Source: a virus. Taken from it: a DNA stretch of 31,098 nucleotides. Positions within the stretch are counted from its first letter, which is position 1; each line of letters begins with the position of its first letter. Of this stretch, positions 1 through 31,098 are shown piece by piece. The notes under the pieces are model-generated. The model was not told the DNA's origin. It searched no databases and was given only the letters and a program-made list of their open reading frames with translations. Location of the stretch: positions 1 to 31,098 of IMG/VR virus record IMGVR_UViG_3300047476_000933. One strand, given 5' to 3'. The translations under genes were made by a program, and so were the position numbers.

Positions 1-413
1 TCATTGCCTCCTCGGCCACCATAGCCGCCACTATCACCAACAAACCCGCCTCCGGCACCTCCAGCTGAAACTCCGCCGCCTTTTCCGCCAAAACCGCAAA
101 CGATATTGGCATTAATAAAATAACTATCTGTTCCGTTGTTGCCCGCAGAATTAACGGCACCGCCAAGGCCGCCAGTGCCAACTACTACTGTATAACTCTC
201 GCCAGGCACTACTGCAATATGATTTTTATATCCTAAGCCACCTCCGCCACCGCCTGCTCCATCAGCACCACCTCCGCCACCGCCTGCACCTACAGCAACA
301 ACACAAACTGTTTGAACACCATCTGGACAAACCCATGTATAGGTACCTGGAAAAGAGTAAACTGCTTCTCCTCTAGGTTTTAATAGCCATGGGTTGTGAA
401 GTGTAATGCTCAT
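1..413 (-). CDS. glycine-rich tail adhesin-like protein, partial (C-terminus beyond left edge)
   Basis: An open frame starts with ATG at 413 and runs off the left edge, giving about 137 residues. It begins MSITLHNPWLLKPRGEA. Near residues 19-45 it has a short beta segment (FPGTYTWVCPDGVQTV) followed by poly-glycine runs, the layout of the glycine-rich domain common in phage tail and fibre tip proteins. The rest is dense in Gly with scattered aromatic residues, recalling the glycine-rich loops of T-even gp38 adhesins; that comparison is an inference. The start codon overlaps the stop of the collagen-like gene upstream (ATGA at 410-413), which fixes the start and implies translational coupling. 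It ends the fibre operon seen here and is likely a tip or receptor-binding component. Confidence 0.8.
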   Translation of the reverse strand, partial: MSITLHNPWLLKPRGEAVYSFPGTYTWVCPDGVQTVCVVAVGAGGGGGGADGAGGGGGGLGYKNHIAVVPGESYTVVVGTGGLGGAVNSAGNNGTDSYFINANIVCGFGGKGGGVSAGGAGGGFVGDSGGYGGRGGN

Positions 414-1909
414 GTAAACGAATAATAGAAAGTAACTTTTAATCCTGCCGCTCCTGTGCCAGCAGAGTCAATGTCGATACCTATTTCAACATCGTCAGCA
501 ATACTTGTTGTAGCCAGTGTAGTAGGAGTTGCTGCGGTAACACTAGTCTTTTCGGACTGGTCAATTGATAATTTGTTTGCTCCAAGAATACTTGTACCGT
601 TTACATTTATATCAACTGTAACAAGCCCAGAAGACGAAGCAGTATTTAACGATGCCCTAGGTACTTGCGTTAAAGTCATTGCAAAAGGCGATCTAAATGT
701 TATCTTGGATGCACCAGTTGTTAACGGAGCAATTTCGTCGGATACTGCTACTATAAATGATATAGACGAATTTAATCCCCGGCTTCCCACATAACCTACA
801 GATCCAGTATATCCTACAGATCCTCTGGATCCAGTATATCCTACATTACCTTGTACACCCTGATTGCCGAGCTCAACCCACTGAGTCGAATTTCCGTCAT
901 TTAGATAATAATAGTTAATGCCTGTAGCTGAATCAACCCATAGATCTCCAACACTTGCTGATGTAGGAGCTATATTTGAGTATGTGTACTTTAAGGAACC
1001 TTCACTACCTGTATAACCTTCACTACCGGCATATCCTGTAGCGCCAATACTTCCGGTGTATCCAGTTGTACCTGCTGAACCAGCATAACCAATACCAGTT
1101 GATCCGGTGTATCCAGTTGTACCCGACGATCCAGTGTATCCAGTTGTACCCGAGGATCCAGTGTATCCATTGTTACCTGCTGATCCAGTGTATCCATTGT
1201 TACCTGCACTACCGGTATAACCTGTTGCTGATCCAGCAGACGCTACATTTGATAGGAAAGATACAGTATTTGAGTTAAAATCGATATTACCCGAGGTTGT
1301 ACTAAACGATACGCCACCGGTATTAGATGCTGATATTACTGCCCCGCCGAGATCAATTGAGTTGCTGGCCAGGTACAATGTACCAAACCTCATAGTCGGA
1401 GAGCCAATGTTAATTGTATTACTTGTTGTTGGTAATATCGAGTTATTAACTGTTAATGTACCAGCTACATATATATTCCCTGCTAATCCGGCACCTGCTG
1501 CCGAACCACTGTATCCTGTAACTTCTGAGGCTGAACTACCGGTGTAGCCAATTGATCCTACACTTCCAGTGTATCCAGGAGTACCCAAGCTACCGGTATA
1601 CCCTGCTCCCGCTGAACCGGTATATCCATTTGTACCTGCACTGCCTGTATATCCTGTGCCAGCACTTCCAGTGTATCCATTTGCACCGGCACTACCTGTG
1701 TATCCATTTGTACCTGCTGAACCGGTATATCCTGTGCCACCACCTGCACCGCTAGAATTATAAGCCAGTGAATTCCAGTTTGAAACACCGTCACCGACTT
1801 TTAATTTGCCGGTGTCGGTTTCTAAAGCCAATTCTCCTTCGGCTAAAATAGGGTTTGCTGCCGACCATTGAGCAGCAGTACCTCGTCTAAGTTGAATTTG
1901 AACAGCCAT
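410..1909 (-). CDS. collagen-like tail fibre protein with Mtd-type N-terminal domain
   Basis: This 499-residue protein has four visible parts. Residues 1-50 (IQLRRGTAAQW, then GELALETDTGKLKVGDG) match the small N-terminal domain of phage major tropism determinants and many fibre proteins. Residues about 55-135 and 235-305 are Gly-X-Y repeats built on GYTGSAG. Between them is a beta segment typical of marine phage structural proteins (RFGTLYLASN). A small domain at about 305-355 has GDLWVDSATG. Residues about 381-499 form a beta-rich C-terminal domain (ITFRSPFAMTL, then DDVEIGIDID) of a kind found at the ends of many phage fibre proteins, likely receptor binding. A T4-type late promoter box lies 22 bases upstream of the ATG. 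The product is probably a trimeric host-recognition fibre. Confidence 0.88.
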   Translation of the reverse strand: MAVQIQLRRGTAAQWSAANPILAEGELALETDTGKLKVGDGVSNWNSLAYNSSGAGGGTGYTGSAGTNGYTGSAGANGYTGSAGTGYTGSAGTNGYTGSAGAGYTGSLGTPGYTGSVGSIGYTGSSASEVTGYSGSAAGAGLAGNIYVAGTLTVNNSILPTTSNTINIGSPTMRFGTLYLASNSIDLGGAVISASNTGGVSFSTTSGNIDFNSNTVSFLSNVASAGSATGYTGSAGNNGYTGSAGNNGYTGSSGTTGYTGSSGTTGYTGSTGIGYAGSAGTTGYTGSIGATGYAGSEGYTGSEGSLKYTYSNIAPTSASVGDLWVDSATGINYYYLNDGNSTQWVELGNQGVQGNVGYTGSRGSVGYTGSVGYVGSRGLNSSISFIVAVSDEIAPLTTGASKITFRSPFAMTLTQVPRASLNTASSSGLVTVDINVNGTSILGANKLSIDQSEKTSVTAATPTTLATTSIADDVEIGIDIDSAGTGAAGLKVTFYYSFT

Positions 1910-1930
1910 GTTTAATTTTTCCGTATTCTA

Positions 1931-1938
1931 TATTTATA
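1931..1938 (-). promoter_or_regulatory. T4-type late promoter box (TATAAATA)
   Basis: The minus strand reads TATAAATA, an exact match to the T4 late promoter -10 element, 21 bases before the ATG at 1909. The expected start of transcription is near 1924-1925, leaving a leader of about 16 bases. The box contains the TAA stop of the upstream fibre gene. It is the only exact copy on the minus strand that I found. Confidence 0.65.
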
Positions 1939-2710
1939 TGGGTCCACCACCGTCAATTCCTGTAACTCCACCGTATACTGATGTGGGCGATCCTCCATCG
2001 ACATTAGTTAAACCTACACCACCGGTACCAGCACTACCTGTGTAACCTATTGCGCCCGTTGTACCAGCACTACCTGTGTACCCATCAACACCAGCACTAC
2101 CTGTATATCCGGCTCCAGTACTACCTGTGTAACCTATCCCTGCACTTCCGGTGTACCCATCAGCACCAGCACTACCTGTATATCCGGCTCCAGTACTACC
2201 TGTGTAACCTATTTCACCTTTGATGCCTGTGGCACCAGAAAGATCAGTTATATATGTATATACTGTTCCGTCCCAAAGATATAATTTAGCAGTATCGGTG
2301 TCATCAGTACTGCCAGTGTCAATAATAGCAAATTGTCCAGATGTAATACCTGTTGGGCTAGTATCAGCTAATAATAATGCTACACTAGCATAAGTTTTTG
2401 CTATGGTAAAACCTAATCCTGTATCACCTTTTTGTCCACGACTTCCGGTATAACCTTCACTGCCTGTGTAACCAATAGAACCTTGGCTTCCAGTATAACC
2501 TTCGCTGCCTGTGTAACCCACACCTTCACTACCGGTGTAACCTATGCTACCAGTATAACCAACAGAACCTTGGCTACCTACATAGCCAGGAGGACCCACT
2601 GGGATGTAAACCTGTCCTACCCATTTTATTCCATCCCAGGTATATGTTACTCCACTAGGACTTGTAAAACTGTCGCCAATTTGCGGTGAATCTGGAAAAT
2701 CTAATGCCAT
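1934..2710 (-). CDS. collagen-like tail fibre protein, short form
   Basis: The protein has 258 residues. The N-terminal 35 residues (MALDFPDSPQIGDSF, then GVTYTWDGIKWVG) are a compact module common at the start of T4-like cyanophage and pelagiphage fibre proteins. Gly-X-Y repeats with the GYTGS core fill residues about 45-95 and 165-235. A small insert between them (GQFAIIDTGSTDDTDTAKLYLWDG) resembles trimerisation or capping inserts. The C-terminus is short and Gly/Asp-rich (NVDGGSPTS, GIDGGGPI), so a globular receptor domain seems absent. No Shine-Dalgarno sequence is visible before the ATG. It lies between two other proteins with the same collagen motif and is likely an accessory fibre or connector. 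Confidence 0.82.
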   Translation of the reverse strand: MALDFPDSPQIGDSFTSPSGVTYTWDGIKWVGQVYIPVGPPGYVGSQGSVGYTGSIGYTGSEGVGYTGSEGYTGSQGSIGYTGSEGYTGSRGQKGDTGLGFTIAKTYASVALLLADTSPTGITSGQFAIIDTGSTDDTDTAKLYLWDGTVYTYITDLSGATGIKGEIGYTGSTGAGYTGSAGADGYTGSAGIGYTGSTGAGYTGSAGVDGYTGSAGTTGAIGYTGSAGTGGVGLTNVDGGSPTSVYGGVTGIDGGGPI

Positions 2711-2732
2711 AATTGATATTTATTGCTAGGGT

Positions 2733-4844
<2,112 letters not shown>

Positions 4845-4854
4845 TGCTTATACC

Positions 4855-7800
4855 TTAAACAGTTTTCATAAATTCAACAGCATCAAATGTATAGAAGCTG
4901 GCATCACCTTGGACACTGGTATAGTACAAGGTTAGTTTATCTCCGTCGCTTAGTCTTACATCAACTATACCGTCTGGATACGACTCGTTGCTCTTAATCC
5001 TTGCTCCGACGCTGAAGCTAACATTAGGCGGCGTGTAACCATCTTTAACCATCATGACATCAAACAGCTCCATATAAGAATAGTAGTCGTTGTGTAGTCT
5101 TACAGTGATTTTTACTGCTACTACATCTGCAGAACTTGCCTTCCAAATTTCGTGTTCTGTGCTATAAGCACTACGAACATAATATGGATTACCTTTAACA
5201 GTCTTAGTAGCACCAGAAATTGTAATTTGGCTGTTACCAACAGCCGGCAAACTTACCACACCTGTATTGGCTACAGTAACTTCAGCAGACTCATTCTTGA
5301 TTCTGTCTACTAGATTTGTACCATAGGTAACTTCTTTAGTAGTGGTGTTATAGTACAGAACACTGGCTGTTGTTGCATCGCCCCTCACCGGAGCAACATA
5401 GAAACTACTATCCTGATCGGCAATACCATTTAATTCAACCCCTGTGGCATTGATTATAATGGTATTGTTGCCTTGGTATTGGTGGCCTGCTGCATAACCA
5501 ATGGCAACTGATTCAGTGCCTTGGTTAACTTTACCAGCTTGATGACCAATAGCTGTTGCTCTTACACCTTGGTCAAAATTGCCAGCTTCGGTGCCTAGAG
5601 CAGTAGCATATACTCCCTGGCGTTGACCACCAGAATTAGTACCAACTGCAACCCCGTGTTCGCCTTGATCTTCATTACCTGCTATATAGCCTATAGCAAC
5701 TGCTTTATTGCCTTGTCTAATTTCTCCAGCAAAGCTACCTAAGCCAACTTGGAAATTGGCACCGGGCTCTTGTTCAAAGTCCCAGAATTGACCAATGTAT
5801 GTACCTTGTCCGTCGTCACCAGACTGGTAGGCTCCTTTTTGTACATAGACATAACCTGCAGGTTCAAATCTCCAGGTAACGGTGTTAGCAGTAATACTAG
5901 TAGCAGCGGGGCTAGTAATATTACCAGTCCAGGCTGTAGTTTGATAAGTGCTATCACTAAATGCAATATTGCCAACACCAGCTAGAGAACCAACTGTTAT
6001 TGGTCCTGCGCTAGGATCCAAGAACTGTAAATTAGTTGGAGTACTAATTATTAAGTTACCAGGTAAAGTTAATTCACCATTGACACCAAACGACCAAACA
6101 TTGTTGTTAGCAGTTATATAAACTGGAGGATTTGATCCGTTTGATACCTGTACATGACTATTTTCACCGCCCAAGAACAATATTGATCCGCTATTGTCCT
6201 GTGGGCCGCCGGCTCTAATATGAATATGATTTGGAGCAGTAGGATCAATGACCAAGTACGAATCACCAAACACATTAGTATCTGGACGAAGTTCCATGGT
6301 TGAATATCCGTAGCCATCACCGGAACTGTTAGCAACAAAGTTTATAGCACCGTTACCGCTTGTAAGATTACCTGCTAGAGTCAAAATGCCGTCACTGCCA
6401 TCAAACTTCCAACGATACGCACCTTCTTGTGGAGCAATATATAAGGAAGAAGCAGTTGAGGTATTCACATAGGTTTGGAGTTCAATATCTCCTTGAATGC
6501 CTGTGTAATTATTTGCAACATTACCAAGAACTACTCTTAAAAAGCTAGTGTTTAATTGGTCACCTATGTCTACATTTACAGGGCCTGCTAAAAGTCCAAC
6601 ACCATTTTCCTGGAATACGCCCTGTAACATTCCCCCTTTGATATTTCCCGGTACTGTTAGTTCACCATAACTATTAAAGTTCCACGATGAACCGCCTACA
6701 TTAATAACTACATCCGAATTGGCACTAGCGATCGAGACATTTGTTGTTCCGTTTTCAATTCTGTTTGGTATTCCGGCATCAACAGGACCCCAGGAACCAT
6801 CACCTAACAGTGCATTTGCAGGATTACCATCTAGGTTAATAGAGGCAATGTTACCAATACTGGCAATGTTAGCAAGTTGAATATTGGAAATATTCCTGCC
6901 GTCACCAATTAGGTATTGGGCAGAAATAGAACTAAATCCACTAATGCTTGGTGCTGGACTTGCATCTGCGCCCTGAATACCAGTGTTAACAAACAATATA
7001 CCAGTACTAACTGTATCTGTAGCAGTGATATTAGCTGTTGTTAAAGTATTTGTATCCGAAGTGTATGTTAAATCAACATCAGCTCTCACATACTGTCCTG
7101 TTGATCTCTGTTCAACAAATGTAGGATAGAAGACTGTGGTTAATCCATTGGTGTCAGTAATATCAACTAGTCCAGTAAATGCAATGTTGGCCAAACTGTT
7201 TGATAAGGAATCAATATTGCTTTGTAGATTAGCATCAGCAAGTGCTCGAGCATTGGCTTCATCGGTTATATAAGAGGTAGTAAATGCAGTAGTCTGTACA
7301 GTAGCATCTGGAAAGTATAGACTACCGTCTGTGTCAAATAGCCAAGATTTTAGTGTAGTCAGCGCATTAGTGTTAATAACAACTGAATTTGATGATGTAA
7401 TAGCAACATTTCCTGTAGTTGATGCTATTTCTGCGCCCTGGATATAAATGTTTTCACCAGTTGATACGGTAGGAAATGTTACAAAGGGATTTAATCCGCC
7501 AATTAATACCACCTCTGCGTTACCGTTAGTTAATCTGTCAAGAGTGCCAGTAAATGCAACATTGGCCAAACTGTTTGATAAGGAATCAATATTGCTTTGT
7601 AAATTACTGTCGGCAGAAACTCGAGCATTGGCCTCATCACTGACTGCCTGTATTCTTGCATTTACTTCAGCAGTAATATTGCTTTGTAAACTTGCATCGC
7701 TTGCAATTCGGGCATTGGCTTCATCGCTAACCGCTTGAACTCTTGCGTTTACTTCAGCTGTAATGTTACTTTGTAGTGAATTGTCAGCGGCCACACGAGC

Positions 7801-9489
7801 GTTAGCTTCATCACTAACTGCTTGGATACGAGCAGTAATTTCTGAACTAATGTTTGCTTGTAAATTAGCCTCGGCTGCGGTTGCACGGTTAATTTCAGCT
7901 GTTAAATTAGATCCGGTAGCACTACTGATATTACCAAGTGCAGACAACAAGTTACCATCAGCACTTTGGAAGGCTGTAACAATTTCAGACAAACTATCTA
8001 ATGCGGCCGGATCTGTATTGTTAAGTATGTTGTTTATCTGGCTCTGTAAATTAGATGTTGCAGTACCGCGAAGATTGGCTTCGTTGCTTACAGCGGTATT
8101 AACATAGGTAATATTGGCAAAATCAGGACCATTGGTAAACTGATTTAGATTAGTTGGTACACCAGATAGGTCACCGTATGCGCCACTTGTAGCCACATTG
8201 GCAAAGTTTGGTTTGTTTAAAACATTAGCCCATTGTATGTCACTATTTGATAAATCAATTGGTGCACTGGCCAATATTGTTCCCGAAGGCGATTCACTAA
8301 CAGATATGTTCCCGACATGTATTGATCCCGGTCCAACATATAACGAGTGCCAGCGGTTAGCTGAGTTACCCAAAAATCTGATATTATCAACATCTGGTAT
8401 AATATTAGAATTAAAGGCCAAGAAATCGGGTCTATTGATTAAGTCTGGGTAGCTACCAGATTTGGCTACTGTTGCCAAACTATTATCTAAAGCGGTAATG
8501 TTTGATTGTAGTGATGTGTCAGCACTGGCCCTGGTGTTTGCTTCTGCTGTAATATTGCTCTGTAAGCTAGTATCGGCAGCAATACGAGCATTAGCCTCGT
8601 CACTGACTGCCTGTATCCTTGCATTTACTTCTGCTGTAATGTTACTTTGCAACGATGTATCTGCGCTGGTACGAGCACTGGCTTCACTGTTGATCGCTGT
8701 AGTACGGGCATTAGTTTCAGCTGTGATATTGCTCTGTAGACTATTGTCTGCGTCAATACGAGCGTTTGCTTCTGCTGTAATGTTACTATTAATATCAGCT
8801 ACAGTAGATACTACTTCAGTAAAACTATCAAGTATATTAGCATCAAAGTTTGAAAGAATGTTGTTAATTTGATTTTGAAGGTTAGCATCGGCTGCACTAC
8901 GAACGCTGGCTTCGGTGGCAATATTGCTCTGTAAACTGGTGTCGGCAGCAATACGGGCATTGGCTTCGTTATTGATGTTAGTCTGTAATATTGTTTCGGC
9001 AGCAAAGGCTCTGGCAACTTCAGAATTCAAATTTGATTGTACTGCTGTTATCAATGTTTTTAGGTTAGCAGCCAATGCAGGATCGTTATCTAAGCTAACG
9101 GATATTTCTTCAAGAGTGTTTAGTCCCGGTGATGCATTTCCAACTAGCTGAGTCAATGATGCAGTGACATTTGCAGCCAATGCAGAAACATTAGAACTAA
9201 CACTTGTAATTAAATCTGTAATAGTAGAAGTAGTATTTGCAACTGTTGCGGCAACAATTGGTCCTAGGTTTCCTTCTAGGTAACCAGTGATCCAGGTCCT
9301 GGTTGTTGGTTCAGTAGGTACAATAACACCGCCAGGTGTAACGCCATCGTGAACACGAAGTGTTAATAGAGTAGTATCAAGAGTTATTTCTCCAATTGGC
9401 CCAATATAACTGCTGTTTACTTGTGTATTTCCACGCTTGAGCAGTATCTGTCTAGCGTCTAAGTCAATAGTTTGGTTATTAATAGTCAT
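4855..9489 (-). CDS. very long tail fibre protein with coiled-coil and YadA-head-like repeats
   Basis: The protein has 1544 residues. Residues about 10-60 (RQILLKRGNTQVN, then GEITLDTTLLTLRVHDG) are an Mtd-like N-terminal module. Residues about 100-350 and 510-680 are long alpha-helical heptad repeats of the type EANARIAADTSLQSNIT, predicted trimeric coiled coil. Several repeats around residues 375, 470 and 790 contain beta modules (NSANRWHSLYVG). Residues about 1245-1350 carry five copies of an AVAIGxxAG-type repeat (KAVAIGYIAGN, ATALGTEAGN, ESVAIGYAAGH), the signature of YadA/trimeric autotransporter head beta-rolls. The last 110 residues look globular. The start overlaps the previous stop (TAATG) and has GGAAG 6 bases upstream. 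It is likely the main host-contact fibre; no S74 chaperone tail is seen. Confidence 0.87.
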   Translation of the reverse strand: MTINNQTIDLDARQILLKRGNTQVNSSYIGPIGEITLDTTLLTLRVHDGVTPGGVIVPTEPTTRTWITGYLEGNLGPIVAATVANTTSTITDLITSVSSNVSALAANVTASLTQLVGNASPGLNTLEEISVSLDNDPALAANLKTLITAVQSNLNSEVARAFAAETILQTNINNEANARIAADTSLQSNIATEASVRSAADANLQNQINNILSNFDANILDSFTEVVSTVADINSNITAEANARIDADNSLQSNITAETNARTTAINSEASARTSADTSLQSNITAEVNARIQAVSDEANARIAADTSLQSNITAEANTRASADTSLQSNITALDNSLATVAKSGSYPDLINRPDFLAFNSNIIPDVDNIRFLGNSANRWHSLYVGPGSIHVGNISVSESPSGTILASAPIDLSNSDIQWANVLNKPNFANVATSGAYGDLSGVPTNLNQFTNGPDFANITYVNTAVSNEANLRGTATSNLQSQINNILNNTDPAALDSLSEIVTAFQSADGNLLSALGNISSATGSNLTAEINRATAAEANLQANISSEITARIQAVSDEANARVAADNSLQSNITAEVNARVQAVSDEANARIASDASLQSNITAEVNARIQAVSDEANARVSADSNLQSNIDSLSNSLANVAFTGTLDRLTNGNAEVVLIGGLNPFVTFPTVSTGENIYIQGAEIASTTGNVAITSSNSVVINTNALTTLKSWLFDTDGSLYFPDATVQTTAFTTSYITDEANARALADANLQSNIDSLSNSLANIAFTGLVDITDTNGLTTVFYPTFVEQRSTGQYVRADVDLTYTSDTNTLTTANITATDTVSTGILFVNTGIQGADASPAPSISGFSSISAQYLIGDGRNISNIQLANIASIGNIASINLDGNPANALLGDGSWGPVDAGIPNRIENGTTNVSIASANSDVVINVGGSSWNFNSYGELTVPGNIKGGMLQGVFQENGVGLLAGPVNVDIGDQLNTSFLRVVLGNVANNYTGIQGDIELQTYVNTSTASSLYIAPQEGAYRWKFDGSDGILTLAGNLTSGNGAINFVANSSGDGYGYSTMELRPDTNVFGDSYLVIDPTAPNHIHIRAGGPQDNSGSILFLGGENSHVQVSNGSNPPVYITANNNVWSFGVNGELTLPGNLIISTPTNLQFLDPSAGPITVGSLAGVGNIAFSDSTYQTTAWTGNITSPAATSITANTVTWRFEPAGYVYVQKGAYQSGDDGQGTYIGQFWDFEQEPGANFQVGLGSFAGEIRQGNKAVAIGYIAGNEDQGEHGVAVGTNSGGQRQGVYATALGTEAGNFDQGVRATAIGHQAGKVNQGTESVAIGYAAGHQYQGNNTIIINATGVELNGIADQDSSFYVAPVRGDATTASVLYYNTTTKEVTYGTNLVDRIKNESAEVTVANTGVVSLPAVGNSQITISGATKTVKGNPYYVRSAYSTEHEIWKASSADVVAVKITVRLHNDYYSYMELFDVMMVKDGYTPPNVSFSVGARIKSNESYPDGIVDVRLSDGDKLTLYYTSVQGDASFYTFDAVEFMKTV

Positions 9490-9989
9490 TATATACTTCC
9501 ACCGTCAAGTGTTGTAAAATCATCTGTGCTGGTTTCGCCTTCTTGTGGAGGCATTTCGGAATAATAGCCGGGCATAACAATTAGGTCAATTGGTACATGA
9601 TAGTTATCATCAATATATGCAGGCCTTTCAACATTAGTGTCTAAATTGATCACCCTGAAAGTTAGCTTGTAGTTTCTCTGATTCAGGCCATTGGCATGTG
9701 CTTTGGTAATAACAAATCTTGCTAGTCCTTTAGTAGCATCCACTCTTTCAACAGCGTAAGATCTTACTGTTAATTGATTTACAGGATCTTGTATGTCAAC
9801 TTGTACCGCATATGGTGTAATGTTTACGCCTTTTTGGTCTTGGTTGCGGACCCGTACTTGTATAGCGTTATCTATCCCCTGATAAATTGTCACAGGTCTG
9901 GCATACATTTCTCTGTTCCTTGTTGTAAAAATAGTGCGGTCCCAAAATCGTAGGTCCACTGTGTTCGGATATAAATAGATTGTTATCAT
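9489..9989 (-). CDS. beta-rich virion structural protein upstream of the fibres
   Basis: I choose the ATG at 9989 (MITIYLYPNTVDLRFWD), giving 166 residues; an upstream in-frame ATG at 10034 would add 15 residues that do not look conserved and would overlap the divergent gene. The central part (IQVRVRNQDQKGVNITPYAV, then KGLARFVITKAHANGL) reads like an Ig-like or BppU-N-type baseplate domain, in which polymer-like beta strands are followed by a KG turn; this resemblance is weak. The stop overlaps the start of the 1544-aa fibre by one base (TAATG), implying coupled translation. It is probably a baseplate or fibre-attachment protein. Confidence 0.7.
   Translation of the reverse strand: MITIYLYPNTVDLRFWDRTIFTTRNREMYARPVTIYQGIDNAIQVRVRNQDQKGVNITPYAVQVDIQDPVNQLTVRSYAVERVDATKGLARFVITKAHANGLNQRNYKLTFRVINLDTNVERPAYIDDNYHVPIDLIVMPGYYSEMPPQEGETSTDDFTTLDGGSI
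9970..9977 (+). promoter_or_regulatory. T4-type late promoter box (TATAAATA), plus strand
   Basis: This is an exact TATAAATA on the plus strand, 31 bases before the GTG start of the only plus-strand gene. The box lies inside codons 5 to 7 of the divergently read structural gene, so both signals share the same bases. It is the only exact copy on the plus strand that I found, and its position upstream of the single plus-strand gene argues that it is used. Confidence 0.6.
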
Positions 9990-10008
9990 TATTTTAATAT
10001 TTACCACT

Positions 10009-10380
10009 GTGGAAGAAATCGAACAGTTGCTCAAAAGATACCCCTTTATAACATACCTAATTTATGGGGGCAACGAATATATAGGTATAATACAAAACTC
10101 AGACGAGCAAATTACCACTATCTACGATTTTGGTAGCCTTCGGGTGCCCGAACAAAAGAAAAGATTCCTAGAATTAGGCGAACAGTGGTGGTGGGAAAGC
10201 AATAGGATAATTCCTATTAATGTTTTCCTAAAGCAAGAATGGGCTGAATTCAAGTTTTGCGTTAAAACTATGAACAGCAAAGATGTTGATATCCGTATGG
10301 GACCACAACTTAATCTTAAAGAAATGGCGGCTAAAAGACGTAAACGCCGCTCAATAACCTTAGTTCGTAAGATCAACTAA
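10009..10380 (+). CDS. conserved hypothetical protein, lone plus-strand gene
   Basis: The frame opens with GTG at 10009 and codes 123 residues (MEEIEQLLKRYPFITYLIYG at the start). No named domain is recognised. The body is beta-rich with a WWW cluster (residues 59-61) and a highly basic tail (AAKRRKRRSITLVRKIN) that could bind nucleic acid. No clear Shine-Dalgarno sequence precedes the GTG, and an in-frame stop lies at 9976, so the start cannot be far upstream. A late-type TATAAATA box is 31 bases upstream. The 3' end overlaps the minus-strand Pol III-like gene by 21 bases tail to tail. The general character resembles proteins I associate with T4-like marine phages, but the function is unknown. 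Confidence 0.75.
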   Translation: MEEIEQLLKRYPFITYLIYGGNEYIGIIQNSDEQITTIYDFGSLRVPEQKKRFLELGEQWWWESNRIIPINVFLKQEWAEFKFCVKTMNSKDVDIRMGPQLNLKEMAAKRRKRRSITLVRKIN

Positions 10381-10974
10381 GTTCATGTTAACTACCACAA
10401 GGTGTGCGTAGCCAACACTGTGACTCTTTTTAAAGTAGTAGCCATTATCGGCAGGTTTTTCCCAGACACTCTCAGCAACTTTGCTCCAAGGTAGACCTAT
10501 TAAGTGACGCTTGGCCGGTCTAATTACTGCCAACAACATGGCCAGTCTAGGAATACTATTAACTGCTTCGGGCATCTTAATTAGTGTGTCATAATGATTG
10601 CCGATGTGTATCATCTGACTGCAGAACTCTGGTTCGTAAAGTCTGTGCCAGGGCGGATCTCTAGAGAGTAGCTCATTTAAATGTTGCTCACTTCTAACCT
10701 GCTGATATAACCCAACATTAAGAAAATCGAGCTTGATATAACCACGATCTTCAGCTTGTCGATAATCTACTCCAGCTCGACCATTGAAAGGGTCCTGCGG
10801 TATATCAGTTACATAAATTCCAGTGTTGTGTGCAGTCGATTGCCCTTGGTCGTTGATAATACTGGCACCAATGTGTCGGATCTTTGACAGTATTTGCTGT
10901 CGGTCAGCAAAGTCGATGTCTACATCGCTGGTAAACTTTATAGACCTGCTGTTGTTAATATCTGTCGAGCCCAT
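10360..10974 (-). CDS. small protein with DNA polymerase III alpha-like catalytic motifs
   Basis: The protein has 204 residues; the ATG at 10974 follows GGAG at a good distance. Residues 16-25 read SDVDIDFADR, very close to the PDxDxDF motif that holds two catalytic aspartates in bacterial C-family polymerases (D401 and D403 in E. coli DnaE). Residues 49-53 (HNTGI) resemble the following HAAGV motif, and residues 75-85 (EDRGYIKLDFL) match the E-x-x-G-x-x-K-x-DFLGL motif that holds the third aspartate (D83 here). The order is as in DnaE, but the spacing is far shorter, and PHP, fingers and beta-binding domains are absent. The C-terminal 100 residues are not recognised. It could be a miniature polymerase relative, an inactive mimic or a coincidence of motifs. 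Confidence 0.75.
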   Translation of the reverse strand: MGSTDINNSRSIKFTSDVDIDFADRQQILSKIRHIGASIINDQGQSTAHNTGIYVTDIPQDPFNGRAGVDYRQAEDRGYIKLDFLNVGLYQQVRSEQHLNELLSRDPPWHRLYEPEFCSQMIHIGNHYDTLIKMPEAVNSIPRLAMLLAVIRPAKRHLIGLPWSKVAESVWEKPADNGYYFKKSHSVGYAHLVVVNMNLVDLTN

Positions 10975-11342
10975 TTTTGATCTCCACTTTCGTGTTTAAA
11001 TCTTGATTTCCAGAAATCTGGATCAATCCAACGAATGATTAGAGCTACTTGGTCTTCTGTCAAGTTGCTTAGAAACTCTACCCCAGAATCACAGTTAAAA
11101 ATAATCCAAGGACTAATCCTGCCAGTGCTAACATGATAACAAATTCTATTGCTGTTACCGTATCTGAAGTAATCACGGATACCATTTTTAAGATCTGGGT
11201 TGTCTTCAACATAGCCGTTAATTTCATTGATGCCTCTTTCTAGAGCATCCTGTACAGATTCTGTTCGTAAGTAAGTAAACAACCACTCTTCATAGAGCTT
11301 GTCTGATGTCCAGTAGTCTAGTTTTTTATTATTCCTTAACAA
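10938..11342 (-). pseudogene. 3' half of a frameshifted zinc-finger phage gene
   Basis: This 134-residue open frame starts LRNNKKLDYWTSDKLYEEW and ends DPDFWKSRFKHESG plus a short tail. Read upstream past its ATG in the same frame, the sequence continues YYTAFVKFGRYCQDIK and then CVNFVSFTNWLL, joining smoothly to LRNNKKLDYW. The upstream zinc-finger frame reads correctly as far as YDDF and then goes out of frame. Together the halves form one protein of about 240 residues, as I remember for the zinc-finger family in T4-like cyanophages. The annotated ATG is thus probably internal. The 3' end overlaps the next gene by 37 bases. Confidence 0.72.
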
Positions 11343-11662
11343 CCAATTAGTAAACGATACAAAGTTAACACATTTGATATCTTGGCAGTATCGACCAAAT
11401 TTAACAAAGGCAGTATAGTAACAAAATCGTCGTAGGTTTTTTCTTTGCTACTTTGAGTCATCTTATAGAACTCCAAGTAGGACATAAATCCCCACTGTAC
11501 ACCTTTTTCTTTTTCTTGTTGGTATCTTCTTTTCTTTTCGCAGAGATGGTTTACCAAAGTTGTTTCTTTAGTAAATCCTTTATTACAGTACTTACAAACA
11601 TACTTTGATTCTGTTACTGGCATAGTGTTAGCTTGGTATGCTTTTAGTATGTCTAAAATCAT
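11336..11662 (-). pseudogene. 5' half of a frameshifted zinc-finger phage gene
   Basis: This 108-residue frame carries a single C2HC-type zinc finger at residues 21-41 (C23, C26, H39, C41 in YVCKYCNKGF, then TLVNHLCEKKRR) followed by GVQWGFMSYLEFYKMTQ, a sequence I recognise from a conserved T4-like cyanophage family. After YDDF (around 11427) the frame turns into unrelated residues and stops. One extra T in the coding run TTTT (plus-strand A-run 11423-11426) restores the family sequence. The start overlaps the previous stop (ATGA at 11659-11662); M14 is an alternative start nearer the finger. The cause could be a sequencing or assembly indel in a homopolymer or a true mutation. Confidence 0.75.
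11423..11426 (-). other. likely frameshift site (one T missing from a homopolymer)
   Basis: The coding strand reads GAC GAT TTT GTT AC here. Adding one T gives GAT TTT TGT TAC TAT ACT GCC, that is D-F-C-Y-Y-T-A, which continues FVKFGRYC. The coding strand has no X-XXY-YYZ slippery heptamer at this point, so programmed -1 shifting is not favoured. Confidence 0.7.
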
Positions 11663-12117
11663 AGTTCTGCTTTGATTTTCTTATCGTCCCACCCAAGTTC
11701 TCGGGCCATTCGTTGTAGTTGTTCAAAGGTATTAAGCTCAGCCATTAGCTCAACTTCATCTCTTTTTAAATGAGGAAACTGGCTTTCAATAAACTTTTGT
11801 TTTCTGCGATCCCCAGTCTTTTTTGTTTTTAACCAATAGTGTCTTTTAGATCCTAGTCCAGGACTAACTGTAGTACAAATAAGCCATTGTAGCTTAGGAT
11901 GCCTGCCTAGGTCAAAAAAGTTGATATTTACACGATCGTTGATTGCACGAATATACCATTCTTGTAGTTCAGGACTGCCTTCAACATTAGCACCCCACTT
12001 GAGCATGAGATATGTGCTGAACTTTTTACGCTCTTCGTCTGTAAGACTGTCATAGAACTTTCGATCCTTAAGATCAAAAGCTCGCATCTCTGTGGCAATG
12101 TCTAGTTTATTACTCAT
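11659..12117 (-). CDS. conserved phage protein, possibly gp62-like clamp-loader subunit
   Basis: The protein has 152 residues and begins MSNKLDIATEMRAFDLKDRK. The middle (FSTYLMLKWGANVEGSPELQ, then HPKLQWLICTTVSPGLG and RHYWLK) has the general layout of the small clamp-loader subunit gp62 of T4-like phages, where a short helical protein ends in a KR-x-x-W/Y-x-K segment, but I see no decisive motif and give this only as a possibility. The ATG lies exactly 6 bases after a TACAAT box with TTGACT 17 bases further up, and no Shine-Dalgarno sequence is visible, so the message may be leaderless. The stop overlaps the zinc-finger gene (ATGA). Confidence 0.8.
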   Translation of the reverse strand: MSNKLDIATEMRAFDLKDRKFYDSLTDEERKKFSTYLMLKWGANVEGSPELQEWYIRAINDRVNINFFDLGRHPKLQWLICTTVSPGLGSKRHYWLKTKKTGDRRKQKFIESQFPHLKRDEVELMAELNTFEQLQRMARELGWDDKKIKAEL

Positions 12118-12123
12118 TGATAT

Positions 12124-12152
12124 ATTGTATTACCATGCCTTGCCAAAGTCAA
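12124..12152 (-). promoter_or_regulatory. sigma-70-type promoter TTGACT-17-TACAAT, start on the ATG
   Basis: The minus strand has TTGACT (12152-12147), a 17-base spacer, TACAAT (12129-12124), 6 bases and then the ATG at 12117. The expected first transcribed base is the A of the ATG. The -35 lies in the last codons of the upstream gene. The same layout occurs at 15250 and 22315. Confidence 0.65.
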
Positions 12153-12639
12153 CTACTTCGCTGACACGACTAATCTCTTTGACAAAATAAACACACAAGG
12201 GTTTTGCAGAGTCCGAATCAACTGGTACCGCTAACATCTGCCCGGGCTTGAGTTTAGGAAAATACCATTTAACATCTTGATAGATGTCTACGATTTCAAC
12301 AGAATGAAACTCAGGCCTAAAACTGCTAATAGGATTAAAACAAAAAGCACTAAAGCCACGATCATTAATACTAGTCAAAGGTACCACTTCAAGATCGCCT
12401 AAGTCGCTCTCTCCAATTAATAGTTGCCAATCCACTGGCATCTTAACTGTCCAATTGCCTATCTTGAGTACCAAGGCCGGGCTATTAAAACTTTCCAGAA
12501 AAATCAACGGTATAAAAAAATAATCGGGATTTTTTGGGTCACTGTTATCTAGCACACAAAAACGAAGGTCCTCAATTTCTTCAGGAATGTCGTTCATGTC
12601 GTAAGCTCTGTTATTATCTAAATTTAATATTCTTGACAT
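12130..12639 (-). CDS. conserved T4-like phage protein of unknown function
   Basis: The protein has 169 residues. Segments such as PLIFLESFNSPALVL, MPVDWQLLIGESDLGDLEVV, NDRGFSAFCFNPISSF and VKWYFPKLKPGQMLAVPV look strongly constrained and match a family I associate with marine T4-like phages without a known role. There is no signal peptide or membrane segment; the composition suggests a compact beta-rich soluble protein. It starts 2 bases after the stop of uvsW, so it belongs to the uvsW transcript. A TATAAT abuts the ATG directly but has no -35 at a fitting distance, so I do not call a promoter. The last codons contain the -35 of the next promoter. Confidence 0.8.
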   Translation of the reverse strand: MSRILNLDNNRAYDMNDIPEEIEDLRFCVLDNSDPKNPDYFFIPLIFLESFNSPALVLKIGNWTVKMPVDWQLLIGESDLGDLEVVPLTSINDRGFSAFCFNPISSFRPEFHSVEIVDIYQDVKWYFPKLKPGQMLAVPVDSDSAKPLCVYFVKEISRVSEVVDFGKAW

Positions 12640-12640
12640 A

Positions 12641-14101
12641 TTATAGGTATTCTACTTTCTCTATGGTAAAGGGGTAGTTAGCCTCTTTATAAAAATTCTT
12701 TCTCTGTGTCAGGTGTCTTTTGGCGAACTTGCACGACGAGGTAATATCCCAGATTTGGACAAAGTCCTTATCCTCTGCCTTACGGATTCCCCTTCCAATA
12801 CTTTGGATAACCCTAACAAAGCTCTTTCCGGGCTCCAGAAGAACCAAATTAAAAATCCTAGGGATATTAATACCCACAGCGGCCACACCGTAAGTCGCCA
12901 CAATAATCTTGTCACTAGATTCCGCCACTTCGTCATAATGCTCCTGTCTTGTTGTTCCTTTAGTGGCGCCGCTGACAAAAACTGCACGGTCACCGAGTCT
13001 TTCAACTAGAGCTTGGCCAGCGGCTACACGATCTACAAGGATCAGTGTATTTCCAGTGTCAACGATTCTTCGAACCATTTCTGCTATATGGTCTAAACGC
13101 TTACCGGACTCTAATAGAAATTTTAATTCACTTTGATAGTTACTGTACTCAGCATGATCAATTAACTGTAAAATATTGACATGACATTGAGCCAGCACGC
13201 CTTGCTCCTGTAATTCTCTAGCACTGAGTTTGCCGATTACGCGGCCAAGACTGCAATATAGAGCCATAAACTCATAACGCTCTTTGGGTATTGTTCCTGT
13301 CAGTCCCCAACGAATAGGAATTTGAGCCATTGGTCCTGTTAGCAAAGTTTTTAGTGCATCGGCTTTGGCCATGTGTACTTCGTCAACGATGACACAAACT
13401 ACACCTTCAATAAACTCTTGTATTGTGATCTCTGCTTCGTGGTTACGAGTATTCTTCAGCAGTACATTAAGACTTTGCCAAGTACAAATTGTATGCTGTC
13501 GATTAAATTCTTTGCGGTCACCATAGAAAACGCCAACATCCAGCCCTAAATTGACATAGTCTTTTTCAGTTTGTGTAACCAAACTCTTGTTAGGCACAAT
13601 AACAATACTACGACCGTATTCGCTAACTGAATTACTTAGAGCCGCAGTCATCAAAGTTTTGCCTGCGCCAGTGGCTACTTCTTGTATGCACTGTGGGTTC
13701 TCGAGAAACCTATTAATAACTTCAACTTGATAGTTACGCAACATAATTGGTTGCCCTGCCATTGGATGACCTTTAGGCCAAAGTGTGTCTTTAAAGGTAT
13801 CTTCTTCTATTTCGTTAAAGTCAAATTTAGTATTGTAGTCTCTAGTATCGTCGAGCTGTATGTCATAGCCTCTTTCTGCCAGATACTCTAGTATTTCGGG
13901 TAGCAGGTTGATGTAGGTACTACCGCTGAGCTGAAAGAAACTTACCTTTCCGTCCCAACGGCCCAGTCTGACCGCAGGCAAATATCTTGCACCTGGAATT
14001 TCAAACTTGTACTTGTTAACTAGCTCTTTACGATCAACTAGTTCAAGTCCTTTAATTTTTACATTAACTTCGTCGTTAATTTCTAAGATACATTCTCTCA
14101 T
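12641..14101 (-). CDS. uvsW: UvsW-type superfamily 2 DNA helicase
   Basis: The 486-residue protein has the SF2 set: Walker A TGAGKT at 144-149, Walker B DEVH at 240-243, motif III LTGT at 267-270 and motif VI QSIGRGIRK at about 433-441. The N-terminal 110 residues (ELVNKYKFEIPGARY, then RLGRWDGKVSFF) match the substrate-recognition domain of T4 UvsW, and the length is close to the T4 protein. UvsW unwinds R-loops and branched DNA, drives fork regression and Holliday-junction migration, and in T4 helps switch from origin-based to recombination-based replication. The start overlaps the previous stop (ATGA at 14098-14101), coupling it to the HARP-like protein. Confidence 0.95.
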   Translation of the reverse strand: MRECILEINDEVNVKIKGLELVDRKELVNKYKFEIPGARYLPAVRLGRWDGKVSFFQLSGSTYINLLPEILEYLAERGYDIQLDDTRDYNTKFDFNEIEEDTFKDTLWPKGHPMAGQPIMLRNYQVEVINRFLENPQCIQEVATGAGKTLMTAALSNSVSEYGRSIVIVPNKSLVTQTEKDYVNLGLDVGVFYGDRKEFNRQHTICTWQSLNVLLKNTRNHEAEITIQEFIEGVVCVIVDEVHMAKADALKTLLTGPMAQIPIRWGLTGTIPKERYEFMALYCSLGRVIGKLSARELQEQGVLAQCHVNILQLIDHAEYSNYQSELKFLLESGKRLDHIAEMVRRIVDTGNTLILVDRVAAGQALVERLGDRAVFVSGATKGTTRQEHYDEVAESSDKIIVATYGVAAVGINIPRIFNLVLLEPGKSFVRVIQSIGRGIRKAEDKDFVQIWDITSSCKFAKRHLTQRKNFYKEANYPFTIEKVEYL

Positions 14102-15243
14102 GTTGTTGGTTGTTGGTATTTTATCATTACATCTGTACAGTAAACAACTTTCTTAGAGTGCTGTACAATGTGTTGTTTCTTTGGGCCTATCATCAAGGAG
14201 GTCATGGTAACCAACATTGGTATATCTGTTTCCCAACTGTGCATCCAATGGTTTAAGTATACACATTTTGCGTTTGGTGGCAACTTGAGCGTCCTACTTT
14301 TAATAGGTATTTCAACTAGTTCGTCACTGGTAAAGTAATCTTTGAGTACCGGCAACATGCGACCGGTGTTGGCATCGATATTTTCAAATACATATATGGG
14401 CCATCGATTTGTTGTTTCTGCATATTTGACTATGTCCTTAAAAGAGCCTTCTTCCTTTAAAGGTATGTGTATTTCTTTTAGTGTCAGCAACATAGTTTGA
14501 TTTTGATTATAATTGCTTTCAACCCAAGCACGAATATCATCGCTGATACAGTAGCCTAAAATATTGCTATGGTCAACAAGATTAACTAGATTGTCGTCGT
14601 TAAACCCGTTAAGGTTATTTTCTATATATTCAATTAAACTAGGTTCGCCGTTGCGTATAACGAGACCTGTATCTGTTTTTTCAAGTACTATACGATAGTT
14701 ACCTTGTTTGATCTCTTTGACTTGTTCAATTAAGTCATCGATAGTGGGATCTACTTCAAATTGATATTTATCCGCAATGGATCTGAGCCAAAGCAAACGA
14801 GGCTCTGTTACAGACATAATCCATGCCTTTTGGTCCCTATCAAATTTCATTTGCCCAGGTATGTTTTTGCCGCTGTCTTTTATTTCGTCAATCATTTTAG
14901 ATTCGTAAGGAAATCTAAGATATACTTGACCGTCAACAATCTTGATAGATTTGCTACGATCAACATAACGAATAGGCAAACGGAAATGCCCATTGTCCTC
15001 GTGGATACCAATGTCAATGTCGTATTTGGCGAATTGTCTTTTGTATTTTACCACTAGTTTGTGTGCTAGTAGAGCCTGTTTGTCTGTGTAGCCTACACCC
15101 CTATTTGTTTGCTCAGCAAGATTTGCCACAATTTGCACATCGTATCTGGCTAAACTAAAAGTCATCGGCTTGCCCTTGATACTGATGTAACCAGCAAGAA
15201 TTTCAATATAGTCCTCAATGTAGGGTATAGTCTTCTTTTGCAT
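14098..15243 (-). CDS. HARP-like domain protein coupled to UvsW
   Basis: This 381-residue protein lies directly upstream of uvsW and overlaps it by 4 bases. Residues about 103-166 (VDGQVYLRFPYESKMIDEIK, then PGQMKFDRDQKAW and LWLRSIADKYQF) have the pattern of the HARP domain of SMARCAL1-type annealing helicases: a beta strand with F-P/Y, a helix, then R/K-F-D-x-x-x-K-x-W. The N-terminal 95 residues and the C-terminal 200 are unrecognised; no nucleotide-binding loop is present. I infer a DNA-structure-binding partner of UvsW. The ATG is 6 bases after a TACACT box with TTGACT 17 bases up, and no Shine-Dalgarno sequence is seen, so translation may be leaderless. Confidence 0.82.
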   Translation of the reverse strand: MQKKTIPYIEDYIEILAGYISIKGKPMTFSLARYDVQIVANLAEQTNRGVGYTDKQALLAHKLVVKYKRQFAKYDIDIGIHEDNGHFRLPIRYVDRSKSIKIVDGQVYLRFPYESKMIDEIKDSGKNIPGQMKFDRDQKAWIMSVTEPRLLWLRSIADKYQFEVDPTIDDLIEQVKEIKQGNYRIVLEKTDTGLVIRNGEPSLIEYIENNLNGFNDDNLVNLVDHSNILGYCISDDIRAWVESNYNQNQTMLLTLKEIHIPLKEEGSFKDIVKYAETTNRWPIYVFENIDANTGRMLPVLKDYFTSDELVEIPIKSRTLKLPPNAKCVYLNHWMHSWETDIPMLVTMTSLMIGPKKQHIVQHSKKVVYCTDVMIKYQQPTT

Positions 15244-15249
15244 ACAGTA

Positions 15250-15278
15250 AGTGTAACATATTCTTTTTAAAAAGTCAA
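15250..15278 (-). promoter_or_regulatory. sigma-70-type promoter TTGACT-17-TACACT, start on the ATG
   Basis: The minus strand has TTGACT (15278-15273), a 17-base spacer, TACACT (15255-15250), 6 bases and the ATG at 15243. The -35 overlaps the end of the U-tract of the terminator that closes the upstream gene run, so one transcript ends where the next begins. It would drive the HARP-like gene and uvsW. Confidence 0.65.
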
Positions 15279-15304
15279 AAAAATACCCAGAGCACTCTGG
15301 GTAT
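15277..15304 (-). terminator. rho-independent terminator
   Basis: A perfect 10-base inverted repeat (ATACCCAGAG and CTCTGGGTAT, 15283-15304) is followed on the minus strand by six Ts. It ends the run of small genes from 15334 upward. A second perfect hairpin lies just before it at 15308-15325. Confidence 0.85.
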
Positions 15305-15307
15305 AAA

Positions 15308-15325
15308 GTTCAGCAAGTGCTGAAC
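15308..15325. repeat. perfect inverted repeat next to the terminator
   Basis: GTTCAGCA and TGCTGAAC flank two bases, forming an 8-pair hairpin 3 bases from the terminator stem. It lacks a T-tract of its own and may pause RNA polymerase, protect the 3' end or bind a protein. Confidence 0.7.
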
Positions 15326-15333
15326 AGGAGCGA

Positions 15334-15762
15334 TCAAAAATTGTTGTCAAAGACTTTTTCTTCCGGTCTGGCCAGACCAGCCAGCAACTGATACTGGTCC
15401 CAGGCATGCTTGACCGTTGGATTAGCATCATGGTCTTCGGGCACTAACACGGTTTCTAGCCAGTAATAGGGCAACCTACCCGGGTTTGAGCCAAATTGTC
15501 TAGGCTGATGTAGCCGACCAGTTGAATGCAACGACAAGCAAATGTCTCGAATTACTTGTTCGTCGTCGTCAGGAATGTTTGCCCATTCGGGCATAGACCA
15601 TATATTTGAATAGGTATGATATCCTTTCCAAATACTTGTCCATTGTTTGTCGTTGTTAGGATCAAAATCGGTCCTAGCAACAACTACCAGAATATCTTCG
15701 AGCGCAACTCGTCCCTCATAGATATCTCGAACACACCTACTCAGGCTTAGTCCTATTTTCAT
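15334..15762 (-). CDS. conserved hypothetical phage protein
   Basis: I choose the ATG at 15762 (MKIGLSLSRCVRDIYEGRV), which has GGAAA upstream; the longer frame from 15789 adds nine residues without a ribosome site. The 142-residue product has segments I recognise from marine T4-like phages: DILVVVARTDFDPNNDKQW, then ICLSLHSTGRLHQPRQFG. No catalytic motif is evident and the function is unknown. It overlaps the BPSL0761-family gene upstream by 26 bases and is followed by a strong terminator, so it is the last gene of its transcript. Confidence 0.8.
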   Translation of the reverse strand: MKIGLSLSRCVRDIYEGRVALEDILVVVARTDFDPNNDKQWTSIWKGYHTYSNIWSMPEWANIPDDDEQVIRDICLSLHSTGRLHQPRQFGSNPGRLPYYWLETVLVPEDHDANPTVKHAWDQYQLLAGLARPEEKVFDNNF

Positions 15763-16009
15763 TTGTAATTTCCAAATCGTGTTGAACAATTAAACGGTGT
15801 AGCGGATCCATACGCTCCTGAAACACTTCTGGTGCGGCATCGGCGGCTCTATTCATATCCCAACTACCAGGATAATGTCTAAGTATAGAATATGCTTCTT
15901 GCCTAACTACCTTAGGTATTCTAGGATACTTTTTTCTGTCGTGGGCTAGTTCTTGTAAAAATCTACTAGCCCACATTACAGCACGATACCGTTCGTCGGG
16001 TAAAGTCAT
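15737..16009 (-). CDS. BPSL0761-family protein
   Basis: The ATG at 16009 (MTLPDERYRAVMWASRFLQE) gives a 90-residue protein whose N-terminal part, with RKKYPRIPKVVRQEAYSILR and HYPGSWDM, matches the BPSL0761 family of small bacterial proteins of unknown function. That family is chromosomal in many proteobacteria, so the gene was probably taken from a host. The C-terminal 30 residues (QERMDPLHRLIVQHDLEI) are less typical. The start lies just after the upstream stop (TAAAATG) with no clear Shine-Dalgarno sequence, suggesting coupled translation. A longer frame from 16102 overlaps the upstream gene heavily and is rejected. Confidence 0.78.
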   Translation of the reverse strand: MTLPDERYRAVMWASRFLQELAHDRKKYPRIPKVVRQEAYSILRHYPGSWDMNRAADAAPEVFQERMDPLHRLIVQHDLEITNENRTKPE

Positions 16010-16010
16010 T

Positions 16011-16583
16011 TTAGTAACCGTGAGGCTCGATGTGTTTTTCTTTCCAACGATCAGCGCGGGCTTTGAAAGCTTCTGGATTAGAATTGAATTCGTCAATGGC
16101 ATTTTTAAGTGCTTCTTCTACAAACTGATTAAAAGTCTGATCTCGCTCGTGCGCCATAATCATGTACTTCAAAAGGTCGCTGTCCGGGATATCCAACGGA
16201 ATGCTAATACGATCATCGTAATCCTCGCCCAAGAAGATAGCACGAGCCTTTTCTAGCCAATCCTCTTCGCTTTCAAGATCAGTAAACCTCACGCCTTCCC
16301 AGGCTTCTTCGTCGGCGGAACGAGCAACAGTTTCGGCCCGATGTGCATCTACATAGGTATCATTGATCATGCGATAGGCTCGATTGTTGCGATAATCAAA
16401 AGCTTCAACTTGAAATACTTCTTGAGTTCTGGTGTCGAAAGTAATGCTAAGAGTAGCACCGTCTTGATCACCATCCCAGCTATCTAGTGTATACGCATTT
16501 TCACCAAAACAATTCCAGCAATAACGACTGCCTTCGGTAATGCGGTAGTCAACAGTTTCCATCCATTGTTTCAATTCAATCAT
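16011..16583 (-). CDS. conserved phage protein with ribbon-helix-helix-like C-terminus
   Basis: The protein has 190 residues. The N-terminal half (MIELKQWMETVDYRITEGSR, then YTLDSWDGDQDGATLSI and RNNRAYRMIN) matches a family I associate with T4-like cyanophages. Residues about 125-165 (RISIPLDIPDSDLLKYMIMA, then DQTFNQFVEEALKNAI) follow the ribbon-helix-helix pattern: a short beta strand, a helix starting with D-x-x-L, and a T-x-N-x-x-V helix, as in CopG/MetJ-type DNA-binding proteins. It may therefore be a DNA-binding regulator, but the N-terminal part has no assigned role. AGGAAC precedes the ATG at a fitting distance. It overlaps the upstream gene by 8 bases. Confidence 0.82.
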   Translation of the reverse strand: MIELKQWMETVDYRITEGSRYCWNCFGENAYTLDSWDGDQDGATLSITFDTRTQEVFQVEAFDYRNNRAYRMINDTYVDAHRAETVARSADEEAWEGVRFTDLESEEDWLEKARAIFLGEDYDDRISIPLDIPDSDLLKYMIMAHERDQTFNQFVEEALKNAIDEFNSNPEAFKARADRWKEKHIEPHGY

Positions 16584-17049
16584 CTTTATGTTCCTTTGCC
16601 AGTTTACACATTAATTCAAAATGCTCATACGCATTCTTAACACTAGGATTGTACATTAAATCTTTGGCCTCGTCAATCAAGGCTTTTGCACCAGCTTCAG
16701 CACATTCGCGCACACTTGGCCATTCGAGCTGTCGAGCACTGTCGCCAAATACTTCAATAAGACGATTCCAGGCTTTCATCTGCTCGGGCGTCAAAGGCGT
16801 TTCTCTGCTCTTGTAGCCGAGTCTAAGTTCAGACGCTTTCATTATTGCTGAACTCACTGCATCTTCAGCGACCCGACTGGCTGCAATCAGGGCCGCATAA
16901 TTAGGATCAATATTATAACGGCGGCTACTGCCTCCGGGATAAACAAGAACCAAATGTGCGCCTTTTGGAAACGAATCCAAAAGTTCATTATCATATTCCG
17001 AAACAGGTACATACTTACGACCTTTCTTTTCGTAAAAGATTTTTTTCAT
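16576..17049 (-). CDS. conserved hypothetical phage protein
   Basis: The protein has 157 residues and begins MKKIFYEKKGRKYVPVSEYD. The stretch DSFPKGAHLVLVYPGGSSRR is typical of a family I associate with marine T4-like phages. The rest is mostly alpha-helical (AALIAASRVAEDAVSSAIMK, then VKNAYEHFELMCKLAKE). No enzyme motif or membrane segment is seen. AGGAT precedes the ATG. It overlaps genes on both sides by 4 to 8 bases, which ties it to the same polycistronic message. Function unknown. Confidence 0.8.
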   Translation of the reverse strand: MKKIFYEKKGRKYVPVSEYDNELLDSFPKGAHLVLVYPGGSSRRYNIDPNYAALIAASRVAEDAVSSAIMKASELRLGYKSRETPLTPEQMKAWNRLIEVFGDSARQLEWPSVRECAEAGAKALIDEAKDLMYNPSVKNAYEHFELMCKLAKEHKDD

Positions 17050-17435
17050 ACATAAAATCCTGCGTTACGCAACTCGCTCAACGAGCTGTTGCGATTTTTC
17101 GGGTCAACTGTTAATTTGATAATTTTACCACTATCCAACTTATCGCTTAAATCTTTTGCTTCTTTAAGACCTAGGCTAGGCAATGTAACTGATCGAATGG
17201 CCTTGATCAATCCAACACGATTGGCGCCAGGCTGACGACCGGAGATGCTAATAATAGCATTGTACTCACCGGTCAACAAGGAAAAGAAAATCTGCCCCTT
17301 GATATCCGAGTCGAGCACACTTGAGATCTGCTCCCACAATTTTATGCCTTCGTCGGTACCGTAGGCTTCCGTAATGCTACGCATGAAATTGATACCACTT
17401 TGAATGATATCTTCTCTGTATTCATTGGGAATCAT
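17046..17435 (-). CDS. protein with ribosomal L7/L12 C-terminal-like domain
   Basis: I prefer the ATG at 17435 (MIPNEYREDIIQSG) to the TTG at 17450, giving 129 residues. Residues about 70-129 (RVGLIKAIRSVTLPSLGLKE, then AKDLSDKLDSG, then LSELRNAGF) match the C-terminal domain of ribosomal protein L7/L12, where K-x-x-x-I-K-x-x-R and GLKEAKDL are the hallmarks and where translation factors bind. The N-terminal part is helical (WEQISSVLDSDIKGQIFFSL) and unlike L7/L12. Proteins of this design occur in T4-like cyanophages to my knowledge. It could act on the host ribosome or on elongation factors; that is an inference. It overlaps the upstream gene by 14 bases. Confidence 0.78.
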   Translation of the reverse strand: MIPNEYREDIIQSGINFMRSITEAYGTDEGIKLWEQISSVLDSDIKGQIFFSLLTGEYNAIISISGRQPGANRVGLIKAIRSVTLPSLGLKEAKDLSDKLDSGKIIKLTVDPKNRNSSLSELRNAGFYV

Positions 17436-17772
17436 CTTTGCCAGTCTCAATCATTTTAACTAGTTTTTGATTACGATAGTCCTGTTCTTTACGCTCACGC
17501 TTTTTGTCGTTAGTAAGTCTTAGCATTTCATCATACTGTCGTGCCCACTTAACACCGTCAAGCCAAGAGCGCAGGTCGTCCAAGGTACCACAAAAGAGTT
17601 GGGCATCTCGGGCATAGATCGGTAGACTGTCTTGGTCTTTTGGTTTAACTGCTACATAATCGTCGCCATTTGAACTTCCCCAGCCATGCCTAGGATAACA
17701 CATCATAAAACCTAGTACGCTCAACTCTTCTTCGAGGCGATGAACTTGAAGTACAGTATGATATCCAGCCAT
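17422..17772 (-). CDS. conserved hypothetical phage protein
   Basis: The ATG at 17772 (MAGYHTVLQVHRLEEELSVL) is preceded by TTGGAAAA and is preferred over a TTG at 17784. The 116-residue product has GFMMCYPRHGWGSSNG, YVAVKPKDQDSLPIYARDAQ and LRSWLDGVKWARQYDEML, patterns I associate with small genes of T4-like cyanophages. The C-terminus is a basic helix (TNDKKRERKEQDYRNQK). No catalytic or binding motif can be named. It begins 13 bases after the stop of the GLDQYA protein and overlaps the L7/L12-like gene downstream. Confidence 0.78.
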   Translation of the reverse strand: MAGYHTVLQVHRLEEELSVLGFMMCYPRHGWGSSNGDDYVAVKPKDQDSLPIYARDAQLFCGTLDDLRSWLDGVKWARQYDEMLRLTNDKKRERKEQDYRNQKLVKMIETGKDDSQ

Positions 17773-17784
17773 GTTATTTTCCAA

Positions 17785-18222
17785 TTACCAGCTACTATTA
17801 TAAAACACTTTTAGTCCTGAGAACAAGTCGGCTCTGGCACGACGACAGAACTCTAAGTCTTGTTCTTTGTAATAATCGTCAGAATTGTTCCCGAAGAAGA
17901 ATCCTTGAGTGGTAGGAAGTTGTCCTTCTGTTACAGCGATCTCGAGCTCATCAATGTCTTCTCGTGTAAGCTCGAGTTCTACGCCATTGAAGCTACTACC
18001 CCATTCTGAATCTTCAGGTGTTTGACCCCCAGCGGCCAGTTTGCGAATCCACAGTTGCTCCATCCAGCCCTGCAGGCTAGGATGCTTGCGCCAGTAGGCA
18101 ATTTCAATTGGTTTAGACATGTTAGGATTAACAAGCTCCCCGTTTTCGAACTCAGCGCCTTCGTAGAAATCCTCGCGTTGACCAGATCGAGCGGCAATAT
18201 AAGCATACTGATCAAGACCCAT
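17785..18222 (-). CDS. GLDQYA-family hypothetical phage protein
   Basis: The protein has 145 residues and starts MGLDQYAYIAARSG, the hallmark of a family found in many phages, sometimes labelled phosphoglycerate kinase in databases without support from the sequence. Further constrained segments are IEIAYWRKHPSLQGWMEQLW, LTREDIDELEIAVTEGQLP and GFFFGNNSDDYYKEQDLEF. There is no kinase motif and no membrane segment. The ATG follows AGGAG at a good distance. It sits 3 bases after the stop of the small secreted-like protein upstream. Function unknown. Confidence 0.83.
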   Translation of the reverse strand: MGLDQYAYIAARSGQREDFYEGAEFENGELVNPNMSKPIEIAYWRKHPSLQGWMEQLWIRKLAAGGQTPEDSEWGSSFNGVELELTREDIDELEIAVTEGQLPTTQGFFFGNNSDDYYKEQDLEFCRRARADLFSGLKVFYNSSW

Positions 18223-18225
18223 AAT

Positions 18226-18408
18226 TTACTCCTGTTTCAAGCAGACAAATTTAACTTCTTTGGTAGTGCGTTTACCCAATGCTTCGCTTTGCTTGCCAGC
18301 GGCTAGACAAGCGGCTTCAGACTTAAATCCAGGTACACTGGTCAACGCCATGCTGTCTTTTTCGCTGAGCATACCAGCATGAAGAAATAGTACTAGAACC
18401 CAACTCAT
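18226..18408 (-). CDS. small protein with hydrophobic N-terminus
   Basis: The protein has 60 residues. The first 13 (MSWVLVLFLHAGM) are hydrophobic and could be a short signal or membrane anchor. The remainder (LTSVPGFKSEAACLAAGKQS, then KEVKFVCLKQE) resembles small proteins with two cysteines seen in bacteria and T4-like phages, which may form a disulfide in the periplasm. AAAGGT lies 7 bases before the ATG. The start overlaps the stop of the 34-aa gene upstream (ATGA at 18405-18408). Confidence 0.75.
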   Translation of the reverse strand: MSWVLVLFLHAGMLSEKDSMALTSVPGFKSEAACLAAGKQSEALGKRTTKEVKFVCLKQE

Positions 18409-18509
18409 TGTGTAACCTTTACAACTTGAAAACCTTGATCTTCAAAAAACGGAACTTCGCTTTCGTCACAATCAAACAAGAAAATATCGTAATCCCACAC
18501 TTGATACAT
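18405..18509 (-). CDS. 34-aa small acidic protein
   Basis: ATG at 18509 is preceded by AGGAG with a spacing of 7. The product (MYQVWDYDIFLFDCDESEVP, then FFEDQGFQVVKVTQ) is acidic and aromatic. It shares bases with both neighbours: its ATG overlaps the previous stop (TGATG) and its stop overlaps the next start (ATGA), the pattern of coupled genes. Coding is supported by this packing and the strong ribosome site, not by homology. Confidence 0.65.
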   Translation of the reverse strand: MYQVWDYDIFLFDCDESEVPFFEDQGFQVVKVTQ

Positions 18510-18661
18510 CAGAGTACTCCTGTCAATAGTGCCGCAAAGTTAACAGCACTGATGGTAATGTTGAAATAGCCTAGACCATTGCGCCCTTCAGCAAAGGCCT
18601 CATTGGCCCAGCGCCATGCTAGTATAACAAAGATCGCATTCAGTATCAACCAAAAATTCAT
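18509..18661 (-). CDS. 50-aa small membrane protein
   Basis: ATG at 18661 is preceded by AAAGG with a spacing of 8. The 50-residue product has two hydrophobic segments, residues 3-16 (FWLILNAIFVILAW) and 33-50 (FNITISAVNFAALLTGVL), separated by RWANEAFAEGRNG, predicting a two-pass inner-membrane hairpin. It is the first of three overlapping small genes that lead into the GLDQYA gene. It has no recognised family; a role in the host envelope during early infection is only a guess. Confidence 0.68.
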   Translation of the reverse strand: MNFWLILNAIFVILAWRWANEAFAEGRNGLGYFNITISAVNFAALLTGVL

Positions 18662-18691
18662 ATCAAAACCTTTATCGGAAGAGGGCTTATA

Positions 18692-18726
18692 TCACGCATC
18701 CGACACATTTGGTGTCACGCATCCGA
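18692..18726. repeat. two 12-base direct repeats in an intergenic gap
   Basis: TCACGCATCCGA occurs at 18692-18703 and again at 18715-18726 (23-base period), in the 95-base gap between the AAA+ ATPase gene and the 50-aa membrane protein gene. The period is about two helical turns, fitting binding of a protein on one DNA face. There is no T-tract to make it a terminator. Confidence 0.6.
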
Positions 18727-18756
18727 ATGCCTCTTACGCACACGGCAGGGGTTAAC

Positions 18757-19779
18757 TTATGCAGACTTCATGCAGGTAGTCTGAGCCATTGCCTTCCAGC
18801 GGAGGGGAAAGCTCTTGTACAGTTGAGCAATCTTCACTGCCATACGAAGCGACATCTCGCGCAATTTGTTCTTGTTAGTATCCATGAAGTCAATGATTTC
18901 GTCTTGACCTTCGGGTGCAATATCCATGTCTTCGAACAGCTCGCCGCTCTTGGCAATCTGACGAATACGGAGAATCTTGTCACGCATGGTGTCCAAAGTC
19001 AGATCCAGATAGTGACAACGGCTCTGCAGAGCATCCAGGTGATCCTTGAGCTTCTGGCTCTTGAAGCTGTCAAACTTCAAGTTGGTAATAAAGATAACAC
19101 TACCCTTGAACTCGAAGCTGTCCGGAATGCCTTCGCGGCGCAGGACAGAGCTCTCCGACAGCCAAGAAATCTTGCGCTTCTTGCCGGAGTCCAGGGCGCC
19201 TTTCAGCAGGTTCAGACTCACATCGTCCAGCAGGATGCTGTCGCAGTCGTCGAACACAACCATGCAGTTGGGGTCGGAATACTTGTACAGGGTCTGGTAC
19301 AGACCGATAGGAGTAGCAGAACCTTTGACAACTTCAGCACGGAGGCGCTTGCCAGCCAGTTGGTCCAGCAGGGTAGCCTTTTCAACTTCACGCTCAACGG
19401 AGAAGCTTTTGCCAACACCAGGAGGGCCAGATACGATAACAGCACGGATCTCGCCGCTGATTGCGGCCTTGGTCATATCGGTAAGGATCTCAAAACGCTC
19501 GGCAATTTCAGCCATGCGCTCTTCGTCAGTTTGAGTAGGAGCCACTTCGGCAGAAGCAATGGTAACAGCATCAGTGCCAGTTACAAACTCGTAGTCGCCA
19601 GGACCTTCAACCTTGATACGGATTTCTTCAGGGAAACCTTCGTATGCACCGCCATTCAGAACAGTAACATAACCGCCTTTGGCAGTCTTCTTGTATTGCT
19701 CAACAAGAGCAAACACTTTGCCAGAAGCATCGAAGTTACGATACATGCCAGTTTTGATGCGGACGAATGCTTGGGACAT
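18757..19779 (-). CDS. AAA+ ATPase
   Basis: The ATG at 19779 (MSQAFVRIKTGMYRNFD) has AGGAG 5 bases upstream and lies downstream of a strong promoter, so I use it rather than the longer frame. The 340-residue protein has Walker A GPPGVGKS at 118-125, Walker B VVFDDCD at 174-180, a sensor-1 asparagine in FITNL at 230-234 and a possible arginine finger at SR 253-254. The N-terminal 100 residues are a separate domain. The C-terminal part is helical. It resembles AAA+ proteins of T4-like cyanophages, whose target is unknown. Codons end in C or G far more often than in the neighbours (CTG, CGC, GAG), suggesting high expression or recent acquisition. Confidence 0.88.
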   Translation of the reverse strand: MSQAFVRIKTGMYRNFDASGKVFALVEQYKKTAKGGYVTVLNGGAYEGFPEEIRIKVEGPGDYEFVTGTDAVTIASAEVAPTQTDEERMAEIAERFEILTDMTKAAISGEIRAVIVSGPPGVGKSFSVEREVEKATLLDQLAGKRLRAEVVKGSATPIGLYQTLYKYSDPNCMVVFDDCDSILLDDVSLNLLKGALDSGKKRKISWLSESSVLRREGIPDSFEFKGSVIFITNLKFDSFKSQKLKDHLDALQSRCHYLDLTLDTMRDKILRIRQIAKSGELFEDMDIAPEGQDEIIDFMDTNKNKLREMSLRMAVKIAQLYKSFPLRWKAMAQTTCMKSA

Positions 19780-19810
19780 TTGGGCTCCTTTGTGTGTCTG
19801 TATGCTATCT

Positions 19811-19839
19811 ATTATACTGTTAAACGGTTTCTTGGTCAA
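19811..19839 (-). promoter_or_regulatory. sigma-70-type promoter TTGACC-17-TATAAT
   Basis: TTGACC (19839-19834) and TATAAT (19816-19811) are 17 bases apart, upstream of the AAA+ ATPase gene and giving a leader of about 25 bases that holds a good ribosome site. The -35 is inside an inverted repeat (AAACGGTT at 19822-19829, AACCGTTT at 19838-19845) and inside the last codons of the 48-aa gene. Confidence 0.8.
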
Positions 19840-19966
19840 CCGTTTTTTCCAACAATTCTTGTTGCGAAAAAACAACACCACCGTAGGCTTGTTGAAATTG
19901 CAGGGCAACAGCCTTCAGGAAAAAAGTGTATACTTTACCATTACCAGTGATCAGTGTGTACTGCAT
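19820..19966 (-). CDS. 48-aa small protein
   Basis: ATG at 19966 is preceded by AAGGAAAACGAC, a good ribosome site, about 24 bases after the TATAAT box of a strong promoter. The product begins MQYTLITGNGKVYTFFLKAV and continues ALQFQQAYGGVVFSQQELLE. It looks like a small beta-alpha protein, close in style to conserved small proteins of T4-like phages. Its 3' end contains the -35 element and inverted repeat of the next promoter. The frame is supported by its own promoter and ribosome site and by an ordinary amino-acid mix. Confidence 0.75.
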   Translation of the reverse strand: MQYTLITGNGKVYTFFLKAVALQFQQAYGGVVFSQQELLEKTVDQETV

Positions 19967-19989
19967 GTCGTTTTCCTTACTATGCATCT

Positions 19990-20018
19990 ATTATAAGGCA
20001 AAACAAAAAACCCGTCAA
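19990..20018 (-). promoter_or_regulatory. sigma-70-type promoter TTGACG-17-TATAAT inside a terminator
   Basis: TTGACG (20018-20013) and TATAAT (19995-19990) are 17 bases apart. The -35 is part of the stem-loop of the terminator at 20001-20029 and the T-tract lies in the spacer, so termination and re-initiation share the same bases. It drives the 48-aa gene. Confidence 0.8.
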
Positions 20019-20029
20019 CCTGGACGGGT
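20001..20029 (-). terminator. rho-independent terminator overlapping a promoter
   Basis: ACCCGTC and GACGGGT (20010-20016 and 20023-20029) form a 7-pair stem with a 6-base loop, followed on the minus strand by TTTTTTGTTTTG. It closes the transcript of the toxin-like gene. Confidence 0.82.
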
Positions 20030-20065
20030 ATTATAGTATAAAAGTATTAATTTAATACTAGAGTA

Positions 20066-20434
20066 TTAATCGGTATTAAAAATTTGATTTGATAATTGTC
20101 TTGATAAACTTTTTTGCTTTTTAATATTAGCAGGTTGCCCTGTACCCATTTCGTCATGAGAAAATAATCCATATAATTTAATTTGTGTTGGATTAAATCC
20201 CGAAATTAGATACACAATACTAATATCGTGAGTTAAATGTGCATGTCTGAGTTTTGGAACAGCATTTGAAAAAAATCCGCCACCGCGAAATGGTTTATCG
20301 CTCGAGCCATATGGCGCAATAGGATTTAATGATTTAGATCTAATAAATTCATCAAATTTTTTTACAATTTGAGGATTTCTAGATCTTTCAATATAGGTGC
20401 TTTTAAAGAGATCGCAATACTGAAATTTAACCAT
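20066..20434 (-). CDS. RelE/ParE-like toxin candidate
   Basis: The protein has 122 residues. The second half (FSNAVPKLRHAHLTHDISIV, then YLISGFNPTQIKLYGLFSHD and EMGTGQP) follows the pattern of RelE/YafQ-type mRNA interferases: a basic L-R-H segment, a D-I-x-I-V-Y strand and an L-Y-x-x-x-x-H-D-E strand. The N-terminal half is helical (IVKKFDEFIRSKSLNPIAPY). The gene overlaps a small acidic gene upstream by 8 bases, the usual order antitoxin then toxin. A strong terminator follows. The fold assignment rests on pattern only, so another small host-shutoff protein is possible. GGAAA lies before the ATG. Confidence 0.72.
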   Translation of the reverse strand: MVKFQYCDLFKSTYIERSRNPQIVKKFDEFIRSKSLNPIAPYGSSDKPFRGGGFFSNAVPKLRHAHLTHDISIVYLISGFNPTQIKLYGLFSHDEMGTGQPANIKKQKSLSRQLSNQIFNTD

Positions 20435-20618
20435 TATTTTTCCACTGTTCTAATTCTGACAGTAATTGATCTCCAGTTAAAGGCTCTGACCAAATACCAG
20501 ACTGATTTGCTTCAACAATTTTTGCCAAATCTTCTGTGCTAAAAGGACCGTCGTTGGTAATGTCAATTGCTTCACGCAACAATTCGGCTTTAGTAAGGAT
20601 AATGTCTTTAGCGTTCAT
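20427..20618 (-). CDS. antitoxin-like partner protein
   Basis: I choose the ATG at 20618 (MNAKDIILTKAELLREAIDI), giving a 63-residue acidic protein; the upstream ATG at 20645 would add nine residues that overlap the previous gene. The sequence is helical with a C-terminal ELEQWKNNG tail, consistent with a toxin-neutralising protein, but no DNA-binding motif is clear. No Shine-Dalgarno sequence is seen. The stop overlaps the toxin-like gene by 8 bases, so the two are co-translated. Identification comes from position and size. Confidence 0.65.
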   Translation of the reverse strand: MNAKDIILTKAELLREAIDITNDGPFSTEDLAKIVEANQSGIWSEPLTGDQLLSELEQWKNNG

Positions 20619-20620
20619 AG

Positions 20621-21019
20621 TCAAGTATTTATGGGTTTGTAACAATCTTTAAGTCCTAGCCAATTATAAGCTTCTCCGGGTGTGATATTAGTAAGGTATT
20701 TTTGATACACAGGTTGCAGTTTTCTTTTATACCACTGAAACATACTAGAACCTGTAGAGTTAGTCTTAAGAGTGTGCTCCCAGTTTTCACTATCTTCAAA
20801 TGCACCCATGGACCACAGATAATACAAATGACTATCAGCGGCACGGCGCATTTCAGGAGTAGGACCTGATCCCATAAAGAATGAAGATATTTGCATTAGT
20901 GCGTGGGCCTGAGTCATTCTTAGACCGTTCCAGGCGCAAAGTACTTCATCAAATTTTTCGTCGTACCAAAATACAGGACGGGGACCTAGTAGGCTCAATA
21001 AAATGTATTCAGACTGCAT
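20621..21019 (-). CDS. conserved hypothetical protein
   Basis: The ATG at 21019 (MQSEYILLSLLGPRPVFWYD) has GGAA just upstream and gives 132 residues; an ATG at 21064 would overlap the previous gene by 56 bases. Aromatic-rich segments (EVLCAWNGLRMTQAHALMQI, then SHLYYLWSMGAFEDSENWEH) suggest a helical, possibly nucleic-acid or membrane-associated protein, but I recognise no family. It overlaps the nucleotidyltransferase gene by 11 bases, so the two may work together. Confidence 0.7.
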   Translation of the reverse strand: MQSEYILLSLLGPRPVFWYDEKFDEVLCAWNGLRMTQAHALMQISSFFMGSGPTPEMRRAADSHLYYLWSMGAFEDSENWEHTLKTNSTGSSMFQWYKRKLQPVYQKYLTNITPGEAYNWLGLKDCYKPINT

Positions 21020-21659
21020 CGTATTCCAACTGTGGTTTAGACCAATCAATTTGTGCTCGGGCACTCTCGATTTGCTCTAGTAATGTTTCACAAGGGCGAT
21101 ACCCATAGACTATGTACTTGATCATTCTAGGTACGATATGACTAGGTACATGGTTTGAAGTTAGTCGCAATACTCGATTCTTAATATCAGGCACAGTAGA
21201 ATCGCCAACAACCATTTTGCGCCCATCAGTAACTAATTGACAAACTGTAAAGTCAAAACTCTTAATTACATCCTGTGCAGAATCAAAAAATCTACGACGG
21301 ATAATTTGCAGAACATGCGTTTCTTCGGGATGATAGAGTTTATAACTAATGGCATTATCTGTTGCATAAACTTCGCTTGCGCCTAGTGCAACAATGGCTT
21401 CTTTGGCTTGGTTAAACTGCTCTGGGCTAGAAAACCAAAAATCCCAATCGCTTTGATTTAGAGGTTGTCCTAGATAAAATTTTCTAACAGAACCTCCTGC
21501 AAGCCAAGGACCTTTGTCAATATCCAAGTTCATATATTCTGCCAGTTTTGCACCAAACATACTAGGTATCAATGGCCTGTCGGGTGTTTCGGGCAATTCA
21601 ACTCGAGACTTTGAATATGTTTCAAAGGCCCCAGAAAGTATTTCCATTACAGAGGCCAT
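21009..21659 (-). CDS. nucleotidyltransferase, CCA-adding/poly(A)-polymerase-like head domain
   Basis: The protein has 216 residues. Residues 52-62 (WLAGGSVRKFY) and 70-76 (SDWDFWF) carry the GGS-x-R/K and D-x-D motifs of the Pol-beta nucleotidyltransferase fold as arranged in CCA-adding enzymes and poly(A) polymerases; D71 and D73 would bind metal. KSFDFTVCQLV (133-143) matches the F-D-F-T strand that follows. The neck, body and tail domains of true CCA enzymes are missing, so the product may add nucleotides to another RNA or protein. GAGGAA lies before the ATG, which overlaps the previous stop (TAATG). Confidence 0.8.
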   Translation of the reverse strand: MASVMEILSGAFETYSKSRVELPETPDRPLIPSMFGAKLAEYMNLDIDKGPWLAGGSVRKFYLGQPLNQSDWDFWFSSPEQFNQAKEAIVALGASEVYATDNAISYKLYHPEETHVLQIIRRRFFDSAQDVIKSFDFTVCQLVTDGRKMVVGDSTVPDIKNRVLRLTSNHVPSHIVPRMIKYIVYGYRPCETLLEQIESARAQIDWSKPQLEYDAV

Positions 21660-21829
21660 TAAACTAGTTCCTCTACAATGCCTAACACTTCAGCGGCAAT
21701 AAGGAACACTCCTGCCAGGAACAGGTTTCCGGGCCAGATTAAAGAGATGCCAGCCGCAATTCGTGTGGCACTTTTAACAAGGCTCACATAAAAGTGACCT
21801 TTACTTGGGTCTTTAGGTTGGATTTCCAC
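21659..21829 (-). CDS. 56-aa small membrane protein
   Basis: A GTG at 21829 opens a frame of 56 residues (MEIQPKDPSKGHFYVSLVKS, then ATRIAAGISLIWPGNLFLAG and VFLIAAEVLGIVEELV). The second half is hydrophobic with a proline and glycine in the middle, predicting one long or two short membrane segments. AAAGGA lies 9 bases before the GTG, inside the end of the previous gene, which overlaps by 17 bases. The stop shares a base with the next ATG (TAATG). No in-frame ATG exists, so the GTG start is needed. Confidence 0.7.
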   Translation of the reverse strand: MEIQPKDPSKGHFYVSLVKSATRIAAGISLIWPGNLFLAGVFLIAAEVLGIVEELV

Positions 21830-21974
21830 GATTAAACCATCCTTTAATTATTTTAAACAAATTATAAAATCTCATACTATGAGTATTAATCATAGGAGGA
21901 TGCAATGGACACCTACCTTGCCGATACTCGCAGTCGGGACTATACTCTTTTCTGCAAATTATGCATTTTGTCAT
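21813..21974 (-). CDS. small CxxC zinc-ribbon-like protein
   Basis: ATG at 21974 (MTKCIICRKEYSPDCEYRQG) is preceded by AAAGGAT with a good spacing. The 53-residue product has cysteines at C4, C7, C15 and C22 followed by PLHPP, suggesting a small zinc site made by the four cysteines. The tail (MRFYNLFKIIKGWFNRGNPT) is basic and amphipathic. A longer frame back to 22061 overlaps the SWIM gene and is not used. The start is 2 bases after the SWIM stop, so the two zinc-binding proteins are co-translated. Confidence 0.75.
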   Translation of the reverse strand: MTKCIICRKEYSPDCEYRQGRCPLHPPMINTHSMRFYNLFKIIKGWFNRGNPT

Positions 21975-21975
21975 A

Positions 21976-22308
21976 TTAATCCTTTGGCGCCAGATCCAAA
22001 TGTTTACAGGCACCACGATAGGTATAACCCGGGCAAGAACAACGCCAATGGCCATCTGCACGAGTTAGATTATACACAGAACCTTTACTGCCCTCAACCT
22101 TAATGGACTCGGGTTCAGTTTCCACAGACTTGACTACCACAAATGTACGACCACGACGATCAAATTTGATGGGCTTCTTAAAGGTAAATTTTTTCTTTGT
22201 ACCTTTACGAATGTAGGCGGTCATCTCTGTCAGACTGTCATTGACATAGTAAATGTGATTGGGCGTAGCCGCATCGGGCCAGACAGTGGTTTCTTGTACG
22301 ATCTTCAT
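21976..22308 (-). CDS. SWIM zinc-finger protein
   Basis: I choose the ATG at 22308 (MKIVQETTVWPDAATPNHIY), because a strong promoter places the start of transcription there; a longer frame to 22347 reads through a terminator hairpin. The 110-residue protein ends with C90-x-C92-x8-C101-x-H103 (HWRCSCPGYTYRGACKHLDL), the SWIM zinc-finger signature CxC-xn-CxH. The middle is basic (RKGTKKKFTFKKPIKFDRRG). SWIM fingers bind nucleic acid or protein partners; small free-standing SWIM proteins occur in T4-like cyanophages to my knowledge. The message is probably leaderless, since no good Shine-Dalgarno sequence is present. Confidence 0.82.
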   Translation of the reverse strand: MKIVQETTVWPDAATPNHIYYVNDSLTEMTAYIRKGTKKKFTFKKPIKFDRRGRTFVVVKSVETEPESIKVEGSKGSVYNLTRADGHWRCSCPGYTYRGACKHLDLAPKD

Positions 22309-22314
22309 GTGCCT

Positions 22315-22343
22315 ATTATAGCAAAATAAAAGCCCTTGGTCAA
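22315..22343 (-). promoter_or_regulatory. sigma-70-type promoter TTGACC-17-TATAAT, start on the ATG
   Basis: TTGACC (22343-22338) and TATAAT (22320-22315) are 17 bases apart, and the ATG at 22308 is 6 bases after the -10. The -35 spans the loop and part of one stem of the terminator at 22322-22355. It drives the SWIM gene and its followers. Confidence 0.82.
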
Positions 22344-22355
22344 TCAAGGGCTTTT
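22322..22355 (-). terminator. rho-independent terminator overlapping a promoter
   Basis: AAAAGCCCTTG and CAAGGGCTTTT (22328-22338 and 22345-22355) make an 11-pair stem with a 6-base loop, followed on the minus strand by ATTTTGC. It closes the glycan cassette transcript 5 bases after the stop of the 55-aa gene. Confidence 0.83.
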
Positions 22356-22360
22356 AGTAC

Positions 22361-22528
22361 TTAGGTATTAGTTTTTAGATAGTGTCGGTATTCCCGTTTT
22401 AACCACCAGCGATAACGGTTAAAATACTGTGGCAAGTCGTGATCTCTGGGCTGTTGCCAAGCATCTAGTTCATCTAAATGTTCGAACCACTTGTTTTGTA
22501 ACCATTGCCTAAATGACGGATTGGTCAT
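22361..22528 (-). CDS. 55-aa basic protein, W-rich
   Basis: ATG at 22528 follows TAGAGGAGATCAAA, an excellent ribosome site, 11 bases after the GT4 stop. The product begins MTNPSFRQWLQNKWFEHLDE and has PQYFNRYRWWLKREYRHYLK near its end. This resembles small W-rich proteins of T4-like cyanophages that I recall with WLxxKWxEHxxE and a WWLKREY tail. It is the last gene before the terminator. The function is unknown. Confidence 0.8.
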   Translation of the reverse strand: MTNPSFRQWLQNKWFEHLDELDAWQQPRDHDLPQYFNRYRWWLKREYRHYLKTNT

Positions 22529-22539
22529 TTTGATCTCCT

Positions 22540-23676
22540 CTACTTGGGTATTATTTTACTAGTAAAGTCAAGACTTTGTCTACCTGGATTTGGTTCATAC
22601 CAGCCGTTTCCGGTATAGATGTTAAGAACATCTTGAAAGTATTCTTCGTACATTTGGGCCACACGGTCTAGGCTAAAGTTTTCCAAGGCCCAGGTGCGAC
22701 AGTTTTCGGGTTTGATTCGATCAATATTTTGGGCCGCCCAGACAAACTGTTCAAAGGTGCGACAGCGATACCCAGTTAACCCGTTGATATTATTTTCTGT
22801 AAATGATCCCCAGTCGGTACTAATAGTCGGGGTACCCGACATAAGCATTTCGATTTGAACCCCACCAAAAGGTTCTACATACATACTAGGCACAAAGGCT
22901 GCTCTAGCTCGACTCATTAATTGTTTTCGAGTTTTAATATCGGCATAGCCGACAAACTCTACATGGTCAGGAATCTTTTCGTAACCCATGTCTGCTAGAC
23001 TTCCTTGGCCAGCAATCTTTAATCGTGCTCCAATTTTTTCTGTTGCTTGGATTGCAACATGCACTCCTTTACCATCATATACTCTTCCAACAAACAAGAA
23101 ATAATCTTCTTTCTCTTCCGGTGTATATTCAAAATCATCAGGGTCAAAATAATTAGGGATAACAACATCATACCAATCCTGTTTACAACGGCCTACAGCT
23201 TCTAGCCCATAATAGGCATGATAGATAGCATAACTTTCAAAAATTTTAAATCTAGCAAAATGCCCACCAGCATAACCAATACCGGGTTCAACTACAATCA
23301 TATCAGGATGTGCATCACAAATTGGTTTATGACCCCAGCCCCAAAAAGGCAGTAGGAAATCGTTCTTCTGTTTTCGTTGGCCGATTTCTCTAATGGCATT
23401 TCTATAGAATGTTTGATATGCATGATCGTTTACATCGAACTTAAAGAAGTTTTTACGCCAATCGTAATTACCATAGGCTTTTTCTAAATCTTCGTTGCCG
23501 ATTACATCAACATGCTCGTTGCAGACAACATCACTGTCTGGGTGACCATAATGAATAATTTCGTGACCGCGGGCCTTCATCATCTTGCCAAACTTCCATA
23601 CTTTTTGGGTATAGGCACAGGCATTGTATTGTTTGTTAGTTACGGTATGGGGTAATCCTAGAATGTGAAATCTCAT
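22540..23676 (-). CDS. GT4-family glycosyltransferase
   Basis: The 378-residue protein has the C-terminal Rossmann domain of GT4 enzymes: [20 protein letters not shown] (192-211), KIAGQG (220-225), VEFVGYADI (239-247), and the nucleotide-sugar motif E268-x7-E276 in EPFGGVQIE, then TPTISTDWG. The N-terminal acceptor domain starts [14 protein letters not shown] and lacks a signal peptide, so it acts in the cytoplasm. Acceptor and sugar cannot be told from the sequence. Its start overlaps the DUF5672-like gene (ATGA at 23673-23676). It is one of six genes in a sugar-modifying cassette. Confidence 0.9.
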
Positions 23677-24443
23677 TGTTGTTCTTTGTTATATAAGATG
23701 CTTTCCAGTTTGGTTAATGTAGACACATAGTTTTTAGCCAAACACAGTTGTACAAATGTATGTAGCTGATCATCGTACCAATGATTAGGTTTTGGTGTTG
23801 AGTCTAAAAACCTCATTGTGTCATCTTCGTTGAAGTACAAAGGACTATTAAATGCCCCGTGGAAACCAAATGTTCGACCAGTAAAGTTATTCCATTCATG
23901 ACCAAATTGGTCAGCTAGTGCAATAGGTGCATAATTGATATTGTATTTGCTTCTCAAGTAACCAGAAAAACCTTGGCATATTACTGCATCTTCGTTGCTG
24001 GTTCTTTGCCCCGGAGAAGTTGCTATAGAGGTATCTTGTAATGCTGACAATAGTCTAAGGCTACGGAGAGAAAAGCCGCCGTTACCAACTCGTTCATCAG
24101 GAGCTATCCATTGAAACCTATCGGGCCAGACTGGACCAATGTAATCGTATTGATAAAAATCATTGTTCCAAAACTTACTGTTAACTGCCATACCGTCGTG
24201 CTGTATGACTAAAACAAAATCTGTTTTAATATGAGGGAATAGACCTTTAAGGCACAGTTGGTTATAGTCGTCTTTGTTGAACGCATCGGGCAATTGTACA
24301 AAACGGCCGTAGTCAACAACAGGCCGATCGCTAAAAACAACAACATCTTCCCACTCAGGTAAATTCTTTAAAGTTGTTTCGATGGAAAACTTCATCATAT
24401 CATGATTGTTATTTCCAGCAATGGCAACTGTTATCTTTTTCAT
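23673..24443 (-). CDS. DUF5672-type glycosyltransferase-like protein
   Basis: The protein has 256 residues. [20 protein letters not shown] (81-100), [17 protein letters not shown] (119-128) and NEDAVIC (150-156) are the hallmarks of the DUF5672 family, which has a GT-A-like fold; HDG at 82-84 would take the metal-binding role of a DxD motif. The N-terminal strand ([12 protein letters not shown]) fits a nucleotide-sugar-binding fold. The gene overlaps the genes on both sides by 4 bases. The family occurs in bacterial polysaccharide loci and large phages; the acceptor is unknown. Confidence 0.85.
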
Positions 24444-25267
24444 ATTTTCTTGTAAGAGTAGGTAAGACCTATGTCTCGATCAAACTTATTGAAATAAGTG
24501 TTAGCGGGATCAATCCAACTGAACAACCAGTTGCGAATGTCGCCCGGGTTGTGTTTTAATAGGGTTTCTTCAGGAAACTCCATTAGTACAACTCTCTTTT
24601 CAACTCTAGGATAGCAGTTAGCAATATGCATAGGTCCACTATTGACACCAATGAACTTAGACGAAGTTGCTATTTCTCGAGCCGACTGCCAATAATCGTA
24701 TTGCCCTCTGCGATCAATACTGTGACCACCCACAGGTTTGTCACCTTTAGAACCAATTTGCACTATTTGATAGTCACGATAATTTTCTAAGATTGCTGTG
24801 ATAACTTCGTCACTCAAATAACGCTCAGAATCCTCTCCTGAACTATATCTAATAGCAGGCTCGTTATCTCTAGTTCTATCACTGCCGCTGGTGTGTACTA
24901 CAATTTTATCTGGTTGTATCTTTTCGTCTTCGTAGATGTATAACCTTGGGTGACGAAGTACAATATTTTCAAGCCCAAAGTTTCGGCACATGTACTCAAT
25001 TTGACTATTAGCCACAAAAGACTTCATAGTATCAAAATAGTGTTGCGCCTGCTGAGGCACACGACAATCTGGTATCAGATTGATTGTGGGTAGTCCTTGA
25101 CTTTCTTGTTCTGTTTTAAATTCAACATAAGGATTGTGTTTAAAAGCCCAAATTGCAGAGTCTGTGATCACAGATTTCTCACCAGTGGCATGAAAAATAT
25201 TCTCAGGTACACCTGTAGTACAGACCTGGTCACCAATGTGACGGAAGTTGAAATGTAATTTAAACAT
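24440..25267 (-). CDS. GT9-like (heptosyltransferase-type) glycosyltransferase
   Basis: The 275-residue protein begins FNFRHIGDQVCTTGVPENI, like the G-D-x-x-x-x-x-P start of ADP-heptose transferases. IVVHTSGSDRTRDN (122-135), YQIVQIGSKGD (166-176) and KFIGVNSGPMHIANCYP (204-220) match the second domain, where the last motif is the GT9 signature G-x-x-S-G-x-x-H-x-A. The length is a little short of the family, and the N-terminal domain looks reduced. It overlaps the DUF5672-like gene by 4 bases and starts right after the methyltransferase stop. Confidence 0.8.
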   Translation of the reverse strand: MFKLHFNFRHIGDQVCTTGVPENIFHATGEKSVITDSAIWAFKHNPYVEFKTEQESQGLPTINLIPDCRVPQQAQHYFDTMKSFVANSQIEYMCRNFGLENIVLRHPRLYIYEDEKIQPDKIVVHTSGSDRTRDNEPAIRYSSGEDSERYLSDEVITAILENYRDYQIVQIGSKGDKPVGGHSIDRRGQYDYWQSAREIATSSKFIGVNSGPMHIANCYPRVEKRVVLMEFPEETLLKHNPGDIRNWLFSWIDPANTYFNKFDRDIGLTYSYKKI

Positions 25268-25852
25268 TTATAGTTTTTTGAGTATTATTTCAACAGCAGA
25301 ATCTGCAATGTCATCGTAGGTTTGATCGTACCTAGGTGCACGATACCTATAAGTAGCATCAAGCAATTCTATTTTTAAAGTTTTGATTTGATCCCCAAAG
25401 GACGCTAATAGGTTCATTAAATTAACTGACACCGGTGACCAAGATTCCTTTTTAAAAATAGTAAATGTGCACTTGTGGTCACCATTGAATGTAGAAGGAA
25501 ACTGTCCTTGCTCGTAGAGATCTTCGTCAGGAACCAAAATAACTAGGTGGCCGCCTGGCCGACAAATTCTAATCCAATTGCTTAATCCTTCATAGGGATT
25601 TAATAGATGCTCTAGACAATGACTACTGTGTACAAAGTCGTAGGTGTTGTCCTCAATGCCTTGCATAAGTTGGGCATCACCGTCATGCCAATCCCAGTCA
25701 CGAACTTCTTGAATGCCGGGGAAAAAGTCTTTAAAGTTTGACAGCCCGTCGTTGCCTGCACCAATGTCAATACCGCGACCTACAAAGTATCTTGTAGCAA
25801 AACGGATATCGTACATTCTCCTTACCATGGATTTACTAGTTTCTTTTGTCAT
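25268..25852 (-). CDS. class I SAM-dependent methyltransferase
   Basis: The 194-residue protein has motif I GIDIGAGNDG (27-36), an acidic strand (VRDWDWHDGDAQL), motif IV-like YDFVHSSHCLEHLLNPYEGL (about 80-99) and the post-motif RICRPGGHLVILVPDEDL. This is the Methyltransf_11 arrangement, typical of small-molecule, sugar or lipid methylation; no target-recognition domain for DNA is seen. AAGGG stands before the ATG at 25852. It lies in the middle of the glycan cassette, so a sugar methylation is the best guess. Confidence 0.85.
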   Translation of the reverse strand: MTKETSKSMVRRMYDIRFATRYFVGRGIDIGAGNDGLSNFKDFFPGIQEVRDWDWHDGDAQLMQGIEDNTYDFVHSSHCLEHLLNPYEGLSNWIRICRPGGHLVILVPDEDLYEQGQFPSTFNGDHKCTFTIFKKESWSPVSVNLMNLLASFGDQIKTLKIELLDATYRYRAPRYDQTYDDIADSAVEIILKKL

Positions 25853-25853
25853 G

Positions 25854-26447
25854 TTATTCCCTTGATAAAAGAATGTAGCCTTCTTGGTTGGTAAACTTTT
25901 TAACTGAATAGCCTTGATACTTGTTTATAAAATCTAGGTTCAGACCAAATTGATGTCTATCGGCCCATACGCCATTTTCAAAAGGATGGTCCTCGTAGAT
26001 CCTAAGGTCGTCGCAGATGATTATATCTTGTTTATCTTTTCTATTTTGATAAATGATATCCAATTCTTGCTCCAATGGAAAAGTAAGGTCGTCTTTTACA
26101 ACTTCTACAGATCCATTGCTTTTATCAAAGCCAAACAGGTGTGCATCTAAAAAGAAAACAACCGATGAGATATGTTGAATCTTAGACATCAAATTAGTTA
26201 AAAATTCAACAGATGACTCTTGCGTAATTGTAACACTGGCTTCTCTATCCTTAAATCGATTATTACAAAACTCGATCATTTGTGGATCAATGTCACAACT
26301 ATAGCATTCTGTAAAACCCACCTGCATGGCATAGTCTAAAGAATCGCCATAAAAACAACCTGTCTCAACAAATGTTTTGGTGTTTAGTAGTTCAACAACT
26401 TGATCGAGAGGTAAACAATCTCGACTGAATAATTTTAGTGTTCCCAT
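25854..26447 (-). CDS. SAM-dependent methyltransferase-like protein
   Basis: The protein has 197 residues. FVETGCFYGDSLDYAMQVGF (26-45) fits motif I (E-x-G-x-x-x-G-x-S), YSCDIDPQMIEFCNNRF matches the acidic motif II loop, and VVFFLDAHLF (about 97-106) resembles motif IV of FkbM/TylF-type enzymes. DIIICDDLRIYED may be a second metal- or substrate-binding strand. AAGGAAATT precedes the ATG. It starts 7 bases after the GT9-like stop. The usual role of such enzymes is O-methylation of sugars or natural products. Confidence 0.78.
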   Translation of the reverse strand: MGTLKLFSRDCLPLDQVVELLNTKTFVETGCFYGDSLDYAMQVGFTECYSCDIDPQMIEFCNNRFKDREASVTITQESSVEFLTNLMSKIQHISSVVFFLDAHLFGFDKSNGSVEVVKDDLTFPLEQELDIIYQNRKDKQDIIICDDLRIYEDHPFENGVWADRHQFGLNLDFINKYQGYSVKKFTNQEGYILLSRE

Positions 26448-26454
26448 AATTTCC

Positions 26455-27183
26455 TTAAATTATAAATTGGTCTGGTCGTCGGAAAAGACAAAAGTGACTG
26501 GCAGAATTTTTTTGGTTCTCTAGAAAAACTGGCTTCTTCAACGACTCGTTAATTGCATTTATTAGATTTTCATTACCGGCATAAAATTTTGCGGCTGCTA
26601 CAATGCTGGCTATTTCGAGCACAGTTTTTGTTTCATGCCAGGCAATACCAGTATTGTGTTGTTGCTCAAACAAATTGTATTCTTCCTGTGTTCCTAGAAA
26701 AACACCATGCTTGGCAATGTTTTGTTCTTTAAGGTAAAGATAAAAAGGATTAGGAGTTTCATTACCGGCCAAGTATCGCTTGGTCCTTGAAACTACAATT
26801 TTATTTTTAAAGTCTTGATTTGGTGTAACGGTAAGCCAAGGGCGATCTAATTCAGATTCGATATCCACTGAGCCTAAGTTAAACGCATGAAAAAAGCTAC
26901 CAGCTATTGACGATTTTATTTGAAATATTTTTGTGCGAAAAAGATCTAGGTTATAATCAATGTCTTGATCAGTATAAGTCTGCACACTGGTAATATAGGG
27001 TTGTTGCTCAAGCAGTCCAATAATTGATTCAGCAGATGCCTGTGTCAACTTGTACTCGTTTGCACCAGGATCAAAATCATTTAAACGGAGATATAAGTTG
27101 CCGCCGCCAAGATATCTAACTAGCGGAAGCGACCAAATAATATCTCCAAGTTTTCCCGAATGCAAAAATGATTTAATTGTCAT
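26455..27183 (-). CDS. GT9-like glycosyltransferase-related protein
   Basis: The 242-residue protein begins KSFLHSGKLGDIIWSLPLVR, close to the heptosyltransferase start G-D-x-x-x-x-x-P. Later segments KIVVSRTKRY, HGVFLGTQEEYNLFEQ and EIASIVAAAKFYAGNENLIN match the second domain's layout, with the final G-N-E-x-x-x-x-x-A replacing the S-G-x-x-H-x-A motif, so the donor-binding residues are changed. It may be inactive or use another donor. It opens the six-gene cassette and overlaps the 52-aa gene upstream by 11 bases. Confidence 0.75.
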   Translation of the reverse strand: MTIKSFLHSGKLGDIIWSLPLVRYLGGGNLYLRLNDFDPGANEYKLTQASAESIIGLLEQQPYITSVQTYTDQDIDYNLDLFRTKIFQIKSSIAGSFFHAFNLGSVDIESELDRPWLTVTPNQDFKNKIVVSRTKRYLAGNETPNPFYLYLKEQNIAKHGVFLGTQEEYNLFEQQHNTGIAWHETKTVLEIASIVAAAKFYAGNENLINAINESLKKPVFLENQKNSASHFCLFRRPDQFII

Positions 27184-27331
27184 TTTTTGATTTGTCGGCT
27201 TCTAGATATTCTTTAATTACTCGAATGGCTTTACGACTGGTGTCGTAGACATATTCTTTGGTTTCGTCCTCAGTAGTAATAACTAAGATGAAGCCATTTG
27301 CCGCTTTGCGGATTTCGATTGATTCAAACAT
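27173..27331 (-). CDS. 52-aa small protein
   Basis: ATG at 27331 is preceded by AAGGATCAATC. The product (MFESIEIRKAANGFILVITT, then DETKEYVYDTSRKAIRVIKE) looks like a compact beta-beta-alpha protein. A promoter with TTGACT, 17 bases and TAACAT lies upstream. The 3' end overlaps the start of the first cassette gene by 11 bases, so it leads the glycan operon. No family is recognised, although small proteins with an NGFIL-V strand pair are frequent in T4-like phages. Confidence 0.75.
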   Translation of the reverse strand: MFESIEIRKAANGFILVITTEDETKEYVYDTSRKAIRVIKEYLEADKSKNDN

Positions 27332-27338
27332 GATTGAT

Positions 27339-27390
27339 CCTTATAAGGTGAATGTTAACAGTAGCATGTTAACACACAGACCTTATAAAG
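27339..27390. repeat. nested repeats in the promoter region (operator-like)
   Basis: Reading the plus strand: CCTTATAAGG (27339-27348), ATGTTAACA (27352-27360), ATGTTAACA (27366-27374) and CCTTATAAAG (27381-27390). The outer pair and the inner pair each repeat, and GTTAAC and CCTTATAAGG are themselves palindromes. The inner copies, 14 bases apart, cover the -10 and the start of transcription, a place suited to a repressor. Confidence 0.65.
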
Positions 27391-27394
27391 TCAA
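27366..27394 (-). promoter_or_regulatory. sigma-70-type promoter TTGACT-17-TAACAT
   Basis: TTGACT (27394-27389) and TAACAT (27371-27366) are 17 bases apart, upstream of the 52-aa gene and the glycan cassette. The -10 is weaker than in the other promoters and sits inside one of the ATGTTAACA repeats. Confidence 0.55.
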
Positions 27395-27403
27395 ACTATT
27401 TGG

Positions 27404-28942
27404 TTATCTTTTTTGACGACCGATCTGCGGTTCGCCGCCTGCTTCGGGTTCACTGCGAGTAGGACGAATATTTACTCGTTTGCCAGTTACTACATTAGGT
27501 GCTGCCACTGGTTCTAATGCTGGTTCAGATGATCGCTCATCGTCGATATCCTTGGCGCCATTGCGTAGAATCTTAAAAGTAAAATTGCCTTTAATACCAG
27601 TGCTGTAATAGGTCTTACTAGCACTAAAACTAACACCGGTTACAGTATCGCTGGGCCACTTGGTGTTAAAGTCATCTAATGTCCATTGATCACCTTTTTC
27701 ACTGGCCTTAGTATAAACTTGTATCAATGCGCCGTTGTTTAAAATTTCACTTGCGGCTTTACCAAAGTTTGTGTTTGTGTTTACATATTCTGCCACTTTG
27801 TGTGCCACAGCGGCAATGCTATGAAAATATAAATTAACAGATTCTGGTCTGTCTGTGTTTCGACCAGAAATTAAGGCCTGTAGTTTTTTGCTACCTAGTA
27901 GTTTGCCTTTTTCCAACGGCATAGGAGGCATATTTTTAAAGCTACGAATTGTTTCAACATCTTCATCGTCGATGATTTTGAACCTAACACCTAATTTTAA
28001 AGGTGCGCCACTTTGACCGCCTTGCTTGACATCGTTAATTAATTCAATAATGTCGGCATGTTTTTGTAACAGGGCAGGATTTGAAGATTTTAATTCTTCT
28101 GCGGCATCAACAATGTTCTTTGCACTGGCTTCGGCACCCTTAGCACCTTTACTGCTGACCTTGATCTTTTTGCCATCGGGTGCAATAAGAATACTGTCGC
28201 TTAACCCTTCGGTTTTGTCTGTTCCAAAGTTAATTGTGGTATTAGCAAACCCACCAACACCTAAAAACTTTTTGGCTGCATCGCCGGCATTACCTGTGTA
28301 GTTTCCGGTATGCAAGGCAATAGGATGTAGCAGTTCGCAGAAGTAATCTCTAAAAGCAGTAAACCCAAGTGCTGGTTCAGCAGGGATAGAGATTGGCAAC
28401 TTTTGCCCAGCAGCAATAGCCTGTGCAACTCGTGTTAATGGACTTTCTTCGCCAAACTTTTCAGCAACTTGTCTTACAATATCTGCAGGTGCTAATTCAT
28501 TACCATCAGTTAAAATGTCCTGTGGTGTCATGCCTGCTTGTGTTTTGGCTGCGGCTTTGCTGTTGTATCTGTAACCAGGAATACCAGACTGGTTATTCCA
28601 ATCATTCTGTGTTGGGTCCGGCTTAACTGCCTTGTAGGGTTTAACATAGGCCAATTTAGATCCATCGGGTTTATCAAATATAGCAATACCAAAGGCTAAA
28701 TCTTTAGGACCAAACTTGCCTATTAGGTCAACATAGGCATCGGGTATGTTAACCAACTCTTTTAATTCAGAAGCCATTTCTTCGTAACTACCGTACTGAG
28801 TACGATCCTGTGGATAAAATTGTACACTGTTTACATAGATTTTATCTTCAGGGTTGCTAGTGCTGATAAATTCTTCTCCGGCACGGCGTGCACCTAGACC
28901 GCGGCTTTCAACCAAAGTAATGATGTTAATTAGATCTCGCAT
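27404..28942 (-). CDS. large phage protein of unknown function with a possible nuclease core
   Basis: The protein has 512 residues and begins MRDLINIITLVESRGLGARR, a start I associate with large T4-like phage proteins of marine origin. Residues 245-275 (EGLSDSILIAPDGKKIKVSS, then KGAKGAEASAKNIVD) combine an aspartate (D249), a beta hairpin and an S-x-K (S263, K265) before a glycine-rich helix start, the outline of PD-(D/E)xK nucleases; this is only a pattern match. The C-terminal 50 residues are low-complexity and charged (PTRSEPEAGGEPQIGRQKR). The region between residues 330 and 460 is unrecognised. It follows the recombination genes directly. Confidence 0.82.
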   Translation of the reverse strand: MRDLINIITLVESRGLGARRAGEEFISTSNPEDKIYVNSVQFYPQDRTQYGSYEEMASELKELVNIPDAYVDLIGKFGPKDLAFGIAIFDKPDGSKLAYVKPYKAVKPDPTQNDWNNQSGIPGYRYNSKAAAKTQAGMTPQDILTDGNELAPADIVRQVAEKFGEESPLTRVAQAIAAGQKLPISIPAEPALGFTAFRDYFCELLHPIALHTGNYTGNAGDAAKKFLGVGGFANTTINFGTDKTEGLSDSILIAPDGKKIKVSSKGAKGAEASAKNIVDAAEELKSSNPALLQKHADIIELINDVKQGGQSGAPLKLGVRFKIIDDEDVETIRSFKNMPPMPLEKGKLLGSKKLQALISGRNTDRPESVNLYFHSIAAVAHKVAEYVNTNTNFGKAASEILNNGALIQVYTKASEKGDQWTLDDFNTKWPSDTVTGVSFSASKTYYSTGIKGNFTFKILRNGAKDIDDERSSEPALEPVAAPNVVTGKRVNIRPTRSEPEAGGEPQIGRQKR

Positions 28943-28945
28943 ACA

Positions 28946-29212
28946 TTATTTAGTGCTAGAGGTTTTTAAGCCAGCTATGAGGTCTACATGAACATTTTGT
29001 CTAAATTTTTCCAACTCATGCTCAAAACGACCGCAGACATCATCTAAGTTTTCAGCCGGCGAGCAATACAACTCTGCACTAAGTAGGCCGGCAAGATTTT
29101 CCAAACGATCCTTGCGTTCTTGTATGTCAAAAATATAGGCACAGGCTCCGCTATCACGAAGTCTGTGCCATTCTGATAAAAGTATCTGCGCTCGGATTTG
29201 TTGCGTTGTCAC
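28946..29212 (-). CDS. 88-aa hypothetical protein (GTG start)
   Basis: The frame opens with GTG at 29212 just after the stop of the preceding gene at 29214, with no clear ribosome site, so it is probably translated by coupling. The 88-residue product (TTQQIRAQILLSEWHRLRDS, then RKDRLENLAGLLSAELYCSP) is helical and contains three cysteines. No family is recognised. It lies within the recombination gene run 3 bases before the 512-aa gene and could be a small partner of either neighbour. Confidence 0.68.
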   Translation of the reverse strand: MTTQQIRAQILLSEWHRLRDSGACAYIFDIQERKDRLENLAGLLSAELYCSPAENLDDVCGRFEHELEKFRQNVHVDLIAGLKTSSTK

Positions 29213-29213
29213 T

Positions 29214-29666
29214 TTAAATTGAGTAATCTTCCATCCCAGCGCATTTAAGTCTAACTAGATGCCCTTGCATAAAATTCTTACTTTCAAGACCTTTAAGGAT
29301 TCCTAAATACTTATTACGCAAGAGTGCTACGCTATTAATTATGGTTTCATAATCAATAACTTCATCTTCGCCATCCACATACTTTTCAGCATCGCGACTA
29401 GTTAAAGCTCTGTTGTATGCTTCTAGATATTTTTGGAAATGTTTGCGTCGAATCTTGCGTAACTGAATATTCAAATAGTTTAACACAGCTTCAATTTCTT
29501 GAAGCTGGTTAAACCTGTGTTCAGTTATACCAGGCAATTGCGCTATACTCTTTTCAACTTGTCCAGAAATACGACATTCTCTTTTGGCCGCTTCTAACTC
29601 GTTTTCGTAATAGGTTATAAAGTCTGGTATGTTGGCAATATCATCGACTACTCGATTATACCACAT
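29214..29666 (-). CDS. coiled-coil protein near uvsX, candidate UvsY-type mediator
   Basis: The 150-residue protein is largely alpha-helical and charged (DFITYYENELEAAKRECRIS, then NIQLRKIRRKHFQKYLEAYN), followed by the constrained segment RDAEKYVDGEDEVIDYETII and a C-terminal helix (RNKYLGILKGLESKNF). The size, the charge pattern and the position two genes after uvsX fit a UvsY-like recombination mediator, which loads UvsX onto gp32-coated single strands. I see no residue-level match strong enough to name it, and a different ssDNA-binding helper is possible. The ATG lies 3 bases before the stop of the acidic gene ends. Confidence 0.78.
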   Translation of the reverse strand: MWYNRVVDDIANIPDFITYYENELEAAKRECRISGQVEKSIAQLPGITEHRFNQLQEIEAVLNYLNIQLRKIRRKHFQKYLEAYNRALTSRDAEKYVDGEDEVIDYETIINSVALLRNKYLGILKGLESKNFMQGHLVRLKCAGMEDYSI

Positions 29667-29668
29667 AC

Positions 29669-29899
29669 TTACTCTTCATCGTAACCGTAATCGTCGTCTT
29701 CTTCGAAATCAACAGCATACTCTTTATAGGCACGGCTTAGACTAGAATCAGTGGCGCTGAACTCTTTAAGTTCATTGTCGCTGAGTAAATCAACCATGAC
29801 ACTCATCAAAGTATCTGCGGCTTCTTGCCGATCTTTTTGTGCAATGTATTGCTTGAGTATAGTATACACTTCGCTCAAGACATCAACTTCAACACTCAT
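29669..29899 (-). CDS. 76-aa acidic protein coupled to uvsX
   Basis: The 76-residue protein starts MSVEVDVLSEVYTILKQYIA and ends in a strongly acidic tail (DFEEDDDYGYDEE). The first 55 residues are helical (DRQEAADTLMSVMVDLLSDN). Small acidic genes of this kind sit beside uvsX in T4-like cyanophages as I recall; the acidic tail resembles that of DNA-mimic or SSB-type interaction tails. The start overlaps the uvsX stop (ATGA at 29896-29899), so it is made in step with the recombinase. Confidence 0.8.
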   Translation of the reverse strand: MSVEVDVLSEVYTILKQYIAQKDRQEAADTLMSVMVDLLSDNELKEFSATDSSLSRAYKEYAVDFEEDDDYGYDEE

Positions 29900-30966
29900 T
29901 CTGTGACTTCCTCTTCAGGTTGTGGAACAGCAGTTTCGTGGCGATGCGGATTAGCGGCGTAGTCCGCCATTACACGATCCAAAGAGCTATCTTCGTTTCG
30001 TTCCCATGCCTTACGGAACTGTTTAATTACCGTGCCATCTGCTAGAGTGTATTTAAGACTATTGCCTTCCTTCTGCAATAAACCTTTACCTTCAAACATG
30101 TCCACCAGACCGCTGTAGGGATTCATTCCAGATTCATAAGGGATCTTAACCTGCACACTTTCAAAAGGCTTGGCGTAACGAGTTTTCATGATCTTACAAG
30201 CGGCACGAATACCCTTTACCTCGCTGATCTTGTTTCCGTCTTCGTCCTCTTTAAGTTTGAGCTTACGCATGGCTACTACAATGGAACTTGCGTAGATAAA
30301 ACCTTGTCCACCTGAAATTTTGTCATCTGGATCAAACATATCTTGGCTAGCATAGGTATGGTTAGTTGCTACCAGCCCTAAGTTTAAATCACCAAACATG
30401 TTAACACAGTTACGAACCAGTGCTGTCAAGGCCTTAGGCTTACGGCCCATATCACCTTTTAAGTCGCCTGCTTCAAACTGATTAACATCTGTAGGAGTTA
30501 GCAACATGCCTAGACTGTCTAATACAAACAGAACTTTAGGACGACTATCTTCGGGTAGAGTTTTATATTCTTTGACAAACTCTGAAATCATCTTAGCCAC
30601 ATCATCGATCATGGCCATGTTTAACTTGAGTAACTTATCTTCCGAAGTGTCAACATCTAATGCATGTAACCATGCTTCGTCGAGTGCGTTCTCAGTGTCA
30701 ATTAAGATGACATAGATACCTTGCTTCTGTGCGTTCTTAACAAGATTGCCAGAGCAAATAAAACTTTTGCCTGCGCCCGACTCGCCGGCAAATACTGTTA
30801 CCTTACCCATCGGAACACCTTTGTTAAAGTCACCGCTGATAAGATAATTTAATGCGTAATTGTTAGTACTAATCCAGTCAGTAGGATCGTTAAACCCGAT
30901 GCTGACTCCGTCAATACTTTTTGTAATATTTTTTCGAAACTTGCTTAAATCAAATGGCTTGCCCAT
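29896..30966 (-). CDS. uvsX: UvsX/RecA-like recombinase
   Basis: The 356-residue protein has Walker A GESGAGKS at 61-68, the catalytic glutamate in IDTENAL (E92), Walker B VLFVLD at 145-150 and the RecA-type switch LVATNHTY at 198-205. The C-terminal 35 residues are acidic (PQPEEEVTE at the end), as in T4 UvsX. The enzyme forms filaments on single-stranded DNA and carries out strand exchange in phage recombination-dependent replication with gp32, UvsY and the UvsW helicase. AAGGAG precedes the ATG with a spacing of 7. A terminator hairpin separates it from the gp32-like gene. Confidence 0.96.
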   Translation of the reverse strand: MGKPFDLSKFRKNITKSIDGVSIGFNDPTDWISTNNYALNYLISGDFNKGVPMGKVTVFAGESGAGKSFICSGNLVKNAQKQGIYVILIDTENALDEAWLHALDVDTSEDKLLKLNMAMIDDVAKMISEFVKEYKTLPEDSRPKVLFVLDSLGMLLTPTDVNQFEAGDLKGDMGRKPKALTALVRNCVNMFGDLNLGLVATNHTYASQDMFDPDDKISGGQGFIYASSIVVAMRKLKLKEDEDGNKISEVKGIRAACKIMKTRYAKPFESVQVKIPYESGMNPYSGLVDMFEGKGLLQKEGNSLKYTLADGTVIKQFRKAWERNEDSSLDRVMADYAANPHRHETAVPQPEEEVTE

Positions 30967-30979
30967 TGAATACTCCTTG

Positions 30980-31010
30980 AAAAGAAAACTCAGACCCGTA
31001 GGTCTGAGTT
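30980..31010 (-). terminator. terminator hairpin between gp32-like gene and uvsX
   Basis: AACTCAGACC and GGTCTGAGTT (30987-30996 and 31001-31010) form a perfect 10-pair stem with a CGTA loop, followed by TTTTCTTTTC on the minus strand. I see no good promoter between it and uvsX, so read-through probably sets the ratio of gp32 to UvsX. Confidence 0.8.
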
Positions 31011-31017
31011 ATACCGC

Positions 31018-31098
31018 TTACTTCTGACGGCTACGAATCATAGCCAAAATGTCTTCGGCTCGTTGACTAGATGGCTTAGAGGTCGATGGTGTAACAAC
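31018..31098 (-). CDS. 32: probable gp32 single-stranded DNA-binding protein, C-terminal end only
   Basis: The window cuts this gene, leaving the last 26 residues (VVTPSTSKPSSQRAEDILAM, then IRSRQK) and the TAA stop at 31018-31020. The pattern Ser/Pro linker plus R-A-x-D-I-L-A-M-I-R matches the C-terminal tail of gp32 proteins in T4-like cyanophages as I remember them, and gp32 next to uvsX makes functional sense. With so little sequence, another protein with a similar tail cannot be ruled out. Confidence 0.6.
   Translation of the reverse strand, partial: VVTPSTSKPSSQRAEDILAMIRSRQK

Follow-up and report, generated by a model that had tools for sequence, protein, structure and literature searches.

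The stretch of viral DNA analysed here (the window: 31,098 nucleotides, IMG/VR record IMGVR_UViG_3300047476_000933) carries on its minus strand an ORF running from 10974 to 10360, stop included, which begins with ATG, has GGAG just 5' of that codon, and encodes a protein of 204 residues. A preliminary description had delimited this ORF accurately, leaving its strand unstated, and had read the product as a miniature relative of Pol III alpha. Profile comparison and predicted fold now point to the C-terminal half of a split minimal Pol III alpha (phrog_11778), comprising metal-binding palm strands and reduced fingers. Convergent with this gene is a plus-strand ORF for a 123-residue protein (10009..10380; phrog_11637, PHROG E 3.8e-32) that overlaps its 3' end by 21 bases and is a candidate partner; where there is space for it, 78 of 78 loci have a homologue of this neighbour in the same convergent position. 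On the other side, a conserved block leads to the polymerase half from a UvsW-type helicase gene (12641..14101, minus strand). The order UvsW, phrog_11279, phrog_11758, phrog_11058, polymerase half and convergent phrog_11637 is common to the window and to phages GAP32 and Cassandra, the latter two having one extra gene after UvsW; in isolated phages a primase and a DnaB-type helicase then follow the block. The phrog_11058 gene immediately upstream (10938-11662, minus strand) is broken in the window into two overlapping ORFs (11336-11662 and 10938-11342); in 77 of 77 relatives its frame is uninterrupted, and the break reflects either a genuine frameshift or a mistake in assembly. At two loci (L008:1496 and L010:5001) an in-frame stop stands two codons into the frame before the polymerase half, so that translation must start later there than the aligned start.

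Elsewhere in the window, UvsX (29896..30966, minus strand; phrog_97, E 2.3e-68) assigns the contig to the T4-type systems of replication and recombination and is accompanied by UvsY (29214-29666), so that the T4-type UvsX, UvsY and UvsW recombination genes are all present. Just downstream of the replication block (410-9489, minus strand) lie very large ORFs of 499, 258, 703 and 1544 residues, the first three with collagen-like repeats, which probably encode fibre or virion surface proteins. A further run of minus-strand ORFs (22540-27183) resembles, by eye, glycosyltransferase, methyltransferase and related sugar-modification genes.

Counterparts of the three catalytic aspartates of E. coli DnaE (D401, D403 and D555, correctly named as such in the preliminary description) occur in order in the 204-residue protein as D17, D19 and D83. 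The minus-strand segment 10900..10929 encodes SDVDIDFADR (residues 16-25), the counterpart of DnaE PDFDVDF, in which D17, D19 and D21 correspond to D401, D403 and D405. HNTGI (residues 49-53; 10816..10830, minus strand) is the counterpart of HAGGV, and EDRGYIKLDFL (residues 75-85; 10720..10752, minus strand) that of EYAGLVKFDFL, with K81 equivalent to K553 and D83 to D555. The residue positions originally assigned to these motifs and to the four aspartates agree exactly with the translation, as does the reported compression of their spacing to about 65 residues: D19 and D83 are 64 residues apart, compared with 152 between D403 and D555 in E. coli DnaE. Conservation of D17, D19, D21 and D83, proposed earlier as a check, is complete, these residues being identical in 125 of 125 relatives; H49, G52, G78, K81, L85, R152, P153, K155 and H185 are likewise invariant. 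A dN/dS of ~0.065 was obtained for the gene relative to its nearest relative, a 90%-identical copy. The Gly-Ser nucleotide-binding motif is absent from the 204-residue protein and in relatives sits in a separate protein.

Single-protein searches of Pfam and PDB sequences with the 204-residue protein gave no match; when the PDB was searched with a profile, DnaE came up at the right motifs but short of significance. Within PHROGs, residues 14-200 match phrog_11778, annotated as DNA polymerase (E 9.4e-55; positions 5-191 of 197 in the profile); a match to phrog_405, the family of full-length phage DnaE, runs through the stretch FKKSHSVGYAHL (residues 165-199; E 1.1e-4). Comparison by hhalign of a profile of 56 relatives with a profile of 11 DnaE cores aligned residues 49-200 with an E-value of 3.6e-11, pairing HNTGI with HAGGV, KLDFL with KFDFL, IRPAK with FRPG and FKKSHS with FNKSHS, and a second alignment placed DVDIDF on DFDVDF of the PDFDVDF motif. 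In these comparisons residues 115-200 fall on DnaE finger segments Ec 618-641 and 753-766 (GYGFNKSHSAAYAL); FKKSHSVGY (residues 181-189; 10408..10434, minus strand) is the counterpart of the finger motif FNKSHSAAY (Ec 756-764). The earlier statement that all other DnaE domains are missing must accordingly be revised, both for these finger segments and for the N-terminal part of the palm, which in relatives is encoded by another gene. Four separate segment profiles match successive parts of E. coli DnaE in the expected order (411-418, 541-558, 618-641 and 753-766), the second being the best DnaE match of the segment containing EDRGYIKLDFL. In a shuffle test only the fourth was significant alone, scoring above all shuffles; the scores of the first three were weak, being reached by 15 to 25 of 1000 shuffles. 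Against a lone E. coli DnaE sequence in place of a profile, hhalign gave no alignment with the family, since any one alignment is interrupted by the deletions of thumb and fingers. Judged by these sequence comparisons, the homology of the protein to DnaE is demonstrated far beyond chance; the homologous region starts a little ahead of the D401/D403 strand, lacks the thumb and has shortened fingers.

In an AlphaFold2 model of the protein (pLDDT 90.9, pTM 0.79), strands 18-22 and 82-86 carry the aspartates or adjoin them. Pol III alpha accounts for each of the model's eight top-ranked PDB matches, 7pu7 leading with a probability of 0.99; the Foldseek E-values against the PDB are modest (best 3.7e-3 and 7.6e-2). 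In BFVD, the named leading matches are phage DnaE-type polymerases. This fold search, also suggested beforehand, returned no unrelated fold among its leading PDB matches, and the proposed kinship to the C-family palm is upheld by the profile comparison, the predicted fold and the invariance of the named aspartates.

The missing portion of the palm is found in relatives as a second family of ~175 residues (phrog_11127, E 1.4e-43; PF07733, E 2.7e-11), in which GRGS, the Gly-Ser nucleotide-binding motif, is invariant. One member, a 172-residue gene of phage CBB annotated as DNA polymerase III alpha, was termed truncated by its authors (PMC5259590). Relatives of this N-terminal half align by hhalign to DnaE up to residue 396 (E 6.8e-8), and against the DnaE core profile the match (E 1.2e-12) ends 4 columns before the DFDVDF motif. 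The C-terminal half takes up at DnaE ~398, and the two families thus lie back to back without overlap, the split point falling between FERFLN and PDFDVDF of DnaE. Counterparts of the thumb, PHP, clamp-binding and OB domains were found in neither the 204-residue protein nor the ~175-residue N-terminal half of its relatives. No ORF fusing the two halves was found among 127 profile matches to the C-terminal half and 50 to the N-terminal half, true full-length DnaE controls aside. The N-terminal model is weaker (pLDDT 72.8), and its eight best PDB matches are also Pol III alpha. Cyanobacteria likewise divide DnaE between two distant genes, which are equipped with split inteins. Their split, however, lies far downstream of the catalytic aspartates, whereas that of the phages precedes them; split inteins were considered here and rejected, since the N-terminal half ends at ~396 and the C-terminal half begins within ~15 residues of the DxD. 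The split ends leave no room for an intein segment, and joining by protein splicing is therefore not expected.

By tblastn the C-terminal half occurs in 63 phage records at 32-46% identity, mostly jumbo phages (including RaK2, 121Q, PBECO4, GAP32, CBB, PA5oct and Atu_ph07), and it was matched at 393 places in IMG/VR. The window copy reaches at most ~46% identity to cultured phages (Atu_ph07, Phosso). No match was found in plasmids, and the four among the GTDB matches listed, all in MAG contigs, are read as misbinned phage DNA and so as no sign of a cellular lineage. The distribution of the N-terminal half is nearly the same: comparison by hand placed 58 of the 60 listed phage records for the C-terminal half among the 60 listed for the N-terminal half. 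Of the two exceptions on each side, one per side was checked, and in both the second half was recovered by profile: the N-terminal half in Slicko01 and the C-terminal half in RAS14. The N-terminal half led to four IMG/VR contigs longer than 200 kb, each of which also carries the C-terminal half, and the N-terminal half is present in a 250-kb contig (G001) bearing a 75%-identical relative of the window protein. Contigs of up to 132 kb often carry one half, as would be expected of two widely separated genes. The distance is 34 kb in GAP32 and, by the linear coordinates of its record, ~180 kb in Atu_ph07. With a separation of at least 34 kb in the phages measured, the halves are not co-transcribed; in isolated phages the N-terminal gene lies near the clamp loader. 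Alishewanella phage Slicko01 (L086, OQ508956.1) has a complete genome of 141 kb, in which the two halves occur together with a match to family B polymerase that extends over two frames. Being complete at that size it is non-jumbo, and it gives a case of the two genes outside the jumbo phages.

A family B polymerase was found in three large relatives (G001, G012 and G015) and in eight phage records, and was not found in the partial contig G011; with that one exception, the large and complete genomes checked each combine a family B polymerase with the two halves. The window, a 31-kb fragment, shows neither the N-terminal gene nor, among the ORFs scanned, a family B polymerase. At six family B loci examined the catalytic motifs DxxSLYP and DTDS are intact, and a degenerate family B polymerase, with the split enzyme serving as replicase, was rejected on this basis.

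Overall, these sequence comparisons and structural models lead us to regard the 204-residue protein, with a probability of about 0.78, as the C-terminal half, the one with the catalytic-metal site, of a minimal family C DNA polymerase (Pol III alpha) split in two, a predicted two-subunit accessory enzyme. The two halves would pair non-covalently to form one active site, in which the N-terminal half may hold the triphosphate and the C-terminal half the Mg2+ and the primer 3' end. As the genes lie far apart and are not co-transcribed, this pairing is something we infer. Since the thumb and clamp-binding region are missing, such an enzyme would be a short-range polymerase of low processivity, acting next to the family B replicase in a putative accessory role such as repair, gap filling or primer extension during recombination-dependent replication. 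Against a split polymerase, deletion of the thumb would leave little to hold the duplex. We advance only tentatively, at well below even odds, a more specific proposal: an obligate two-protein active site, formed with no covalent joining, would make up an unusually small family C polymerase of ~375 residues in total, maintained beyond jumbo phages as a dedicated second polymerase beside the family B replicase, possibly with phrog_11637 as a third part.

The most serious alternative is that the pair descends from DnaE and has no polymerase activity, serving a structural or regulatory purpose, such as that of a DNA-binding replisome scaffold. Loss of the thumb, PHP, OB and clamp-binding regions would suit such a role, as would the presence of a family B polymerase with its catalytic motifs, and the polymerase activity of the pair is itself a prediction. 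A scaffold, however, would not require the catalytic aspartates, K81 and the GRGS of the N-terminal half to remain strictly invariant down to ~32% identity, and we judge this explanation unlikely. Far less credible still is the supposition of the preliminary description that the protein is a self-contained mini-polymerase or nucleotidyltransferase, working without the N-terminal half: its recognition of family C kinship was sound, and the confident model of the C-terminal half alone and the distance between the genes might favour independence, but the part of the palm that binds nucleotide is missing from the protein, and its nearly unfailing company of an exactly complementary N-terminal half argues for joint action, the protein being one half of a split enzyme. 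Chance resemblance of short acidic motifs without DnaE kinship, to which the failure of single-protein Pfam and PDB sequence searches might have lent some colour, is refuted by the profile-profile match, the confinement of fold matches to Pol III alpha and the invariance of the motifs.

The split polymerase favoured here has a published precedent. Iyer et al. 2021 (PMC7824862) reported that jumbo phages of group 2.2 add a phage-specific minimal Pol III alpha to their family B polymerase, divided between two proteins, an N-terminal one that binds NTP and a C-terminal one that binds Mg and template; they considered that the halves likely reassemble into an enzyme, which might serve one strand or repair, and proposed the split minimal Pol III as a model of an ancestral replicase. 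The window shares with that system the same C-terminal family (phrog_11778) and a UvsX/UvsY/UvsW background, and its relatives share the widely separated genes for nucleotide-binding and Mg/template-binding proteins and the companion family B polymerase. It differs in being a fragment in which the N-terminal half and family B polymerase are out of view, and in its low identity (at most ~46%) to cultured phages. The protein is thus one more example of a C-terminal family that, together with its split, was published in 2021 (PMC7824862). An arrangement that the preliminary description had thought unusual in a T4-like phage, a family C relative beside a B-family polymerase, is real in relatives and had already been described in that paper. 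Relative to E. coli DnaE and phrog_405, the likeness extends to the equivalents of D401, D403, D555 and K553, the HAGG and FNKSHS counterparts and the fold; the differences are the distribution over two genes and the absence of the thumb (~433-510), PHP, most of the fingers, and the clamp- and tau-binding regions. No experimental study of the split phage enzyme was found in the literature searched, and the terms DNA polymerase and Pol III are both absent from a 2026 review of jumbo phages.

The discovery value of the window alone is limited, since family and split were published in 2021. What is added here is the abutting split point, the invariance of residues, fold models of both halves, the co-occurrence counts, the absence of fusions, the 141-kb non-jumbo case and the invariant convergent neighbour gene. 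With the split point defined, and with hosts in culture for the E. coli phages 121Q and PBECO4, which carry both genes, the proposal is directly testable. Should an active enzyme arise from the two halves, it would show how little of Pol III alpha suffices for template-directed synthesis; such an enzyme, if real, would also account for the retention of a family C polymerase alongside one of family B in some T4-type phages.

Follow-up and report, generated by a model that had tools for sequence, protein, structure and literature searches.

The phage protein family phrog_11058 (PHROGs v4) is carried by T4-like jumbo phages and is annotated as of unknown function. Named members are XAI94077.1 of Pseudomonas phage vB_Pa-PAC2, GAP32_280 of Cronobacter phage GAP32 and gene 147 of Salicola phage SCTP-2, each of which is a single open reading frame (ORF). 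According to PMC7824862, 'group 2.2' jumbo phages have a DNA polymerase III alpha that is minimal and split, and several group 2 phages have orthologues of the T4 protein gp59; the terms 'zinc finger', 'ZnF' and 'C2H2' are absent from the main text of that paper. Here we describe a copy of phrog_11058 in a linear IMG/VR virus record of 31,098 bases, referred to as the window. This copy resembles the named members in the sequence of both its parts, in its finger spacing and in its UvsW and DNA polymerase III alpha-like neighbours, but unlike them it runs out of frame past residue 81.

A phrog_11058 gene in two reading frames

The first of the two frames (11662-11336, minus strand) begins with an ATG and encodes 108 amino acids. 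The second (11447-10938, minus strand) overlaps it, comprises 169 codons from stop to stop and contains YYTAFVKFGRYCQDIK and SFTNWLLRNNKKLDYW, the residues quoted in the original prediction. When compared with the 239-position phrog_11058 profile, the N part matched positions 9-78 (E 1e-15) and the C part positions 80-239 (E 2.4e-33). Since these stretches of the profile are consecutive, both frames belong to a single gene, as had been predicted from the sequence alone. The same prediction held that the first frame ends in unrelated residues, which is borne out by the 27 such residues that follow the homologous stretch up to 11336, and it placed a run of four Ts at the join, which we confirmed on the minus strand (11426-11423). 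The window copy thus covers the full-length profile and has the finger, but it lacks a single uninterrupted frame and is classed as a broken copy (Table 1).

Table 1. Features of the phrog_11058 locus in the window
Feature	Position	Strand	Basis or remark
Disrupted phrog_11058 gene (zinc finger and helical body), both parts	10938..11662	-	Consecutive profile matches; relatives have one frame
N part, homologous residues M1-V81, C-x2-C-x12-H-x-C finger	11420..11662	-	tblastn of residues 1-81; alignment A2
Junction, ten bases of L002 and L003 absent	11419..11422	-	DNA alignment
C part, homologous Tyr-85 to stop, -1 frame, open from 11447	10938..11420	-	Relatives, alignment
AAATTTG, only X-XXY-YYZ heptamer in the overlap	11396..11402	-	Conserved Lys-Phe codons; probably chance
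Upstream neighbour, phrog_11758, annotated unknown function, 4-base overlap with gene start	11659..12117	-	Profile match
Downstream neighbour, phrog_11778, minimal DNA polymerase III alpha-like, 204 aa	10360..10974	-	Profile match; PMC7824862
UvsW-like DNA helicase	12641..14101	-	PHROG DNA helicase families; order as in PAC2 and GAP32

The four ligand residues of the finger are kept in the window and are invariant in alignments A2 and A4, and an S-P-W motif is invariant in the diverse alignment A4. As a classical C2H2 finger the motif scored below the curated cut-offs (PF12171, 20.3 bits against 22.6; PF00096, 19.7 against 25.2). The body of the protein is all-helical in a model of the closest relative, L002 (mean pLDDT 90.4). 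Foldseek returned no match in the PDB at E 0.001 or better, every row of the VIA structure comparison had Z <5, and a sequence search of the PDB at E 0.01 or better returned finger matches only; nothing in NCBIfam came close to its cut-off.

The gene order in the window is UvsW, two small genes, the phrog_11058 gene, the DNA polymerase III alpha-like gene, which overlaps the end of the C part, and an ORF on the opposite strand. This order is nearly matched in PAC2 and GAP32, where primase and primase-helicase genes come next; in Phosso the polymerase gene lies a few genes further on, and in SCTP-2 UvsW and small genes are found upstream. The opposite-strand ORF (10009-10380, plus strand) overlaps the end of the polymerase gene by 21 bases, and an opposite-strand gene overlaps the same polymerase end in PAC2, GAP32 and Phosso by 17, 17 and 4 bases, respectively. 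Further along, the minus strand at 410-9489 carries large tail-fibre-like genes, in which collagen-like GYTGS repeats occur, and encodes a 1544-aa protein whose coiled-coil-like segments are repeated. The 152-aa product of the upstream neighbour scored 22.9 (P 0.0092) against the C half of phrog_11058 in a profile comparison, which may reflect chance or a distant relation.

The ten-base deletion at the junction

Relatives were sought from each part in viral_contigs, yielding 48 for the N part and, for the C part, the best 80 of 183 candidate loci. L002 is the closest among these (94% and 90% amino acid identity over the N and C parts, respectively), and both it and L003 (71% amino acid identity) read through in one frame. 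Aligned to the DNA of these two relatives, the window shows an uninterrupted ten-base gap following the G at 11422, such that the distance from the start codon to the Tyr-85 codon is 252 nt in L002 and L003 and 242 in the window. The placement of the deletion is ambiguous by a 2-base TT repeat at the junction. Of the 692 ways to delete ten bases from the L002 gene, 95 would have at least such a repeat, and it is therefore no evidence for slippage.

The split had been attributed to a single missing T, an interpretation that we reject given a gap of ten bases against both relatives, which also rules out a homopolymer slip as the lesion. Ten is a multiple of three plus one, so that a single added T appears to mend the gene; it does restore the frame, but three codons stay missing and the protein is not restored. 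The lost codons belong to the conserved S-P-Y-Y segment and encode residues 82-84 of L002, including the nearly invariant Ser-83, which lie at the turn that links helix 77-82 to helix 86-98 in the L002 model (mean pLDDT as above). An apparent one-base homopolymer slip can hence be a longer deletion, and the DNA of a relative settles which of the two it is.

Over all 4,022 bases of L002 the alignment with the window is colinear and 84.8% identical, with three gaps, namely 3 bases (14118), 1 base in an intergenic position (12641) and the ten at the junction. Generally poor contig quality is thus unsupported within the 4 kb that L002 covers. A chimeric join at the junction was also rejected, as identity does not jump there (0.907 on one side and 0.86 on the other, with values ranging over 0.75-0.96).

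Both parts are conserved: dN/dS against L002 was low in the N part (0.039/0.50) as well as in the C part (0.053/1.14), and the two parts keep 21/21 invariant and 39/42 nearly invariant residues of alignment A2. The deleted Ser-83 is one of the three exceptions; the others are position 151, where L002 likewise has Ile, and position 181 (Val). Relaxed selection after the split is unsupported, since polarised changes in the C part at codon positions 1 and 2 versus 3 numbered 11:16 on the window line and 9:22 on the L002 line (Fisher p 0.41). The conserved residues and low dN/dS indicate that the lesion is either young or artificial.

Rarity of the split and its explanation

The comparison set comprised 127 loci other than the window, with L003 and L082 on one contig and L086, L097 and L114 cut by a contig end. 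Residues 70-100 lie in one frame in 127/127, and the segment 76-92 is 17 residues long in every one of them, in 60 distinct forms; none (0/127) is split at the window's junction. Among named phages, at least 80% of the intact protein was covered at one place in 61/61 matching records, and the gene was in a single piece in 60/60 records among the matches listed, which are mostly jumbo phage genomes of 284-490 kb with a few shorter ones. The expectation of a zinc-finger gene with unsplit relatives in T4-like phages is therefore upheld, and homologues split at the same point, named in advance as the finding that would speak against a broken gene, were absent from the 127 loci and the listed records alike.

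One other broken copy was detected. L056 (IMGVR_UViG_3300047560_000018) has lost 26 bases within 430-600; it resembles the window in that a deletion breaks the frame of the same gene, and differs in the length of the deletion, in its location inside the zinc finger and in its lineage. Frame-breaking deletions of the phrog_11058 gene thus do occur, independently, in such contigs. L018 was rejected as a broken copy, its stop being upstream of its own start. In L014, L015 and L017 the finger is not preceded by an ATG, and a non-ATG start is likely.

The junction pattern and two 28-base flanking words had no match in viral_contigs, a search from which records very near the window were possibly excluded, and the intact junction pattern matched L002 alone. 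These empty searches indicate that the window's own species is not sampled twice in viral_contigs. In named phage DNA the gene had no nucleotide match, and the region 9400-15300 gave helicase-region matches only, in 10 records.

A deletion relative to the relatives, two conserved parts and the lack of any homologue split there are what we observe. On this basis, we propose that a fresh 10-base deletion, real in the phage population, broke the gene and created a loss-of-function allele, a reading to which we assign a probability of roughly 65%. The deletion would remove the codons of the inter-helix turn and shift the 160 codons that follow into the -1 frame. Translation would then stop at 11336, and the predicted 108-residue product would consist of the finger, the first helices and the unrelated tail, having lost the helical body, such that no working full-length protein is likely to be made. 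Ten missing bases are unlike a homopolymer error, and a short-read assembly graph, if one underlies this record, would require reads that carry the junction. Both points favour a recent deletion that truly exists in at least some of the phage population over an assembly or consensus error.

Such an error, in which the phage gene is intact and ten bases were lost while the contig was built, is possible but less probable. It would account for two parts that look fully conserved in a family never split at this point among the 127 loci or the listed named phages, and it is favoured by the retention of the gene in all relatives examined and its single copy in 11 larger records, which make a loss unlikely. 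However, in addition to the length of the gap and the need for junction reads, nothing else breaks a frame of the contig within the 4 kb it has in common with L002, and identity continues across the junction unchanged. A paralogue serving as backup is unsupported within the 11 larger records searched, each of which has one strong phrog_11058 match, with a weak second one in SCTP-2 only (E 0.001).

It is very improbable that the split is functional, with the C part produced by -1 ribosomal frameshifting or by a restart at a TTG at 11342: the C part does sit in the -1 frame, the overlap does contain the heptamer AAATTTG (11402-11396) and runs of four identical bases (11441-11438 and 11426-11423), and the TTG, the first possible start of a C frame (11447-10938) that has no Met codon and no ATG, does adjoin the stop of the first frame, but the heptamer consists of conserved Lys-Phe codons about 18 bases past the junction, the 60 nt that follow the T run are predicted to fold weakly (-5.8 kcal/mol), the TTG lies some 26 residues into the conserved part and has no clear ribosome site, and the lack of any split in the 127 loci means that the kept split and slip site of programmed -1 frameshifting are not seen.

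Comparison with the T4 helicase loader gp59

T4 gp59 (PDB 1c1k, PF08993/PF08994) is, like phrog_11058, all-helical, of similar length and set among replication functions; unlike gp59, phrog_11058 has no Pfam gp59 match and has an added zinc finger. The family may comprise the replicative helicase loader of T4-like jumbo phages, as a distant gp59-type protein that gained a finger and replaces gp59, but we regard this as doubtful because every score is weak, including by the comparison's own controls. The C half of the L002 model matched 1c1k weakly (Z 3.6, rmsd 4.1, 98 residues), and 1c1k was absent from the list for a second model (L126). A profile comparison of phrog_11058 with gp59 aligned the same region in the same register as the structure match, with an offset of about 30 residues (P 0.14 at first, 0.011 with more diverse sequences and 0.0065 in the reverse direction), and 1 of 100 column shuffles scored higher. 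However, against that profile two of four unrelated control families scored almost as high, at 22.9 (P 0.0092) and 23.1 (P 0.025) compared with 23.7, and the gp59 idea therefore remains only a lead.

Other searches bear on the same lead. A gp59 model was among the best named BFVD rows for both structure models (E 0.59 and 1.1) and VIA listed the phage lambda loader P for each of them (Z 3.6 and 4.2), the two models being of homologous proteins and so not independent. Neither part of the window gene nor L002 matched Pfam T4_Gp59_N or T4_Gp59_C at E 0.1. In 11 records chosen for carrying phrog_11058, Pfam gp59 gave nothing over the cut-off (T4 control 3.0e-54) and a gp59 profile search gave 0 matches (T4 control 2.6e-99). 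T4, in turn, has gp59 and no match to phrog_11058.

The frame break itself is ordinary, being that of a known family's copy whether the deletion is real or artificial. If the deletion is real, it raises the question of whether phages can do without a gene that all relatives examined have kept, and if phrog_11058 were indeed a helicase loader, the copy in the window would be a naturally occurring loss-of-function allele of a core gene of replication. The phrog_11058 gene is a core gene in a replication and recombination cluster of jumbo phages, and its role is worth testing.
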